From assembly GCA_029976065.1 (NCBI GenBank), contig JARKNV010000031.1:1-64000 (forward strand): a stretch of DNA of 64,000 nt. The letters run 5' to 3'. Within the stretch, counting starts at the first letter, position 1. Each line of letters starts with the position of its first letter. The DNA comes from Selenomonadales bacterium (lineage in GTDB: Bacteria; Bacillota; Negativicutes; Sporomusales; UBA7701). Both the position numbers and the translations under genes were made by a program. Of the stretch, positions 1-64,000 are shown piece by piece. The notes under the pieces are model-generated. The model was given only the letters and a program-made list of their open reading frames with translations. It did not search any database and was not told where the DNA came from.

Positions 1-269
1 GAGGCATAGGGCTCCACCACGCCGAGCACCAGGGCGGTGGCGATAGCCGCGTCGACCGCGTTACCGCCCTTCCTAAGAACATCGAGTCCGGCCTGCGAAG
101 CCAGCGGATGAGCCGTCGTCACCACGCCCCGAGTGGCGATGACGTCCCGGCCCCCGCTCTGCGGCGCCGGTTGTACGCCTTTTCCCCCGAAGCACCCCGT
201 AAGCAGCGAGGCCAGCAGAACGACGATCAAACCATAAACGACGACATGATTGACCCTGCGGGTATGCAT
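1..269 (-). CDS. ggt: Gamma-glutamyltransferase, 5' end only (runs off the left edge)
   Basis: Only the first 89 codons are in the window. Translating the minus strand from the ATG at 269 gives a lipoprotein signal peptide with lipobox LLTGC, then the typical N-terminus of the gamma-glutamyltranspeptidase family: [17 protein letters not shown] followed by [15 protein letters not shown]. The family matures by autocleavage at a Thr far downstream, which cannot be seen here, and hydrolyses or transfers gamma-glutamyl groups from glutathione-like substrates. The lipobox suggests a membrane-anchored exported enzyme. A GGGGAG Shine-Dalgarno site precedes the start. The gene is divergent from the cadC-cadA pair. 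Confidence 0.85.
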
Positions 270-470
270 ACTGTCACTCCCCAGCAATCTCTTCACATTC
301 CAAGAAGTTGTCGGCTAACACTACAATACTGGCAGCGGCGGTGTTTTTCCTACTTCTTCTCTTATTTATCTGCATACCCTGCACCCCATCCCCGCCGGCG
401 CCTCCCTCGCCCCGGCCCCGCGTCGCCGATCCGCCCGGGTACGGTATGCCGCCTCGTAGAATAATAGGTA

Positions 471-499
471 TTGACGGATGCGGGAAAAAATAATATTAT
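471..499 (+). promoter_or_regulatory. Sigma-A promoter of cadC
   Basis: TTGACG (471-476), a 17-bp spacer and TATTAT (494-499). The TTG at 471 is in frame with cadC but is better read as the -35 box than as a start codon, because the ATG at 537 has a ribosome-binding site. Confidence 0.7.
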
Positions 500-523
500 A
501 CATATGAACAAATACTCATATGT
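500..523. promoter_or_regulatory. Probable CadC (ArsR/SmtB-type) operator
   Basis: A perfect 8-bp inverted repeat, ACATATGA at 500-507 and TCATATGT at 516-523, with an 8-bp spacer. It starts right after the -10 box, so it covers the likely transcription start. Known ArsR/SmtB operators are AT-rich interrupted palindromes of the ATATGAA type. That this is the CadC site is inferred from position and form. Confidence 0.65.
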
Positions 524-536
524 TGGTGGTGATTTT

Positions 537-899
537 ATGAAAGAGCAAGAGTGCGACGTTTGCGAACAGTTGTGTGAACATCCCCAGAACGTTTGCCTGG
601 CCAAGGCGGAAATGCTTGCCGACGACGCCGTTCATCAACTTGCCGAAACGTTCAGGATACTGGGCGATCCCACGCGCATAAAGATTCTCCACGCGCTGTC
701 CAAGCGGGAACTATGCGTATGCGACATCGCCGCCGTCGTCCAGATGGGCCAGTCGGCCGTCTCGCACCAGCTCCGCCTGCTGCGCGGTACCCGGCTGGTA
801 AAATACCGCAAGGATGGCAAAATGGTCTGGTACTCGCTCGACGACGACCATATCGCCCTGCTTCTTTCCCAGGGCATCGAACACATTGCACATAGATAG
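537..899 (+). CDS. cadC: CadC/SmtB-type metal-responsive ArsR-family repressor
   Basis: A 120-residue winged-helix protein. Cysteines at 6, 9 and 13 in the N-terminal arm and the ELCVCD motif (Cys60, Cys62) in the metal-binding helix match the Cd/Pb/Zn site of staphylococcal CadC (Cys7, Cys11, Cys58, Cys60). The stretch QSAVSHQLRLLR is the DNA-recognition helix. The expected role is to repress its own operon with cadA and release DNA on binding soft metal ions. The start is the ATG at 537 after GGTGGTGA; an in-frame TTG at 471 is rejected because it is the -35 box. cadA follows 11 bases after the stop. Confidence 0.85.
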   Translation: MKEQECDVCEQLCEHPQNVCLAKAEMLADDAVHQLAETFRILGDPTRIKILHALSKRELCVCDIAAVVQMGQSAVSHQLRLLRGTRLVKYRKDGKMVWYSLDDDHIALLLSQGIEHIAHR

Positions 900-910
900 G
901 GGTAATAAAC

Positions 911-3190
911 ATGGCCAAAGGATCCCTCAAAGCTGCCTGCCATTGCCAATCCTGCGCGCCAAATGCAACGCTGGTTATCGCCCCTCCGCCGGCGGCCATG
1001 GGCTGCGGCTGCTGCGCGGACGAAATAAAGGCGGTCGGCGGCTTCGGCTACCAGGCGACGCTCGTGAATGCGGCCCAGGACCATCACGGATTCCACCGGA
1101 CGGTATACCGGGTATCCGGCCTCGACTGCGGCGACTGCGCCGCCAAGCTGGAGAAGAAACTGGCCGCCACGCCGGGAGTCCGGCTGGATGCCGTCAACTT
1201 CGGCGCCGGCAAAATGACCGTCGAGCATACCCTGTCCGACTCCGTCATCCTGCAGCTCGTGGAACAGGCCGGCTATAAAGCCGAACGTGAGGACAAGGCG
1301 GCCCGCACCCCGCAGGCCAAAGCGGCCTGGTGGCAAAATCGCCGGACTGTCGCCACCATGGTGTCGGGCGCAATGCTGCTGGTCGCCACTATCCTCGAAT
1401 GGGGCGGCGTCGGCGAACAGACGCTGATACCCCTGTTCGCCCTGACCGCGATCATCGGCGGTTACAACTCGGCCCGGACCGGCCTCTACGGGCTCAGATC
1501 CTGGACCTTTGACATGAATTTCCTCATGACCGTCGCCGTGATCGGCGCGGCGACCATCGGCCAATGGGGCGAAGCCGCCACGGTGGCCTTTCTCTTCTCC
1601 TTCGGCAACACCCTGCAAACCTATACGATGGATAAAACGCGCCAGTCGATCAGGGCCTTGATGGAACTGGCCCCGCCCGAAGCCCTCGTCCGCCGCGGCG
1701 GTCAGGAACTGCGGCTGCCGGTCGAGGACATCGTAATGGGCGACACTATTATCGTCAAACCGGGCGAGCGGATCGCCATGGACGGCATCGTGAAGAGCGG
1801 CGCGTCGGCGGTCAACCAGGCCACCATCACCGGCGAGTCCGTGCCGGTGGAGAAGGCCGCGGGCGATGGCGTTTACGCCGGTACGGTCAACGAACACGGC
1901 ATGCTGGAAATCGAAGTCACGAAAGTGGCCGCCGACTCCACGCTGGCCAAGATCATGCACCTCGTGGAAGAGGCCCAGGCCCAGAAGGCCCCCTCCCAGC
2001 AATTCGTCGACGTCTTCGCCAAATACTATACCCCGGCCGTGCTCCTCGGCGCCGTCGGCGTCATGGTCGTGCCCTGGCTCGCCTTCGGCCAGCCGTTCGC
2101 CCCCTGGTTCTACAAAGGGCTGGTGCTGCTCGTTATATCCTGCCCCTGCGCCCTGGTCATATCGACGCCGGTCTCCATCGTCTCCGCCATCGGCAATGCG
2201 TCAAGGCAAGGCGTGCTCATAAAAGGCGGCGCCTATCTCGAACAGGTGGGCGGCATCAGGGCGATCGCCTTCGACAAAACCGGCACCCTCACCGTCGGCC
2301 GACCGGCCGTCACCGACCTCCTGCCCGCGGGCGGCCTGAGCGAAAATGAACTTCTGGCCCTGGCCGCGGCCGTCGAAAAGTGGTCGGAGCATCCGCTGGC
2401 CCAGGCCATCGTCGCCAAGGCGGCCGGTATAACCCTGGAACAAGTCGCCAACTTCAAAGCCCTGGTAGGGCGGGGCGCCCAGGCCGACATCGCCGGCCGG
2501 ACGATCTATGTCGGCAATCTCCGCCTATTCGAGGAACTCGGCCATGGCCTCGCCCCCTATGAACCGCGGCTGGCCGAACTTGAGCGGCAGGGCCGGACGG
2601 TAATGCTCGTAGGCACCAGGGAGGAGGTCTACGGCATGATCGCCGTGGCCGACACGCTGCGCGACAACAGCAGGGCTGCCATTAAGTCGCTGCGGTCTTC
2701 CGGAATGCGCCATATCGTGATGCTGACGGGCGACAACAACCGTGTGGCCGGGGCGATAGCCGACAGGCTCGATCTCGACGCCTTCCACAGCGAACTGTTG
2801 CCCGAGGATAAAGTAGCGGCCGTGAAGAGCATCGCCCGGGAATACGGCAATATGGTGATGGTCGGCGACGGCGTGAACGACGCCCCGGCCCTGGCCGCCG
2901 CCAGCGTGGGCGTAGCCATGGGAGTCGCCGGCTCCGACACCGCCCTCGAAACCGCCGATATCGCCCTCATGGCCGACGACCTCGGCAAGCTGGCCTATGT
3001 CATCAGGCTCAGCCGCAAGACGGTGGCGGTAGTCAAGCAAAATATCAGCTTCTCTATCATCGTCAAAGCCATATTCGTGATTGCGACCTTCTTCGGCGTC
3101 GTCAACCTCTGGCTGGCGGTGTTCGCCGACATGGGCGCGTCGATCCTTGTCACCCTCAACGGCATGCGGCTCATGCGCCGGCTGACCTGA
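911..3190 (+). CDS. cadA: Cd/Zn/Pb-exporting P1B-type ATPase
   Basis: A 759-residue heavy-metal P-type ATPase. It has an N-terminal HMA domain with GLDCGDC at 70-76, the CPC transmembrane metal-site motif near 411, the phosphorylation motif DKTGTLT near 455, the SEHPLAQAI motif of the nucleotide-binding domain, and the hinge motif MVGDGVNDAP near 650. CPC with this HMA motif and a CadC-type regulator points to divalent soft metals (Cd, Zn, Pb) rather than Cu(I). Before the HMA domain there is an extra cysteine-rich leader with CHCQSC (10-15) and GCGCC (31-35), a possible accessory metal-binding tail. Co-transcribed with cadC. Confidence 0.92.
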   Translation: MAKGSLKAACHCQSCAPNATLVIAPPPAAMGCGCCADEIKAVGGFGYQATLVNAAQDHHGFHRTVYRVSGLDCGDCAAKLEKKLAATPGVRLDAVNFGAGKMTVEHTLSDSVILQLVEQAGYKAEREDKAARTPQAKAAWWQNRRTVATMVSGAMLLVATILEWGGVGEQTLIPLFALTAIIGGYNSARTGLYGLRSWTFDMNFLMTVAVIGAATIGQWGEAATVAFLFSFGNTLQTYTMDKTRQSIRALMELAPPEALVRRGGQELRLPVEDIVMGDTIIVKPGERIAMDGIVKSGASAVNQATITGESVPVEKAAGDGVYAGTVNEHGMLEIEVTKVAADSTLAKIMHLVEEAQAQKAPSQQFVDVFAKYYTPAVLLGAVGVMVVPWLAFGQPFAPWFYKGLVLLVISCPCALVISTPVSIVSAIGNASRQGVLIKGGAYLEQVGGIRAIAFDKTGTLTVGRPAVTDLLPAGGLSENELLALAAAVEKWSEHPLAQAIVAKAAGITLEQVANFKALVGRGAQADIAGRTIYVGNLRLFEELGHGLAPYEPRLAELERQGRTVMLVGTREEVYGMIAVADTLRDNSRAAIKSLRSSGMRHIVMLTGDNNRVAGAIADRLDLDAFHSELLPEDKVAAVKSIAREYGNMVMVGDGVNDAPALAAASVGVAMGVAGSDTALETADIALMADDLGKLAYVIRLSRKTVAVVKQNISFSIIVKAIFVIATFFGVVNLWLAVFADMGASILVTLNGMRLMRRLT

Positions 3191-3256
3191 CCGGCCGCCG
3201 TCGCGGCCGGCTAAATAACCGCAACGAACAGGCCCGCCGCAAGGCGGGCCCCTTTT
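3191..3256 (+). terminator. Terminator after cadA
   Basis: Two GC-rich hairpins follow the stop: an 8-bp stem at 3191-3210 with a CGTC loop, then GGCCCGCC-GCAA-GGCGGGCC at 3231-3250 with a short T run at 3253-3256. Confidence 0.7.
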
Positions 3257-3282
3257 GCCGGCGTACCGACCGCCGGCGCAAT

Positions 3283-3349
3283 CTTTATATTTCCTTTATA
3301 AAGCCGCCGCTGATATTTACACATTCTTTATCGCCAACGGCCTTATACT
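3283..3349 (+). promoter_or_regulatory. Candidate kdpDE promoter with upstream AT-rich inverted repeat
   Basis: A -10 box TATACT (3344-3349) lies 17 bp after a weak -35, ACATTC (3321-3326). Upstream is an AT-rich inverted repeat, CTTTATA (3283-3289) and TATAAAG (3297-3303), a plausible regulator site (KdpE itself is one candidate). The -10 is convincing; the rest is inference. Confidence 0.4.
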
Positions 3350-3377
3350 GGTGGTGGTGGACCGAAGGCCGCCGTAT

Positions 3378-3413
3378 GATGACCATCCGGCACGGCCTAA
3401 TGGTCATCTTTTT
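3378..3413 (+). terminator. Leader terminator/attenuator upstream of kdpD
   Basis: A perfect 9-bp stem, GATGACCAT (3378-3386) and ATGGTCATC (3400-3408), is followed by TTTTT. It lies between the candidate promoter and kdpD. A competing pairing, AGGCCG (3366-3371) with CGGCCT (3393-3398), overlaps the loop and could act as an antiterminator. The rest of the gap to kdpD (3414-3587) holds only a doubtful 34-codon reading frame at 3450-3554 behind GGAGGG. Confidence 0.55.
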
Positions 3414-3587
3414 ATATTTGCCGGAAAGCTCTGGAGGGAACCGCCGACAATGATGCGAGCGCTCGCCTACGGCCCGGAAACGATAATGCTGACGCGTCCC
3501 GCCCGGGGACGTTATTCTTTTGCCGCCGTGCAGGACGGGCCCGAAATCCGTTGAAACTAACTAAAAGGCTCCTGCGGAGGTATCGGC

Positions 3588-6203
3588 ATGGCTGACAACA
3601 AACCCGGCAAACTCACCATCTTCCTCGGCGCGGCCGCCGGCGTCGGCAAAACGCGGGCGATGCTCGACGCCGCCCGCCAGCGGCTGGCCGAGAATATCGA
3701 CGTCGTCGTCGGCTGCGTCGAAACGCACGGCCGGCCGGAAATCGAGCAGCTTCTCGCCGGCCTGCCCCCCGCCGCCCCCGGGAAAAACGGCGGCGAGCTC
3801 GACGTCGACGCCGTCATAAAACGCCGGCCGGCGCTGGCTCTCATCGACGAGCTTTCCCACCCCAATCCCCCCGGCTCGCGCCACCTGCGCCGCTTCCAGG
3901 ATATTGAGGAAATCCGCCAGGCCGGCATCGACGTCTACACCACCCTCAACGTCCAATACATCGAAAGCCTCAACGACATCGTCGCCCAGATCACCGGCGC
4001 GATTGTCCACGAAACCGTACCCGACGAGATCATCGCAGCCGCCAATACCGTCCAGCTCATCGACGTGCCGCCGGAAGAACTGCTGCAGCGGCTGAAGGAA
4101 GGCAAGGTGCACCTGCCCGGCCAAGCCGATCAGGCTGTCCGCAAATTTTTGCGGCCGGGGAACATCAACGCCCTGCGCGAACTGTCGCTCAGGGTAACGG
4201 CCCTCCACGTCGACAGGGATCTGTCCGAATACATGCGCGAGCACCAGATCAGCGGCCCGTGGCCGGCCGCCGGCCGAGTGATGGTCTGCGTCAGCGGCAG
4301 CCCGTTTTCCGCGCAGCTCGTGCGGGCCGCCCGCCGGCTGGCCGGCGGCCTCCAGGCCGATCTGCTCGCCGTCCATGTCGAAGCCCCCGCCCGCCGCTTC
4401 CCCATGGGAGAGGAAGAACGCGAGCGGGTCGCCAGGAACCTCAGGCTGGCCGAGGAGCTGGGCGCCAGAACGCTCACCGTCGTCGGCCGGGAAATCGCCG
4501 ACGAACTGCTGGAAATCGCCCGCACCCACAACGTCACCACCATCGTTGTCGGCAAACCTCGCCACAGCAGCCTCTGGAAACTGCTCCACGGCTCGCTGGC
4601 CGACGACCTTATCGGCCGCAGCGCGGGCATAAACGTCTACTTCATCCAGGGAACGGAACGGGAAAAACCTGCCGGCAAGCGGGTCAGCCGCCGGACAACC
4701 GGCATACCGTGGCAATATTACGCCCGCAGCCTGGCGATGGTCCTCGCCGTCACCGCCGGCAACCGGCTGATCGGCGACCAGATCGAACTCGCCAACGTGG
4801 CGCTGCTCTTTCAGCTCCCGGTCATCCTCAGCGCCTACTGGTGGGGCCGGTGGCCCTCCTACTTCGCCGCTTTCACCGGCGTGCTCTGCTTCGATTTCCT
4901 TTTCGTGCCGCCCCTCTACACCTTCTCCGTCGCCGACGGGCGTTACCTGTGGAGCTTTCTTACCTTCCTCGCCGTCGCCTTCATCGTCGGCGGCCGCACG
5001 GAAATGCTGCGGCTGGAATCGGCGGCCGCCAGCATGCGGGAAAGAAGCACGCGGGCCCTCTATGAATTCAGCCGCCAGATCGCGGCCGTAATCGACCTGA
5101 AGGCCATAGCCCGGGGGCTGGCGCAGCACGCCGCCGAAACCCTCGACCGGCCCGTGCAGGTGTTTTTCCCGGAGGACGACGGCAGACTGGCGTTGTGGGC
5201 CGACTCGGCCGAGCGGCCGGCCGCCGTCCCCGGCAACGAAGAGATCGCCCGCTGGGTCTTCAAAAACGGCCGGCCCGCAGGCCGGTCGACCGATACCTCC
5301 GCGGCGTCCGATCAGCTCTTCCTGCCGCTGAAAAGCGGCGGCCTCACCCTCGGCGTGCTCGGCATCGGTATTGGCGATAACCCCCTCCGGCCGGAGGAAA
5401 AAAGGCTTGTGGACGCCTGGGCGGGCTTGGCGGCCCTGGCGGTCGAAAGGGTCAACCTCGCCGAGAAAGCGCGCCAGGCGGCCCTGCTGGAGGACTCCGA
5501 CCGGCTCAGGAACGCCCTGTTCAATTCCGTATCCCACGAACTGAGGACGCCGCTCGCCTCGATAATCGGCTCCGTTTCGACATTGCTCGATGCCGGCAGC
5601 CTGTATGACGAAGCCGTAAAAAAAGAACTGCTGGAAAATATCCATGACGGCGCGGCGCGGATGGAGAAGCTGGTATCCAATCTTCTCGACACCGCCAGGC
5701 TGGAAAGCGGCATGATGCGGCCGAAAATAGACTGGTGCGACGCCGAGGACATCATCGGCGCGGCCTTGGCCCGCCTCAAGGACACCGTCCGCAACCACCG
5801 GATAAAAATCGCGGTTACCGACGATCTCCCGCTCATGCGGGCCGATGCCGTCCTTATCGAACAGGTGCTGGCCAACCTGCTCGACAACGCCGCCAAATAC
5901 TCGCCGCGCGGCAGCGACATACACATCACCGCCGAGCGCCGGGGCGACGCCGTCGAATTCGCCGTCCGGGACGAAGGGCAGGGCGTAAAGCCCGCGGATT
6001 TGGCGCACATCTTCGACAAATTCTACCGTGGCCGGCATCGCGAGCCGGTCGGCGGCACGGGGCTCGGACTGGCCATCTGCAAAGGCATCATCGAGGCGCA
6101 CGGAGGCGAAATAACGGCCGAGAGTCCGCCCGGCGGCGGGACGACCTTCCGCTTCACGGTGCCGACCCGGGACGGCGCGGTTATGGCAGAGGAGGGGCTG
6201 TAA
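3588..6203 (+). CDS. kdpD: KdpD, K+/turgor-responsive sensor histidine kinase
   Basis: Full-length 871-residue KdpD. Domains in order: the N-terminal KdpD domain with Walker A GAAAGVGKT (13-21) and the NPPGSRHLRRFQDIEEI region; a universal-stress-protein-like domain (about 226-350), the site of c-di-AMP binding in some Firmicute KdpDs; four transmembrane helices (DUF4118, about 383-474); a GAF-like segment; HisKA with SVSHELRTPL (phospho-His near 649); and a HATPase with NLLDNAAKYS and GTGLGLAICKG. It senses K+ limitation or ionic strength and phosphorylates KdpE. Strong GGAGG before the ATG. Two bases separate it from kdpE. No kdpFABC genes lie in the window. Confidence 0.95.
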   Translation: MADNKPGKLTIFLGAAAGVGKTRAMLDAARQRLAENIDVVVGCVETHGRPEIEQLLAGLPPAAPGKNGGELDVDAVIKRRPALALIDELSHPNPPGSRHLRRFQDIEEIRQAGIDVYTTLNVQYIESLNDIVAQITGAIVHETVPDEIIAAANTVQLIDVPPEELLQRLKEGKVHLPGQADQAVRKFLRPGNINALRELSLRVTALHVDRDLSEYMREHQISGPWPAAGRVMVCVSGSPFSAQLVRAARRLAGGLQADLLAVHVEAPARRFPMGEEERERVARNLRLAEELGARTLTVVGREIADELLEIARTHNVTTIVVGKPRHSSLWKLLHGSLADDLIGRSAGINVYFIQGTEREKPAGKRVSRRTTGIPWQYYARSLAMVLAVTAGNRLIGDQIELANVALLFQLPVILSAYWWGRWPSYFAAFTGVLCFDFLFVPPLYTFSVADGRYLWSFLTFLAVAFIVGGRTEMLRLESAAASMRERSTRALYEFSRQIAAVIDLKAIARGLAQHAAETLDRPVQVFFPEDDGRLALWADSAERPAAVPGNEEIARWVFKNGRPAGRSTDTSAASDQLFLPLKSGGLTLGVLGIGIGDNPLRPEEKRLVDAWAGLAALAVERVNLAEKARQAALLEDSDRLRNALFNSVSHELRTPLASIIGSVSTLLDAGSLYDEAVKKELLENIHDGAARMEKLVSNLLDTARLESGMMRPKIDWCDAEDIIGAALARLKDTVRNHRIKIAVTDDLPLMRADAVLIEQVLANLLDNAAKYSPRGSDIHITAERRGDAVEFAVRDEGQGVKPADLAHIFDKFYRGRHREPVGGTGLGLAICKGIIEAHGGEITAESPPGGGTTFRFTVPTRDGAVMAEEGL

Positions 6204-6205
6204 AA

Positions 6206-6898
6206 ATGGCTGACAGACGATACAAAGTTCTGGTAATCGACGACGAACCGCAAATAAGAAAGCTGCTCAGGGTATCCCTCTCCGCGCACGGCTACGACTG
6301 CGAGGAAGCCGCTTCCGGCCGCGACGGGATAAACAAAACGGCGATCGCCAAACCCGACCTTATCCTCGTCGATCTGGGCCTGCCCGATATGGACGGCAAA
6401 GCCGTCGTCGAGGAACTCAGGGGCTGGTCCCGGCTGCCCATCATCATCCTCACCGTTCGCGACCAGGAACAAGAAAAAATAGCCGCCCTTGACGCCGGCG
6501 CCGACGACTACGTGACCAAACCCTTCAGCGTCGGGGAACTGCTCGCCCGCATCCGGGTGTCGCTCCGCCGGTCCCTCGCGCCCGAAAGCGAACCGGTCTT
6601 CACCTGCGGTGAACTGTCCGTCGATCTCAACCTGCGGCGGGTCACGGTCAAAGGCCGCGAAATAAAGCTCACCCCGACGGAGTACGACATCCTCAGGGTC
6701 CTCATCCAACACGCCGGCAGAGTCCTGACCCACAAGCAGCTCCTCAAAACGGTATGGGGCAACGAATACGGCGAGGATACCCAATACGTAAGAGTATACA
6801 TCGGCCAGCTCAGACGGAAAATCGAGGACGACCCGGCCCGGCCCCGTTACATCATCACCGAATCGGGAGTGGGCTACCGGCTCATGGGCCGCACCTGA
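6206..6898 (+). CDS. kdpE: KdpE, OmpR-family response regulator
   Basis: A 230-residue two-domain regulator. The receiver domain has the acidic pair in VIDDEP, phospho-acceptor Asp in LVDLGLPD, and the conserved TVRDQE and KPF motifs. The C-terminal OmpR-type winged helix has LTPTEYDILRVL and the YVRVYIGQLRRKIEDDP wing. It starts 3 bases after the kdpD stop, so the two are translated together. Its usual target is the kdpFABC promoter, which must lie elsewhere in this genome if present. Confidence 0.94.
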   Translation: MADRRYKVLVIDDEPQIRKLLRVSLSAHGYDCEEAASGRDGINKTAIAKPDLILVDLGLPDMDGKAVVEELRGWSRLPIIILTVRDQEQEKIAALDAGADDYVTKPFSVGELLARIRVSLRRSLAPESEPVFTCGELSVDLNLRRVTVKGREIKLTPTEYDILRVLIQHAGRVLTHKQLLKTVWGNEYGEDTQYVRVYIGQLRRKIEDDPARPRYIITESGVGYRLMGRT

Positions 6899-6905
6899 AA
6901 AAAAG

Positions 6906-6926
6906 CCCCGCCGCCGGCGGGGTTTT
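6906..6926 (+). terminator. Terminator after kdpE
   Basis: CCCCGCC, a 3-base loop, GGCGGGG, then TTTT, directly downstream of the kdpE stop. Confidence 0.8.
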
Positions 6927-7059
6927 GCCACGCCGGATGGATAGTGATATAACACCGAATTTTTACGACTAGCAAAAATTGACCCATGACTAAGCGGGCT
7001 GTTGAGCGTCAATACTATCCATGACAGCGAAATTATACCAACAGCGAGGTCCCTCCCGC

Positions 7060-7224
7060 ATGAGCGAATACATCTACCTCTTCATAACCCTCCTCGCCGC
7101 CTTTCACGCCCTCACCTACGCGCGCTGGCTGCGGATGAACGGCAACAAGACCGGCGCCTACGGCGTCCTTGTCATCATCCTCATTTCCCTTGCCCTGCCG
7201 GTTTATCGCCTGGTCTTCCAGTAA
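7060..7224 (+). CDS. Small two-helix membrane protein
   Basis: 54 residues from the ATG at 7060 (MSEYIYLFITLLAAFH). It has two hydrophobic segments, about residues 4-18 and 30-51, separated by a short basic loop (RWLRMNGNKTG). I recognise no family. GAGGT lies about ten bases upstream. It sits between the kdpDE terminator and the aminotransferase gene, with about 90 bases before the latter, and may be transcribed with it. The in-frame ATG at 7021 has no ribosome-binding site. Confidence 0.5.
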   Translation: MSEYIYLFITLLAAFHALTYARWLRMNGNKTGAYGVLVIILISLALPVYRLVFQ

Positions 7225-7312
7225 CCTTTTTTCACGCCGCCGGCCGCCGGAAAGAAGGGTTTGCCTGTCGCGGGATAGAAAATAATACCAGAAAAAACAG
7301 GAGGTGCTGACG

Positions 7313-8566
7313 ATGGATAAGGAAAAAATCATCGCCGAAACCATCGCGAAATACGAACAATTCATCAATCCGGCCGTTGCCAGGCTGTTTCGCTTCATGG
7401 GCCTGGCCACCGTCGAATGGCAGGCCGAGGGCAGCATCATCCGCGACATCGACGGCAAGGAATACATCGACTGCCTCGGCGGCTACGGCGTCTTCAGCCT
7501 TGGCCACCGCCACCCCAAAGTCGTCGCCGCCGTCAAAGAACAGCTCGACATGATGCCGCTCTCCAGCAAAGTGCTGTTCGACAAACCCCTCGCCGACCTC
7601 TGCGAAGCCCTCTCGGCAATAACCCCCGGCGACCTTTGCTACAGCTTCGTCGGCAACAGCGGCACCGAAGCCGTCGAAGGCGCCCTCAAACTCGCCCGCA
7701 TCCACACCGGCCGGCCGAAATTTGTCGCCACCGCCGGCGCCTTCCATGGCAAGACGCTCGGCGCCCTCACCGCCACCGGCCGCGAACTCTTCCGCGCGCC
7801 GTTCCAGCCCCTGCTGGACGGCTTCACCCACGTGCCCTTCGGCGACGCCGCCGCCCTCGAAGCGGCTGTCGACGAAGACACCGCCGCCGTCATCCTCGAA
7901 CCCGTTCAAGGCGAAGGCGGCATCATCGTCCCCCCCGACGACTATTTGCCCGCCGCCCGGCGGCTGTGCGACCGCCACGGCGCCCTCCTCATCTGCGACG
8001 AAGTCCAGACCGGCCTCGGCCGCACCGGCGCCATGTTCGCCGCCGACCACACCGGCGTCGTGCCCGACATCCTCTGTACCGCCAAAGCCCTGGGCGGCGG
8101 CGTCATGCCCGTCGGCGCCTTCACCGCCCGGCCGCACGTCTGGGACAAATACATCACCGCCCCCTTCCTCCACACCACCACCTTCGGCGGCAACCCCCTA
8201 GCCTGCGCGGCCGCCAACGCCGCCATCGCCGTCATCCGGGAGGAAGACCTGCCGGCGCGCGCCGCCGCCACCGGCGCCTACTTCCTCGCCGCCCTCCGCA
8301 CCCTCGCCGTCCAATACCCCGAAGTAATCCGCGAAGTCCGCGGCCGCGGCCTCATGATCGGCCTCGAACTCACCAAAGAAGGCATCGGCGGCCTGCTCAT
8401 GTCCGAACTCATCAACCGCGGCGTCCTCGTCGCCTACACCCTCAACAACCCCAAAGTCATCCGCATTGAACCGCCGCTGGCCATCAGCCGCGACCACGTC
8501 GATCACGTCCTGGACGCCTTTTCGCAAGGCGTCGAAATCGCCCAGGACATGATCGAGGATCTATAG
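7313..8566 (+). CDS. Class III aminotransferase (putrescine/ornithine aminotransferase-like)
   Basis: A 417-residue PLP-dependent aminotransferase. Visible features: SFVGNSGTEAVEGALKLAR (phosphate-binding loop), ICDEVQTGLGRTG (PLP-nitrogen Asp and Gln), and TAKALGGG with the Schiff-base lysine near 257. The MDKEKIIAETIAKYEQFINPAVARL start and overall pattern resemble the putrescine aminotransferase (YgjG/PatA) subgroup, but acetylornithine or GABA aminotransferases are related, so the substrate is uncertain. The start is the ATG at 7313 after GGAGG; the GTG at 7304 overlaps that site. The stop lies 3 bases before repeat R1. Confidence 0.85.
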   Translation: MDKEKIIAETIAKYEQFINPAVARLFRFMGLATVEWQAEGSIIRDIDGKEYIDCLGGYGVFSLGHRHPKVVAAVKEQLDMMPLSSKVLFDKPLADLCEALSAITPGDLCYSFVGNSGTEAVEGALKLARIHTGRPKFVATAGAFHGKTLGALTATGRELFRAPFQPLLDGFTHVPFGDAAALEAAVDEDTAAVILEPVQGEGGIIVPPDDYLPAARRLCDRHGALLICDEVQTGLGRTGAMFAADHTGVVPDILCTAKALGGGVMPVGAFTARPHVWDKYITAPFLHTTTFGGNPLACAAANAAIAVIREEDLPARAAATGAYFLAALRTLAVQYPEVIREVRGRGLMIGLELTKEGIGGLLMSELINRGVLVAYTLNNPKVIRIEPPLAISRDHVDHVLDAFSQGVEIAQDMIEDL

Positions 8567-8568
8567 AC

Positions 8569-8689
8569 GGCCGTTGATAAGGCCCCATCTGCGGCGTTGC
8601 TCCTCAGAGCGCTTGCTTGCGTACGCTCAAAGTACGCGGCGCGGCGCGTTCTTCCGGTGCGCCTTGCATCTGGGACCTTCTGAACGGCC
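8569..8689. repeat. Palindromic dispersed repeat R1
   Basis: The shortest copy of a six-member family. Outer arms GGCCGTT (8569-8575) and AACGGCC (8683-8689) are perfectly complementary. Inside are the left box CATCTGCGGCGTTGCTCCTC, an apical GCGTAC-loop-GTACGC hairpin, and the right box CGGTGCGCCTTGCATCTGG. It begins right after the aminotransferase stop codon. Confidence 0.85.
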
Positions 8690-8724
8690 TTCGACTTCGC
8701 TAATTTCAATAAGGAGGCGCCCCC

Positions 8725-9162
8725 ATGCCGTACGTAGAAGTCTCGCTGCCCGTCAGCGCCAGCCGCGAAGCCATCTATCCCATCCTCAGGGAAATGGACA
8801 AATATCCCGAATTCATGGCCGACCTCGTCAGCGTAGAAATCGTCGACCGCGACGGGAACACCACCCTCACCAAATGGGTCTCCAACGTCGACGGCCGCAT
8901 CATCAAATGGACCGAGCGCGACATCTTCGACGACGCCAACTTCCACATCGCCTACAAACAAATCGACGGCGACCTCAAAAAATTCGAAGGCGAGTGGATC
9001 CTCACCCCTCGGGACGGGGCCACCGAAATCAAGCTAACCGTCGACTTCGAATTCGGCATCCCGATGATTGCGGGCCTGTTAAACCCCATCCTGAAGAAGA
9101 AAGTGAAGACCAATGCCGAAAATATGCTCAAAGCGATAAAAGACCGATTGGAAAGGCCTTAA
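8725..9162 (+). CDS. SRPBCC-family (START-like, polyketide cyclase type) protein
   Basis: A 145-residue single-domain protein with the pattern of the cyclase/coenzyme Q-binding branch of the SRPBCC superfamily: VSLPVSASREAIYPILREMDKYPEFM at the N-terminus, a KWTERD strand, FEGEWILTP, and a C-terminal helix ending NAENMLKAIKDRLE. These are hydrophobic-ligand-binding folds; the ligand cannot be predicted. A GGAGG site lies 9 bases before the ATG. It is the gene directly after repeat R1. Confidence 0.75.
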   Translation: MPYVEVSLPVSASREAIYPILREMDKYPEFMADLVSVEIVDRDGNTTLTKWVSNVDGRIIKWTERDIFDDANFHIAYKQIDGDLKKFEGEWILTPRDGATEIKLTVDFEFGIPMIAGLLNPILKKKVKTNAENMLKAIKDRLERP

Positions 9163-9172
9163 TTCGCTGTTG

Positions 9173-9201
9173 TTAATTATAAGCATTTTACTTATAATTA
9201 A
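9173..9201. promoter_or_regulatory. AT-rich perfect inverted repeat upstream of htpX
   Basis: TTAATTATAAG (9173-9183) and CTTATAATTAA (9191-9201), 11 bp, perfect, loop CATTTTA. It has no GC stem and no T run, so it is more likely an operator than a terminator. A TATAAT at 9260-9265 is the probable -10 of htpX, without a clear -35. Confidence 0.45.
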
Positions 9202-9311
9202 TAGTAACACGACACTAGGAGGGATTCCCGCGAAGGAATAAACACCCGTAACCAGGCTATATAATACTACTGACATATCGGTACCCAAACGAAAACGGAG
9301 GTGGATTCGCT

Positions 9312-10175
9312 TTGAATTCGCTTAAAACTACCATCCTTCTCGCCGGCCTTACCGGTCTGCTGCTCGCCATCGGCTACTCCTTCGGCGGCACCAGGGGCAT
9401 GACCATCATGTTCGTCCTCTCCATGATCATGAACTTCGCCAGCTACTGGTACAGCGATAAAATCGTCCTCAAGATGTACGGCGCCAGGGAGGTAACCCCC
9501 CAGCAGGCCCCCGACCTCATCCGCATGGTCTCCGGTCTGGCCCAGAAAGCCAAACTGCCCATGCCCAAAGTCTACATCATCGACACCGACGTCCCCAACG
9601 CCTTCGCCACCGGCCGCGACCCGGATCATGCCGCCGTCGCCGTGACCACCGGCATCATGCGGGCCCTCAACTACGAAGAGCTTGAAGGCGTCGTCGCCCA
9701 CGAACTCGCCCACGTCAAAAACCGCGACACCCTTATCAGCACCATCGTTGCCACCATCGCCGGCGTCATCACCATGATCGCCCAGATGGCCCAGTTCGCA
9801 GCCATCTTCGGCCGCGGCAGCGACGACGAAGATGGCGGCGTCGGCGGCATCTTCGAGTTCATCTTCCTCGTCGTTCTCGCCCCCATCGCCGCCACCCTCA
9901 TCCAAATGGGCATCTCCCGCGTCCGCGAATTCCAGGCCGACGAAACCGGCGGCCTCGTCTCCGGCAACCCGCTGGCCCTCGCCAGCGCCCTGCAGAAAAT
10001 CGAAAACTACGCCCGGCATCGCGTCATGGAAGAAGCCACCCCCGCCACCTCGCACCTCTTCATCATCAACCCCTTCTCCGGCGTCGGCGGCTGGATGACC
10101 AACCTCTTCAGCACCCACCCCGCCACCGCCCAGCGGGTGGCGAAACTGCAGGAACTCGCCAAAAAAATGCGCTGA
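9312..10175 (+). CDS. htpX: HtpX-type membrane zinc metalloprotease (M48)
   Basis: 287 residues. Two N-terminal transmembrane helices (about 7-24 and 28-46) precede the catalytic domain with HELAH (zinc ligands and catalytic Glu, about 131-135). A second membrane hairpin at about 150-200 is followed by the third zinc ligand region [10 protein letters not shown]. HtpX degrades misfolded membrane proteins, with its active site facing the cytoplasm. The start is a TTG behind GGAGGTG with 8-base spacing. A terminator closes the gene, so it appears monocistronic. Confidence 0.92.
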
Positions 10176-10188
10176 CCGACACACTCAA

Positions 10189-10218
10189 GGCTCCGCGGCC
10201 AAAGCCGCGGAGCCTTTT
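10189..10218 (+). terminator. Terminator after htpX
   Basis: GGCTCCGCGGC, a CAAA loop, GCCGCGGAGCC, then TTTT: an 11-bp perfect GC stem. Confidence 0.9.
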
Positions 10219-10290
10219 CTTTCCCCCCGGCAGGAATAATCTCCCCGGCAAGGAAACAATATATATCCACATGGAACAGGGGGAAAAACA

Positions 10291-11049
10291 ATGAAATTCG
10301 TAAGGTTTCAGCAAGGCTCGGCGGTCAGGTACGGCGTCCTCGAAGGCGAAAACATCCGCATCGTCGAAGGCGACATCTTCGGCCAGTGGGCCATGGGCAA
10401 CCAGACGGTAAAACCCGACGCCATCAAACTGCTCGCCCCGTGCGTGCCCTCCAAGGCCGTCTGCATCGGCCTCAACTACCACGGCCACGCCAAAGAAATG
10501 AAAATCGACCTGCCCCAAGAACCGCTCATGTTCCTCAAGCCCTCATCCTCGCTCACCCATCCCGGCGGAGAAGTCGAATACCCGGCCATCTCCCGGAACC
10601 TCCACTTCGAAGCCGAACTCGCCATCGTCATCGGCAAACAGGCCCGCAAAGTCGCCGCCGCCGACGCCCGCGGCTATATCCTCGGCTACACCTGCGCCAA
10701 CGACGTCACCGCCCGCGACATCCAGAAAAGCGACGGCCAATGGACGCGCGGCAAATCCTTCGACACCTTCCTGCCCCTCGGCCCCTGCATCGCCACCGAC
10801 ATCGACCCCGACAACACCGACCTCAAGCTCTACCTCAACGGCGAAGTCAAACAAGCCTCCAACACCCGCGACCTCATCTTCAAAGTCGAGGAACTCGTCG
10901 CCTTCGCCAGCCAGGTCATGACCCTCTACCCCGGCGACGTCATCCTCACCGGCACCCCCGCCGGCGTCGGCCCCATGCAAGTCGGCGACAAAGTAGCCGT
11001 CGAACTCGCCGGCATCGGCCGGCTCGAAAACACCATCGTCAAAGGCTGA
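10291..11049 (+). CDS. Fumarylacetoacetate hydrolase-family enzyme
   Basis: 252 residues. An N-terminal cap of about 50 residues is followed by the FAH catalytic fold with CIGLNYHGHAKEM, the metal-site signature HFEAELAIVIGK, NDVTARDIQ, the KSFDTFLPLGP motif and the closing LTGTPAGVGPM. The family includes acylpyruvate hydrolases, oxaloacetate tautomerases and 2-hydroxyhepta-diene-dioate isomerases; the substrate cannot be told. AGGGGG before the ATG. Single gene between terminators. Confidence 0.85.
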   Translation: MKFVRFQQGSAVRYGVLEGENIRIVEGDIFGQWAMGNQTVKPDAIKLLAPCVPSKAVCIGLNYHGHAKEMKIDLPQEPLMFLKPSSSLTHPGGEVEYPAISRNLHFEAELAIVIGKQARKVAAADARGYILGYTCANDVTARDIQKSDGQWTRGKSFDTFLPLGPCIATDIDPDNTDLKLYLNGEVKQASNTRDLIFKVEELVAFASQVMTLYPGDVILTGTPAGVGPMQVGDKVAVELAGIGRLENTIVKG

Positions 11050-11114
11050 AAGACGCCGTAAATCTCCGCCAGTAAGCACAATCCGCCGGAAAAGCGATAT
11101 ATTATAATTATATA

Positions 11115-11142
11115 TTGACTTTCCCGGCGGATTTGTTACAAT
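11115..11142 (+). promoter_or_regulatory. Sigma-A promoter of speD
   Basis: TTGACT (11115-11120), a 16-bp spacer, TACAAT (11137-11142). A 10-bp inverted repeat, AATCCGCCGG (11080-11089) and CCGGCGGATT (11124-11133), has its right arm in the promoter spacer. It could be the weak terminator of the previous gene or an operator. Confidence 0.7.
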
Positions 11143-11184
11143 TTATCTGGAATTTCGTTTAAAGCGAAGGAGGTATTGGATGAG

Positions 11185-11559
11185 TTGAACGCCTTAGGTC
11201 GCCACATCTTGGCGGAATTTTACGGCTGTGACGCTGCCGCCCTCAACGACCCCGAAAAGGTCGAGCGCGCCATGGTCGACGCCGCCCTCGAAGCTGGAGC
11301 CGAAGTACGCGAGGTCGCCTTTCACAAATTCAGCCCGCAAGGCGTAAGTGGAGTTGTCGTGATTTCCGAATCACACCTGGCGATCCACACCTGGCCGGAA
11401 CTCGGCTATGCAGCTGTCGACGTATTTACCTGCGGTGACCGGGTCGATCCCTGGGAAGCCTGCCGCTACCTTGTCGATAGTCTTCACGCGACCGAAGTCG
11501 ACGCCACAGAAGTCAAACGCGGCAAAATGTCCGGACAGTTGGCGCAAAAAGTATCTTGA
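11185..11559 (+). CDS. speD: S-adenosylmethionine decarboxylase proenzyme, bacterial short form
   Basis: About 124 residues. The self-cleavage site is visible: [20 protein letters not shown], where the Ser of ESH becomes the pyruvoyl group. The catalytic Cys lies in DVFTCG. The product, decarboxylated SAM, is the aminopropyl donor for spermidine. I chose TTG at 11185, giving [12 protein letters not shown], because it aligns with the start of other short SpeD proteins; TTG at 11176 lies only 3 bases from GGAGG. No speE lies in the window. Confidence 0.9.
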
Positions 11560-11617
11560 GGAGGGATTTTTATTTTACTCCTGACAATAAGTAGGAGATT
11601 GGTGGTAGACTGATATT

Positions 11618-11652
11618 CCTGTTGTGCAGCATGCGCAGCAGGTTATTTTTTT
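11618..11652 (+). terminator. Terminator after speD
   Basis: A 10-bp stem with two G-U pairs (11618-11627 with 11633-11642), loop AGCAT, followed by TTATTTTTTT. Confidence 0.85.
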
Positions 11653-11688
11653 GTCCCGGTTGCCTAAAAAGTCCATCGGATGCTGTTT

Positions 11689-11717
11689 TTGACAAGACCA
11701 CCGCCTCTCCATATAAT
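11689..11717 (+). promoter_or_regulatory. Consensus sigma-A promoter of the M42 peptidase operon
   Basis: TTGACA (11689-11694), a 17-bp spacer, TATAAT (11712-11717): a full-consensus match, expected to be strong and constitutive. Confidence 0.9.
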
Positions 11718-11781
11718 GGTAGTGTAGCGTATAAAACTTCGCCGCACACTACGCATAACGAATAGGAGGGGATACACATAC

Positions 11782-12855
11782 ATGGATAAAACACTCGAAT
11801 GGCTCAAGCAAATCAGCGAAGTCGCCGGCCCGTCCGGCTACGAGCAGCGGGTCAAAACCCTGCTGGCCGAGCGCCTTGCCGGTAAAAGCGAAGTATCGTA
11901 CGACCGCATCGGCAGCATCATCTTCAAAAAACGCGGCGCCGCCGACGAACCCCGCATCATGCTCGCCAGCCACATGGACGAAATCGGCTTCATGGTCAAA
12001 CACATCACCAAGGAAGGCTACCTCAAATTCACCACCCTCGGCGGCTGGTGGGAGCAAGTCATGCTCGGCCAGCGCGTCACCGTCATGACCGCCAAAGGCG
12101 ACCTCCCCGGCGTAATCGGCAGCAAACCGCCCCACATCCTCACCCCCGAAGAACGCAAAAAAGTCGTCCAGAAGAAAGAAATGTACATCGACATCGGCGC
12201 CGCCGACGAAAAAGACGCCAAAGAACGCTTCGGCGTCCGCCCTGGCGACGCCGTCGCCCCCTACAGCACCTTCACCCCCCTCGCCGACGACAAATACCTC
12301 ATGGCCAAAGCCTGGGACAACCGCATCGGCTGCGCTGTCATGGTCGACGTCATCCAAGCCCTCCACCAGGAAATCCACCCCAACACCGTCTTCGGCGTCG
12401 GCACCGTCCAGGAAGAAGTCGGCCTGCGCGGCGCCAAAACCAGCGCCAGCGTCATTGACCCTCACTTCGCCTTCGCCGTCGACACCTGCGTAGCCGGCGA
12501 CACCCCCGGCGTCAGCGACGACCAGGCCTCCAGCCGGCTCGGCAAAGGCGTCGCCATCTCCATCTTCGACTCCAGCCTCATCCCCATGCCCAAATTCCGC
12601 GACTTCGCCGTCGCCGTCGCCGAAGAAAACAACATCCCCTACCAGCTCGAATTCACCGAAGGCGGCGGCACCGACGCCGGGCGCATCCACATCCACGGCC
12701 AGGGCGTTCCCAGCCTCGTCCTCAGCCTGCCCACCCGCTACATCCACAGCCACAACAGCGTCATCCACCGCGACGACTACGACGCCACCGTCCGCCTGCT
12801 CGTCGCCATCCTCAGAAAACTCGACGCCGCCAAATTCGAGGAACTCATAAAATGA
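11782..12855 (+). CDS. M42-family metallo-aminopeptidase
   Basis: 357 residues. Metal-ligand motifs of the M42 (glutamyl aminopeptidase/PepA/TET) family are visible: ASHMDEIGF (His and catalytic Asp near 65), KAWDNRIGC (bridging Asp), VQEEVGLRG (catalytic and metal Glu), DTC, and the C-terminal SHNSVIHRDD with a ligand His. The PDZ-like dimerisation domain is inserted at about 70-170. These are cytoplasmic oligomeric aminopeptidases trimming peptides. First gene behind a consensus promoter; its stop overlaps the next start (ATGA). Confidence 0.9.
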   Translation: MDKTLEWLKQISEVAGPSGYEQRVKTLLAERLAGKSEVSYDRIGSIIFKKRGAADEPRIMLASHMDEIGFMVKHITKEGYLKFTTLGGWWEQVMLGQRVTVMTAKGDLPGVIGSKPPHILTPEERKKVVQKKEMYIDIGAADEKDAKERFGVRPGDAVAPYSTFTPLADDKYLMAKAWDNRIGCAVMVDVIQALHQEIHPNTVFGVGTVQEEVGLRGAKTSASVIDPHFAFAVDTCVAGDTPGVSDDQASSRLGKGVAISIFDSSLIPMPKFRDFAVAVAEENNIPYQLEFTEGGGTDAGRIHIHGQGVPSLVLSLPTRYIHSHNSVIHRDDYDATVRLLVAILRKLDAAKFEELIK

Positions 12856-13379
12856 GCGGCCTCCTGCCCTATAAAGGCGCCTGGCCCAAGCTCGACGGCG
12901 ACGTCTTCGTCGCCCCTGGCGCCAAGGTCATCGGCCAAGTAACCATCGGCCACGGCTCCGGCATCTGGTTCAACACCGTCGTCCGCGGCGACGACGCCCC
13001 CATCGCCATTGGCCGCTACACCAACATCCAGGACGGCTCCGTCCTCCACGTCCAGGACGCCGACCACCCCCTTGCCATCGGCGACTACGTCACCGTCGGC
13101 CACAACGTCACCCTGCATTGCTCCGCTGTCGGCGACAACTGCCTCATCGGCATGGGCGCCATCATCCTCGCCGGCGCCGTCATTGGCGACAACTGCATCA
13201 TCGGCGCCGGCACCCTCATCGCCGAAGGCAAACAAATCCCCGCCGGCTCCCTCGTCGTCGGCGCCCCCGGGCGGATCATCCGCGCCGTCAGCGACCAAGA
13301 CATCGCCATGATCCGCACCTCGGCCGGCATCTACCATGAAAAAGCCAAAAACTATAAAGAAATGAACTGCGGCAAATAG
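12852..13379 (+). CDS. Gamma-class carbonic anhydrase-like hexapeptide-repeat protein
   Basis: 175 residues of left-handed beta-helix repeats ([65 protein letters not shown]) and a C-terminal helix. The three zinc-ligand histidines of the gamma-carbonic anhydrase group are present (VLHV, VGHN, LHC). Catalysis in this YrdA/PaaY-like subgroup is often weak or unproven. Translationally coupled to the M42 peptidase by a 4-base overlap. Confidence 0.85.
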
Positions 13380-13392
13380 GGGAGGAGACCAC

Positions 13393-13809
13393 ATGGAAAA
13401 AACCCTCGTCCTCGTCAAACCCGACGGCGTCGCCAAAGGCCTCACCGGCGAAATCATCGCCCGCTTCGAACGGCGCGGCCTCACCGTCGCCGCCCTCAAA
13501 ATGCTCAAACTCTCCCCAGCCAAAGCCGAAAGCCACTACGCCGAACACAAAGGGAAGCCCTTCTTCGACCAACTCGTCGCCTTCATCACCTCCGGCCCCA
13601 TCGTCGCCATGGTCATCGGCGGCGAAAACGCCGTTAAAACCGTCCGCGCCATGATGGGCCCCACCAACCCCGCCGACGCCGCCCCCGGCACCGTCCGCGG
13701 CGACTTCGCCCTCAGCATCGGCCAAAACATCATCCACGGCTCCGACAGCCCGGCCAGCGCCGCCCGCGAAATCGAAATCTACTTTACCCCCGACGAAATC
13801 GTCCAATAA
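13393..13809 (+). CDS. ndk: Nucleoside diphosphate kinase
   Basis: 138 residues, the usual family length. [17 protein letters not shown] at the N-terminus, and the active-site phospho-His in NIIHGSDS near 115. Transfers the gamma phosphate from ATP to NDPs to balance nucleotide pools. GGGGAGGAG precedes the ATG. Lies 13 bases after the carbonic anhydrase-like gene. Confidence 0.97.
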
Positions 13810-13822
13810 AGGGAGCAGCAAC

Positions 13823-14326
13823 ATGAAAATCTACACCAAAACCGGCGACAAAGGCGAAACCTCCCTCTACAGCGGCCAGCGCGTCCCCAAAGACAGCCCC
13901 CGCGTCGAAGCCTACGGCACCATCGACGAACTAGACTCCGCCCTCGGCCTCGCCCGCGCCCTCTGCGCCAACCAAGACGTCCGCGGCACCGTCCGCCATC
14001 TCCAGCAACTCCTCTGGGCCGCCATGGCCGAAGTCGCCACCCTCGGCGGCCAGCCGCGCATCACCCAGGCCGAAATTGCCGACCTCGAACAAACCATCGA
14101 CAAATACGACGCCGCCCTGCCGCCCCTAACCGCCTTCGTCATCCCCGGCGACACCCCCGGCGGCGGCGCCCTCGACCTCGCCCGCACCGTCGCCCGCCGG
14201 GCCGAGCGCCAGCTGTGGCGCGTAGCCCGCGCCGAACCCGTCGCCGAGCCCGTACTCGTATTCGTAAACCGCCTTTCCGACCTCTGCTTCATCCTCGCGC
14301 GGGCCGAAAACGAAACCAAACGGTGA
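13823..14326 (+). CDS. PduO-type cob(I)alamin adenosyltransferase
   Basis: 167 residues. Has the N-terminal ATP-binding signature MKIYTKTGDKGETSLYSG, the GTIDELDSALGLAR motif, and the C-terminal RTVARRAERQ and VNRLSDLCFILAR motifs of the PduO/EutT-like ATP:corrinoid adenosyltransferases. It makes adenosylcobalamin from cob(I)alamin and ATP. Thirteen bases separate it from ndk, in the same operon. Confidence 0.92.
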   Translation: MKIYTKTGDKGETSLYSGQRVPKDSPRVEAYGTIDELDSALGLARALCANQDVRGTVRHLQQLLWAAMAEVATLGGQPRITQAEIADLEQTIDKYDAALPPLTAFVIPGDTPGGGALDLARTVARRAERQLWRVARAEPVAEPVLVFVNRLSDLCFILARAENETKR

Positions 14327-14331
14327 TATAA

Positions 14332-14535
14332 ATGCCCATCTACGAATTTAAATGCAATCAATGCAACACCCAATTCGAACAACTCTGCCGCCTCGACTGG
14401 CAGGGTACCGTCGCCTGCCCGGCCTGCGGCAGCAAAGACCTCGCCAAAGCCCTGTCCGCCTTCTGCTCGCCCGGCAGCGGCGGCGGCAAAAGCTGCGCCG
14501 GCTGCGCCGGCGGCAACTGCGGCTCCTGCCATTAA
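14332..14535 (+). CDS. FmdB-type zinc-ribbon protein
   Basis: 67 residues. MPIYEFKCNQC with CPACGS forms the four-cysteine zinc ribbon of the FmdB family, followed by a Gly/Cys-rich tail (GKSCAGCAGGNCGSCH). The family's function is not established. Starts 6 bases after the adenosyltransferase stop. Confidence 0.85.
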   Translation: MPIYEFKCNQCNTQFEQLCRLDWQGTVACPACGSKDLAKALSAFCSPGSGGGKSCAGCAGGNCGSCH

Positions 14536-14597
14536 CCAGCCGCTTTACAACCGCATCGCCAAATAGTTGTCACAACAACCGCCCGTTCGTCATAAAC

Positions 14598-14755
14598 TTA
14601 TAGCGAGTAAGTTGCGGAAGGGGCGAGGGGCAGTGAAGCTGAAAGTCTACTCGATGACCGTGCCACGGCCACTGCGGAGAATCTTGCGGATTTTTTGTAA
14701 AAATGGCTAAATACGGCAATACTAATAACCGCCTGCAGCAGGCGGTTATTTATTT
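14598..14755 (+). ncRNA. Candidate small structured RNA between the FmdB and EF-G-like genes
   Basis: The 366-base gap has a plausible promoter (TTGTCA then CATAAA 18 bp later, about 14568-14597), pairings such as CGAGTA (14602-14607) with TACTCG (near 14648), a CCGTG-C-CACGG hairpin, and a strong terminator at 14724-14755. I could not match the sequence to a known riboswitch or small RNA. It may be just a transcript tail. Confidence 0.3.
14724..14755 (+). terminator. Intrinsic terminator before the EF-G-like gene
   Basis: AATAACCGCCT (14724-14734), loop GCAGC, AGGCGGTTATT (14740-14750), followed by a T-rich run. Confidence 0.8.
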
Positions 14756-14902
14756 CCCCGTCCGCCGCGGCCGCCGCCGGTCGACATTTCTTTCCGCGCC
14801 GAAAAGCAGGAATATTTACACTTGACAGAGAATTATTTGAACCGCATTTACTCGCCGCACTACTGTGTGGGACAGGGACTATACCAGCAAGGGGGACTTG
14901 AT

Positions 14903-16987
14903 TTGAAAGAGTACAAAAGCGACAAAATCCGGAACGTGGGCATCTTCGCCCATGGTGGTGCTGGCAAAACATCACTCGCGGAAGCCCTGCTTTACAGCAC
15001 CGGGGCCGTAACCCGCCTCGGCAAAGTCGACGACGGCACAGCCACCACCGACTTCGAACCCGAAGAAGTAAAACGCAAAGTAACGATCAGCACCGGTCTG
15101 GCCCCTTGCGAATGGCGCGACCATAAGATAAATTTCCTCGACACGCCGGGGTACGCTGATTTCGTCGCCGAAGTCAAAGGCACGCTCCGGGCCGTCGACG
15201 CCGCCCTCATCGTCCTCTGCGCCGCCTCCGGGGTCGAAGTCGGCACCGAAAACGTCTGGAAATACGCCGAAGAAACCGGCGTGCCCCGCCTCGCCTTCAT
15301 CAACAAAATGGACCGGGAAAATGCCGACTTCTTCGCCACCCTCGACCAGATGAAAGAAAAATTCGGCAACAACATCTTCCCCATCCAAATCCCCATTGGC
15401 GCCCAGGAAAGCTTCAAAGGCGTCGTCGACCTCGTCAAAATGAAAGCCTACACCCCGGCCAACGCCCAGGGCACCCAATACACCGAAGGCGACATCCCCG
15501 CCGACCTCAAAGACAAAGCCGACGAAGCGCGACTCGCCATGATCGAAGCCGCCGCCGAAGCCGACGACGACCTCCTCACCAAATACCTCGAAGGCGAAGA
15601 ACTCAGCGACGACGAAATCCGCACCGGCCTCATCAAAGGCGTGGCCCAGGGCAAATTCTGCCCCGTCATGTGCGGCGCCGCCTACAAAAACATCGGCACC
15701 CACCAGCTCCTCGACGCCCTCATCGCCTTCGGCCCCTCGCCCGAAAACACCGTCGCCAAAGGCGCCAACCCCGCCACCAAAGAACCCGTCGAGCGGAAAA
15801 ACGGCGACCCCTTCGCCGCCCTCGTCTTCAAAACCACCGCCGACCCCTTCGTCGGCCGCCTCAGCTTCTTCCGCGTCTTCTCCGGCCAGCTCAAGCCCGA
15901 CTCCACCCTCTACAACGCCACCCGGGAAAAAAGCGAGCGCATCGGCAACATCTTCACCATGCGCGGCAAAACCCAGGACGCCCTCACCGTAGCCAACGCC
16001 GGCGACATCGTCGTCGTCGCCAAAATGACCGAAACAAAAACCGGCGACACCATCTGCGACAAAGACAAGCCCGTCATCTTCGACGCAATCGTCTACCCCA
16101 AGCCCATGTTCACCATGTCCGTCGAAGCCAAGAACAAAGGCGACGAAGACAAGATCGGCAACGCCCTCGCCCGCATGGCCGACGAAGACCCCACCTTCAC
16201 CCTCGAAAAGAACCTCGAAACCCACCAGCTCCTCGCCAGCGGCATCAGCGACATGCACATCGACGTCATCGCCGAGCGCATGAAACGCAAATTCGGCGTC
16301 GACGTCAAACTCAGCGACCCGCGCATCCCCTACCGCGAATCCATCCGCTCCAGCGTCAAAACCGAATACAAGCACAAGAAACAAAGCGGCGGCCACGGCC
16401 AATACGGCCATGTCTGGCTGCAGCTCGACCCGCTGCCCACCGGCACCGGTTTCGAATTCGCCGAATCAATCTTCGGCGGCGCCGTACCCCGCCAGTACTT
16501 CCCGGCCGTCGAAAAAGGCGTCCGCGAAGCCATGGCCAACGGCATCCTCGCCGGCTACCCCGTCACCGACATGAAAGTCACCCTCACCGACGGCTCCTAC
16601 CACGACGTCGACTCCTCGGAAATGGCCTTCAAAATCGCCGCCTCCGGCGCCATCAAAAAAGGCGCCCTCCAGGCCAAACCCATCCTCCTCGAGCCTGTCT
16701 ACAGCGTCGAAGTCACCGTCCCCGAATCCTACATGGGCGACATCATCGGCGACTTCAACAGCCGGCGCGGCCGCATCCTAGGCATGGAGCCGATAGGAGG
16801 GGGGCTCGGCGTAGTCCGCGCCCAGGCGCCCCTGGCCGAAGTCTTCCGCTACTCCATCGACCTCCGCTCCATGACCCAGGGCCGCGGCAAATTCGACATG
16901 GCCTTCGACCACTACGAAGAAGTCCCGCAGCGCATCGCCGAAGGGATTATCGCAGCCTTCAAGAAAGACAAAGAAGACGAAGAATAA
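14903..16987 (+). CDS. EF-G-like translational GTPase (divergent second EF-G type)
   Basis: 694 residues with EF-G domain order. The P-loop is AHGGAGKTSLAEAL instead of the canonical AHIDAGKT, G3 is DTPGYADF and G4 is NKMDREN; the C-terminal domain has EPIGGGLGVVRAQAPLAEVFRY. This P-loop marks the EF-G-like group of unclear function found beside a canonical FusA; it is not TetM-like. I chose TTG at 14903 (MKEYKSDKIRN) behind AAGGGGG. A longer reading from TTG at 14822 starts at a TTGACA that looks like a -35 box. Repeat R2 begins 5 bases after the stop. Confidence 0.88.
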   Translation: MKEYKSDKIRNVGIFAHGGAGKTSLAEALLYSTGAVTRLGKVDDGTATTDFEPEEVKRKVTISTGLAPCEWRDHKINFLDTPGYADFVAEVKGTLRAVDAALIVLCAASGVEVGTENVWKYAEETGVPRLAFINKMDRENADFFATLDQMKEKFGNNIFPIQIPIGAQESFKGVVDLVKMKAYTPANAQGTQYTEGDIPADLKDKADEARLAMIEAAAEADDDLLTKYLEGEELSDDEIRTGLIKGVAQGKFCPVMCGAAYKNIGTHQLLDALIAFGPSPENTVAKGANPATKEPVERKNGDPFAALVFKTTADPFVGRLSFFRVFSGQLKPDSTLYNATREKSERIGNIFTMRGKTQDALTVANAGDIVVVAKMTETKTGDTICDKDKPVIFDAIVYPKPMFTMSVEAKNKGDEDKIGNALARMADEDPTFTLEKNLETHQLLASGISDMHIDVIAERMKRKFGVDVKLSDPRIPYRESIRSSVKTEYKHKKQSGGHGQYGHVWLQLDPLPTGTGFEFAESIFGGAVPRQYFPAVEKGVREAMANGILAGYPVTDMKVTLTDGSYHDVDSSEMAFKIAASGAIKKGALQAKPILLEPVYSVEVTVPESYMGDIIGDFNSRRGRILGMEPIGGGLGVVRAQAPLAEVFRYSIDLRSMTQGRGKFDMAFDHYEEVPQRIAEGIIAAFKKDKEDEE

Positions 16988-16991
16988 TTTC

Positions 16992-17165
16992 GGTCGCGTA
17001 AAAAGTCCATCTGCGGCGTTGCTCCTCGGCTGCCATCCTGTGCGCAGTTCTTAGCGCTTTAGTGGTTAGAACTGCGGCCTACCCTTTACGGGTGCAGCGT
17101 ACGTTCGTGTACGCTTCCGGTGTCAGCCTCCGGTGCGCCTTGCATCTGGAGCTTTTTACGCAACC
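16992..17165. repeat. Palindromic dispersed repeat R2
   Basis: Same internal boxes as R1, but the outer arms are different and still complementary: GCGTAAAAAG on the left and CTTTTTACGC on the right. The middle carries a module with the GCAGTTCT/AGAACTGC stem and ACCCTTTACGGGT, then the GCGTAC-GTTCGT-GTACGC hairpin. Directly follows the EF-G-like stop. Confidence 0.85.
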
Positions 17166-17185
17166 TCAACTCAACAGGACCCATC

Positions 17186-17217
17186 AAAAAAGCACCTGCG
17201 CAAGCAGGTGCTTTTTT
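17186..17217. terminator. Bidirectional terminator (tRNA-Gln / EF-G-like side)
   Basis: AGCACCTGC (17191-17199), loop GCAA, GCAGGTGCT (17204-17212), flanked by AAAAA on the left and TTTTTT on the right, so it can stop transcripts from both strands. Confidence 0.85.
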
Positions 17218-17224
17218 CTTTCTT

Positions 17225-17299
17225 TGGCAGGGGCGGCTGGATTCGAACCAACGCATGACGGAGTCAAAGTCCGTTGCCTTACCACTTGGCTACGCCCCT
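17225..17299 (-). tRNA. tRNA-Gln (anticodon TTG)
   Basis: Read on the minus strand: acceptor stem AGGGGCG/CGCCCCT, D-loop AGTGGTAAGGC, anticodon stem CGGA/TCCG with loop CTTTGAC (anticodon TTG), T-arm GGTTCGAATCC, discriminator G and encoded CCA. 75 bases. A TATATT with TTGCGA 18 bp upstream lies between it and tRNA-Pro, so it may have its own promoter. Confidence 0.96.
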
Positions 17300-17402
17300 A
17301 TAATAAAGCTTTCTAATAACAAATATATCACGTCCTTGCCCCTTGTCGCAACTCCGGCGCATAGCCGGCGTTTCCCGCCGCCTTCGGCCATTACTGCACG
17401 AC

Positions 17403-17434
17403 AAAAAAGACAGCCTTTTAGGCTGTCTTTTTTT
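17403..17434. terminator. Bidirectional terminator between the two tRNA genes
   Basis: AGACAGCC (17408-17415), loop TTTTA, GGCTGTCT (17421-17428), flanked by A and T runs. Serves tRNA-Pro on the minus strand. Confidence 0.85.
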
Positions 17435-17436
17435 GC

Positions 17437-17513
17437 TGGTCGGGGCGACAGGATTTGAACCTGCGACCTTTCGGTCCCGAACCGAACGCGCTACCAAACT
17501 GCGCTACGCCCCG
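17437..17513 (-). tRNA. tRNA-Pro (anticodon CGG)
   Basis: Minus strand: acceptor stem CGGGGCG/CGCCCCG, D-arm GCGCAGTTTGGTAGCGC, anticodon stem TTCGG/CCGAA with loop TTCGGGA (anticodon CGG), T-arm AGGTTCAAATCCT, discriminator A and encoded CCA. 77 bases. Confidence 0.96.
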
Positions 17514-17529
17514 ATATTCAACGTTACTA

Positions 17530-17559
17530 AGTATACACCAAGGCGGCCGGAAAAGTCAA
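17530..17559 (-). promoter_or_regulatory. Promoter of tRNA-Pro
   Basis: On the minus strand: TTGACT (17559-17554), an 18-bp spacer, TATACT (17535-17530), 17 bp before the tRNA. Confidence 0.75.
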
Positions 17560-17676
17560 CAGGCATCGGCCCTGAAAGGAAATGTAAAAAATATATTTTC
17601 GCCCAATACCTGGACAGGATTTCCCTTGTCCTTGGCGAACGTTTATTGTTACCACTCAAAAAACGGGGGTGCCAGC

Positions 17677-18369
17677 ATGAGGCGAGCGAAGCGCATCATA
17701 GCCATCGGAATAATGGTACTGCTCATCGCCACCGCCGCCGCCCACGCCGCCGCGCCCCTCCTGAAGCAGGGGATGAGCGGCGACGACATCTACCGCTTGC
17801 AGCTCAAACTGCAGGAATTCGGCTACTACGAAGGCGCCCCCGACGGCACCTTCGGCTCCCAGACCAAAATAGCCGTCATCGAGTTCCAGCTCGACACCGG
17901 CCTGTCCGCCGACGGCGTCGTCGGCCCGGCCACCCTGGCCGCCCTGCGCGACTACAAGCCCGCCGCCGGGCAGACCAGCCGCGCTGCCGGCGACAACCGC
18001 AAGGCCCAGCAGCTCGTTGCCTTCGCCAAGCAATTCGTCGGCGTCCCCTACGTCTGGGCCGGCCGATCCCCCGGCGGCTTCGACTGCTCCGGCTTCATCT
18101 CCTACGTCTACGGCAATTTCGCCGTCTACCTGCCGCGGATGGCCGACGAACAATTCGCAGTCGGCGTCCCCGTCAACCGCCGCGACCTTGCACCCGGCGA
18201 CCTCGTCTTCTTCACCACCTACGAGCCCGGTCCCTCGCACGTCGGCATCTTCATTGGCGGCGGCCGGTTCATCCACGCCAGCTCGGGCGCGGGAGAAGTC
18301 ACCGTCACCCCGATGGGCAAGGAGTACTATCTCGAAAGATACCTCGGCGCTAGACGCGTAATAAGATAA
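17677..18369 (+). CDS. Secreted peptidoglycan-binding NlpC/P60 endopeptidase
   Basis: 230 residues. A signal peptide ([21 protein letters not shown], cleavage around AHA-AA) is followed by a PG_binding_1 domain (about 30-95, with [17 protein letters not shown] and [11 protein letters not shown]) and an NlpC/P60 domain with catalytic Cys in FDCSGF (about 136) and His in SHVGIF (about 188), plus IHASS. Expected to cleave peptide stems of cell-wall peptidoglycan. GGGGGTG precedes the ATG. Monocistronic, with a terminator. Confidence 0.92.
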
Positions 18370-18376
18370 CATACAC

Positions 18377-18408
18377 AAGAACCGGGGTATTCACCCCGGT
18401 TCTTTTTT
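18377..18408 (+). terminator. Terminator after the NlpC/P60 gene
   Basis: AAGAACCGGGGT, loop ATTC, ACCCCGGTTCTT, then TTTT. A 12-bp perfect stem, ending where repeat R3 begins. Confidence 0.9.
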
Positions 18409-18628
18409 GCGACCGTTGATAAGCGCCCATCTGCGGCGTACCCGCAAGGGGCAGGCCGCCGTTCTAAGGTGCTAAAGCACCAAGAACGGCGCACTTGCTC
18501 CTCGGATGGCCCACTCGACGTACGCAACCAAGTACGCCGTCGCGGGCCTAAGCGATCACATCAACACTAAAGCGTTGTGTGCCTGCTTATCCGGTGCGCC
18601 TTGCATCTGGGCACTTCTGAACGGCCGC
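18409..18628. repeat. Palindromic dispersed repeat R3 (with inverted internal module)
   Basis: Outer arms GCGaCCGTT and AACGGCCGC pair with one mismatch. Its left box is split: CATCTGCGGCG is separated from TTGCTCCTCGG by about 57 bp. That insert resembles the reverse complement of the central module of R2 and R5 (CCCGcAAGGG, AGGCCGC, GTTCTAA, CTAAAGC, AAGAAC, GCGCAC in the same order). Lies between convergent genes. Confidence 0.8.
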
Positions 18629-18645
18629 TCGCCTATATCATCTTC

Positions 18646-20322
18646 CTACTCCTCCAACTCCGCGAAATCCAGCGTCGGTTCGAGTTGTACCTCGAACGTC
18701 CGCTGCCAGGGCAGGTGGCTCTTCAGCGTCAGCCCGCTGATCACGTACCGCTTACCGCCTTCGCCCGGCAGCGTCCGGCCGGCAAGCGACGAGCGATAAA
18801 GCGCGTCGGCCCGCTCCGCCAGCAGGCCGCCGATCCAGTCGTCCACCCGCTGCAGGTTGTCGCCGAGATTGTACGGATCGAGCTTGTACTTCTTCAGCCG
18901 GGCGTTCACGTACGGCTGAACATCCTTCTGATAATACCAGTCGTCCAGCAGGCGGGCCGTCAGAAACTCGAGCTGGCGTTTATACAGTCCCGGCGGCGGA
19001 CCCGCCTCGCCGGCCCTCTCCAGCGCCGCGGCGAACAGCGTCGCCTGCGTCACCGCCGTGCCCACCGAATTGCTCGTCGTGTTCCAGCCCGCGTACGCCA
19101 TCAGCCGCGTCAGGTCGACGCCCTCCCTGATGAGATACGGCAGCAGCGTCTCCTCCGCGAAAAAATGCTCGCTCAGATCCACCACGCCCACCCGGTGGCC
19201 GGCAGCCATCAGCCCCTTCACCGCGCGGGCCGCGTCGCGCAGTACGCCCGGCCCCGTACTGACGTCGCCGATATGCACGAACAGCACGTAATCCGCCGCC
19301 GCAGGCTCCTTCACCAGCGTCCCGCCGGCGATGGCCAGCTTCTCTTCCACCGTCCGGGCCACCGAATGCGGCATATACGGCATCACCGTCCCCGGCGCCG
19401 CGGCGTGGGAATACTGCACACACACCCGCGGCCTGTACCCCGCGCCCAGCGCCGCCGCCCTGCCAAGCACCGTCAGCGCCACCTCGTCCGTGCCGCGCGT
19501 GATGAACACCCGCTCCGCCAACGCCGGCCGGTGCGACACGTAATGCGCCAGGCGGCTCTTCACCATATTCGGCAGCCCGAAGGGAAAACCGTCGTCCTGG
19601 CCGATAACCAGCCCCGCCAGCGTACCCGCCTCGGCCATCGCCACCAGGCGGAAATTAAGCTGCGAATTAGCCTCGTACAGCGACAGGTAGCGGTTCACCA
19701 CCGCCGGCGGGATCTCGGCCGACAACTTCGCCAGCTTATCCCTGTCCAGCGGGTTCTCGAACGCCAGCACCGCATCCTTGAGCACCGAATACTCCAGCAT
19801 CTTTTTTTGGTAACGGGCCGACTCCGCGTCGTCGGCCACCAGCAGGCGGGGAATAATACTGAACGCGTACAGCTTCAGCCGCGGGTAGTCCTTGTGCAAA
19901 TCGTCCAGCAGCGCCACCGCCGCCGCCGCATCGTCCGCCGTGCCCGTTCCCAGCCGGGAAGCCAGCAGCCCGCCATGCACCAGCATATCCACCGAAACGA
20001 TCGCCGCATCGGCCCCGGCCGCCTCCTTCCGCAGCCACTCCCGCAGGCCGGCGCGATCCGCCGGCTTGCGGTACTTGTCCAGCAGCTCCGCCGGCGGCAG
20101 CACCACGCGGATGCCGGCCAGGCGGGCCAACTGCTCCACATACTGCGTGCAGGGCGGGCGGCTGTCCAGCGGCACGAGCACCACCGTAGCGGCCGTAGGG
20201 GCGTAATCCGCCACGACCGCCGGGCGGGCGGCGCGGATGTTGCCTGCCTCCATATTCAGCGCGGCTGCGGCCGCGAACGCCGTAACGATAATCGTCAGGC
20301 AGCACAGGAACCGTTTTACCAT
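18646..20322 (-). CDS. DUF4127-family secreted protein
   Basis: 558 residues. An N-terminal signal peptide (MVKRFLCCLTIIVTAFAAAAA) precedes the DUF4127 hallmarks: VVLVPLDSRPPCTQYV, MLVHGGLLASRL, GQDDGFPFGLP, and AYAGWNTTSNSVGTA. No activity is established for this family, which occurs mainly in Firmicutes. SD GAGGTGG before the ATG. A TTGACA lies on its strand about 60 bases upstream without a clear -10. Its 3' end is 18 bases from repeat R3. Confidence 0.85.
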   Translation of the reverse strand: MVKRFLCCLTIIVTAFAAAAALNMEAGNIRAARPAVVADYAPTAATVVLVPLDSRPPCTQYVEQLARLAGIRVVLPPAELLDKYRKPADRAGLREWLRKEAAGADAAIVSVDMLVHGGLLASRLGTGTADDAAAAVALLDDLHKDYPRLKLYAFSIIPRLLVADDAESARYQKKMLEYSVLKDAVLAFENPLDRDKLAKLSAEIPPAVVNRYLSLYEANSQLNFRLVAMAEAGTLAGLVIGQDDGFPFGLPNMVKSRLAHYVSHRPALAERVFITRGTDEVALTVLGRAAALGAGYRPRVCVQYSHAAAPGTVMPYMPHSVARTVEEKLAIAGGTLVKEPAAADYVLFVHIGDVSTGPGVLRDAARAVKGLMAAGHRVGVVDLSEHFFAEETLLPYLIREGVDLTRLMAYAGWNTTSNSVGTAVTQATLFAAALERAGEAGPPPGLYKRQLEFLTARLLDDWYYQKDVQPYVNARLKKYKLDPYNLGDNLQRVDDWIGGLLAERADALYRSSLAGRTLPGEGGKRYVISGLTLKSHLPWQRTFEVQLEPTLDFAELEE

Positions 20323-20408
20323 AATCCACCTCGGGGAACAGGCTTAACCTCCAACAATTTCGACCAAGGCCGCCGAAATCCTGTCAAACGCTATTTTACA
20401 CCGGGAAC

Positions 20409-20438
20409 TTGACAGAAGCTATCACTATTTTGTATAAA
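20409..20438 (+). promoter_or_regulatory. Sigma-A promoter of rsmD-coaD
   Basis: TTGACA (20409-20414), an 18-bp spacer, TATAAA (20433-20438), 35 bases before the rsmD start. Confidence 0.85.
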
Positions 20439-20473
20439 TGTGGTAAGATATAATATGTGAATGGAACAAAATA

Positions 20474-21028
20474 ATGCGGATAATAACCGGAACCGCCAAG
20501 GGCATCAAACTCAAAACCCCCCGCGGCCGCGACGTCCGGCCGACCAGCGACCGGGTCAAAGAATCGCTCTTTGCCATCCTCGCCGGCCGCATCGCCGAGG
20601 CCGCCGTCGCCGACTTCTTCGCCGGCACCGGCAACCTCGGCCTCGAAGCCCTCAGCAGGGGAGCCGCGTCCGCCGTCTTCATCGACGCGAGCCCGGCCAG
20701 CCTCGCCCTCGTCCGCGAAAATGCCGCCCGCGCCCAACTGGCCGAGCGGGCCGAATTCCTCCGTCAGGACGCCCTCGCCGCCGCCGGCCGTTTCGCCCGC
20801 GACGGACGGGCCTTCGACCTCATCTTCTGCGACCCTCCCTACAACAAAGGGCTGGCAGCCGCCATCCTCGAAAAAATCGACGCCGCTAACCTCCTCAGGC
20901 CCGGAGGCGTCGTCATAATTGAGCACTCCCGCCACGAATCGCTGCCTGCCGGCCTGGCGCACCTCAAAATCAGCCGCACCGAACGCTACGGAGAAACCTT
21001 GCTAACATTCCTCGAACACACCACCTGA
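20474..21028 (+). CDS. rsmD: 16S rRNA (guanine-966-N2)-methyltransferase
   Basis: 184 residues. MRIITGTAKGIKLKTP and RPTSDRVKESLFAIL are the RsmD N-terminal signatures, FFAGTGNLGLEALSRGA is the SAM-binding motif and DPPYNKG is the N6/N2-type catalytic motif. Methylates G966 of 16S rRNA on the 30S particle. Next to coaD, as in most Firmicutes, with 15 bases between its stop and the coaD start. Confidence 0.95.
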   Translation: MRIITGTAKGIKLKTPRGRDVRPTSDRVKESLFAILAGRIAEAAVADFFAGTGNLGLEALSRGAASAVFIDASPASLALVRENAARAQLAERAEFLRQDALAAAGRFARDGRAFDLIFCDPPYNKGLAAAILEKIDAANLLRPGGVVIIEHSRHESLPAGLAHLKISRTERYGETLLTFLEHTT

Positions 21029-21043
21029 ATGGAGGGCTCATCA

Positions 21044-21526
21044 GTGCGAATCGCAGTATGCCCCGGCAGCTTCGACCCCGTAACCAACGGCCATGTAGAC
21101 ATCTTCGCCCGCGCCAGCGTCATGTTCGACCAACTCATCGTCGCCGTCTTCCACAACCCCAACAAAAAACCGCTCTTCACCATGGAAGAGCGTGTTGAAA
21201 TGCTGCGGATAGCCACCGCCCACATTCCCAACATCAAGGTAGACTGCTTTTCCGGACTGCTCAATGATTACGTGCGCCGCCAGAACTCGACCATCATCGT
21301 GCGCGGCCTCAGAGCCCTGTCGGACTTCGAATATGAATTTCAGCGGGCCCTGCTCATCAAAAAAATCGACCCCCAGATGGAAACAGTATTCATGATGACC
21401 ACAGCCGACTACTCGTTCGTCAGCTCCACCGGCGTCAAAGAACTGGCCAAGTTCGGCGGCGACATCTCCGGACTCGTGCCGGCGGCCGTAACGGCGAAGA
21501 TCATCGAACGGCTGAACAAGGACTGA
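21044..21526 (+). CDS. coaD: Phosphopantetheine adenylyltransferase
   Basis: 160 residues from the GTG at 21044 (MRIAVCPGSFDPVTNGHVDI), chosen because GGAGGG lies 8 bases upstream; an in-frame ATG at 21029 overlaps that site. Nucleotidyltransferase motifs: GSFDPVTNGH (HxGH type) and the SSTGVKELAKFGGDISGLVP region. Adenylates 4'-phosphopantetheine, the penultimate step of CoA synthesis. Confidence 0.96.
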   Translation: MRIAVCPGSFDPVTNGHVDIFARASVMFDQLIVAVFHNPNKKPLFTMEERVEMLRIATAHIPNIKVDCFSGLLNDYVRRQNSTIIVRGLRALSDFEYEFQRALLIKKIDPQMETVFMMTTADYSFVSSTGVKELAKFGGDISGLVPAAVTAKIIERLNKD

Positions 21527-21556
21527 ACCCCGAGGCAGGGGGAGGAGGAGAATCGC

Positions 21557-22009
21557 ATGACAGTAGATGAGATTTTGGAAGAAATGGAAGGCTTGCTTCT
21601 GGAAGCCTCGCGGGTACCCTTCACCAACAAACGGGTCATCGACGAAGACGACCTCGGCCGCCTCATCGACGAACTCCGCGAAGTGCTCCCCGGCGAGCTC
21701 ATGGAAGCCAACCGCATCATCAGCGAGCGGCAGCGCATCCTCGAAGACGCCCAGAAAGAAGCCCAGGGCATCGTCGACCAGGGGAAAAACTACATCCACC
21801 GCCTCACCGACGAAAACGCCATCGCCCGCCAGGCCCAGGAACAGGCCAACGAAATCCTTCAACAGGCCCAGCGGGAATCGCGGGAACTCAGGGCCGACTC
21901 CGTGGCCTACGCCGACGATGTCTTCTCCTACCTCGAAGAAAACCTCGTAAAAGCCCTTGAGGTCGTCCGCCAAAGCCACGGCAAACTCCGCCAGTCAAAA
22001 CCCGAATAG
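21557..22009 (+). CDS. Coiled-coil protein of unknown function
   Basis: 150 residues, mostly helical and charged (MTVDEILEEMEGLLLEA, ELREVLPGELMEANRIISERQRILEDAQKEA and so on). The pattern resembles ATP synthase b-subunit or DivIVA-like coiled coils, without a membrane segment. Homologues in spore-forming Negativicutes are, as I recall, annotated only as ATPase-like. It follows coaD by 30 bases behind GGAGGAGGAG and may have a structural role in division or envelope. Confidence 0.6.
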   Translation: MTVDEILEEMEGLLLEASRVPFTNKRVIDEDDLGRLIDELREVLPGELMEANRIISERQRILEDAQKEAQGIVDQGKNYIHRLTDENAIARQAQEQANEILQQAQRESRELRADSVAYADDVFSYLEENLVKALEVVRQSHGKLRQSKPE

Positions 22010-22018
22010 CACCACCCA

Positions 22019-22047
22019 GGGAGCGCCGCCGCTCCCTTATTTTTTTA
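22019..22047. terminator. Terminator between the coiled-coil gene and ylbJ (convergent)
   Basis: GGGAGCG, loop CCGC, CGCTCCC, then TTATTTTTTT. The ylbJ stop codon overlaps the T run. Confidence 0.8.
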
Positions 22048-23287
22048 GCAGCAGCCTCACCCCGCGGCCCGCATGCCAAAGCAGCGACAGCCCCGCCAGC
22101 AGCGCCGTGAACAGCAGCGCCACATACCCCATCTGCTCGAAACGCGTCAGCCAGAACATCGGCGACCAGCCGCCCCCCGACATCGCCGCCGCCGGCACGC
22201 TAAGCGCCAGCGACACCGCCTCGCCGTGGCTCATCAGCAGCAGCGTCAGCACCGCTGCCAGCACCGCGTGCAGCAAGCGGCCGAAAATATACGGCGCGAT
22301 CCTGATGCCCGACTCGATCACGATACTCGCCACCTGGCCATGGACGCACAGCCCGCTCCAGGCGATGATCGCCCCCGCCATCGCCACCTTCTCCGCCAGC
22401 GGCGCGTCGGCCTGGCTCGCCGCCATCGTCCCGATATCGATCTCGAACAGCCCGCTCACCAGTGACGCCGCCAGACTGCTGCTGAAACCCACCGCATTCA
22501 GCAGCCAAACGAACGCCGTCTCCAGCAGCCCCGTCAGGCCGATCACCGACACAATCCGCAAAAAAACCGAAAAAACGATGATAAACCCGCCGATAAGGAG
22601 AATAGTATTCATCGAAGACTTCACCGCGTCCCCCAAAAGCTGGCCGGGCGAACGTTTATCCTCCTGGCGGGCGTAATACAGCGCCCGGAAAGCGCGCACC
22701 ACGATATTGCCGGCCGGCGCCGCCGCATCAGGCGTCTGCCGGTCGCGGCCGCGGGCGTGGAAGCGGAAAATAATCCCCACAAGAAAACTCGACAAATAAT
22801 GGGCCAGGGCGATAATCACCCCCAGCTCCGGCATCGCGAACATCCCCACCGCCACCGCCCCGAACATAAACAGCGGATCGGCCGTATTCGTAAACGACAG
22901 CAGCCGTTCCGCCTCCACCGCCGTGCACAACTGGTTCTTGCGGAACTTGCTCGTAATCACCGCATCCATCGGATACCCCGACGCCAGACCCATGCTGAGC
23001 GCGAACGCCCCCACCCCGGGCACGTTGAACACAGGGCGCATCAGCGGCTCCAGCAGCACGCCGATAAAATGCACCACCCCCAGCCCCATCAGAATCTCCG
23101 ACAAAATAAAAAAAGGCAACAACGAGGGGAAAACGACGTTCCACCACAGATTCAGCCCCATAATAGCCGAATCGAAAGCATCCTTCGGATACTTCACCAT
23201 CGCCAGCGTCACGAAAACTGTAGCCAAAGCCATGAAAAAAGTAATCAAGCGGGACCGGTAGCGCCGCCCTTTCCCCCACAGACCCAT
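22037..23287 (-). CDS. ylbJ: YlbJ-type sporulation integral membrane protein
   Basis: 416 residues with about eight or more membrane segments and the nucleoside-recognition (Gate-like) pattern: GLNLWWNVVFPSLLPFFILSEILMGLG, FALSMGLASGYPMDA, and SGLFEIDIG. In Bacillus, YlbJ is made in the mother cell under sigma-E and is needed for normal spores. ATG at 23287 behind GGAGGAGGGG; the upstream ATG at 23305 overlaps that site. Divergent from the patatin gene. Confidence 0.88.
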   Translation of the reverse strand: MGLWGKGRRYRSRLITFFMALATVFVTLAMVKYPKDAFDSAIMGLNLWWNVVFPSLLPFFILSEILMGLGVVHFIGVLLEPLMRPVFNVPGVGAFALSMGLASGYPMDAVITSKFRKNQLCTAVEAERLLSFTNTADPLFMFGAVAVGMFAMPELGVIIALAHYLSSFLVGIIFRFHARGRDRQTPDAAAPAGNIVVRAFRALYYARQEDKRSPGQLLGDAVKSSMNTILLIGGFIIVFSVFLRIVSVIGLTGLLETAFVWLLNAVGFSSSLAASLVSGLFEIDIGTMAASQADAPLAEKVAMAGAIIAWSGLCVHGQVASIVIESGIRIAPYIFGRLLHAVLAAVLTLLLMSHGEAVSLALSVPAAAMSGGGWSPMFWLTRFEQMGYVALLFTALLAGLSLLWHAGRGVRLLLKK

Positions 23288-23323
23288 CGTGCCCCTCCTC
23301 CTCAACCCCGGCGTCTGCTAATA

Positions 23324-23352
23324 TATATATTGGGGCGGGAGAAGTAATATAA
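23324..23352 (-). promoter_or_regulatory. Possible sigma-E-type promoter of ylbJ
   Basis: On the minus strand: TTATATT (23352-23346), a 14-bp spacer, AATATATA (23331-23324), a partial match to the sigma-E pattern (ATATT, about 14 bp, CATACAAT-like). Suggested by the known regulon; weak on sequence alone. Confidence 0.3.
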
Positions 23353-23384
23353 CCCCATAACACCCCACCGGACAGGAGGCAAAC

Positions 23385-24239
23385 ATGACGTCACCGACCA
23401 TCGGCCTTGCGCTCGGCTCGGGAGGCCTCAGAGGCCTGGCCCACATCGGCGTGCTCCAAATCCTCGAACGCGAACACATATCCGTAAACTACATAGCCGG
23501 CTGCAGCATCGGCAGCCTCATCGGCTCCCTCTACGCATCCGGCCTCGACAGCGAAACCATCTACAAACTTGCCAAAAACCTCAAACGCCGCCACTGGATA
23601 GACTTCGTACTCCCCAAAATGGGCCTCGTCGCCGGCGACCGCACCCTCGAAACAATCAGGCTCCTCACCAGGCGCCTTACCTTCGGCGAACTCGCCATCC
23701 CCCTCGCCGTCGTCGCCGCCGACCTCAACACCGGCGAAGAAATCGTCCTCCGCGACGGCGAAGTCGCCCACGCCGTCCGCGCCAGCATCTCCGTCCCCGG
23801 CGTCTTCGTCCCATATAGCTACGAAGGCCGGCTGCTCGTCGACGGCGCCGTCGTCAACCCCACCCCCATGGACATCGTCCACGGCATGGGCGCCGACATC
23901 GTCATCGCCGTCGACCTCGTCCCCAGCGGCGCCGTCGCCGCCTTCGAAAACATCTTCGACGTCATCATCCAAACCATCGACATCGTCGAACGGCAACTCT
24001 TCAAGCAGCGCGAACACTACTGCGACCTGCTCATCAAACCCGACACCGGCCACATCTCCCCCAGCTCCTTCACCGACATCGACGAAGCCGTCGACCTCGG
24101 CGCCCAGGCCATGGAAGCCGGCCTCCCCAAGCTCAGGGAGCTCATTGCCGGCAAGCGACATACAGCGGCGACTGGCGGAAATCCCGCCCCCCGCGCCGCC
24201 AATCCCTGCCAGGCAGCCCGAGACAATACACATCCGTAG
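23385..24239 (+). CDS. Patatin-like phospholipase family protein (YlbK-like)
   Basis: 284 residues. The oxyanion-hole motif GSGGLRGLAHIG (11-22), nucleophile motif GCSIGS (GxSxG), and catalytic Asp in VDGAVVNPTP make a complete Ser-Asp dyad. Its neighbours (ylbJ, ylbM, coaD, rsmD) match the Bacillus ylb cluster, where ylbK is the patatin. The last 33 codons run antisense across the 3' end of ylbM, giving a Pro/Ala/Arg-rich tail. SD GGAGGC before the ATG. Confidence 0.88.
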   Translation: MTSPTIGLALGSGGLRGLAHIGVLQILEREHISVNYIAGCSIGSLIGSLYASGLDSETIYKLAKNLKRRHWIDFVLPKMGLVAGDRTLETIRLLTRRLTFGELAIPLAVVAADLNTGEEIVLRDGEVAHAVRASISVPGVFVPYSYEGRLLVDGAVVNPTPMDIVHGMGADIVIAVDLVPSGAVAAFENIFDVIIQTIDIVERQLFKQREHYCDLLIKPDTGHISPSSFTDIDEAVDLGAQAMEAGLPKLRELIAGKRHTAATGGNPAPRAANPCQAARDNTHP

Positions 24240-25383
24240 CCGCCACATCCAGCGCCAGCATCGCCTGCAGCGGCGTCAGCCCCGCCCCGCAAAGCTCGCG
24301 GCCATGGAGGAAATGCGTAGTCTTCGTCACCACCGGCACCGCCGCCGACCGTGCCAACCCCTTCAGCAACCGGCGGCCGCGCTCGCCAAAAGCCAGCACC
24401 CGCGCATACAGCGGGCCGCTCTCCTCCCAGGCCGCCAAATCCGTCCGGCGGCTCAGCAGCAGCGCATGCACAAGCACCCGTTGGAGCCGCGTCCGCGCAT
24501 ACCGCTTGCTCTTCAGCGCCGCCATCAGCTCCTCCAGGCCGCCGGCCGCCCCGGCGGCCTTCAGCTTATACTCCAGGCCCTCCGAAACCTCCGGCAGCGC
24601 CGCCAGCTCATCCACCCTCGACCGCCGTAGCGCCGCCAGCAGCGCCTGCTCGAAAGCCCCCCACCACACCGGCCCCAGGCCCTCGGCCACGCACCGCTCC
24701 GCCACCTCGCGGCACTCCACCGGCATCGCCGCGTACGCCAGCTCCGTCCGGCCCTCCTGCAGCGCGCCGCGGACCGCCGTAGCGCTCGCGATCTTTCCGG
24801 CAACCTTGCGCTCGTGATAACCCGCCCCGCGGCGGGCGACAGGGAGGGGGACCACCGCCGGCGCATACCGTGCGATCGCCCGCAAATACTCCACCGCCAG
24901 AATATTGTTCGGCGACGCCACCATCGCCGGCGGCAGCCCGCTCGCCGCCGCCAGCGACCGCCCCAGCGCCGCCGCGTAAGTCTCCCCCGCATCCAGCCGC
25001 CGGCGGAAAAGCGTCTGCACAGCCTCCTCGTCCATCGCCGCCGCCAACCGCCCGAGCGCCGCCGGATCGGCATCCTCCGCCCCGAAACTCAAAGCCTCGA
25101 CCCCTAAAGCCGCCAGCAGGCGAACCGCCCCGGCCGCGAAAAACTGGGCGCTGCGCACCGCGAAACCCACCGGCAGCTCCACCACCAGATCCACGCCCCC
25201 GCGCACCGCCATCTCCGCCCGCGCCCACTTATCAAAAAGCGCCGGCTCGCCGCGCTGCACGAAATTGCCGCTCATCGCCGCCACGATCGCCGCATCGCCC
25301 GCAAGGCGGCGCGTCTCCGCCACATGATACAAATGGCCGTTATGAAACGGATTATACTCCGCCACGATACCCACAGCCCGCAT
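24142..25383 (-). CDS. tmcAL: tRNA(Met) cytidine acetate ligase (YlbM)
   Basis: 413 residues from the ATG at 25383 (MRAVGIVAEYNPFHNGHLYH). The nucleotidyltransferase motif EYNPFHNGH is intact, followed by AAMSGNFVQRGEPA and ASPNNILAVEYLRA. TmcAL makes N4-acetylcytidine at the wobble position of elongator tRNA-Met using acetate and ATP. Acetate kinase is divergent next door. Its 3' end overlaps the patatin gene by 98 bp on the opposite strand. Confidence 0.92.
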   Translation of the reverse strand: MRAVGIVAEYNPFHNGHLYHVAETRRLAGDAAIVAAMSGNFVQRGEPALFDKWARAEMAVRGGVDLVVELPVGFAVRSAQFFAAGAVRLLAALGVEALSFGAEDADPAALGRLAAAMDEEAVQTLFRRRLDAGETYAAALGRSLAAASGLPPAMVASPNNILAVEYLRAIARYAPAVVPLPVARRGAGYHERKVAGKIASATAVRGALQEGRTELAYAAMPVECREVAERCVAEGLGPVWWGAFEQALLAALRRSRVDELAALPEVSEGLEYKLKAAGAAGGLEELMAALKSKRYARTRLQRVLVHALLLSRRTDLAAWEESGPLYARVLAFGERGRRLLKGLARSAAVPVVTKTTHFLHGRELCGAGLTPLQAMLALDVAATDVYCLGLPGRDWRRGGRDFRQSPLYVACRQ

Positions 25384-25537
25384 AAACCATACCCCTTCGC
25401 AAAAACCTTGCCCACAGCCTTCGCGCTCCGGCCCGGCAAATCCTTCCATCACGTAAGACATATTTTTGATTATAGTTTCACAACAAGGCAGGGAAAATAA
25501 TACTGGCGTCGAAAAAAGCAAGGTAAAAGTAGTCTGG

Positions 25538-25547
25538 TGGTCAGACC
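25538..25547. promoter_or_regulatory. Possible GntR-type operator upstream of ackA
   Basis: TGGTCAGACC, centred about 37 bp before the ackA start, fits the TGGTC-N-GACCA form bound by some FadR/GntR-family regulators. A short palindrome, so chance is possible. No clear ackA promoter was found. Confidence 0.25.
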
Positions 25548-25579
25548 GGATATGACGAAACAGCATTGGAGGAATCGAC

Positions 25580-26782
25580 ATGATAATACTTGTGGTCAAC
25601 TGCGGTAGCTCGTCGATCAAATACCAGCTATTCAACATGGCCGACGAGTCAGTATTGGCCAAGGGACTGGTGGAGCGAATCGGACTGGAAGGCTCGGTCC
25701 TGACCCATCAGCCCGCTGGTAAAGAAAAAGTCGTACTCAACGCCGACATCCAAAACCACAGCATCGGCATAAGAATGGTCCTCGACGCCCTCACCAACCC
25801 CGGGCACGGCGTCCTCAAAAGCATGAAAGAAATCAACGCCGTTGGCCACCGCGTCGTTCACGGCGCCGAAAAATTCGCCGATTCCGTCCTCATCACCCCC
25901 CAGGTCATGGACGCCCTCGAAGAATGCATCGACCTTGCCCCCCTCCACAACCCGCCCAACATCCTCGGCATCAACGCCTGCACCGAACTCATGCCCGGCG
26001 TCCCCCAGGTCGGCGTCTTCGACACCGCCTTCCACCAGACCATGCCCAAATACGCCTTCCTCTATGGCCTGCCCTACGAAGCCTACGAAAAATACGGCGT
26101 CCGCCGCTACGGCTTCCACGGCACCTCCCACCGCTACGTCTCCCAGCGGGCCGGCGAACTCATGAAAGAACACATGTCCAACCTGCGCATCATCACCTGC
26201 CACCTCGGCAACGGCGCCAGCATCGCCGCCGTCAAGCACGGCAAATCCGTCGACACCTCCATGGGCTTCACCCCCCTCGAAGGCCTCGTCATGGGCACGC
26301 GCTGCGGCGAAATCGACCCCGCCATCCTCACCTACCTCATGAAAAAAGAAGGCATGACCCCCGACCAGGTCGACACCTACCTCAACAAAAAATCCGGCGT
26401 CCTCGGCGTCTCCGGCATCTCCAGCGACTTCCGCGACATCGAGGAAGCCGCCAAGGAAGGCAACGAACGCGCCCAGCTCGCCCTCGACGTTTTCGCCTAC
26501 AAAGTCCGCAAATACATCGGCGGCTACGTCGCCGCCATGGGCGGCGTCGACGCCATCGTCTTCACCGCCGGCCTCGGCGAAAACTCCATCACCATGCGCG
26601 AAAAAATCTGCCAGGGCCTCGAATTCCTCGGCACCCGCATCGACCCCGCCAAAAACAACATCCGCGGCAAAGCGGCCGAAATCAGCGTCGACGGCGCCAA
26701 AGTCAAAATCTTCGTCATCCCCACCAACGAAGAACTCGTCATCGCCAAAGACACCGAGCAAATCTGCGCCAACCTCGTATAA
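25580..26782 (+). CDS. ackA: Acetate kinase
   Basis: 400 residues. N-terminal phosphate motif [25 protein letters not shown]; active-site region [52 protein letters not shown]; and GLGENS with EELVIAKDT at the C-terminus. Interconverts acetate and acetyl phosphate for ATP production in acetogenic or fermentative metabolism. SD GGAGG 7 bases before the ATG. No pta is adjacent. Confidence 0.97.
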
Positions 26783-26814
26783 ACGCCGCAAGGCACCGGC
26801 AATAAATAATCGCG

Positions 26815-26843
26815 ATAGGGGAGGGGATACCCTCCTCTATTTA
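26815..26843 (+). terminator. Probable terminator after ackA
   Basis: An 11-bp stem (26815-26825 with 26830-26840, one G-U pair), loop GATA. The T run is poor. Confidence 0.55.
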
Positions 26844-26931
26844 TGTCCATAATCTATAATGAAGCAAATACACCTCCGCCTTTCCCGCACCCCCTTCAAA
26901 ACAGGCCGCCCGCAAAGCGCCGCCGCTTTTC

Positions 26932-26960
26932 TTGACAAACCCTGGTCCGGTCGCTATAAT
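26932..26960 (+). promoter_or_regulatory. Consensus sigma-A promoter of yceD-rpmF
   Basis: TTGACA (26932-26937), a 17-bp spacer, TATAAT (26955-26960), 24 bp before the yceD start. Confidence 0.9.
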
Positions 26961-26984
26961 TAATGAAGGTTGGGGTGGAAAATC

Positions 26985-27488
26985 ATGAAAATCAACATCG
27001 CGCAGCTTCGACAAGCGATTGGCGCCCGCCAATCCTTCAATTTCTCAACCCAGGCCGGGCACATCGCCGGCGAAGGAAACGAACTCTGGCTGCGCGGCCC
27101 GGTCGAGATAACCGGCGAAGCAGTCAACAACGGCAGCCTCATCGCCGTATCCGGCCTCATCAAAGGCACCGCCGCCATGAACTGCAACCGCTGCCTCACC
27201 GACTTCACCCGCGAAGTCGCCATCCCCTTCGGCGAAAACTTCCGCGACCAAAGCACAGCCGTCGCCGACCCGGACGCCCTCAGCTACCACGGCGACGAAA
27301 TCGACCTAGCCGAAATCGTCCGCGAAGCCCTCATCGTCGCCGAGCCCCTAAAAGCGCTCTGCAGCGAAGACTGCCGCGGACTATGCCCCATATGCGGCAT
27401 CAACCGCAACGACGCGACCTGCGCCTGCGAAACCGTCTCAATCGACCCGCGGCTCGCGGCCCTGGCAAAATTGCTACCGAAAAAATAG
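26985..27488 (+). CDS. yceD: YceD-family (DUF177) metal-binding protein
   Basis: 167 residues. The DUF177 signature is present: CNRCLTDF in the middle and CSEDCRGLCPICG near the C-terminus, a Cys cluster likely to bind zinc. Always found directly before rpmF; in plants and bacteria the family is linked to 23S rRNA accumulation. The ATG at 26985 follows GGGGTGG. Co-transcribed with rpmF. Confidence 0.9.
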   Translation: MKINIAQLRQAIGARQSFNFSTQAGHIAGEGNELWLRGPVEITGEAVNNGSLIAVSGLIKGTAAMNCNRCLTDFTREVAIPFGENFRDQSTAVADPDALSYHGDEIDLAEIVREALIVAEPLKALCSEDCRGLCPICGINRNDATCACETVSIDPRLAALAKLLPKK

Positions 27489-27554
27489 CGCAGCCCCAAA
27501 GTATGCTCGACACGAACGGCGGCCCCGGTCGCTGCAAGGAGGTGGATACGGACC

Positions 27555-27734
27555 ATGGCAGTACCCAAGCGTAAAATGTCCAAAGCTCGCCGCGACAAGC
27601 GCCGCGCCAACTGGAAGCTCACCGCTCCCGGTTTCGTCGAATGCCCCCAGTGCCATCAGATGAAAATGCCGCACCGCGTGTGCCCCGAATGCGGCTACTA
27701 CAAAGGCAAAGAAGTAGTGAAAGCCGCCGAATAA
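27555..27734 (+). CDS. rpmF: Ribosomal protein bL32
   Basis: 59 residues, [19 protein letters not shown] at the N-terminus and a CPQC...CPECG zinc ribbon, as in C+ type L32 proteins. AAGGAGG lies 11 bases before the ATG. Large-subunit protein. Confidence 0.97.
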
Positions 27735-27762
27735 CACACCCCGCATAAAAAGGCTCCGGATG

Positions 27763-27808
27763 AGCAAGATAAAAGGCAAAATGCCATTTTTATCTTGCTT
27801 TGTTTTTT
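27763..27808 (+). terminator. Terminator after rpmF
   Basis: A long AT-rich hairpin, AGCAAGATA (27763-27771) with TATCTTGCT (27791-27799) extended by A/T pairs and an inner GGC/GCC, followed by TTTGTTTTTT. Confidence 0.8.
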
Positions 27809-27810
27809 AC

Positions 27811-27854
27811 TTGCCAAACCCGGGAACCCTCGCTATACTAGTAATAGGTTATAA
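27811..27854 (+). promoter_or_regulatory. fapR promoter with FapR operator
   Basis: TTGCCA (27811-27816), a 17-bp spacer, TATACT (27834-27839). Overlapping the -10 and start region is CTAGTAATAGGTTATAA (27838-27854), whose reverse strand matches the FapR box TTAGTACCTGATACTAA at 12 of 17 positions. Implies malonyl-CoA-responsive autoregulation of the fab operon. Confidence 0.7.
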
Positions 27855-27880
27855 TACTTGCTGATAAAAAAGGTGATAAT

Positions 27881-28447
27881 GTGACACGCCCCCAGAAGAA
27901 GCTCAGGCATGAAGCCCTCCTGGAAAAACTTCATACCAGCCCTTTTCTGACCGACGAGGCCCTGTCTGAAGCGATGGGAGTAAGTGTCCAGACCATCAGG
28001 CTCGACCGGCTTGAGCTCGGCATCCCCGAACTGCGGGAAAGGACCAAGCAAATGGCCGAAGAAGCGCGCACCAAGCTCAAGGCCATCGGCACCGGCGACG
28101 TCATCGGCGAACTCATCGACCTCGAACTCGGCCGCACCGGCATCTCCGTCATGACCGTAGGCGACACCATGGTCATGGAGAAAACCAAAGTCGCCGGCGC
28201 GCACTACATCTTCGCCCAGGCCAACTCGCTCGCCCTCGCCGTCCTCGACGCCCCCGCGGCCGTCACCGGCATAGCCAACATCAAATACAAAATCCCCGTC
28301 GTAGCAGGCGAAAAGCTAATCGCCAAAGCCGAAGTCGTCAAAAAAAGAGGCAATAAATATTTTGTTTGGGTAAAGACTAGGAACGAAAAACAGGAAATAT
28401 TCCGTTCGAAATTCATCATGGTGTCGCTAGACAATGAAGGGAGATAA
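27881..28447 (+). CDS. fapR: FapR, malonyl-CoA-responsive repressor of fatty-acid synthesis
   Basis: 188 residues. An N-terminal helix-turn-helix (about 15-55, LTDEALSEAMGVSVQTIRLDRLELGIPELR) and a C-terminal hot-dog effector domain with GDVIGELIDL. In Bacillus, malonyl-CoA or malonyl-ACP releases FapR from the fap promoters. Starts with GTG after AAGGTGAT. First gene of the plsX-fab operon, with a FapR-like box over its own promoter. Confidence 0.93.
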   Translation: MTRPQKKLRHEALLEKLHTSPFLTDEALSEAMGVSVQTIRLDRLELGIPELRERTKQMAEEARTKLKAIGTGDVIGELIDLELGRTGISVMTVGDTMVMEKTKVAGAHYIFAQANSLALAVLDAPAAVTGIANIKYKIPVVAGEKLIAKAEVVKKRGNKYFVWVKTRNEKQEIFRSKFIMVSLDNEGR

Positions 28448-28448
28448 C

Positions 28449-29468
28449 ATGAAGGTTGCCATAGATGCGATGGGCGGGGACTTCGCGCCGGAAGAAATCG
28501 TCCGCGGCGCCGTCGAAGCGGCTGGCGAATACCAATGCCAGATCGTCCTCGTCGGCGACGAAGCCAGAATCGTCCCCCTCCTCGACAAAGCCGGCGACTG
28601 GCGGGCCGTGGGCATAAGCGTCCAGCACGCCAGCCAGGTCATCGAAATGACCGACCACCCCGGCGCCGCCGTCCGCAAGAAAAAAGACGCCTCCGTCGTC
28701 GTCGCCACCCGCCTCGTCAAACAAGGCGAATGCGACGTCGTCATCTCCGCCGGCAGCACCGGCGCCGCCGTCGCCGCCGCCCACTTCGGGCTCGGCCGCA
28801 TCGCGGGCATCGAACGCCCGACCATCGCCACCCCGATACCCAACCTTTCCGGCATCACCATCCTGCTCGACTCCGGCGCCAACACCGACGCCAAACCCAA
28901 GCACCTCCTCCAGAGCGCCGTCATGGGCTCCATCTACGCCGAATACGTCATGCACGTCAAAAAACCCCGCGTCGGCCTCCTCAACATCGGCGAAGAAGAA
29001 ACCAAAGGCAACGAACAGGTGCTGGCCACCTATCCGCTCCTCCAGCACGCCAAAACCCTCAACTTCATCGGCAACGTCGAAGGCCGCGACATCCCCAAAG
29101 GAGGCGTCGACGTCGTCGTCTGCGACGGCTTCGTCGGCAACATCGTCCTCAAATTCGGCGAAGGCCTCGCCAGCGCCATCCTCCAACTCGTCAAAGACGC
29201 CATAAAAAACGCCGGCTTCCTCGCCAAAGCCGCCTCGCTCCTCGTGCTCCCGGCCCTGAGAGGCCTCAAGAAGAAACTCGACTACGCCGAATACGGCGGC
29301 GCGCCGCTCCTCGGCGTAGACGGCGGCTTCATCATCTGCCACGGCAGCTCCAAAGCCAAAGCCATAAAAAGCGCCGTGCGGGTAGCCAAAGAATTCGCCG
29401 AGAAAAAAGTCGTCGAACACATCCGGGAAAACATCGCTAAGGAGGGCAACATCGCCAATGAAGAATGA
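28449..29468 (+). CDS. plsX: Phosphate acyltransferase PlsX
   Basis: 339 residues. [21 protein letters not shown], then [15 protein letters not shown] and the [17 protein letters not shown]-terminal motif. Converts acyl-ACP to acyl-phosphate for phospholipid synthesis at the membrane. Start is the ATG at 28449 next to GGGAG at the end of fapR. Overlaps fabH by 11 bp. Confidence 0.95.
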
Positions 29469-30471
29469 AATGGGAGTCGGGATACTGGGGCTGGGAATCT
29501 ACGTACCGGAAAAAATCCTCACAAATAAAGACCTCGAAAAAATGGTCGACACCTCCGACGAATGGATCGTCGAACGCACCGGCATCCGCGAACGCCGCGT
29601 CGTCGACCCCGCCATGGCCACCTCCGACCTTGCTACCCGCGCCGCCGAAAAAGCGCTCGCCGAAGCCAAAGTCAGCCCCGACGAAATCGACCTCATCATC
29701 GTCGCCACCGCCACCCCCGACATGTTCTTCCCCTCCACCGCCTGCCTCGTCCAGGCCAACCTCAAAGCCGCCAACGCCGCCGCCTTCGACCTCGCCGCCG
29801 GCTGCTCCGGCTTCATGTACGGCATGAACACCGGCGCCCAGTTCATCAAAACCGGCCTTTATAAAAAAGTCCTCGTCGTCGGCGCCGAAACGCTCACAAG
29901 AATAATGGACTACACCGACCGCAACACCTGCGTCCTCTTCGGCGACGGCGCCGGCGCCGTCGTCCTCGGCGCATGCCAGCCCGGCTGCGGCATCATCGGC
30001 TTCCACCTTGGCGCCGACGGCACCGGCGGCGACCTCCTCAAACTCCCCGCCGGCGGCTCCCGTCTGCCCGCCTCCGCCGAAACCGTCGCCAACCGCCAGC
30101 ACTACGTCTACATGAACGGCAACGAAGTCTTCAAATTCGCCGTCAAAGTCATGGGCGAATCCGCCTTCAAAGCCCTCGAAAATGCCGGCGTCACCCCCGC
30201 CGACGTCGACATCCTCATCCCCCACCAGGCCAACATCCGCATCATCCAGTCGGCCGCCAAGCGCCTCAAACTGCCCATGGAAAAAGTCATCGTCAACATC
30301 GACCGCTACGGCAACACCTCCTCCGCCTCCATACCCATCGCCCTCCGCGAAGCCATCGACGACGGCCGCATCAAAGACGGCGACGTCATCGTCGCCGTCG
30401 GCTTCGGCGCCGGCCTCACCTGGGCCTCCTGCGTCATAAAGTGGTGCAAGGGGGACAAAACTATTGCTTGA
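29458..30471 (+). CDS. fabH: Beta-ketoacyl-ACP synthase III
   Basis: 337 residues. Catalytic triad visible: Cys in AAGCSGFMY (about 115), His in PHQAN (about 255), Asn in GNTSSASIP (about 284). [16 protein letters not shown] at the N-terminus is the FabH signature. Condenses acetyl-CoA (or branched acyl-CoA) with malonyl-ACP to start fatty-acid synthesis. Overlaps plsX and, by 8 bp, fabK. Confidence 0.96.
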
Positions 30472-31402
30472 AAGCAGGCTCTGTGAGCTACTGCGCATCG
30501 AATACCCCATCCTGCAGGGCGGCATGGCCTGGGTAGCCACCGCCGAACTCGCCGCCGCCGTCTCCAACGCCGGCGGGCTCGGCCTCATCGGCGCCGGCCA
30601 CATGCCCCCCGAACCCCTGCGGGTTGAAATACGCAAAGCCAAGGAACTAACCGCCAAACCTTTTGGCGTCAACGTCATGCTCATGTCGCCGTTTGTCAAA
30701 GAAGTCATTGCGGTCATCCTCGAAGAAAAAGTACCCGTCATCACCACCGGGGCCGGCAACCCGGCCGAATACATAAGCGCCCTCAAAGACAACGGCACCC
30801 GCGTCATCCCCGTCGTCGCCTCCGTCGCCCTCGCCCGCAGGCTCGAGCGCACCGGCGTCGACGCCGTCATCGCCGAAGGCTTGGAGAGCGGCGGCCACGT
30901 AGGCGAAGTCACCACCTTCACCCTCGTGCCCCAAGTCGCCGACGCCGTCAAACTCCCCGTCATCGCCGCCGGCGGCATCGCCGACGCCCGCGGCGTCGTC
31001 GCCGCCTTCGCCCTCGGAGCCGAAGGCGTCCAGATCGGCACCCGCTTCGTCGCCTCGCGGGAATGCACCGCCCACCCCGACTATAAAGACATCGTCATCA
31101 AAGCCAAAGAACGCTCCACCGTCGTCACCGGCCTCGCCGGCGGCCACCCCGTGCGCGTGCTCGACAACAAACTCGCCAAAGAATTCCTCGCCCTCGACCG
31201 GCGCGGCGCCCCCCCGGAAGAATTCGACCGCCTGGGGGCCGGCAAACTCAAAGCCGCCGCCGTCGACGGCGACATCGAAAACGGCTCCGTCATGATCGGC
31301 CAGATCGCCGGCCTGATCACCGAAATCAAACCCGTCGCCGCCATCGTCGCCGACATCGTCGGCGGCATACCCCGCGTACTCGCCGGCCTGGGCCGGCCGT
31401 AA
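30464..31402 (+). CDS. fabK: Enoyl-ACP reductase II (FMN-dependent)
   Basis: 312 residues with the FabK pattern: [77 protein letters not shown]. Reduces trans-2-enoyl-ACP with NAD(P)H and FMN, replacing FabI. TTG start behind AAGGGGG. Lies in the fab operon between fabH and fabD. Confidence 0.94.
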
Positions 31403-31444
31403 TCCTCCATAAACCTAGTTCACCGGCAAAGGGGATGCATAACA

Positions 31445-32389
31445 ATGACAAAAACGGCCTTTGTCTTTCCCGGCCAAGGCTCGCAGACCGTAGGCATGGG
31501 CAAAGACCTCCACGACCTATACCCCGTAGCCCGCGCCACCTTCGCGGAAGCTGACGAAGCCCTCGGCTTCTCCCTCAGCGGCCTCTGCTTCGCGGGCCCC
31601 GAAGAAGAACTGCGCAAAACCTACAACACCCAGCCCGCCATTTTAACCGTCAGCGTCGCCTGCCAGCGCATACTCGCCGAAAAAGGCCTCGCCCCCGCCA
31701 TCGTCGCCGGCCACAGCCTCGGCGAATACTCCGCCCTCGTCGTCGCCGGCGCTATAAGCTTCGCCGACGCCGTCCGCCTCGTCCGCAAACGCGGCCAATT
31801 CATGCAAGAAGCCGTCCCCCTCGGCCAAGGCAGCATGGCCGCCGTCCTCGGCCTCGAACGCGACCAAATCATCGCCATCTGCCAAAAAACCGAAGCCGCC
31901 GTCGGCCCCGTTCAGGCCGTCAACTTCAACTGCCCCGGCCAAGTCGTAATCGCCGGCTCCGCAGCCGCCGTCGACGCCACCGTCGACGCCCTCAAACAAG
32001 CCGGCGCCAAACGGGCCATCCCCCTGCCCGTCAGCGCCCCCTTTCACAGCACCCTCATGAAACCCGCCGCCGAACGGCTGGCCGCCGAACTCGACAAAAT
32101 CGCCGTCCGCGACGCCGCCATTCCCGTCGTCGCCAACGTCGACGGCCAAATCGTCACCAACGGCGATGCCATCAAAGCCTCCCTCGTCCGTCAGGCGGCC
32201 AGCCCCGTCCTCTGGGAAGACTGCGTCGCCGCCATTGAAAGCGCCGGCGCCGACATATTCGTGGAAGTCGGCCCCGGCAAGGTTCTCACCGGCTTCACCA
32301 AAAAGATCGCCAGGGACGCCGTCACCCTCAACGTCGAAGATGACGCCTCCCTGCAAAAAACCCTTGATTATTTCAAGGAGGTTCGCTAA
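31445..32389 (+). CDS. fabD: Malonyl-CoA:ACP transacylase
   Basis: 314 residues. FVFPGQGSQTVGMGKDL at the start, nucleophile Ser in VAGHSLGEYSAL (about 91), catalytic His in APFHSTLM, and VEVGPGKVLTGF. Loads malonate onto ACP. Two bases separate it from fabG. Confidence 0.96.
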   Translation: MTKTAFVFPGQGSQTVGMGKDLHDLYPVARATFAEADEALGFSLSGLCFAGPEEELRKTYNTQPAILTVSVACQRILAEKGLAPAIVAGHSLGEYSALVVAGAISFADAVRLVRKRGQFMQEAVPLGQGSMAAVLGLERDQIIAICQKTEAAVGPVQAVNFNCPGQVVIAGSAAAVDATVDALKQAGAKRAIPLPVSAPFHSTLMKPAAERLAAELDKIAVRDAAIPVVANVDGQIVTNGDAIKASLVRQAASPVLWEDCVAAIESAGADIFVEVGPGKVLTGFTKKIARDAVTLNVEDDASLQKTLDYFKEVR

Positions 32390-32390
32390 A

Positions 32391-33134
32391 ATGCTTTTAG
32401 ATGGCAAAGTGGCAATTGTAACCGGCGCTTCCAGGGGCATAGGACGGGCCACCGCCCTCCGCCTCGCCAGAGAAGGCGCCAAAGTAGTCGTTAACTTCGC
32501 CGGCAACCGCGCCGCCGCCGAACAAACCGTCGGCGACATCAAGCAAGCGGGCGGCGAAGCCATCCTCTTCCAGGCCGACGTCGCCGACGCCCAGGCGGTC
32601 GGCGAACTCGTCAAAGCCGCCACCGCCGCCTTCGGCCGCATCGACATCCTCGTCAACAACGCCGGCATCACCAGGGACAACATCCTCGCCCTCATGAAGG
32701 AAGACGACTGGGACGCCGTCATGAACACCAACCTCAAAGGCATCTTCACCTGCACGAAAGCCGTCGCCAAAATAATGATCAAACAGCGCGCCGGCAAAAT
32801 CATCAACATGACCTCGGTCGTCGGCATCATGGGCAATGCCGGCCAGACCAACTACGCGGCCGCCAAGGCCGGCGTCATCGGCTTCACCAAATCGGCAGCC
32901 AGGGAACTCGCCGCCAGGGGAATAACCGTCAACGCCGTCGCCCCCGGCTACATCACCACCGACATGTCGGCCGCCATCTCCGAACAGGCCAAAGCCGACC
33001 TGGCCCAAAAGATACCGCTCAGCCGCCTGGGTAAGCCGGAGGATGTCGCGGAAGCCGTGTTATTTCTGGCATCCGATGCGGCAAACTATATTACCGGCCA
33101 AACACTGAATGTCGACGGCGGCATGGTAATGTAA
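32391..33134 (+). CDS. fabG: 3-oxoacyl-ACP reductase
   Basis: 247 residues, SDR fold. TGASRGIGRATA (NADPH loop), NNAGITRDN, catalytic Ser in NMTSVVGIMGN, YAAAKAGVIG (Tyr and Lys), and GYITTDMS. Reduces 3-ketoacyl-ACP. ATG at 32391 follows AAGGAGG at the end of fabD. Confidence 0.96.
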   Translation: MLLDGKVAIVTGASRGIGRATALRLAREGAKVVVNFAGNRAAAEQTVGDIKQAGGEAILFQADVADAQAVGELVKAATAAFGRIDILVNNAGITRDNILALMKEDDWDAVMNTNLKGIFTCTKAVAKIMIKQRAGKIINMTSVVGIMGNAGQTNYAAAKAGVIGFTKSAARELAARGITVNAVAPGYITTDMSAAISEQAKADLAQKIPLSRLGKPEDVAEAVLFLASDAANYITGQTLNVDGGMVM

Positions 33135-33172
33135 CCTGACTACCCAGGACGTTCCGGAAGGAGGTGACAATA

Positions 33173-33409
33173 ATGACGACTTTTGACAAAGTTAAAGAAA
33201 TCGTTGTCGAACAACTCGGCGTAGATGAAGCCGACGTTTCTCTGGACTCCACCTTTATCGATGATCTGGGGGCGGATTCGCTTGATATCGTCGAGCTGAT
33301 CATGGCCTTCGAAGAGGAATTCAACATCGAGATCCCCGACGAAGCCGCCGAAAAAATCAAGACGGTTAGAGACGCTGTGGAGTACATAGACAAAGAAAAG
33401 CAAGGTTAA
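33173..33409 (+). CDS. acpP: Acyl carrier protein
   Basis: 78 residues, acidic. The phosphopantetheine site is [18 protein letters not shown] with Ser at about 36. ATG at 33173 chosen for its spacing from GGAGGTG; an in-frame GTG at 33164 overlaps that site. Carries the growing acyl chain. Confidence 0.97.
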
Positions 33410-33424
33410 AAAATTACCTAAAAA

Positions 33425-33463
33425 AAGAAAGTCCCGTGGAATTTGTTTTCGCGGGACTTTCTT
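33425..33463. terminator. Long hairpin after acpP
   Basis: AAGAAAGTCCCG (33425-33436) and CGGGACTTTCTT (33452-33463), 12-bp perfect stem, 15-base loop. No T run follows on the plus strand, so it may be a leaky terminator or mRNA-stabilising hairpin that lowers downstream expression relative to acpP. Confidence 0.6.
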
Positions 33464-33498
33464 GAGGGTAATTGTCCGGCGAATGGAGGAGTTGTTTC

Positions 33499-34452
33499 TT
33501 GAAACTTCCTGAACTGAGGATAGGGAATCTGGTGGCGCGCGTTCCCATCATGCAGGGCGGCATGGCCATCAGAATATCCACTGCCCGGCTGGCTGCCGCC
33601 GTCGGTGAAGCAGGCGGCATCGGTCTCATCGCAGCATCCGGCATGACACTGGACGAACTGCGCCACGAAATCCGCCTCGCCCGGTCGCTCACCCCCAAGG
33701 GCCTCATCGGCATAAACGCCATGGTCGCCGCCCGGGTGTTTCCCGACCTCGTCCGCACCGCCATCGAGGAAGGCATCGACGTCGTCGTTGCCGGCGCCGG
33801 ATTTTCCCGCGACATGTTTGGCATCGGCAAAGAAACAGGCACCCCCATCGTGCCGATCGTATCCAGCGCCAAGCTGGCGAAAATCTCCGAATCCCTCGGC
33901 GCCGCGGCGGTCGTCGTCGAAGGCAAGGAAGCCGGCGGGCACCTCGGCACCGACCGTTCCATGAAAGTCATCGTCCCCGAAGTAAGAGCCGCCGTTAAAA
34001 TACCCGTAATAGCCGCCGGCGGCGTAATCAACGGCCGCGACATCGTCGAAGCCCTCAAGCTGGGCGCCGACGGCGTTCAAATGGGCACCCGCTTCATGGC
34101 CAGCGAAGAATCCAACGCCGCTCCGGCCCTCAAGGAATTCTACCTCAAAGCCAAGCCGGAAGACGTCGTTATCATAAAAAGTCCGGTCGGTTTGCCCGGA
34201 CGGGCAGTCAAGAACCCCTTTGCCGCGAAAATACTTGAAGGTACTGCCGACACCCCCGACACCTGCGACGCCTGCCTCAAGCACTGCGAACGCAACTTCT
34301 GCATCATCAAGGCCCTCATCCGGGCCCAGCAGGGGGATACGGAAACCGGCCTGGTTTTCACCGGCGAGTACATTCATAAAATAGACGCCATTCTGCCTGT
34401 GAAAGAAATATTCGCCCGCCTACTCAAAGAAGTCGAAGATACTAATGACTAA
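33499..34452 (+). CDS. Second FabK-like / nitronate monooxygenase-family flavoprotein with C-terminal Cys cluster
   Basis: 317 residues. Same FMN barrel motifs as fabK (IMQGGMAIRISTARLAAAVGEAGGIGLIAASG, GKEAGGHLGT, VIAAGGVINGRD, GADGVQMGTRFMAS), but distinguished by CDACLKHCERNFC at about 262-274, four cysteines that could hold an Fe-S cluster or metal. It could be a second enoyl-ACP reductase or a nitronate monooxygenase; its place in the fab operon favours a lipid role. TTG start behind GGAGGAG. Confidence 0.8.
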   Translation: MKLPELRIGNLVARVPIMQGGMAIRISTARLAAAVGEAGGIGLIAASGMTLDELRHEIRLARSLTPKGLIGINAMVAARVFPDLVRTAIEEGIDVVVAGAGFSRDMFGIGKETGTPIVPIVSSAKLAKISESLGAAAVVVEGKEAGGHLGTDRSMKVIVPEVRAAVKIPVIAAGGVINGRDIVEALKLGADGVQMGTRFMASEESNAAPALKEFYLKAKPEDVVIIKSPVGLPGRAVKNPFAAKILEGTADTPDTCDACLKHCERNFCIIKALIRAQQGDTETGLVFTGEYIHKIDAILPVKEIFARLLKEVEDTND

Positions 34453-34467
34453 CGTGAGGTGACATCC

Positions 34468-35709
34468 GTGAAAAAGCGAGTCGTAATCACCGGCATGGGA
34501 ACGGTATCGCCGGTCGGCAACAACCTCGAAGAATTCTGGAGCGCGCTCCTCGCCGGCAAATCGGGCATTACAAAAGTAACCCAGTTCGACGCCAGCGAGT
34601 ACGCCACCCAGATAGCCGGCGAAGTCAAAGGCTTCGAGCCCGGCAACTATATGGACAAAAAAGAAGCGCGCCGCATGGACCGCTTCACCCAGTTCGCCAT
34701 CGCCTGCACCCGCATGGCCCTTGACGACGCCAAACTCGACCTCGACAAAATCGACCGCGAGCGCGCCGGCACCATCATCGGCACAGGCATCGGCGGCATG
34801 GAAACCCTCCACGACCAGTACAAAGTCCTGTTCGAAAAAGGGCCCAACCGCATCAGCCCCTTCTTCGTCCCCATGATGATCGCCAACATGGCCTCCGGCC
34901 TCACCTCCATAACCTACGGCCTCCAGGGCCCCTGCCTCACCGTCGTCACCGCCTGCGCCACCGGCACCAACTCCATCGGCGAAGCCTTCAAAATAATCCA
35001 GCGCGGCGACGCCGACATCATGGTCTGCGGCGGCACCGAAGCCACCATCTCGCCGGCCGCCATGGCCGGATTCTCCTCCATGAAAGCCATGTCCACCCGC
35101 AACGACGAACCCGAAAAAGCCTCCCGGCCCTTCGAAAGCGGCCGCGACGGCTTCATCATGGGCGAAGGCTGCGGCATCGTCATCCTCGAAGCCCTCGAAC
35201 ACGCCAAAGCCCGCGGCGCCAGGATCTACGCCGAAATCGCCGGCTACGGCGCCAACGCCGACGCCTACCACATCACCGCCCCCGCCCCCGAAGGCGTCCA
35301 GCAGGCCAAAGTCATGGCCCTCGCCATCAAAGACGCCGGCCTCAAGCCCGAAGACGTCGACTACGTCAACGCCCACGGCACCTCGACCCCCCTCAACGAC
35401 AAAAACGAAACCCTCGCAATTAAAGCCCTCTTCGGCGACCACGCCAAAAAACTGGCCGTCAGCTCCACCAAATCCATGACCGGCCACCTGCTCGGCGCCG
35501 CCGGCGGCATCGAATGCATCGCCTGCGCCCTCACCGTCGCCAACGACACCATTCACCCCACCATCAACTACGAAAACCCCGACCCCGAGCTCGACCTCGA
35601 CTACGTTCCCAACAAAGCCCGCAAACAGGTCGTCAACGTAGCCATCTCCAACTCCTTCGGCTTCGGCGGCCACAACGCCACCATCCTCGTCAAAAAATTT
35701 GCCGAATAA
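34468..35709 (+). CDS. fabF: Beta-ketoacyl-ACP synthase II
   Basis: 413 residues. Active-site Cys in TACATGTNSIGEAF (about 163), His in NAHGTSTPLND and in KSMTGHLLGAAGG, and NSFGFGGHNA at the C-terminus: the C-H-H triad of elongating KAS enzymes. GTG start at 34468 behind GAGGTGA. Four bases separate its stop from rnc. Confidence 0.96.
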   Translation: MKKRVVITGMGTVSPVGNNLEEFWSALLAGKSGITKVTQFDASEYATQIAGEVKGFEPGNYMDKKEARRMDRFTQFAIACTRMALDDAKLDLDKIDRERAGTIIGTGIGGMETLHDQYKVLFEKGPNRISPFFVPMMIANMASGLTSITYGLQGPCLTVVTACATGTNSIGEAFKIIQRGDADIMVCGGTEATISPAAMAGFSSMKAMSTRNDEPEKASRPFESGRDGFIMGEGCGIVILEALEHAKARGARIYAEIAGYGANADAYHITAPAPEGVQQAKVMALAIKDAGLKPEDVDYVNAHGTSTPLNDKNETLAIKALFGDHAKKLAVSSTKSMTGHLLGAAGGIECIACALTVANDTIHPTINYENPDPELDLDYVPNKARKQVVNVAISNSFGFGGHNATILVKKFAE

Positions 35710-35713
35710 CGGT

Positions 35714-36427
35714 ATGGACAGCCGGCAGGAGCACGGACCGCTTGACGACCTCAGCCGCGCGTTGGGCCTCGAATTCGCCGACCCGTCCCTCCTCCGGCAG
35801 GCCCTCATCCACACCTCCTACGCCAACGAACGGAAAACCGGCCACCTCGCCCACAACCAGCGGCTGGAATTCCTCGGCGACGCCGTCCTCGACCTCGTCA
35901 TCGGCGCCCACCTCTACCGGCGGTTCGCCGCCCTCCCCGAGGGCGACCTCACCAAAGCCAGGGCGGCGGTGGTCTGCGAATCCACCCTTGCCCGCCGGGC
36001 CAAGGAAATCGGCATCGGCCGCCACCTCCTCCTCGGCAGGGGCGAAGCCGCCTCAGGCGGCCGGGAGCGCGACTCCATCCTCGCCGACGCCTTCGAGGCC
36101 ATCATCGGCGCCGTATACCTGGACCACGGCTTCGCCGCCGCTAGCGACTGCGTTCTAAGACTCCTCGCCGGCGAACTCGAAGCCCTGGAAACCGGCGACT
36201 TCGGGAAAGACTACAAAACCCTCCTGCAGGAAACCGCCCAGAAAAACGGCGACATAAAAATCAGCTACGAAGTCATCGGCGAAAGCGGGCCGGACCACAA
36301 CAAAACCTTCACCGTCGCCGTCAGCGTCAACGACGTCCGTCTCGGCTCCGGCAGCGGCCGGAGCAAAAAAGAAGCCGAACAGAGCGCCGCCCGCCGGGCG
36401 GTCGAAAAACTCGGCGACAGCGACTGA
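35714..36427 (+). CDS. rnc: Ribonuclease III
   Basis: 237 residues. Signature NQRLEFLGDAVLDLV, acidic residues in DAFEAIIGAVYLD, and a C-terminal dsRNA-binding domain (KTLLQETAQKNG through SKKEAEQSAARRAVEKL). Cleaves dsRNA in rRNA and mRNA processing. Last gene of the fab operon. Confidence 0.96.
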   Translation: MDSRQEHGPLDDLSRALGLEFADPSLLRQALIHTSYANERKTGHLAHNQRLEFLGDAVLDLVIGAHLYRRFAALPEGDLTKARAAVVCESTLARRAKEIGIGRHLLLGRGEAASGGRERDSILADAFEAIIGAVYLDHGFAAASDCVLRLLAGELEALETGDFGKDYKTLLQETAQKNGDIKISYEVIGESGPDHNKTFTVAVSVNDVRLGSGSGRSKKEAEQSAARRAVEKLGDSD

Positions 36428-36436
36428 ACCCGCCAT

Positions 36437-36481
36437 AAGGATGTTTAAAAGCTCCGTCCGGACCTTTTAAACATCCTTTTT
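36437..36481 (+). terminator. Terminator after rnc
   Basis: AAGGATGTTTAAAA and TTTTAAACATCCTT, a 14-bp perfect stem, followed by more Ts. Closes the fab-rnc operon. Confidence 0.85.
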
Positions 36482-36521
36482 GCCTACCCGGGCGGACCGC
36501 CCAGCTACAGGAAGTGACGCC

Positions 36522-37571
36522 ATGAACCACAAAATCATCCCCGTCTTCATTCCCCATCACGGCTGCCCCCACCGCTGCGTCTTCTGCGACCAGCGCGCCA
36601 TCACCGGCGCCGTCCGCCCGCCGGACGGCGACGAAGTCGCCGCCCTCATCGCCGCGCGGCTCGCCGTCCCGCACCGGCCCGGCCTGTGGGAAGTCGCCTT
36701 CTACGGCGGCTCCTTCACCTGCCTGTCCCCGGCCCGCCAAGCCGAACTTCTCGCCCCCGCCAAAGCCGCCCTCGACCGCGGCCGCATCGGCGCCATCCGT
36801 CTCTCCACCCGCCCCGACGCCATCGATAGCGCCACCCTCGACCGCCTGACCGCCTACGGCGTCGGCACCGTCGAACTCGGCGCCCAATCCCTCGACGACG
36901 CCGTCCTCGCCGCCGCCGCCCGCGGCCACACCGCCGCCCACACCGCCGCTGCCGTCGTCGCCCTCAAAGCCGCCGGCTTCAAATGCGGCCTCCAGCTCAT
37001 GCCCGGCCTGCCCGGCGAAGACTGGCCCAGCCTCATCCGCACCGCCGCCCGCACCCTCGCCCTCGCCCCCGACTTCGTCCGCATCTACCCCGCCGTCGTC
37101 CTCGCCGGCACCGAACTCGCAACAATGATGGGGGAGGGGAGCTACCGCCCCCTCACCCTCGAAGCCGCCGTCGCCCGCGCCGCCTACCTCAAAACCGCCT
37201 GCGAGCAAAACGGCATCCCCGTCATCCGCGTCGGCCTCCAGGCCAGCGAAGACCTAAGCGGCGGCGCCGTCCTCGCCGGCCCGTACCATCCCGCCTTCGG
37301 CGCCATGGTCGACGCCTACCGCTTCAAAATCCTCGTCGCCCGCCTCCTCGAACAGCTCGGCCGATTGCCCGGCAGCCTCCACATCCGCCACCATCCCCGC
37401 GACGCCTCCGCCCTCAGGGGCATCAACAAAACCAACCTCCGCGACTGGCGGAAAACCTATAACCTCGCCGCCTGCACCTTCGTCGCCGACTGGCCGCGCC
37501 GCGGCGAAATAGGCGTCGTTTGCCAAGATACGACATATATTGCAAATATATTAATGTTTTTCAACGCTTAA
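36522..37571 (+). CDS. Radical SAM protein (Elp3/HemN-like)
   Basis: 349 residues. Radical SAM motif CPHRCVFC (CX3CX2C), FYGGSFTCL, IRLSTRPDAID, GTVELGAQSLDDAVL and LMPGLPGED give the Elp3/coproporphyrinogen-oxidase-like fold without the acetyltransferase domain. Commonly found beside rnc and smc in Firmicutes; the substrate is unknown. ATG at 36522 behind GGAAGTGA. Confidence 0.85.
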   Translation: MNHKIIPVFIPHHGCPHRCVFCDQRAITGAVRPPDGDEVAALIAARLAVPHRPGLWEVAFYGGSFTCLSPARQAELLAPAKAALDRGRIGAIRLSTRPDAIDSATLDRLTAYGVGTVELGAQSLDDAVLAAAARGHTAAHTAAAVVALKAAGFKCGLQLMPGLPGEDWPSLIRTAARTLALAPDFVRIYPAVVLAGTELATMMGEGSYRPLTLEAAVARAAYLKTACEQNGIPVIRVGLQASEDLSGGAVLAGPYHPAFGAMVDAYRFKILVARLLEQLGRLPGSLHIRHHPRDASALRGINKTNLRDWRKTYNLAACTFVADWPRRGEIGVVCQDTTYIANILMFFNA

Positions 37572-37582
37572 AAAATACAAAA

Positions 37583-37610
37583 GAAGGAAATTTTAGGAAA
37601 CGTGGCGAAT
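37583..37610 (+). promoter_or_regulatory. Sigma-H promoter of spoVS
   Basis: GAAGGAAAT (37583-37591), a 12-bp spacer, GGCGAAT (37604-37610). This is a full match to the sigma-H pattern RnAGGAwww-N11/12-RnnGAAT. Bacillus spoVS is transcribed by sigma-H, so position and gene agree. Confidence 0.75.
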
Positions 37611-37653
37611 ACCTTATAGGCAACGAGGCTCCAACCGTAAAGGAGGTTTTATA

Positions 37654-37914
37654 ATGGAAGTACTAAAGGTATCCGCGCAATCGAACCCCAAATCCGTAGC
37701 AGGCGCCCTCGCAGCCGTACTAAGGGAGAGAGGCTCGGCCGAAGTACAGGCAGTAGGGGCGGGAGCGGTCAACCAGGCCATCAAGGCCGTGGCCATCGCT
37801 CGCGGCTTTGTCGCGCCAAATGGCATCGATCTCGTCACAATTCCCGCATTCACCGAAATCTCCATCGACGGGGAGGAGCGCACGGCAATACGTTTCATCG
37901 TCGAACCGCGCTGA
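37654..37914 (+). CDS. spoVS: Stage V sporulation protein S
   Basis: 86 residues, the exact family length, nearly colinear with other SpoVS proteins (MEVLKVSAQSNPKSVAGALA, GAGAVNQAIKAVAIARG, IPAFTEISIDGEERTAI). An Alba-like small protein affecting septation and late sporulation. AAAGGAGG before the ATG. Confidence 0.97.
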   Translation: MEVLKVSAQSNPKSVAGALAAVLRERGSAEVQAVGAGAVNQAIKAVAIARGFVAPNGIDLVTIPAFTEISIDGEERTAIRFIVEPR

Positions 37915-37978
37915 ACGGGCAGAAAATTAGCGGGTTTGCCTTCACCGGCCACAGCCCTGAGTTTTGCTTTACAACGAA

Positions 37979-38012
37979 AAAACCTTGTTCTGGCCCAGAA
38001 CAGGGTTTTTTC
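37979..38012 (+). terminator. Terminator after spoVS
   Basis: CCTTGTTCTG (37983-37992) and CAGAACAGGG (37996-38005), short loop, flanked by A and T runs. Confidence 0.8.
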
Positions 38013-38090
38013 ATTATATGTCGTATATACAATAAGACGTGGTAAAAACTTGATGACATACTACATCTTGTAGTAAGGGTGGTTTTGGGC

Positions 38091-41000
38091 TTGTTGCTCC
38101 GCAAACTTGAAGCCTACGGCTTCAAATCCTTCGCCGAAAAAACCGAAATGGAATTCAAGTCCGGCATAACCGCCATCGTGGGTCCCAACGGCAGCGGCAA
38201 AAGCAACATCTCCGACGCCGTCCGCTGGGTCCTCGGCGAACAGAACATCCGCAACCTCCGCGGCAACAAAATGGAGGACGTCATCTTCTCCGGCAGCGCC
38301 AAACGGCGTCCCCTGGGGGTCGCCGAAGTATCCCTCGTCTTCGACAACACCGACGGCCTCCTGCCCCTCGACTTCAGCGAAGTCACCATCACCCGCCGCG
38401 TATTCCGCTCCGGCGACGGCGAATACTTCATCAACAAAGCCCCCTGCCGGCTCAAGGACATCCACGACCTCCTCCTCGAAGCCGGCCTCAGCCGCGAATC
38501 CATGACCGTCATCAGCCAGAACAAAATCGACGAAGTCCTCAACAGCAAGCCCGAGGAACGGCGCATCCTCTTCGAAGAAGCCGCCGGCATCGTCAAATAC
38601 AAAAACCGCAAAAAAGAAGCCCTGCGCAAACTCGACGACACCGAGCAAAACCTCACCCGCGTCCAGGACATCACCGCCGAAATCGAAACCCAGCTCGGCC
38701 CCATGGCCGAAAGCGCCGAGCGCACCGCCAAATACAACGAACTCGCCGCCGAGCAGACCGCCTGCCAGGTCACCCTGCTCCTCCACAAACTCACCCAGGC
38801 CGAAAAAAACCTCGAAGCCGTCACCCTAGAGCAGGCCGCCCTCGCCGACGAAGAACTCAAAGTCAGCACCAGGCTGACCGTAGCCGAAACCGATAAAGAA
38901 AAATTCATCGACCACCTCGCCGAACTCGACGAAAACCTGCGCGGCGCCGAAGCCGCCCTCACCCAGACCGCCACCGAAATCGAGCGCCTCGACGGCAAAA
39001 CCGGCATCCTCAACGAACGCATCGGCCAGGAACAGAAAAGCCGCGACCGCGTCGTCCAGGAAATCGACCGCCTCGAACAAGAAAAACAGGAAACCCGCGC
39101 CCGCCTCCAGGAATGGCAGGACAGCCACGCCGGCAAAAACGCCCAGGCCGCCGACCTCCGCGCCGCCCTCGCCGGCCAGGACCAGGCCCTCGCCCAGGCC
39201 GCCGCCGCCATCGACGCCGCCCAGCGCAAAATCAACGCCGCCAAAGACGAAACCTTCGCCCACCTCCAGGAACTCGTCACCCAGAAAAACGCCCTCCGCA
39301 CCCTCGAACGCGACCAGGAAAGCCAGAAACAGCGCGAAGGGCAGCTCATAAAAGAACGCGCCGGCTTCGCCGGCCAGTTCCAGGAAACCACCCAATCCTT
39401 AGGCAGCGTCCAGTGGGAAAAGCAGGCCCTCGACCAGGACCTCGCCGCCACCGACACAACCGCCGCCGACCTCGCCGCCCGCAAACAGCAGCTCGACGGC
39501 GAACTCGCCCAAAACACCGCCGCCGAAGCCCGCCTCAGCGGCGAAATCGGTCAGCTCGCCTCGCGCCTCAAAGTCCTCAGCGACATGCAGGACGAATACG
39601 AAGGCTTCGGCCGCGGCCCCAAAAGCATCCTCAAACGCGACCGCCCCTGGCGACAGGGCGTCCACGGCGCCGTCGCCGAAATCCTCACCGTGGAGGGCGC
39701 CCACGTCATCGCCATCGAAACCGCCCTCGGCGGCGCCCTCCAGCACATCATCGTCGCCAGCGACGACACCGCCAAAGCCGCCGTCGAATACCTCAAAAAC
39801 CACAACCTCGGCCGGGCCACCTTCCTGCCCCTCAACCCCCTCAAACACGCCCGCCCCCGCGACGCCGAAACCGCCGCCGCCCACGCCAAAGGCGCGGTCG
39901 GCTTCGCCGCCGGCCTCGTCGACTGCGAGCCGCGCTTCCGGCCCATCATCGACTATCTCCTCGCCCGCACCATCGTCGCCGTCGACATCGACGCCGCCCT
40001 CGCCATCGCCCGTTCCGCCGCCTTCGGCGTCAAAATCGTCACCCTCGACGGCCAGCTCATAAACCCCGGCGGCAGCATCACCGGCGGCAGCGTCGGCCGG
40101 CGCGAAGCCAGCTTCCTCGGCCGCAGCGGCGAAATAGCCGCCCTCAAGGACACCATGGCCGCCCGCGAAACCGACCTCGCCGCCCGCCGCAAACAAACCG
40201 CCAAACTCCAGGCCGACCTCGCCGCCCTCGACGAAAAAATCGCCGCCGCCCACAACCGTCGGCGCACCCTCGAAGTCCGCCAGGCCGAACTCACCGTCCA
40301 CGCCGAAAACACCGGCCAGGAAATCAAGCGCCTCGACCTCGCCCTCGCCACCATCGACGGCGAACTCGCCGCCTGCCGCGGCGAAACCGCCGCCCTCGCC
40401 GCCAAAACGGCCGACGTCGCCGCCGCCATCGTCCTCATGGAACAGCGCGACAACGACCACAAACGCCTCCTCGACGGCTGGCAGGACGACCTCAAAAAAC
40501 TCCAGGCCGACCGCGAAACCCTCGCCGCCTCCCTCACCGACAGCAAAATAAAACTCTCCGCCCTCGAACAGGAAGTAAATGCGATTGCCGCAAACTGCGA
40601 ACAATATAGACAAGCCGAAAACCGCCTCGTCCGCCAGATCGACTCCCAGCGGAGCGAAATCGACCGCATCGGCCGGGAAATCGCTCGCGCCGAAGCCGAA
40701 CTCGCCGGCGTCGTCCAGGCCAAGGAAACCCTCGCCGCCGAAAAGGACGCCCACGAGAAAAACCGCGACGCCGTCCTCAAGGACAAGCTCGGCATCCTCG
40801 CCAAACAGCAGAAACTCGAACGCGAAGTCAAAGACCTGCGCCGCCGGCAGAACGCCAGCCAGGCCCGCCTCCACGAGCTCGACCTCCTCGCCGCCAAACA
40901 CGGCTACGAAGTCGCCAGCTGCAACGAACAGCTCCGCGACCACTTCACCCTCGACCGCGAGCAGGCCCAGGCCCTCTTCCGCGACGAAGACCCCGAAAAC

Positions 41001-41648
41001 CTCGCCGCCCGCGCCGACGAACTCGCCGCCGCCATCGAAGCCCTCGGCCCCGTCAACCCCGCGGCCATCGACGAATACACCCGCATCCAGGAACGCTACA
41101 CCTTCCTCAAAACCCAGTTCGACGACCTCACCGCCGCCAAGGAATACCTCCTCACCATCCTCAAAGACATCGACGCCACCATGGCCAAACAATTCAAAGC
41201 CGCCTTCGCCAAAATCAACGAACACTTCGGCGAACTCTTCGTCCGCCTCTTCGGCGGCGGCCGGGCCCAGCTCGTCCTCGCCGACCCCGACGACATCCTC
41301 GGCACCGGCATCGAAATCATCGTCCAGCCCCCCGGCAAAAAACAGCAGAACCTCGCCCTCCTCTCCGGCGGCGAGCGGGCCCTCACCGTCATCGCCCTCC
41401 TGTTCGCCTTCCTCTCCTACCGGCCCACGCCCTTCTGCGTCCTCGACGAAATCGACGCCGCCCTCGACGAAGCCAACGTCCAGCGCTTCAGCGAATTCCT
41501 CCAGGACTACTCCCGCAGTACCCAATTCGTCATCGTCACCCACCGCAAAGGCACCATGGAAGCCGCCGACGTCATGCACGGCGTAACCATGGAAGAATCG
41601 GGCGTCTCCAAACTCATCTCCGTCAAATTCATGGACAAGGCAGGTTAA
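38091..41648 (+). CDS. smc: Chromosome segregation protein SMC
   Basis: 1185 residues, the usual length. N-terminal Walker A VGPNGSGKSN, long coiled coils (about 170-500 and 670-1010), a hinge domain (about 515-640, EYEGFGRGPKSIL through GGSITGGS), C-terminal signature LSGGERALTVIALLFAF and Walker B CVLDEIDAALDEAN. With ScpAB it forms bacterial condensin. I chose TTG at 38091 (MLLRKLEAYGFKSFAEK) because it aligns with other SMC starts and AAGGGTGG lies upstream; a GTG at 38079 overlaps that site. Confidence 0.96.
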   Translation: MLLRKLEAYGFKSFAEKTEMEFKSGITAIVGPNGSGKSNISDAVRWVLGEQNIRNLRGNKMEDVIFSGSAKRRPLGVAEVSLVFDNTDGLLPLDFSEVTITRRVFRSGDGEYFINKAPCRLKDIHDLLLEAGLSRESMTVISQNKIDEVLNSKPEERRILFEEAAGIVKYKNRKKEALRKLDDTEQNLTRVQDITAEIETQLGPMAESAERTAKYNELAAEQTACQVTLLLHKLTQAEKNLEAVTLEQAALADEELKVSTRLTVAETDKEKFIDHLAELDENLRGAEAALTQTATEIERLDGKTGILNERIGQEQKSRDRVVQEIDRLEQEKQETRARLQEWQDSHAGKNAQAADLRAALAGQDQALAQAAAAIDAAQRKINAAKDETFAHLQELVTQKNALRTLERDQESQKQREGQLIKERAGFAGQFQETTQSLGSVQWEKQALDQDLAATDTTAADLAARKQQLDGELAQNTAAEARLSGEIGQLASRLKVLSDMQDEYEGFGRGPKSILKRDRPWRQGVHGAVAEILTVEGAHVIAIETALGGALQHIIVASDDTAKAAVEYLKNHNLGRATFLPLNPLKHARPRDAETAAAHAKGAVGFAAGLVDCEPRFRPIIDYLLARTIVAVDIDAALAIARSAAFGVKIVTLDGQLINPGGSITGGSVGRREASFLGRSGEIAALKDTMAARETDLAARRKQTAKLQADLAALDEKIAAAHNRRRTLEVRQAELTVHAENTGQEIKRLDLALATIDGELAACRGETAALAAKTADVAAAIVLMEQRDNDHKRLLDGWQDDLKKLQADRETLAASLTDSKIKLSALEQEVNAIAANCEQYRQAENRLVRQIDSQRSEIDRIGREIARAEAELAGVVQAKETLAAEKDAHEKNRDAVLKDKLGILAKQQKLEREVKDLRRRQNASQARLHELDLLAAKHGYEVASCNEQLRDHFTLDREQAQALFRDEDPENLAARADELAAAIEALGPVNPAAIDEYTRIQERYTFLKTQFDDLTAAKEYLLTILKDIDATMAKQFKAAFAKINEHFGELFVRLFGGGRAQLVLADPDDILGTGIEIIVQPPGKKQQNLALLSGGERALTVIALLFAFLSYRPTPFCVLDEIDAALDEANVQRFSEFLQDYSRSTQFVIVTHRKGTMEAADVMHGVTMEESGVSKLISVKFMDKAG

Positions 41649-41655
41649 ACGCGCC

Positions 41656-42576
41656 ATGGGCTTCCTCGACCGCCTCAAAGAAGGCCTCACCAAAACCCGC
41701 AAAGGCTTCACCGAAAAAATCGAGCAGCTCGTCACCGGCTACGCCGCCATTGACGACGACCTCCTCGACGACCTCGAAGCCCTCCTCATAGCCGCCGACG
41801 TCGGCGTCAAAACCGCCTCCGGCCTCCTCGCCGACATCAGGGCCGCCGTCAAAGCCAAACAGATAAACGGCCCCGACGACCTCATTCCCTTCCTCAAAAC
41901 CCGCATCGCCGCAATACTGGCGGCGGGGGAGGGGGCACCCCGCGAAGCCGAAGCCGGCCCCACCGTCATCATGGTCGTCGGCGTCAACGGCGTCGGCAAA
42001 ACCACCACCATCGCCAAACTCGGCCACTACTACCGCGACCAGGGCCGCCGCGTCCTCCTCGCCGCAGGCGACACCTTCCGCGCCGCCGCCAGCGAACAAC
42101 TCGAAATCTGGGGCGGTCGCATCGGCGCCGAAGTCATCCGCCACAAGGAAGGCTCCGACCCCGCCGCCGTCGCCTTCGACGCCGTCCAGGCCGCCAAAGC
42201 CAGGAACGCCGACCTCCTCATCGTCGACACCGCCGGCCGCCTCCACACCAAATCCAACCTCATGGAAGAACTCAAAAAAGTCCACCGCGTCATCGCCCGC
42301 GAACTCCCCGGCGCCCCCCACGAAGTCCTCCTCGTCCTCGACGCCACCACCGGCCAGAACGCCCTCAGCCAGGCCCGCCTCTTCAAAGAAGCCGTCGAAA
42401 TCAGCGGCCTCGTCCTCACCAAACTCGACGGCACCGCCAAAGGCGGCGTAGTCGTCGCCGTCAAAAACGACCTCGGCGTCCCTGTCAAATGGATCGGGGT
42501 GGGGGAGAAGATGGAAGACCTGCGCCCCTTCATCGCCTCCGATTTTTCTGCCGCTTTATTTGGGGACCGCCCATAA
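41656..42576 (+). CDS. ftsY: Signal recognition particle receptor FtsY
   Basis: 306 residues, without a long acidic A domain. N domain (MGFLDRLKEGLTKTRKGF), then the G domain: GVNGVGKTTTIAKL, DTFRAAASEQL, DTAGRLHTKSNLMEEL, TKLDGTAKGG and the closing GVGEKMEDLRPF. Binds Ffh-SRP at the membrane for co-translational targeting. The last residues GDRP and the stop are read from the left arm of repeat R4. Starts 7 bases after smc. Confidence 0.96.
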   Translation: MGFLDRLKEGLTKTRKGFTEKIEQLVTGYAAIDDDLLDDLEALLIAADVGVKTASGLLADIRAAVKAKQINGPDDLIPFLKTRIAAILAAGEGAPREAEAGPTVIMVVGVNGVGKTTTIAKLGHYYRDQGRRVLLAAGDTFRAAASEQLEIWGGRIGAEVIRHKEGSDPAAVAFDAVQAAKARNADLLIVDTAGRLHTKSNLMEELKKVHRVIARELPGAPHEVLLVLDATTGQNALSQARLFKEAVEISGLVLTKLDGTAKGGVVVAVKNDLGVPVKWIGVGEKMEDLRPFIASDFSAALFGDRP

Positions 42577-42741
42577 GACCCCATCTGCGTTGTTGGTCCT
42601 GCGCGTGCTTGCTAGCGTACATCCGAGTACGCGGCCGGACGCTTGCGCCATCCATGGCGCGTCCGGCACTAGGCCCATCCGGGGCCGTCGTCGCTGCGCA
42701 TGCTCGGTCCGCCTAGCATCTGGGGCCTTCTGAACGGTCCC
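42563..42741. repeat. Palindromic dispersed repeat R4 (variant boxes)
   Basis: Outer arms GGGACCG (42563-42569) and CGGTCCC (42735-42741). It carries the variant boxes CATCTGCGTTGTTGGTCCT and GGTCCGCCTAGCATCTGG shared with R6, and the GCGTAC-loop-GTACGC hairpin. It overlaps the last 14 bases of ftsY. Confidence 0.85.
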
Positions 42742-42750
42742 GGCAATCCC

Positions 42751-42783
42751 AAAAAACGAAGCACCGGTTATCCGGTGCTTTTT
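42751..42783. terminator. Bidirectional terminator (ftsY / FliB-like gene)
   Basis: AAGCACCGG, loop TTAT, CCGGTGCTT, flanked by AAAAAA and TTTT, between convergent genes. Confidence 0.85.
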
Positions 42784-42822
42784 GTTTGCGAGGCTTGCAT
42801 ATAGATACACGCAATAGCTTTA

Positions 42823-43773
42823 TCACTTTCCCGCGGCGATCTTCAGCAGCGCCGCGCGGTTGTGGCAGTACTCGAACTCCGCCGCCATCACCGCCCCCTT
42901 CACCCGCTCGTAGCGGCCCGCCTCGCTCCCCGCGCCCGCCGCGGCCAGCCGCCGCCATATGGCCGCCAGCAGCCGCGTCGCCCCCGCCAGCCCCTGGAGA
43001 TAAAACACCTTCTTGAAAATCAGATTCACGAAAAAATGCTCCAGCAAAATATCCGCCGGGCCGAGCCGCACCTGGCCGCCGGCTTCCGCCGCGTCCAGGC
43101 ACGCGTAATCCTCCCGGACCAGCCGGTCGAGAATGCGTCCCGTATCCGGCGAGCGGGGGAGGGCGGCCAGCGTCGCCGCCGCCCTTTCCAGGAATTCCAG
43201 CCGGTCCGCCACCGTCAGGCCGCGGCACTGCATGATATCGATGAAATGCTGCTCAAGCTCGAAATAATACCCCAGCACACTGCCCGGCCGCTGCTGGCGG
43301 GGGAAAACCTCCGCCGTGAAGCCGTCCCCGTCGAGGCTAATCGGCGGCTCCTCCGTGCGGATAATGTCAAGCGGCGCCGTCCGCTCCGCCAGCCGCAGCA
43401 CCTCCGGGCAGCTGAAGCTCAGCGTCGCCTCCGTGCCCCGCGCCGTCCGCATCGGATAACGCGGGAAAAGCCGGCACACCCCGTCCAGGTGCTCGTGCCC
43501 CGCCTCGCGGTGCAGCAGGCACAAATTATCCTCCCGCAAGAACCAGCACCCGCCGCCCGGGCGCTTATTGACCGCCGCGTATTCCCCCGCGGCCCGCCTG
43601 CCCGCCAGCGGCGTAAACGCCGCCGCGAACTCGCCCGCCCGGCCCGTCGCCGCGAAAAACGCCCGGTTGCGCTCATAGCCCGCCTCGTCCACCGTCACCA
43701 GCCAGTCGTTGCGACAGCACGTCCCGCAGCACGCGCAGCGAAAATCGGGAACGATATCTAAAAAAATATACAC
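42823..43773 (-). CDS. FliB/YkgJ-type cysteine-cluster protein
   Basis: About 316 residues. FRCACCGTCC at the N-terminus, CWFLREDNLCLLH, GVCRLFPRYPM and LSFSCPEVLRL reproduce the conserved Cys pattern of the FliB (flagellin lysine-N-methylase) and YkgJ families, probably a metal or Fe-S site. No flagellin gene is nearby, so the target is open. I chose GTG at 43773 (MYIFLDIVPDFRC), 5 bases after GGAGGG; longer forms starting up to 43965 would run through the neighbouring terminator and are unlikely. Confidence 0.65.
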   Translation of the reverse strand: MYIFLDIVPDFRCACCGTCCRNDWLVTVDEAGYERNRAFFAATGRAGEFAAAFTPLAGRRAAGEYAAVNKRPGGGCWFLREDNLCLLHREAGHEHLDGVCRLFPRYPMRTARGTEATLSFSCPEVLRLAERTAPLDIIRTEEPPISLDGDGFTAEVFPRQQRPGSVLGYYFELEQHFIDIMQCRGLTVADRLEFLERAAATLAALPRSPDTGRILDRLVREDYACLDAAEAGGQVRLGPADILLEHFFVNLIFKKVFYLQGLAGATRLLAAIWRRLAAAGAGSEAGRYERVKGAVMAAEFEYCHNRAALLKIAAGK

Positions 43774-43866
43774 CGGCACCCTCCGCACAAGTAATGAATG
43801 TATAAGGAATACTTCGTCAAACCCCGATTTCCTTTCCCGGCGCCGCTCCCAAGCCGTCATCCTCAT

Positions 43867-43892
43867 AAAAAACTCCCGGCTTTCGCCGGGAG
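43867..43892 (-). terminator. Terminator after the EAL-HDOD gene
   Basis: CTCCCGGC (43873-43880), loop, GCCGGGAG (43885-43892). On the minus strand it is followed by a T run. Confidence 0.85.
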
Positions 43893-43900
43893 CCTCTTGC

Positions 43901-45115
43901 TCAATACGCGAGCGAGTCGGCCCATTCCACCGCCTTGAGATACGCGGCCGGAACATCCTGCTCATCGATGCCCATGGCCGCCAGCAGCGCGGGGATGCGC
44001 GACCACTCGCCCCGTTCGTACGCCAGGATCAGCCGGTACAAATAATGCAGGCAGTTCTGCTCGCCCACATCCAGCAGGGCATCCTTGATCGCCGCCGGCA
44101 GCGGCAACTCCGCTAGCATATCAGCCATCCGGCAGCCCGTCAGCGCGTCGATCAGCGAGAACATCCCCAGAAAAAAAACATCGCTGCACTTCGGGTCCAG
44201 GCACATCTTCGCCGCCAGCAGTTCCCCGAATTTCGCCCGCACCACCGAAGCCTTGAGGATCTCCTCCGGCCGGTCCTGGCCGTACTCCCGCAGCGCCAGC
44301 AGCGTCGCCCAGCGCACGATCTCCTTGCGTCCCAGCAAAACCAGCGCCTGCCGTATCGACCTGATCTCGCTGTTGAAGCCGAACGCGCTCGAATTTATAA
44401 ACTTCAGCAGCTTGTACGAAAACGCCACATCGTGGCTCACCACCGACTCCAGCTTGCCGAAATCGACATCCGGGCTGTTCACCTCATTGACGATCTGCAA
44501 ATAATGGGCGCTGCGGCCCGGGATGTCCCGGCGCGACAGCACCTCCGGCTTGCTGAAGAAATAACCCTGGAAAAGCGAATAACCGCTCTCCCGGGCAGCC
44601 ACGAACTCTTCCCGCGTCTCCACCTTTTCCGCCAGGAAAACCATGCCCGCCCGGGCCACTTGGGCAATCACCCGTAGACGGTCGGTGCCGACCGTCTGCC
44701 GGAAATCCACCTTGATCACATCCGCCAGATCGAGCAGCGGCCGGTACGCCGGCTGGAAAATAAAATCGTCCAGCGCGAGCCGGAAACCGGACTGCTTCAG
44801 CTTTTCGCACACCGCCACAACCTCGCTGTCCGGGAAAATGCTCTCAAGCACCTCCACCGTCACAAGCTCCGTCGGCAGGGAAGCAGTCAACTCGCTTTTC
44901 AACATATTCTCCGTGAAATTCACGAAGGCCGGCTTATGGCCGGTCAGCCGGTCGAGCCCGAACACCAGCAGCGAATTCACGATCACGTCCCGCGTCGCCT
45001 GGTCGCCGTCGCCGGCGCTGTAAGCGTCCTCGTCCGCGCCGCGGAACAAAAGCTCGTAAGCCACCACCTTTTCGTTCTTGTCGAATATCGGTTGCCGGGC
45101 GATAAACACGTTCAT
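43901..45115 (-). CDS. EAL-HDOD (YuxH-like) signalling protein
   Basis: 404 residues. The N-terminal half is an EAL domain: AYELLFRG, NFTENML, LALDDF, VIKVDFR, FLAEKVETREEF, LFQGYFFSKPE. Some catalytic EAL residues look altered (AEKVET for AEGVET), so c-di-GMP hydrolysis is doubtful and binding is more likely. The C-terminal half is an HDOD domain (LLKFINSSAFGFNSEIRSIRQALVLLGRKEIVRW). Such proteins link c-di-GMP or stress to motility and division. SD GGAGG before the ATG. Monocistronic. Confidence 0.88.
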   Translation of the reverse strand: MNVFIARQPIFDKNEKVVAYELLFRGADEDAYSAGDGDQATRDVIVNSLLVFGLDRLTGHKPAFVNFTENMLKSELTASLPTELVTVEVLESIFPDSEVVAVCEKLKQSGFRLALDDFIFQPAYRPLLDLADVIKVDFRQTVGTDRLRVIAQVARAGMVFLAEKVETREEFVAARESGYSLFQGYFFSKPEVLSRRDIPGRSAHYLQIVNEVNSPDVDFGKLESVVSHDVAFSYKLLKFINSSAFGFNSEIRSIRQALVLLGRKEIVRWATLLALREYGQDRPEEILKASVVRAKFGELLAAKMCLDPKCSDVFFLGMFSLIDALTGCRMADMLAELPLPAAIKDALLDVGEQNCLHYLYRLILAYERGEWSRIPALLAAMGIDEQDVPAAYLKAVEWADSLAY

Positions 45116-45224
45116 GGCGATAACCTCCGCAGGAAAGCCGGTCGCGACTGATAATCGTTACATATTAATTTTAACCAAATGTCATTGCCCCGTCATCATC
45201 CTAAAGATAGAGGTGTATTCGACG

Positions 45225-45472
45225 GGAGCCGCCCATAAGCGCCCATCTGCGGCGTTGCTCCTCGGTTGCCATCCTGTGCGCAAGTTCTTGGCGCTTTTGC
45301 GCTTAGAACTGCGGCCTACCCTTTACGGGTGCAGCGTACGTTCGTGTACGCTTCCGGTGTCACCCTCCGGTGCGCCTTGCATCTGAGCACTTCCCCACGC
45401 CTGCGGCGCGGATAGCTCAACTAAGGCTCGGGCGAAAACGCCCAAGCCTTAGTTGAGCTTATGAACGGCTCC
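45225..45472. repeat. Palindromic dispersed repeat R5 (with nested palindrome)
   Basis: Outer arms GGAGCCG (45225-45231) and CGGCTCC (45466-45472). Centre very close to R2. About 70 bp lie between the CTTC and TGAACGG of its right arm, and they include a 21-bp near-perfect palindrome (45414-45434 with 45439-45459, loop AAAA). After the element comes CGTGGGGGAGAGGGGAGA at 45489-45506, also found after R6. Confidence 0.85.
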
Positions 45473-45510
45473 GGCGGTTCAGGGAAAACGTGGGGGAGAG
45501 GGGAGAGCTT

Positions 45511-46047
45511 TTATTGGAATCTACCCTCCAAAAATTCCAGCACCATATCGATTGTTTTGTTCTTGTGCGCCCTATTGATTTGCTCATCCAGCTCGGGATC
45601 GTTGATAAATTCCCTTTCCTTTTGAAAATAAACGGTTGCAGCGTGAAACCGATTAACGGTGATGTTAACGCCGGTGTTATATATCCCGATGACGATAACG
45701 TCCGTAAGCCCGTCCTTGTCAACATCGGTGAAAGCGACGGCCTTTATTTCGTCGCAAGTGCGCCAGCGGATCTCTTCGGCGAGAGGGAATGTATATAACA
45801 CCTTGTCATGGATGTCTGTTAGATATATACAAAGCTGATGCCGATCATTCGTATCAATTCCGGTAACGAAACGGACTGTTCCCCAGTTTTCAAACGGGAT
45901 CGTATAAGATTGCCACTTTATTCGTATCCCTTTGGCATCAAGGCTGGATAAGGTCTCCTGCTCGCTGGTAGCGGCGATGCTTGGAGTAAAACTTGAAAAT
46001 AAAAACGTTATTAGTACGAATACCAGTATTCGGGCCATGCTTCTCAT
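45511..46047 (-). CDS. Secreted protein of unknown function with an FG-GAP/EF-like DxDxDG motif
   Basis: 178 residues. A signal peptide (MRSMARILVFVLITFLFSS...IAA) is followed by a beta-rich domain with DVDKDGLTDVIVIGIYNTG, the calcium-loop-like motif of VCBS/FG-GAP-type repeats. Codons are clearly AT-richer than the housekeeping neighbours. SD GGGGGAG before the ATG. It follows the three-module lipoprotein gene by 40 bases on the same strand, so the two probably form an operon. Confidence 0.6.
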   Translation of the reverse strand: MRSMARILVFVLITFLFSSFTPSIAATSEQETLSSLDAKGIRIKWQSYTIPFENWGTVRFVTGIDTNDRHQLCIYLTDIHDKVLYTFPLAEEIRWRTCDEIKAVAFTDVDKDGLTDVIVIGIYNTGVNITVNRFHAATVYFQKEREFINDPELDEQINRAHKNKTIDMVLEFLEGRFQ

Positions 46048-46087
46048 TTTATCTCCCCCTTATTGCTCCGGGAGCTTTGTTCGCACG

Positions 46088-47875
46088 CTACTCATTCAGG
46101 TCGAAGAGAAGCGTTTTTTCGCTTGCTTTTTCATTCCTGTCGCCAACCCAATAAGTTACGGATAGCTTATTCTCGCCCGCCCATTTTATCTCGTTGAAGG
46201 CGTCCACCGGATTGGCCACCCGGGGAAAATCCGCGATTATCAGTTCCCGATAATACAGGCCTTCGCCAAACATATCGGCGACAACCAGCTTGCCAATTTT
46301 CGGCGCCACAACCTTTCCATAGCCCACCAGCCGCGGCGAATAATAAACAGGTGATTTCCGCCTGTTTTCCCGGTCGTAATAATGGGTATATCTGGTCCCT
46401 GTTCCCACTGCGAATGTCATTTCCACGATGTTGTCATCAAGCATCGTAACACTCGGCTCTATGCGCGATACGGGATAAGTCGTTACATGCACGACATTTC
46501 CCCGGTCGTCGTATACCATAACTACGTAACTGGCCAGTCCGATCGCCCTATCAAACCCGGTGTAAATTCGGTACTCTTTCGCCTGCCTTACAAGCCGCCA
46601 ACTGTCGTCTATCCTCTCTATCTCCCGCGCCTTGTTTGCTGACGAAATCAAATCCATGAAGACCGTTTTAGCGGCGAATACCTCGCCGCTTTTGACCGCA
46701 TACGTCACCTCCAGGCCGTCAGGTCCCGACCATATTGTTTCGAGAATGGCATCCGCAGGTTCAGTCGGCGCTGCCAGGTCGTCGATGGCGAATTCCTTGT
46801 ATAATGCGTTCTTGTCGAATGTATCGGTCACGATTACCTTGCCTGGTTCGGAAAACACTACCTTACCATAGCCCGAAGTCAGTAGATTTGCGTAGTGAGG
46901 GGAAATACGGTTGCGTGTTCTATCATAGTAGCGGCTAAGCCAAACATTTTCCTTCCCGTACTGCCGAATCTTAATCAAACCGTCATTGACCAGTTTAACC
47001 TGCGGCAGGTATCTGCCCTTGTTCAGGATTAGTTCTTCATAGACAACCTTCTTTTCGTCGTCGAAGACCCTGACAACAAATCCGACTTCGCCTTCCTTAG
47101 CATCGGTTATCTTAAATAAGGTAATTTCCCGCTCTTGGCTGATTATCTCTAGGCGTTTTTCTCTTTCTCCCATGGTTAGATCGAAAACAACCGTCTTTGT
47201 TTGGAATTTACCGTCTATCTTTTCTTCAGTTTCATAAGTCACGGAGAACCTGTCCACCCCGATCCATCTTACTTCCTTAAAAGCGCTGAAAGAGGGCTGC
47301 AGATCATCAATAGGAAACTCCTTATAAAACGCATTTTGGTCAAAAATATCGGACACGGCCACACCCGTAAATATTTTGTTTGTTTTATTCCGGTCACCGG
47401 TCGGGAAAATTACTTTTCCATGGCCGGCGAGTAAAGGATTGTGATAAAGCTTTGAAAGCCGGTTGTTCTTCCGGTCAAAGTAATTGCAGACCCAAAAGCC
47501 GCTGCCGCGGCCCTGCCTTATCTGAACGATATCGTCGTCGACCATCTTTGTCCATGGTTCGTAATTGGCCACTTTGGGAATCTTTATCTCATTAATCACT
47601 TTTTTGTTTTCGTCGAAAATCTTTACGATATAGCCATTTTCATGGTGTTTAGAATTCATTATCATAAATACTTGCGATTCTTTCTCTTCGCTTATTAGGC
47701 GATAGTTTGGCCCCGGTTCAGCCGTTTCCGGTCGTTCCTGCAGCTTAACAACCTTGGATTCGGTCGCCATGTCCGGTGCATTATTCTTCGGTTGTCCGTT
47801 GCCGCATCCCGCAAGCGCCAGGACTACGAGAGCCAACACCGCCGTTTTGATAGACAAACCGGTGGTCGACGCCAT
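46088..47875 (-). CDS. Lipoprotein with three tandem homologous modules, unknown function
   Basis: 595 residues from ATG 47875. Signal peptide with lipobox LALAGC, a short linker, then three modules of about 165 residues. Each repeats the same landmarks: a KVFDDEKKV-like strand, a DDDIVQIR-like strand, YYDR.N.R.SP.Y, GYGKV, D.FD.NALYKEF.IDDL, and an end KTVVFDL (variants YFDRKNNRLSKLY, YYDRTRNRISPHY, YYDRENRRKSPVY). I recognise no family; the modules look like beta-propeller or immunoglobulin-like repeats from internal triplication. An upstream ATG (47893) is possible. AT-richer than its surroundings. Confidence 0.65.
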   Translation of the reverse strand: MASTTGLSIKTAVLALVVLALAGCGNGQPKNNAPDMATESKVVKLQERPETAEPGPNYRLISEEKESQVFMIMNSKHHENGYIVKIFDENKKVINEIKIPKVANYEPWTKMVDDDIVQIRQGRGSGFWVCNYFDRKNNRLSKLYHNPLLAGHGKVIFPTGDRNKTNKIFTGVAVSDIFDQNAFYKEFPIDDLQPSFSAFKEVRWIGVDRFSVTYETEEKIDGKFQTKTVVFDLTMGEREKRLEIISQEREITLFKITDAKEGEVGFVVRVFDDEKKVVYEELILNKGRYLPQVKLVNDGLIKIRQYGKENVWLSRYYDRTRNRISPHYANLLTSGYGKVVFSEPGKVIVTDTFDKNALYKEFAIDDLAAPTEPADAILETIWSGPDGLEVTYAVKSGEVFAAKTVFMDLISSANKAREIERIDDSWRLVRQAKEYRIYTGFDRAIGLASYVVMVYDDRGNVVHVTTYPVSRIEPSVTMLDDNIVEMTFAVGTGTRYTHYYDRENRRKSPVYYSPRLVGYGKVVAPKIGKLVVADMFGEGLYYRELIIADFPRVANPVDAFNEIKWAGENKLSVTYWVGDRNEKASEKTLLFDLNE

Positions 47876-47928
47876 TTGCCAACACCCCGCCATCGCAAAC
47901 TATTTCTGTGGGCTGCCCGTTATCGGAG

Positions 47929-47984
47929 AAAAAAGGAAATTACCTCCTGTCAAACTTACCCATTGTTTCGACAGGAGGTAATTT
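47929..47984 (-). terminator. Leader hairpin upstream of the three-module lipoprotein gene
   Basis: A 15-bp perfect inverted repeat (47937-47951 with 47970-47984), 18-base loop. On the minus strand it is followed by CC and TTTTTT, a terminator form, and its descending arm contains AGGAGGT. It precedes the lipoprotein start by about 60 bases. The rest of the gap 47876-48314 holds R6 and the 3' box at 48160-48177. Confidence 0.65.
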
Positions 47985-48012
47985 TATCCTTTTATTTTCT
48001 GCCATTTTCATG

Positions 48013-48139
48013 GGAGCCGTTGATAAGCGCCCATCTGCGTTGTTGGTCCTCCGGGCGCTCGCTCGCCGTACGTCACGCAGTACTGTCTTCGCGAGCGTCC
48101 TCGGAGCCGCCTAGCATTTGGGCGCTTCTGAACGGCTCC
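48013..48139. repeat. Palindromic dispersed repeat R6 (variant boxes)
   Basis: The cleanest copy: GGAGCCGTT (48013-48021) and AACGGCTCC (48131-48139), then GCGCCCA and TGGGCGC, all complementary. Variant boxes as in R4; reduced central GTAC hairpin. Followed by CGTGGGGGAGAGGGGAGA at 48160-48177. Confidence 0.87.
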
Positions 48140-48314
48140 GGCATTTCCAGGTTTCAGGTCGTGGGGGAGAGGGGAGACATAATTGCAGCGGCAAAATTAA
48201 CTTCCCAGAATATCATCTATATTTTTTCAAATGACCAAATGGTTGCAGGAGTTTTTTACTATTGTAGGAACTATTTTACAATATAGACTCTGGTTGTGTA
48301 ATGGAGGGGGTCCT

Positions 48315-49034
48315 GTGCAGAAAAAGGTAGTTATTTGCTTGTTAATCATAACAGCCCTTTTCTTTCTTGGCTGTGGTACAAATAACCCTGTAGCCGGCTA
48401 TCCGGCCAGCCCGGAGGTCATACGTGAATATGACGAACCCAACGAGATAGTTCTCGTATTTACGGATAAACTGCATCCTTCCTTGCCAGCTATTACGCTT
48501 AAGGTATTCGGACAACGAAAGATATCGGGTGGCGGAGGTCATATTCATTTTAGCGCCCATAAAATTGCCGTCTATATGCGTGATGGGCAGGAATTGATTC
48601 AGGAGCTTGTATTTGATGATACTTGGACGAATAATAGCAAAAGCCTTGGCTTCATAATCGAAGATATGAACTTCGATGGCTATAAAGACATCCGTATTCA
48701 GAGAAACACGCCTGCCGGACCCAATATATCGTATTATTGCTGGCTATGGGACAATGATGCTATGCAATTTGTAAATAACAAAAACTTGGAAGGAATCATT
48801 GCACCACGCTTTGATCCTGATAAAAAAATCATAACATCATTTCTAAGGGAAAGTGCCGGGCACCATTATGATTATACGTATAAGTATATCGACGGCATTC
48901 CCACTGTTATAAGAATTCAGGAACATATAGGAGGAGCAATGGTTGACGGGAAAATGGTAGACCATTTCATAATAAAAGAGCTGAAGGACGGAAAGATGCA
49001 GGTTGCTGAGGAGTATACTAAGCCATATGAATAA
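48315..49034 (+). CDS. Lipoprotein of unknown function (XAC2610-like repeat motif)
   Basis: 239 residues from the GTG at 48315 (MQKKVVICLLIITALFFLGC, lipobox FFLGC), chosen because GGAGGGGG lies 6 bases upstream. The segment FIIEDMNFDGYKDIRIQ resembles the D-N-FDG-DI motif of XAC2610-type proteins. Codons are distinctly AT-rich compared with the genome around it. Divergent from the three-module lipoprotein across R6. Looks acquired. Confidence 0.6.
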   Translation: MQKKVVICLLIITALFFLGCGTNNPVAGYPASPEVIREYDEPNEIVLVFTDKLHPSLPAITLKVFGQRKISGGGGHIHFSAHKIAVYMRDGQELIQELVFDDTWTNNSKSLGFIIEDMNFDGYKDIRIQRNTPAGPNISYYCWLWDNDAMQFVNNKNLEGIIAPRFDPDKKIITSFLRESAGHHYDYTYKYIDGIPTVIRIQEHIGGAMVDGKMVDHFIIKELKDGKMQVAEEYTKPYE

Positions 49035-49074
49035 ATATCATATTTAAGCTTCTTTGTTGCACATGAAAAACTGC

Positions 49075-49113
49075 TCTTGGCTGTTTGGTTGGTATTTAAC
49101 CAAACAGCCAAGA
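49075..49113. terminator. Strong hairpin between convergent genes
   Basis: A 16-bp perfect stem, 49075-49090 with 49098-49113, loop GGTATTT. No long T run on either side. Probably stops transcription from both directions. Confidence 0.6.
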
Positions 49114-49133
49114 ACCTATTTGTTCATGGATAC

Positions 49134-50234
49134 TTAATATCCAAATATCTCTTTGCTTTTTTTGTAGTGTTCTTGTCTTTCTTTAAGTGATTTTTCCCAC
49201 TCTTTTACCTTTTCCGCATTACTCCAGTTAGGCGTGCCGTTGACTCTCTTAGTTACTCTTTCTACATCCGCATCAGAATCTAAATCATTGAATTCGTCGA
49301 CCATATCATTCATGTTATTTAACTTACTCCACCAATAAGCCGACGCCATCCACGGATATTTTTTCGCCACATGTTCTGCTCCAATATTAATAACATCGTC
49401 ATCATTGACTTCTTTGGCAAAATCCGTATAGTTGTTTCTACCAGTAACTTGAATATACCCTGCACCCTTAAACTTCGGACCGTCTCCTTTATTCACGTTC
49501 CCAAGATCTTCCCTACCCTCTAAGTATTGGAGATAGTTGTCATCACCAAGTTCCGTGGTCCATTGCCCTTTTCCAGATTCTTTTGCGGCCTGTGCCAAGA
49601 AATGGCGTATCCGCGCCGGCTTGGTTATTTCGTACTTTTCCAAAGCGTCGTTCAAATCCTTCACCATGTTATCATCTACATTCTGCCACCCGAATGCCTT
49701 GAGTTGATCCGCGGTTACATACTGTTTAGCGCCGTTAGTGTACCCGCTGGCGTTTTGATTGCCTGTCGGTGTATTCACCCGCCACGCGCTGTTTCCCCCG
49801 TCACCCCAGTCCTGGTTCCGGGTGACGCCGGCCGCCGTTCCGCCGCTAGCGCTGTTGCCCCCGTCCCGCCAGTCGTCTTGCCGTGCTTGCCCGCTGGTGG
49901 GCACAAAATAATTCTGCGCGGTTTTCATCGCCGGCGCTGCGTAGTCCTCACCATCCCCGTTATCCCAGCCGTTGAGGTAGAATTTCTGCCCCTCGGGGAT
50001 CGCGCTCTCGTCGTGCGGCTGGCCGAACATGCGCAGAATTCTGGCCTTCAGGCCGGGGTCCACCGGCCGGTAGATCGTCCGCAGCGGTTGTTGCTGCTGC
50101 GCCTCCCGCCGCCGGTCCGCCTCCTCCATTTTTGACAGTTCCCACTCGATATCCTCGTCGTCCATTCCCATCAGGCTGTCCTGATACCCCCTTTCCCGCA
50201 TCCTCCGCAGGTACTCTTCCACTCTGCTGCCCAT
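49134..50234 (-). CDS. GH19-like (chitinase/lysozyme) hydrolase with unusual N-terminal region
   Basis: 366 residues, no signal peptide. The C-terminal half (about 175-345) has the GH19 pattern: FLAQAAKESGKGQW with the likely catalytic Glu, DNYLQYLEGREDLGN, FKGAGYIQVTGRNNY, ASAYWWSKLNN, VTKRVNGTPNWSNAEKV. The N-terminal half is low-complexity and charged (EADRRREAQQQQP; two copies of DGGNSA). Base composition shifts inside the gene: AT-rich in the hydrolase half, GC-rich in the N-terminal half, which suggests a fusion. ATG at 50234 follows GGAGGT. Could be a phage-type endolysin or a toxin. Confidence 0.7.
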   Translation of the reverse strand: MGSRVEEYLRRMRERGYQDSLMGMDDEDIEWELSKMEEADRRREAQQQQPLRTIYRPVDPGLKARILRMFGQPHDESAIPEGQKFYLNGWDNGDGEDYAAPAMKTAQNYFVPTSGQARQDDWRDGGNSASGGTAAGVTRNQDWGDGGNSAWRVNTPTGNQNASGYTNGAKQYVTADQLKAFGWQNVDDNMVKDLNDALEKYEITKPARIRHFLAQAAKESGKGQWTTELGDDNYLQYLEGREDLGNVNKGDGPKFKGAGYIQVTGRNNYTDFAKEVNDDDVINIGAEHVAKKYPWMASAYWWSKLNNMNDMVDEFNDLDSDADVERVTKRVNGTPNWSNAEKVKEWEKSLKERQEHYKKSKEIFGY

Positions 50235-50270
50235 GAACACACCTCCAAATTATTTGCGCCTTTTCGGCGT

Positions 50271-50303
50271 AAAAATAAGAAGGCCGCCCTTGGCGGTCTT
50301 CTT
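50271..50303 (-). terminator. Leader hairpin upstream of the GH19-like gene
   Basis: A 12-bp stem (50277-50288 with 50292-50303, one G-U pair), followed on the minus strand by ATTTTT. It starts only a few bases after a likely -10, TATGATAAT (50318-50310). No -35 is clear. Confidence 0.5.
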
Positions 50304-50432
50304 GACAGTATTATCATATCACACATTTTTTTCCGACAGTTCACTAAAAGTCCACAAAGCGTTCAAACGAAAATGCTTCTCAAAATTTTTTTTAAAAATA
50401 TGAACCAACCTTTCCCTGTCAACCCCCGCCCC

Positions 50433-50461
50433 TTGACAGCCGCCGCATTTTCCTCTATACT
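50433..50461 (+). promoter_or_regulatory. Sigma-A promoter of the ylxM-ffh operon
   Basis: TTGACA (50433-50438), a 17-bp spacer, TATACT (50456-50461). Confidence 0.88.
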
Positions 50462-50504
50462 AATCAAGTGTAAAGGTAACGACCTTGTCAGCGAGGTAAG
50501 GAAA

Positions 50505-50852
50505 ATGCTCGATAAGGTGCTCAGGATAGCCGAACTGTACGACTTCTACGGCGCGCTGCTCACCGACAAACAGCGGCGCTGCCTCGAAATGCACTACCTC
50601 GGCGACGACTCGCTCGCCGAAATCGCCGAAGAATTTCAGGTATCCCGCCAGGCCGTCCACGACATCCTCCGCCGCGGCGAGCAACTCCTCGCCGAATACG
50701 AGGCAAAGCTCGGCCTCGTCGCCCGCCACCGCCTCGACCTGGCCGCCATCACCCAGGCGCGCGCCTCTCTTGAGGCCCTGCCGCCGGAGAGCAGGAACCG
50801 GCCGGAAACGGTGCGGGCCCTCGAACTGCTCCACCAACTAACCGACCGCTGA
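50505..50852 (+). CDS. ylxM: YlxM, putative DNA-binding SRP-operon protein
   Basis: 115 residues. Sigma-70 region 4-like helix-turn-helix: YGALLTDKQRRCLEMHYLGDDSLAEIAEEFQVSRQAVHDILRR. YlxM stimulates SRP GTPase in some bacteria and is always next to ffh. ATG at 50505 behind GAGGTAAGG. Confidence 0.92.
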   Translation: MLDKVLRIAELYDFYGALLTDKQRRCLEMHYLGDDSLAEIAEEFQVSRQAVHDILRRGEQLLAEYEAKLGLVARHRLDLAAITQARASLEALPPESRNRPETVRALELLHQLTDR

Positions 50853-50865
50853 AAGGAGGCCCCCC

Positions 50866-52212
<1,347 letters not shown>

Positions 52213-52257
52213 GCCGAAAACTATTTGGCTATCATATTAAGGAGGTGAAAAAACACA

Positions 52258-52539
52258 ATGGCGGTTAAAATCCGACTCAAACGCATGGGCGCCAAAAAAG
52301 CCCCCTTCTTCCGCGTAGTCGTGGCCGACGCCCGCTCCCCCAGGGACGGCCGGTTCATCGAAGCCATCGGTCACTACGACTCCACCACCGAACCGGCCAG
52401 CATCAAAATCGATGAGGGCAAGGCCATCGAGTGGCTGCAGAAAGGCGCGCAACCCACCGACACCGTCAAAGACCTCTTCGGTCAGGCCGGCATAATGAAA
52501 AAGTGGGATGAAGTCAAGCGCTCCAAGAAAGAAGCGTGA
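52258..52539 (+). CDS. rpsP: Ribosomal protein bS16
   Basis: 93 residues, [31 protein letters not shown] as in all S16 proteins. AAGGAGGTG before the ATG. Small-subunit assembly protein. Confidence 0.97.
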
Positions 52540-52544
52540 TAACT

Positions 52545-52772
52545 GTGAAAGAACTGATAGAAGTTATCGCCAAATCCCTCGTCAAGAACCCTGAGCAGGT
52601 CAGCGTAACCGCGGCGGACGACAAGGGCGTCACCGTCTACGAGATCAGGGTCGCGCCGGAAGACATGGGCAAGGTCATCGGCAAACAGGGCCGCATCGCC
52701 AAGGCGCTGCGCACCGTCGTCAAAGCCGCGGCCACCCGTGAAAACCAGCGGGTCATGGTGGAAATCATCTGA
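52545..52772 (+). CDS. khpA: KH-domain RNA-binding protein KhpA
   Basis: 75 residues. MKELIEVIAKSLVKNPEQV and the KH signature VIGKQGRIAKALRTVV. With KhpB it is a RNA chaperone that affects growth and division in Firmicutes. GTG at 52545 chosen by homology; a GTG at 52536 overlapping the rpsP stop is the alternative. Confidence 0.94.
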   Translation: MKELIEVIAKSLVKNPEQVSVTAADDKGVTVYEIRVAPEDMGKVIGKQGRIAKALRTVVKAAATRENQRVMVEII

Positions 52773-52788
52773 AAAGGTGCTGAAAAGA

Positions 52789-53196
52789 ATGGAAAGCATG
52801 ATTTTGAAATGCCCGGTGACCGTCAAGGCTAAAGTCACCGAGCAGCTCAAGGCGCAGATGGCGGCCGAAATACAGGACGCCGTCCGCAAAACCGACATGG
52901 AGCTGCAGCAGATCGACTTCCACGCCAAGCGCGTCCTGGCCGAGCAGGCCAGGGTGGACGCCCAGGGCCTCACCGCCCTCCGGCAGCAGATCGAGGCCGA
53001 AAAGGCCAAACGGGTCGAATTCAAAACCCAGATGACCGAACGGCTCAAAGAAACCGCTGCCCTCGAAATCGGCGCGGAAATCGTCCAGGGCAACATGGAC
53101 AGGACGGTCACGGTCAGCGTCGGCGATAACCTGCATGAAATCATGTCCGCCGAGATTTTGCTCGAAGACGGCAAAATCATCGCTTTTCGCTCCTAG
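52789..53196 (+). CDS. ylqD: YlqD-like protein
   Basis: 135 residues. LKCPVTVKAKVTEQLKAQMAAEIQ, a long helical coiled coil (residues 20-90) and a small beta domain. Position between khpA and rimM matches Bacillus ylqD. Function unknown. The start could also be the ATG at 52798. Confidence 0.8.
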   Translation: MESMILKCPVTVKAKVTEQLKAQMAAEIQDAVRKTDMELQQIDFHAKRVLAEQARVDAQGLTALRQQIEAEKAKRVEFKTQMTERLKETAALEIGAEIVQGNMDRTVTVSVGDNLHEIMSAEILLEDGKIIAFRS

Positions 53197-53198
53197 CC

Positions 53199-53702
53199 AT
53201 GACCGACGCAACCCTCATAGCAATCGGCAAAGCAGTTGCCCCGCACGGTGTGCGGGGTGACGTTCGTGTTGTCCCGCTGACCGATTTCCCCGACCGCTTC
53301 CTCACCATGAAAAAAGTCCGCCTTGAGGACGGCCGCGTCCTTGACATCGAAAGCGCCAAATACCACAAGCAATTCGTCCTCCTTAAATTCCGCGGCCTCG
53401 ACGACCGCAACGCCGTCGAAAACCTGCGCGGCAAACTGCTCATGGTCGACCGCGACGGTCTCGTCAAGCTGCCGGCAGGCCACTACTACATCTTCGACAT
53501 CATCGGCCTCAAGGTCTTCGACGAAAGCGGCGCCGCCCTCGGCACCGTCACCGACGTCCTCGCCACCGGCGCCAACGACGTCTACATCGCCGAACAGGAG
53601 GGTCAAAAACCCCTCCTCATACCCGCCCTCAAGGACGTCGTCAGGGAGATCGACGTCCCCGGCGGCCGGATAACAGTAAGATTGCAGGAAGAATGGGAAT
53701 GA
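53199..53702 (+). CDS. rimM: Ribosome maturation factor RimM
   Basis: 167 residues. IGKAVAPHGVRGDVRVVPLTDFPDRF, then the PRC-barrel domain from GHYYIFDIIGLKVFDESG to LLIPALKDVVREID. Assists 16S maturation and S19 binding. Two bases after ylqD. Confidence 0.96.
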   Translation: MTDATLIAIGKAVAPHGVRGDVRVVPLTDFPDRFLTMKKVRLEDGRVLDIESAKYHKQFVLLKFRGLDDRNAVENLRGKLLMVDRDGLVKLPAGHYYIFDIIGLKVFDESGAALGTVTDVLATGANDVYIAEQEGQKPLLIPALKDVVREIDVPGGRITVRLQEEWE

Positions 53703-53703
53703 C

Positions 53704-54449
53704 ATGCGCAGCGACATTGTCTCGCTCTTCCCGGAACTGTTCGCCGGCCCTCTCGGCCACAGCATCATAAAGCGGGCCTGCGACGCCGGCCTCCTGGCCA
53801 TCGGCGTCGTCAACCCGCGCGACTTCGCGGAGGGCAAGCACCGCATCGTCGACGACTACCCCTTCGGCGGCGGCTCCGGCATGGTCATGAAGCCCGACCC
53901 GCTCTTCCTCGCCGTCGAAAGCCTGACCGGCGGGGACACCGGCAAACGGCGGGTCGTTCTCCTCTGCCCGGGCGGCAGCCGCTTCGACCAGGCCAAGGCC
54001 CGCGAGCTGGCCGGCTACGACCACCTCATCCTCGTCTGCGGCCACTACGAGGGCGTCGACGAGCGCGTCAAGGAGCACCTCGTCGACGAAGCCGTCTCCA
54101 TCGGCGACTACGTCCTCACCGGCGGCGAGCTGCCGGCCATGGTCATCACCGACGCCGTCGCCCGCATGGTCCCCGGCGTGCTCGGCGCGTCCGACGCCGC
54201 CGAGCACGACTCCTTCGCCGGCGGCCTCTTAGAATACCCCCAGTACACCCGGCCCCGCGAATATCGCGGCTGGGAAGTCCCCGAAATCCTCGTCTCCGGC
54301 GACCACGCCAAAATCGCCCGCTGGCGGCGCAAGGAATCGCTGCGGCGGACGCTCGCCGTCCGTCCCGACCTCCTGGACGAGTTCGAACTCGAAGGCGAAG
54401 ATGCCAAGCTGCTGAAAGAAATCCTCGCCGAGCGGGAAGGCGGCCCCCA

Positions 54450-54453
<4 letters not shown>
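53704..54453 (+). CDS. trmD: tRNA (guanine-37-N1)-methyltransferase
   Basis: 249 residues. SPOUT fold with the knot motifs LLCPGGSRFDQ, LVCGHYEGVDERV and SIGDYVLTGGELPAM. Prevents +1 frameshifting. Overlaps the next gene by 4 bases. Confidence 0.97.
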
Positions 54454-55040
<587 letters not shown>

Positions 55041-55043
55041 TTG

Positions 55044-55072
55044 TTGTCATTTTGGCAAACATATGTTATAAT
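55044..55072 (+). promoter_or_regulatory. Internal sigma-A promoter of rplS with a short leader
   Basis: TTGTCA (55044-55049), a 17-bp spacer, TATAAT (55067-55072). The leader (about 55080-55141) contains GGACGGTCC and CCGCTGCCCGCTGCGG hairpin-forming pieces; L19 leaders are autoregulatory in some Firmicutes, but I cannot confirm a match. Confidence 0.8.
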
Positions 55073-55141
55073 CCATCTGTGTAAAACGGACGGTCCGCTG
55101 CCCGCTGCGGCATGAACGTCTAGTATGAGGAGGAACCACCC

Positions 55142-55483
55142 TTGGACATTATCAAAGCACTCGAACAGGAGCAAATGCGCAGCGACATCCCCGCCTTCAT
55201 ACCCGGCGACACCGTCCGCGTGCACGTAAAAGTCGTCGAAGGCACCCGGGAGCGTATCCAGGTCTTCGAAGGCGCCGTCATCCGCCGTCAGGGCAGCGGA
55301 GCCCGCGAAACCTTCACCGTCCGCCGGATTTCCTACGGGGTCGGCGTAGAACGCACCTTCCCCGTCCACTCGCCGCGAATCGAGAAAATCGAAGTGGCGC
55401 GCCGCGGCATCGTACGCAGGGCCAAACTTTACTACCTGCGCAATCTGACCGGTAAAGCGGCCAGAATCAGAGAAAAACGCTAG
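55142..55483 (+). CDS. rplS: Ribosomal protein bL19
   Basis: 113 residues from a TTG behind [49 protein letters not shown], and [18 protein letters not shown] are L19 signatures. Subunit-interface protein. Confidence 0.97.
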
Positions 55484-55490
55484 CGAAAAT

Positions 55491-55513
55491 GGGACTGGCA
55501 GCAGTCCCTTTTT
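55491..55513 (+). terminator. Terminator after rplS
   Basis: GGGACTG, loop GCAG, CAGTCCC, then TTTTT. Confidence 0.85.
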
Positions 55514-55597
55514 CTTCATCCTTTGCATTCTTTTGCATTGCCGCGCCGGAACGGCCCAGGCGATGCCAGCTTTTCCATTCGGCAGGGAGGTATACCG

Positions 55598-56122
55598 TTG
55601 AAAACTTCTCTCGGCGAGGAAATCAAGGATTGGGTAATATCAATCTTGATTGCTGTTGTCCTGGCCTTCTTCATCCGCTACTTCATCGTCGAACTCTACA
55701 TGGTCGAAGGTCCGTCCATGCGCCCGACCCTCGTGAACGGCGAGCGCCTGGTCGTCAATAAATTCCTCTACCGCTTCAAAACCCCCGAGCGCGGCGAAAT
55801 CATCGTCTTCCGCTACCCGCGCGACCCCAGCCGCGACTTCATCAAGCGCGTCATCGGCGTGCCCGGCGACACGGTGGAAATAAAGGAAGGCCGGGTGTTC
55901 GTCAACGGCCAGCTCCAGAACGAGACCTACATCCTCGAAAAAACCCGGGGTTCGTACCCGCTGGCGACCGTGCCGGCCGGTCACGTGTTTGTTATGGGCG
56001 ACAACCGCAACAACTCTGAGGATAGCCGGTTCAGGGACGTCGGGTTCGTGTCCGGCGAGCTGATCAAGGGCAAGGCGGTGTTCGTTTTCTGGCCGATCGA
56101 CCAGCTAAAATCGCTGCCGTAG
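55598..56122 (+). CDS. lepB: Signal peptidase I
   Basis: 174 residues from TTG 55598 behind GGGAGG. One N-terminal membrane anchor (about 12-30), catalytic Ser40 in GPSMRPTL, catalytic Lys83 in DFIKRVIG, and box E GHVFVMGDNRNNSEDSR. Cleaves Sec and Tat signal peptides on the outer face of the inner membrane. Confidence 0.96.
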   Translation: MKTSLGEEIKDWVISILIAVVLAFFIRYFIVELYMVEGPSMRPTLVNGERLVVNKFLYRFKTPERGEIIVFRYPRDPSRDFIKRVIGVPGDTVEIKEGRVFVNGQLQNETYILEKTRGSYPLATVPAGHVFVMGDNRNNSEDSRFRDVGFVSGELIKGKAVFVFWPIDQLKSLP

Positions 56123-56341
56123 AGCCATTCTTGGCCCCGAGTGTGCGGCTGTGATTTTTTTCGAAAATGTTGACATAATAACGATATGGGGCGAAGATCC
56201 GCCGGCGGCGGGTCTGACATTTTCGTACGTTAGCATACATTCAGCCGTACATAATCAGGCGGATTGCTCGTACATCGGCCCCGAGAGGTTTACCGCCGGT
56301 TACGGTTTTAACGATTCTGACGCGGGTTGTGAATTTTTCCG

Positions 56342-57193
56342 ATGCATATCAACTGGTTTCCCGGCCATATGGCCAAGGCTCAGCGGATGATCCGCGAACA
56401 ACTGAAACTGGTGGACGTGGCGATCGAGCTGTTGGACGCCCGCATCCCGTCCGCCAGCGCCAACCCGGTCATCGACGAGGTCGTCGGCGTCAAGCCGCGG
56501 GTGGTGGTGCTTAATAAGGCTGACCTGGCCGCGCCGGAAGGGACGGAGCGGTGGTTGGCCTTTTTCCGCGCCCGCGGGCGGGAGGCGATCGCGGTCGAAT
56601 CGCTGGGCGGCGGCGGCACGAAGCAGCTCGCCGGCCTGGTCGAGAAGGGCGCGGCGCCGGTGCTGGCGAAGCTGGCCGCCAAGGGCATCAGGCCCAGGGC
56701 GGTGCGGGCGATGATTCTCGGCATCCCCAACGTCGGCAAGTCGTCGTTCATCAACCGCCTGCTGGGCACGGCGACGGCGCGGACGGGGGACAAGCCGGGC
56801 GTGACCCGCGGCCAGCAGTGGCTGAAGATCGGCCGCAACCTCGAACTGCTCGATACGCCGGGGGTGCTGTGGCCGAAGCTGGAGGATCAGGAGGCGGCTT
56901 TCCGCCTGGCGGTCACCGGCGCGATCAGCGACGAGGTTTACGACCGCGAGAAGGTGGTGGCCAAGCTGCTGACGATGCTGCGGAGCGATTACGCCGACAG
57001 GCTCGCCGCCCGCTACAACCTGAGCGGCGATCTGCCGGAGGACGGCCTGGAGCTGCTGGCGCTCATCGGGGCGCGGCGCGGCTGCCTTAGAAGCGGCGGC
57101 GTGGTCGATTACGAAAAGGCGGGCCGGATTGTGCTGAGCGAGTTCCGCGACGGCAAGCTGGGCCGGTTCACATTGGATTTTCCGCCGGAATGA
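56342..57193 (+). CDS. rbgA: Ribosome biogenesis GTPase RbgA (YlqF)
   Basis: 283 residues. Circularly permuted GTPase: G4 NKADLA comes first, then G1 GIPNVGKSSFINRL, then G3 DTPG. N-terminal INWFPGHMAKAQRMI is the YlqF signature. Needed for late 50S assembly. The 219 bases upstream hold a TTGACA near 56170 without a clear -10 and no obvious gene. Confidence 0.96.
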   Translation: MHINWFPGHMAKAQRMIREQLKLVDVAIELLDARIPSASANPVIDEVVGVKPRVVVLNKADLAAPEGTERWLAFFRARGREAIAVESLGGGGTKQLAGLVEKGAAPVLAKLAAKGIRPRAVRAMILGIPNVGKSSFINRLLGTATARTGDKPGVTRGQQWLKIGRNLELLDTPGVLWPKLEDQEAAFRLAVTGAISDEVYDREKVVAKLLTMLRSDYADRLAARYNLSGDLPEDGLELLALIGARRGCLRSGGVVDYEKAGRIVLSEFRDGKLGRFTLDFPPE

Positions 57194-57194
57194 C

Positions 57195-57225
57195 AGCGCG
57201 GCTCCCTGGGGGAGCCGCGCTTTTT
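57195..57225 (+). terminator. Terminator after rbgA
   Basis: AGCGCGGCTCCC, loop TGG, GGGAGCCGCGCT, then TTTT. A 12-bp perfect stem. Confidence 0.9.
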
Positions 57226-57308
57226 ATTGCCCAACCGTCGGCAGGATTTGGGGGGGCAGCCAAGAATATTATTAGGACAAATATTTTTGCAGCGGGGAGA
57301 GGGAAAGT

Positions 57309-58100
57309 TTGACTAAAAGCCGGATGACGGTGGCGGAGGCGGCGGCTGTGCTGGCCGCCGATTGCGTCGCCCCGGAGATGATGGAGCTGCTTGCCGCCGA
57401 CCCGCGGGCGGCGGTGGCCCGCCTGCTGACCCGCCGCCGCCGCCGCCTGGAGGCGCTGGCCGCGGAGGAACGGCGGCTTGAGGAATTATACGGTTACGAA
57501 CGGGCCCATTACGAGCAGGGCCGGTGGCTGGTGGCCGGCGTGGACGAGGCCGGCCGGGGACCGCTGGCCGGGCCGGTGGTCGTGGGGGCGGTCATCCTGC
57601 CGCCGTCGTGCCGGCTGACGGGGCTCGACGATTCGAAGAAGCTTACCGCCACCGAGCGGGAAGCTTTATACGCGCGCATCAAGGAAAGGGCGTTGGCTGT
57701 CAGCTATGTGGCGGTCGGCGTGGAGGATATCGACCGCGTCAATATTTATCAGGCGACCGTCCAGGGCATGTACGCGGCGGTGGCGGCGCTGGCGCTCGCT
57801 CCGGAGGCGGTGCTGGTGGACGCGGTGCCGCTGAGGTTTCTGTCCGTTCCCCACCAGCCGATCATCGGCGGGGACGCGCTCAGCGCGTCGATCGCCGCGG
57901 CGTCGATCATCGCCAAGGTGGAACGGGACCGGATAATGACCGAACTTGACGGGCGGTATCCCGGCTATGGGTTCGCCCGCCACAAGGGCTACTGCACCCC
58001 GGAGCATCTCGCGGCGTTGGGCCGCCTGGGGCCGTGCGCCGCCCACCGGCGGAGTTTCGCGCCGGTACGAAGGGAGGGGAGCCTGTTTGCTGAAGATTAA
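57309..58100 (+). CDS. rnhB: Ribonuclease HII
   Basis: 263 residues from a TTG behind GGGGAGAGGG. An N-terminal helical extension of about 70 residues, typical of Firmicute RnhB, precedes [12 protein letters not shown] (Asp79, Glu80), [19 protein letters not shown] and [13 protein letters not shown]. Removes ribonucleotides from DNA. Confidence 0.96.
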
Positions 58101-59235
58101 TCCGCAACTGCTTACCGACCCGGCGGCGACGGCGGCTTTGGGAACACAGCCGGAGACCGCGGGCGGGCCGGCGGCGTCGCCGGCCGCCCTGCGCAGCCAG
58201 GTGGAGCTGCTGGCCGACGGCAATATAAAATTACTGCTCGAGGCTCTCGGCAAGACACTGGACGAGTTCACGCGCCTGAGCGACGAACTGCCGCCGGCGG
58301 CCGCCCGGGAAGCCCGCAATCTGGGCCGGGCCGCCCTGGGGGCCGATACCGTGCTGCCCCGCGGCCTGAAGGCCCTGGTGAGGGGCGCGCGCAGCGGCGG
58401 CGAGACGCTGACCGCGTTCGCGCAGACGATCGCCGCCGCGGCGGCGCTGGCCGAGGCTTTTCCCGACGGCCTGCAGCCGGAAACGGCGGCAGCTGTGACG
58501 GCTTTCGCCGCCAAGGCCGGCGAGAGCGGCGATTTCGCCGCGCGGCTGCTGACCTTGGCCCGACAGCTGGCCGACGCCCCCGACGGCGCGGGCACGCCGC
58601 TCGCGTTGGCCAAGGCGGTGCTGGCCGAGTTGCCGGCCGCCGAGGAGCTGCCGCCGGCCGTGCGGGAGGAGATGGCGAAGGCGGCGGCGGCGCTGGACCG
58701 CTCGCTGCCGGAGAAGGTGCGCCAGGCGGCAGCCTTCCATAATCTGCCCGAACTCCAGGAGGCGCTGGTGTGGCAGAAGGCGGCCGACAGCCTGCCTTGG
58801 CTCAGGCTGTCCGGGGAGACGTTGCAGCACACCAGCCGGACGCTGCTGGATATGGCGGCGGCGCCGCCGGCGTCCCAGCAGTCGACGGTCGAGACGGCCG
58901 GCCAGAAGGTGCTGGTTATGACGATGCCGCTGTTTTTCGCCGACGGACGCGCTTACCCGGCCTATATCCACATTTCCCGGGACCGCGAGCAGCCGGACGA
59001 CCCGGCGGCGCCGATGCGGGAGACGTGGCTCAGGCTGTGCGTGGCGACCGATAACCTCGGCGCGGTGGATATGGTTTTCCACCTGCTCGGGCAGCAGCTG
59101 AGCATCCGCGTGTCGTTCGCGAACCGGGAGGCCGGGGAGGAATTCCGCGGCGTCCTGGGCGACCTGCGCGGCGCGCTGGCGGAATCCGAGCTTACCCTGG
59201 CGGATATCGCCGTCGTGTCCCTAAACGAAAAGTAA
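58087..59235 (+). CDS. FliK-like (flagellar hook-length control type) protein, YlqG-like
   Basis: 382 residues from a TTG behind GGGAGGGGA, overlapping rnhB by 14 bp. Ala-rich helical N-terminal region (1-260), then a C-terminal domain of the Flg_hook/FliK type: [51 protein letters not shown]. It sits between rnhB and an FhlB gene as ylqG does in Bacillus. The role outside the main flagellar operon is not established. Confidence 0.7.
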
Positions 59236-59250
59236 CCGCCGAGGTGGATT

Positions 59251-59532
59251 ATGGCCGAAGCCGATACGCCCCGCAAGGAAGCGGTGGCCATCCGTTACGA
59301 CAGCAAGGAAGACACGGCCCCCAAGGTAGTAGCCAAGGGGGCGGGGCAAATCGCCGAACATATAGTGGCCGCCGCCGAGAAGCATGCGGTGCCGGTGTAC
59401 CAGAACCGAACCCTTACCGCGATGCTGATGGCGGTGGAGCTTGACCGCGAGATTCCGCCCGCCCTTTATAAGGCGGTGGCCGAGGTGCTGGCTTACGTTT
59501 ACCGCCTCGATCAGAAGCGGCGAAAACGGTAA
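59251..59532 (+). CDS. FhlB, FlhB C-terminal-domain homologue
   Basis: 93 residues. AVAIRYDSKEDTAPKVVAKGAGQIAEHIVAAAEKHAVPVYQNRTLTAMLMAVELDREIPPALYKAVAEVLAYVYRL matches the cytoplasmic FlhB_CC domain after its NPTH cleavage site, with no membrane part. Some bacteria use FhlB to partly replace FlhB-CC in export specificity. SD GAGGTGG before the ATG. Confidence 0.9.
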   Translation: MAEADTPRKEAVAIRYDSKEDTAPKVVAKGAGQIAEHIVAAAEKHAVPVYQNRTLTAMLMAVELDREIPPALYKAVAEVLAYVYRLDQKRRKR

Positions 59533-59546
59533 TTCCGGAGGAGTAT

Positions 59547-60611
59547 ATGCGACGGATACTGCTGGATAATATAACAACCGGAATGAAGCTGGCCCGCCCT
59601 CTGTACACGGCTGACGGGAAGATCCTCCTCAACGCCGGGCTGGAGCTGAAGGACCGCTATGTGGGCCGCCTGCGCGACCTTGAGGTTACGTATGTATATA
59701 TCGAGGACGAACTGACGGCCGATATCGACGTGCCGGACGTGGTCAGCGAGCAGGCCCGCGTGGAGGCGGTGTCGAGCGCCAAGCAGGTGATGGAGCAGGT
59801 GAAGCTCGGCCGCAAGGTGGACGCCAGCGAGGCGAAACGGGTCGCCAATACGCTGGTCGACGAGCTGTGCCGCAACCACGGCACGCTGGTGAATTTCATC
59901 GATATGCGGACCAAGGCCGATTATCTTTTCAACCATTCGGTGAATGTGTGCATTTTGTCGACGCTGACGGGCATCAGCCTGGGCTACGACGAGCTTCGCC
60001 TCCGCGATCTGGGGGTGGGGGCGCTGCTCCACGATATCGGCAAGCTGATGGTGCCGCCGGAGATTCTTAACAAGACGGACCGGCTGACGCTGGCCGAGCT
60101 GGAGGAGGTCCGCCGCCACCCGGAATACGGCTTCGATATCCTGCGCAAGAACCCCGACGTCAGCCTGATGTCGGCCCATTGCGCTTTCCAGCATCACGAG
60201 CGCTACGACGGCAGCGGCTATCCCCGCAGCCTGGCGAACAGCGAGATTCACCAGTTCGCCCACATCGTCGCCCTGGCCGACGTGTACGACGCGCTGACCT
60301 CGGACGTGACGTACCGCAAGGCGGTGCCGGTGTACGAGGCGCTGGCGATCATCACCAAGGCGGCCGGCACGTATTTCGACCCCGAGCTTGTCGATCATTT
60401 CGCCGGCAATATCGCCCCGTACCCGATCGGCTCGGTGGTCCGCCTGAGCAACAATCACATCGGCGTGGTCGTGGACCTTTCCCACGAGAGCAAGACTAAG
60501 CCGGTGGTTAGGGTGATCGCCGACGAGCAGAAGCGGCGGATGAACAAGATCATGGAGATCGATCTGTCGAAGAACAGCAGTCTTTATATCGCCGACGTGG
60601 CCGAGAGGTAA
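59547..60611 (+). CDS. HD-GYP domain cyclic-di-GMP phosphodiesterase-like protein
   Basis: 354 residues. N-terminal domain (about 1-90, DUF3391-like) and HD-GYP domain: FNHSVNVCILSTL, LLHDIGKLMVP (HD pair near 163), HPEYGFDILRK, HHERYDGSGYP (GYP-type motif, near 217), ALADVYDALTSDVTYRKA. Metal ligands are intact, so c-di-GMP hydrolysis is likely. Next to flagellar-type genes, which fits motility control. SD GGAGGAG. Confidence 0.9.
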   Translation: MRRILLDNITTGMKLARPLYTADGKILLNAGLELKDRYVGRLRDLEVTYVYIEDELTADIDVPDVVSEQARVEAVSSAKQVMEQVKLGRKVDASEAKRVANTLVDELCRNHGTLVNFIDMRTKADYLFNHSVNVCILSTLTGISLGYDELRLRDLGVGALLHDIGKLMVPPEILNKTDRLTLAELEEVRRHPEYGFDILRKNPDVSLMSAHCAFQHHERYDGSGYPRSLANSEIHQFAHIVALADVYDALTSDVTYRKAVPVYEALAIITKAAGTYFDPELVDHFAGNIAPYPIGSVVRLSNNHIGVVVDLSHESKTKPVVRVIADEQKRRMNKIMEIDLSKNSSLYIADVAER

Positions 60612-60617
60612 GCGGCG

Positions 60618-60974
60618 ATGGAGCATATCCGCACCGGCGACGCCGGGGAGAGGGCGGCGGCCGAGCACCTGAGGAAGGCGGGCTACGCCATTCTGGCGCT
60701 GAAGTACCGGGCCAGGCCGGGCGAGGTCGATATCGTGGCCGACCACGGCGGGACGCTGGTGTTCGCGGAGGTGAAGACGCGGCGCGGCGCGCTCTACGGC
60801 ACGCCGGCGGAGGCGGTGACGGCCCGCAAGCAGGGCAAGATCATGGCGACGGCGCTGTGTTATATGAAGCAGCACGGGCTGTACGACCGGCCGATGCGGT
60901 TTGATGTGATCGAGGTAATGATGACCGGCAATGTGGCGAAACTGAACCATATAGTAAATGCATTCGGCCGTTGA
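60618..60974 (+). CDS. YraN-family (UPF0102) endonuclease-like protein
   Basis: 118 residues. GDAGERAAAEHLRKAGYAIL, RARPGEVDIVADHGGTLVFAEVKTRR (PD-(D/E)XK nuclease-like core), AVTARKQGKIMATALCYM. No activity is firmly established. Usually beside rnhB in Firmicutes. Confidence 0.92.
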   Translation: MEHIRTGDAGERAAAEHLRKAGYAILALKYRARPGEVDIVADHGGTLVFAEVKTRRGALYGTPAEAVTARKQGKIMATALCYMKQHGLYDRPMRFDVIEVMMTGNVAKLNHIVNAFGR

Positions 60975-60999
60975 CTACGGTTGTTGCGTGTTTCCCCGG

Positions 61000-61207
61000 G
61001 CGAAAGTTGGCAGCGCCCCGCTTGCTGTCTACGGCCGAACGCGCCGTAGACTTGCGCCGACTCCACCGTACCGTCGCCAACTGTCATCCGTGACAGGTGG
61101 CTCCTCGCCCGGCCGTCCATGGCCGGGCGTACGGTTCGTAAACGGCTTGCTTCGTCAACGGCGCGTAACGGCCTGCGCCAATGCGCGCTTGCGATGCCAA
61201 CTTTCGC
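61000..61207. repeat. Multi-hairpin palindromic element S1 upstream of ubiX
   Basis: Bounded by 13-bp perfect inverted repeats, GCGAAAGTTGGCA (61000-61012) and TGCCAACTTTCGC (61195-61207). Inside are three more perfect hairpins: 61027-61035/61043-61051 (9 bp), 61081-61086/61091-61096 (6 bp) and 61107-61114/61121-61128 (8 bp). Unrelated to R1-R6. It fills most of the 273-base yraN-ubiX gap. Confidence 0.8.
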
Positions 61208-61247
61208 TTGCTGGAAAATGAAATGTGACCAGAATGAGGGGAGAGCA

Positions 61248-61805
61248 TTGCGGGTTATTGTAGGCGTTACTGGCGCAAGTGGCGCAATCTACGGTTTCCG
61301 TTTGCTTGAGGTGCTGAAGCAGACGGGATGCGAGGTGCACGCGGTCGTGACGGCGAACGGCTGGACGGTGCTGGCGCACGAGTGCGGCGTGGATCGCGCG
61401 GCCGTGGCGGCGCTGGCCGATCGCCTGTACGCCGTCGACGATTACGGCGCGGCGCCGGCGAGCGGGTCGTTCCGGGCGGACGCGATGGCGGTCGCGCCCT
61501 GTTCGATGCGGACGCTGGCGGCGATTGCCGGCGGCCTGGCCGACAACTTGCTGGCGCGGGCGGCGGACGTGGCGCTGAAGGAGGGCCGCAGGCTTGTCCT
61601 TGTGCCCCGCGAGACACCGCTGAGCGCCGTGCATTTGGAGAATATGCTGAAGCTGGCCCGCCTGGGGGTGCGGCTCGTGCCGGCCTGCCCGGGCTTTTAC
61701 CACAAGCCGCGGGACGTGGCGGCGCTGGTGGATATGCTGGTCGGCAAGGTGTGCGACGCGCTGGGCGTGGAGCACGATTTGTTCCGGCGGTGGGAGGGGC
61801 TGTGA
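61248..61805 (+). CDS. ubiX: UbiX/Pad1-family flavin prenyltransferase
   Basis: 185 residues from TTG 61248 behind GAGGGGAGAG. MRVIVGVTGASGAIYGFRLLEVL, VAPCSMRTLAAIAGGLADNLLARAADVALKEGR, VLVPRETPLSAVHLENMLKL, and ACPGFYHKP. Makes prenylated FMN for UbiD-type decarboxylases. No ubiD is adjacent. Confidence 0.93.
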   Translation: MRVIVGVTGASGAIYGFRLLEVLKQTGCEVHAVVTANGWTVLAHECGVDRAAVAALADRLYAVDDYGAAPASGSFRADAMAVAPCSMRTLAAIAGGLADNLLARAADVALKEGRRLVLVPRETPLSAVHLENMLKLARLGVRLVPACPGFYHKPRDVAALVDMLVGKVCDALGVEHDLFRRWEGL

Positions 61806-61810
61806 GAAGC

Positions 61811-61821
61811 GGGGGGGGGGG
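61811..61821 (+). other. Poly-G tract (11 Gs)
   Basis: An uninterrupted run of eleven Gs between ubiX and an AT-rich gene, the longest homopolymer I noticed in the window. Such tracts slip during replication and could vary promoter or leader spacing. Confidence 0.5.
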
Positions 61822-61861
61822 AGGAAGGACAGCTAATTCTATTCCCCCTGGAGGGTTAAAT

Positions 61862-62725
61862 ATGTTTGATGATTTGGCAGCTTACTTTTATGAAAATGTT
61901 CTTTCGGCCTATAAGGAGTATATTGACTGTAAGGGATCAGGAACTTCTGGAAAAAGCCGCGATATCCGTTCTGCAATTACTGCGGCGACTGCTCTTTATC
62001 ACTTTCGTGAACATTTGCCGCAAACTAAACAACTTTCATGGAAGCAAGTAGTTTCTCAGTGTCCTGATTACAAATTGCTAGGTGATGTGGTAAATGCGGC
62101 AAAACATTGTTCCGTAACAAAATACAAGCCTCAAATCAGAGACGCAAAACAAATTGAAGAAGTAATAGTTATCACGGAATATCGAGATGAGCAGGGGTTT
62201 TACCGTTCGATTGAAAAGATGGTTCAACTTACCCTGCTTGATGGTTCTGTGAAAGATATGTATGATGTGCTGACTAATGTGATGAACTTCTGGCAAAAGT
62301 ATCTTCAAATGAAAGGTATAATTGTTTCTCTACAGTATTACGACCTAATCACAGAATATCAACACAAATCACGCGAAGAATGTGGCTATTCAACTCATAA
62401 TTTTGAGATGGTAAAGGGTCTTCGCTTTAAACAAAACTTGAAATTACAAAAATATAATTACGAAAAACAGCGGGTAGAACCGATAGATTTGACTGGCTGT
62501 GAAGCTAAATTTCAAATTTATGAACCTACATATGAACTTAATGTTACACTTATAAACAAAATTACAGGGAAAAGTATAACTCGTTCAGTTTTTCTTACTA
62601 AAGAAGAAAATGATCAATTAAACATATTAGAGACAGAAGCAGAGAAACGTGATTATGTCAGTAAACTGCCTTCATTTCAAGTAGCTATTCAGGAGCTAGC
62701 CACAGGAGAATATGAAAAGTGCTAA
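61862..62725 (+). CDS. AT-rich orphan gene, unknown function
   Basis: 287 residues from ATG behind GGAGGGTTAA. I recognise no family. The N-terminal 100 residues are helical and contain SWKQVVSQCPDYKLLGDVVNAAKHCS, a D-x-x-N-A-x-KH pattern seen in HEPN-like and other uncharacterised bacterial proteins. The C-terminal half is beta-rich (EAKFQIYEPTYELNVTLINKITGKSITRSVF). Base composition is far from the neighbours: bases 62401-62460 contain only 15 G/C. Probably acquired horizontally; a defence or stress role is possible but unproven. Confidence 0.55.
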   Translation: MFDDLAAYFYENVLSAYKEYIDCKGSGTSGKSRDIRSAITAATALYHFREHLPQTKQLSWKQVVSQCPDYKLLGDVVNAAKHCSVTKYKPQIRDAKQIEEVIVITEYRDEQGFYRSIEKMVQLTLLDGSVKDMYDVLTNVMNFWQKYLQMKGIIVSLQYYDLITEYQHKSREECGYSTHNFEMVKGLRFKQNLKLQKYNYEKQRVEPIDLTGCEAKFQIYEPTYELNVTLINKITGKSITRSVFLTKEENDQLNILETEAEKRDYVSKLPSFQVAIQELATGEYEKC

Positions 62726-62802
62726 ACGGAAGGAGCAAGCCTACGGCGCGTTCGCCCGGAGCACGTGAGCCGCGGTTTGCGCCTTCCGCCCCGGGGAATG
62801 AG

Positions 62803-62840
62803 AAAAAACCCAGAAACCGTCTCTCGCGGTTCCTGGGTTT
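62803..62840 (-). terminator. Terminator after the csoR operon
   Basis: AAACCCAGaAACCG (62806-62819) and CGGTTcCTGGGTTT (62827-62840), one mismatch. Read on the minus strand it runs into a T run. It could also end the AT-rich gene on the plus strand. Confidence 0.75.
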
Positions 62841-62857
62841 CGAATTTTCGCAGGCGA

Positions 62858-63037
62858 TCATTTCTTTTTCCAGAAGAGCAGGCGGCGCAAGTAGTTCCGG
62901 CAGGCGTAGAGAAGGCCGGAAAGGAGGGGGAGGAAGAAGGGGAGATAGTTGGCCACGGCTCTGGCGACCGTGCCGGAATGGGCGTAGCATACCGCCGGGA
63001 CGAAGAGCAACGCTGTCAGCGCCAATAAGATGCGCAT
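62858..63037 (-). CDS. 59-residue membrane or exported protein in the csoR operon
   Basis: MRILLALTALLFVPAVCYAHSG is a signal-peptide-like N-terminus, then a second hydrophobic helix (NYLPFFLPLLSGLLYAC, about 30-46) and a basic tail (RNYLRRLLFWKKK). GGGAAGGTG precedes the ATG. It starts 27 bases after the csoR stop on the same strand and ends just before the shared terminator, so the two are very likely one transcript. Unknown family. Cys17, His20 and Cys46 could bind metal, but this is inference. Confidence 0.6.
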   Translation of the reverse strand: MRILLALTALLFVPAVCYAHSGTVARAVANYLPFFLPLLSGLLYACRNYLRRLLFWKKK

Positions 63038-63064
63038 AGGATTAACACCTTCCCGCCGCGAATT

Positions 63065-63340
63065 TTAGCCGATGTACCGGGCGAGGGCTTTTTGCAGCTT
63101 TTCCAGGACGGCGGCGTGTTCGCCTTCGTCGACGGCATGGACGAGACAGTGTTCGAGATGGTCCTGCAAAATGACTTTGGCGGTGTTGTCGAGGGCTTTG
63201 CGGACGGCCGCTATCTGGAGGAGGACGTCGGGGCAGTCGCGGCCTTCCTCGACCATGCGCTTTACCGCGGCGACGTGCCCTTCGATTCTCGCCAACCGAT
63301 TGATTACCTGTTTGCCGTGCGAATGAAGATGGGGCGCCAT
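63065..63340 (-). CDS. csoR: CsoR/RcnR-family metal-sensing repressor
   Basis: 91 residues from the ATG at 63340 behind GGGAGGG. The Cu(I) ligand set is present: Cys36 (GRDCPDVLLQIAAVRKAL), His61 and Cys65 (DHLEHC), the same numbering as M. tuberculosis CsoR. All-helical family that releases DNA on binding Cu(I). Some paralogues sense persulfide or formaldehyde instead, so copper is likely, not proven. No copper ATPase lies nearby. Confidence 0.88.
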   Translation of the reverse strand: MAPHLHSHGKQVINRLARIEGHVAAVKRMVEEGRDCPDVLLQIAAVRKALDNTAKVILQDHLEHCLVHAVDEGEHAAVLEKLQKALARYIG

Positions 63341-63359
63341 TTGAATCCCTCCCAATATG

Positions 63360-63388
63360 ATTATATCCCCCCGGGGGGGATATGTAAA
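63360..63388 (-). promoter_or_regulatory. csoR promoter with CsoR-type operator in the spacer
   Basis: Minus strand: TTTACA (63388-63383), a 17-bp spacer, TATAAT (63365-63360). The spacer is almost entirely a G/C palindrome, six Cs followed by seven Gs flanked by ATAT (63363-63383), like known CsoR operators. Implies autorepression. Confidence 0.75.
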
Positions 63389-63538
63389 GCGGGTGCTTTC
63401 GGCATTAGAAGCGCACCGGCAGGTGGCGGCGGGGGAAAATAAAGTGGCCGGCGGGGTGGAGGTATTTCGCCGCCGCTGTAGAATTTAACAATTGAGGCGG
63501 TCCTTTCCGGCCGCTTATCAAAGCAGGAGGTAAAATTC

Positions 63539-63979
63539 GTGCCAATTACCGTAAAACTAACCGGGAAACTGGTCGCCATTTTCGCCGCCGTGTTCGTGCT
63601 GGCGTTCGCCGCGCCGGCCGGCGCCGCGCCCGTCGCCACCGTCGCCTATGTGGATATGGCCGCGCTGATGGAGAGCCATCCGGAAGCGGCCACCGCCGGG
63701 CAGGCCATCAAGGACGCCGCCGCCGTAGCCGAGAAGGAGTTCACGGAGAAGTCGGCCAACATGAGCGAACAGGAGAAACAAAAGCTGTATAATGAGCTCC
63801 AGTCGCAGATCGACGCCAAGGGGCTCGCGCTGATGAGCGAGATTCAGGCGAAAGTGGTTGCCGCTGTCAGGGAGTATGCCGAGCAGAACGGCATTTCGGT
63901 GGTTATCGAGAAGGGCGGGGCCATTTACGGCGCCTTGGATATCACGGCCGCCGTCGGCAAGAAGATAACAGGCAAGTAA
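63539..63979 (+). CDS. OmpH/Skp-family periplasmic chaperone
   Basis: 146 residues from a GTG behind GGAGGT. Signal peptide (VKLTGKLVAIFAAVFVLAFAAPAGA), then VAYVDMAALMESHPEA, a short coiled coil (about 50-95) and ISVVIEKGGAIYGALDIT. Such OmpH proteins are multi-copy in Negativicutes and accompany outer-membrane assembly. Divergent from the csoR operon; the 183-base gap between them contains the csoR promoter. Confidence 0.85.
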   Translation: MPITVKLTGKLVAIFAAVFVLAFAAPAGAAPVATVAYVDMAALMESHPEAATAGQAIKDAAAVAEKEFTEKSANMSEQEKQKLYNELQSQIDAKGLALMSEIQAKVVAAVREYAEQNGISVVIEKGGAIYGALDITAAVGKKITGK

Positions 63980-64000
63980 AGCTTTTTCGGCAACGAAGCT

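Follow-up and report, generated by a model that had tools for sequence, protein, structure and literature searches.

The 208-bp block at positions 61000 to 61207 of the stretch of DNA analyzed here (the window, 64,000 nucleotides) is a copy of TwoAYGGAY (RF01731), a known but uncharacterized RNA family that is dispersed in this genus. The genus holds many copies of the element, orthologous sites that are free of it, and one branched fold that is maintained by compensatory changes. The best reading of these sequences is that of a non-autonomous mobile element, old and quiet today, with an RNA that may bind CsrA-type proteins. As a complete account, i.e., an interspersed non-autonomous TwoAYGGAY element with a CsrA-binding strand, spread in the past and without a tie to ubiX, we hold this explanation with moderate confidence.

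The available portions of two earlier papers list TwoAYGGAY without a function in 2010, in a table where its status as an RNA is considered probable and a cis-regulatory role improbable (Weinberg et al. 2010, PMC2864571), and still describe it as a family of unknown function in 2014 (PMC4333381). In the parts at hand of the literature on TwoAYGGAY or RF01731, and on CsrA together with repeats, we met no description of the family as a repeat or a mobile element.

Family membership and copy number

Read from 61180 to 61026 on the minus strand, the block matches the whole RF01731 model above its cutoff (Table 1), and it carries the hallmark of the family, two hairpins with AYGGAY loops, here AUGGAC and ACGGAU. 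The RNA strand of this match is antisense to ubiX. The initial annotation had taken the element to be single copy, which is contradicted by 27 DNA-search matches to the block in its own genome (itself counted) and by 28 matches to RF01731 there at an E value of ≤1, of which 24 are at ≤1e-3 and 19 are above the cutoff. Four congeners (G001 to G004) have 15, 28, 17, and 33 RF01731 matches at an E value of ≤1e-3, whereas the one genome of another genus of the family has none. The genome-wide search that had been proposed for telling a mobile element from a sequence conserved only upstream of ubiX thus found many dispersed copies that are not confined to ubiX. The earlier idea was expected to fail if the pairs were unconserved and further copies were lacking; the pairs are kept, and the copies are many.

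Across the class, 13 of 380 genomes have an RF01731 match at an E value of ≤1e-3, and in only 6 of the 380 is a match above the cutoff. At most seven candidates per genome were scored in this search, so that its copy counts are lower bounds. The 13 genomes comprise the five of the genus, one of the same order with 4 matches (three above the cutoff), and seven in two other families, whose 1 to 3 matches per genome all fall short of the cutoff.

The five genomes of the genus contributed 121 RF01731 matches (117 at an E value of ≤1e-3 and 4 weaker ones from the own genome, G000), of which 92 were analyzed; the 29 left out are all from G001 to G004. Relative to the direction of the RNA, the upstream gene of these 92 copies reads the same way in 39, the opposite way in 32, and is unassigned in 21, and the downstream gene does so in 35, 52, and 5, respectively. 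These neighbors were called with a home-made gene caller, and 2 of the 92 copies (L047 and L159) fell inside a predicted frame. Such mixed orientations fit an element that lies between genes and has no fixed target, and no special tie to ubiX was found.

Structure of the block

At the ends of the block, GCGAAAGTTGGCA (61000 to 61012) and TGCCAACTTTCGC (61195 to 61207) form a perfect 13-bp inverted repeat with 182 bp between the arms, exactly as first described, and when extended the repeat covers 17 nt at 94% identity (Table 1). The characterization of the block as highly structured was also borne out: for positions 60995 to 61212, the minus strand folds at -122.4 kcal/mol (z score of -6.8, with 0 of 200 dinucleotide shuffles equaling it) and the plus strand folds at -118.1 kcal/mol (z score of -6.5, likewise with 0 of 200 shuffles equaling it). 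The spacer between the yraN-like and ubiX-like genes is 273 bp long and is mostly taken up by the block. Three perfect inner hairpins had been noted, and two of them, at 61106 to 61129 and 61081 to 61096, are kept across copies. The third (61028 to 61035 with 61043 to 61050) is perfect in the window, but all 8 of its pairs are present in only 1 of 60 aligned copies, and its 3' columns instead contribute to the long stem, where they are paired with the opposite arm in 413 of 419 cells.

Table 1. Positions of the element, its parts, and the flanking genes in the window
Feature	Position	Strand	Basis or remark
Whole element: TwoAYGGAY-family structured RNA plus outer stem	61000..61207	-	Repeat search, RF01731 match, fold, 60-copy alignment and covariation
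RF01731 full-length match	61026..61180	-	Model positions 1-168 of 168, 62.3 bits (cutoff 43)
Outer stem, 5' arm (RNA orientation)	61191..61207	-	Inverted repeat; helix 1, both sides differ between copies in 14 of 15 pairs
Outer stem, 3' arm (RNA orientation)	61000..61016	-	Inverted repeat; helix 1
Long conserved inner stem, 5' strand	61154..61165	-	Helix 5, 97.9% of cells paired; placed on window by eye
Long conserved inner stem, 3' strand	61040..61051	-	Helix 5; placed on window by eye
Hairpin 1, 9-bp stem, loop AUGGAC at 61120-61115 (C-AUGGAC-G = CANGGANG)	61106..61129	-	Sequence and fold
Hairpin 2, 5-bp stem, loop ACGGAU at 61091-61086 (C-ACGGAU-G = CANGGANG)	61081..61096	-	Sequence and fold
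yraN-like gene, left of element	60618..60974	+	Name by resemblance
ubiX-like gene, right of element	61248..61805	+	Name by resemblance; TTG start chosen by eye

Conservation of the fold and the folding strand

Alignment A1 comprises 60 of the 92 copies, all of them full-length matches of 152 to 160 nt, and these copies align over their full length and keep one branched fold. In the RNAalifold consensus, 89.4% of 4127 pair cells are paired and 37 of 70 pairs show change on both sides. Cells changed on both sides number 415, compared with 131.5 ± 11.1 in shuffles, and pairing falls to 33.5 to 38.1% when the partners are slid; these controls flatter the consensus, which was built from these very 60 sequences, all of them related copies. 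The outer stem varies most, with 84% of its cells paired, and the terminal arms differ in sequence among copies and subtypes, yet they are mostly complementary. Such ends, variable in sequence but still paired, do not resemble MITE ends.

Between well-paired neighbors, G.U exceeds A.C by 38 to 16 (64 to 28 with a looser filter), a bias that amounts to 19 to 10 when counted by distinct positions (P value = 0.14). The bias does not differ with the direction of the upstream gene (29:16 versus 24:9, Fisher P value = 0.47), and the relevant strand therefore belongs to the element. These counts modestly favor the minus (TwoAYGGAY) strand as the folding one but do not prove it. G.T is also tolerated in DNA hairpins, and thus the bias does not separate RNA from single-stranded DNA. 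Sites shared between genomes give a mixed picture: 7 of 8 changed pairs at L047/L157 are still paired, all via G.U, and one-sided breaks number 15 at L015/L179 and 12 at L055/L182.

GGA loops and CsrA

Loop 1 reads AUGGAC in 49 of the 60 aligned copies and contains GGA in 59, with L022 as the exception. Loop 2 is a simple loop with GGA in 52 copies, in the form of a hexaloop in 44, a five-base loop in 3, and the tetraloop AGGA in 5 (all from G003); in the other 8 copies it is of another build, with GGA elsewhere and not in a simple loop. Among all 92 copies, there are two CANGGANG sites in 72, one in 15, and none in 5, compared with one in 21 and none in 71 on the opposite strand. The mean number of sites per copy is 1.63 in the 60 aligned copies versus 0.12 in their mononucleotide shuffles. 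The window copy has CANGGANG in both hairpins, with 26 nt between the GGAs, and so presents GGA in the apical loops of paired hairpins, as CsrA/RsmA-type sites do. According to the available text of two papers, CANGGANG apical hexaloops are high-affinity CsrA/RsmE targets (PMC4894983), and CsrA binding by TwoAYGGAY RNAs was proposed from motif matches in 2014, with validation then in progress (Gardner and Eldai, PMC4333381).

The csrA gene is present in G001, G003, G004, and G005. Neither csrA nor fliW was found in the own assembly (88% complete) or in G002 (listed as 100% complete), both of which are rich in copies, and the whole flagellar stretch of these two genomes may be lost or unassembled. 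The loops of their copies are not visibly decayed, which speaks for a recent loss of csrA or for another binder. Outside the genus, RF01731 matches occur in eight genomes of the class (below the cutoff in seven), and csrA is present in all eight, compared with 228 of 380 overall; this co-occurrence is a weak indication that involves few lineages, and csrA is near-universal in one genus concerned. CsrA binding is the best-supported candidate mechanism, as predicted from the loop motifs, and it may not operate in the own genome today.

Sites with and without the element

In the congener G001, which has the closest ubiX found in the genus (UbiX 83% identical), the gap between yraN and ubiX is 31 bp long and free of the element. 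A scan of named genomes with UbiX yielded 80 loci from other taxa, which do not enter these comparisons. Copy L011 likewise has an element-free orthologous site in G004, and so does copy L164, both in G004 and in the own genome. Comparison of the window copy, L011, and L164 with their empty counterparts revealed no clear target duplication; the flanks carry small indels. The earlier suggestion of a mobile palindromic element gains from the many dispersed copies and from the empty site in a congener, but it does not extend to the ends, which are not a conserved sequence.

As read by eye, G002 has half an element downstream of yraN, with an arm resembling that of the window copy and no ubiX seen there; G003 has neither an element nor an intact ubiX directly after yraN; and G004 has other sequence there. 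Because G001 lacks the element and G002 has half of one behind yraN, it is possible that the window insertion predates the split from G002, that sites were hit twice, or that the element was lost in G001. Among sites occupied in several genomes, the copies have the same orientation and divergent arms at L010/L038/L039, opposite orientations at L042/L046 and L045/L169, and different subtypes at L025/L161. The closest within-genome pairs among the best 45 listed are only 92.7% identical over 205 nt and 94.7% identical over 170 nt, and recent movement is therefore not seen.

Two remnants were observed near these genes. In G003 (L154), the sequence directly behind yraN contains an apparent relic of the beginning of ubiX, a hint that ubiX was lost more than once at the yraN site within the genus. 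In G001 (L062, about 2070 to 2142), an apparent remainder of the TwoAYGGAY element, with an internal deletion, lies behind ubiX.

Other repeats and hairpin modules

A second dispersed palindromic repeat family, of the CCATCTGCGGCGTTG...CGGTGCGCCTTGCATCTGG type, occurs in the window at 8570 to 8689, 17007 to 17148, 18590 to 18626, 42544 to 42751, 45243 to 45385, and 47995 to 48149; elsewhere in the genus, many TwoAYGGAY copies are flanked by the same repeats. The repeats at 17007 to 17148 and 45243 to 45385 are 95% identical, and both contain a hairpin module, GTGCGCAAGTTCTTAGCGC...AGAACTGCGGCC followed by a CCCCTTGCGGG-type hairpin. The same GTGCGCAAGTTCTTAGCGC...AGAACTGCGGCC module sits at one fixed place in the TwoAYGGAY copies L020, L023, L026, L028, L187, L188, and L192. 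The block had been described as unrelated in sequence to the window repeats R1 to R6, which holds only in part: this inner hairpin of the two repeats recurs in some copies of the element.

An optional AAGCAGGCACACGCCGCTTTAGCGGCGATGTGATCGCTTATGCCTG-type hairpin module is found at recurring places of the long stem, on the 3' side in L021, L024, L166, L187, L189, L191, L194, and L195 and on the 5' side in L016, L018, and L167. The GGA two-hairpin core also occurs in a different outer scaffold (GGCGGCGGCCGCTACTTAGCGAGAGAGCC...) in L031, L034, L035, L036, L172, and L173; this scaffold often lies between CCGGCATTGGGT-type inverted ends, as a second, larger element with the same core. Behind ubiX, positions 61811 to 62725 of the window hold a run of at least 10 G followed by a lower-G+C open frame from about 61863, which is perhaps a foreign gene.

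Mode of spread and alternative explanations

No Y1 (HUH) transposases were found in G000 (88% complete) or G003 (96% complete), and only fragments were found in G002 and G004, which makes a Y1/RAYT transposase unlikely as the mover. A resident reverse transcriptase is likewise made unlikely, as none was found in G000, G001, or G004. As for carriage by phages or plasmids, a distant-BLASTN search gave no match in a phage or a plasmid collection, and viral contigs gave no match in a search with one exact 25-letter pattern.

The same absences weigh on another explanation, which we regard as unlikely but deserving of serious attention, namely, that of a purely selfish DNA element without a CsrA role. 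A single DNA strand would fold, and a mobilizing protein would read its stems and perhaps its GGA loops. The dispersed copies and empty sites, the outer arms that change sequence and keep pairing, the persistence of copies with undamaged loops in genomes that yielded no csrA, and a strand bias that is independent of upstream-gene direction and compatible with G.T in DNA hairpins are all in keeping with it, but the patchy record of Y1 transposases and reverse transcriptases and the close fit of the loops to the CsrA consensus argue against it.

Arm pairing might also be maintained by template switching, in which errors of copying correct imperfect palindromes, rather than by selection on a fold, with the element being inert repeat DNA. 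Template-switch correction yields matched changes in inverted repeats, but it predicts no strand bias, whereas G.U exceeds A.C under both filters, and it leaves constant loops on changing stems unexplained; we consider it very improbable. We give still less weight to an ordinary MITE moved by a DDE transposase still to be found, since the arms differ between subtypes instead of forming terminal inverted repeats common to the copies and no target duplication was seen at the three sites, although the element is short and has inverted ends, many intergenic copies, and empty sites.

A leader or riboregulator of ubiX, the other initial proposal, can practically be dismissed: the element directly precedes ubiX and its plus strand also folds stably, but the conserved RNA is antisense to ubiX rather than on the sense strand before ubiX orthologues, copies lie in all orientations at many sites, and there is none before the ubiX of G001. 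At the window copy, a simple consensus scan picked up neither a promoter-like nor a terminator-like site; the copy could still be transcribed by read-through or from other promoters.

In the explanation that we favor, the mobile element with a CsrA-binding strand, the TwoAYGGAY strand of the copies would be transcribed, and each transcribed copy would hold one CsrA/RsmA-type dimer with its two GGA loops, which may turn copy-bearing transcripts into CsrA decoys or local targets. In the past, the copies would have been spread by an enzyme that reads the folded strand and not a fixed end sequence. The window copy lies in a genome in which no csrA was found, and it may by now be a silent relic. 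A bolder version, which we put forward only tentatively and think is probably too strong, is that TwoAYGGAY acts as a mobile CsrA decoy, i.e., a sponge of paired CsrA sites in intergenic DNA, dispersed over the whole chromosome, that does the job of the dedicated CsrB-type RNAs, with its paired-loop core carried on more than one palindromic scaffold.

Comparison with known systems and implications

REP/BIME sequences with RAYT are dispersed palindromes that are possibly read as single-strand hairpins. The element resembles them in both respects, but it is several times longer, and no Y1 transposase was found in two genomes that bear copies (G000 and G003). Like the small mobile repeats ERIC, Correia, and RUP, as far as the available text on them describes (PMC2229807), it is short, non-autonomous, intergenic, and capable of RNA structure; unlike them, it has terminal arms that are not one sequence and two constant loops that resemble protein sites. 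The full model match and the AUGGAC and ACGGAU loops on two hairpins in one long stem are those of TwoAYGGAY. In contrast to the family as it appears in the available portions of the published accounts (PMC2864571, PMC4333381), the element is interspersed here at 15 to 33 copies per genome in one genus; the sequence of its outer stem varies, some copies contain additional hairpins, and some orthologous sites are empty.

The paired GGA hairpin loops are shared with the CsrA-antagonist RNAs CsrB, RsmY, and RsmZ. Each of these is a dedicated RNA with its own promoter, whereas the element has two predicted sites per copy distributed over many loci, and csrA was not found in its own genome. In the flaA leader of Campylobacter jejuni, as given in the available part of its description (PMC4894983), the spacing is 21 nt, compared with 26 nt in the element, and that RNA is the leader of one gene, whereas the element is a repeat family. 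As of 2014, the known CsrA-antagonist small RNAs were confined to the Gammaproteobacteria, according to the accessible text of one paper (PMC4333381).

That TwoAYGGAY can be dispersed and missing from orthologous sites, with an outer stem that covaries and two CsrA-type loops that stay nearly constant, shifts what needs testing in this family. If CsrA binding and movement are both true, a repeat family outside the Gammaproteobacteria would titrate a regulator that binds RNA and acts globally.
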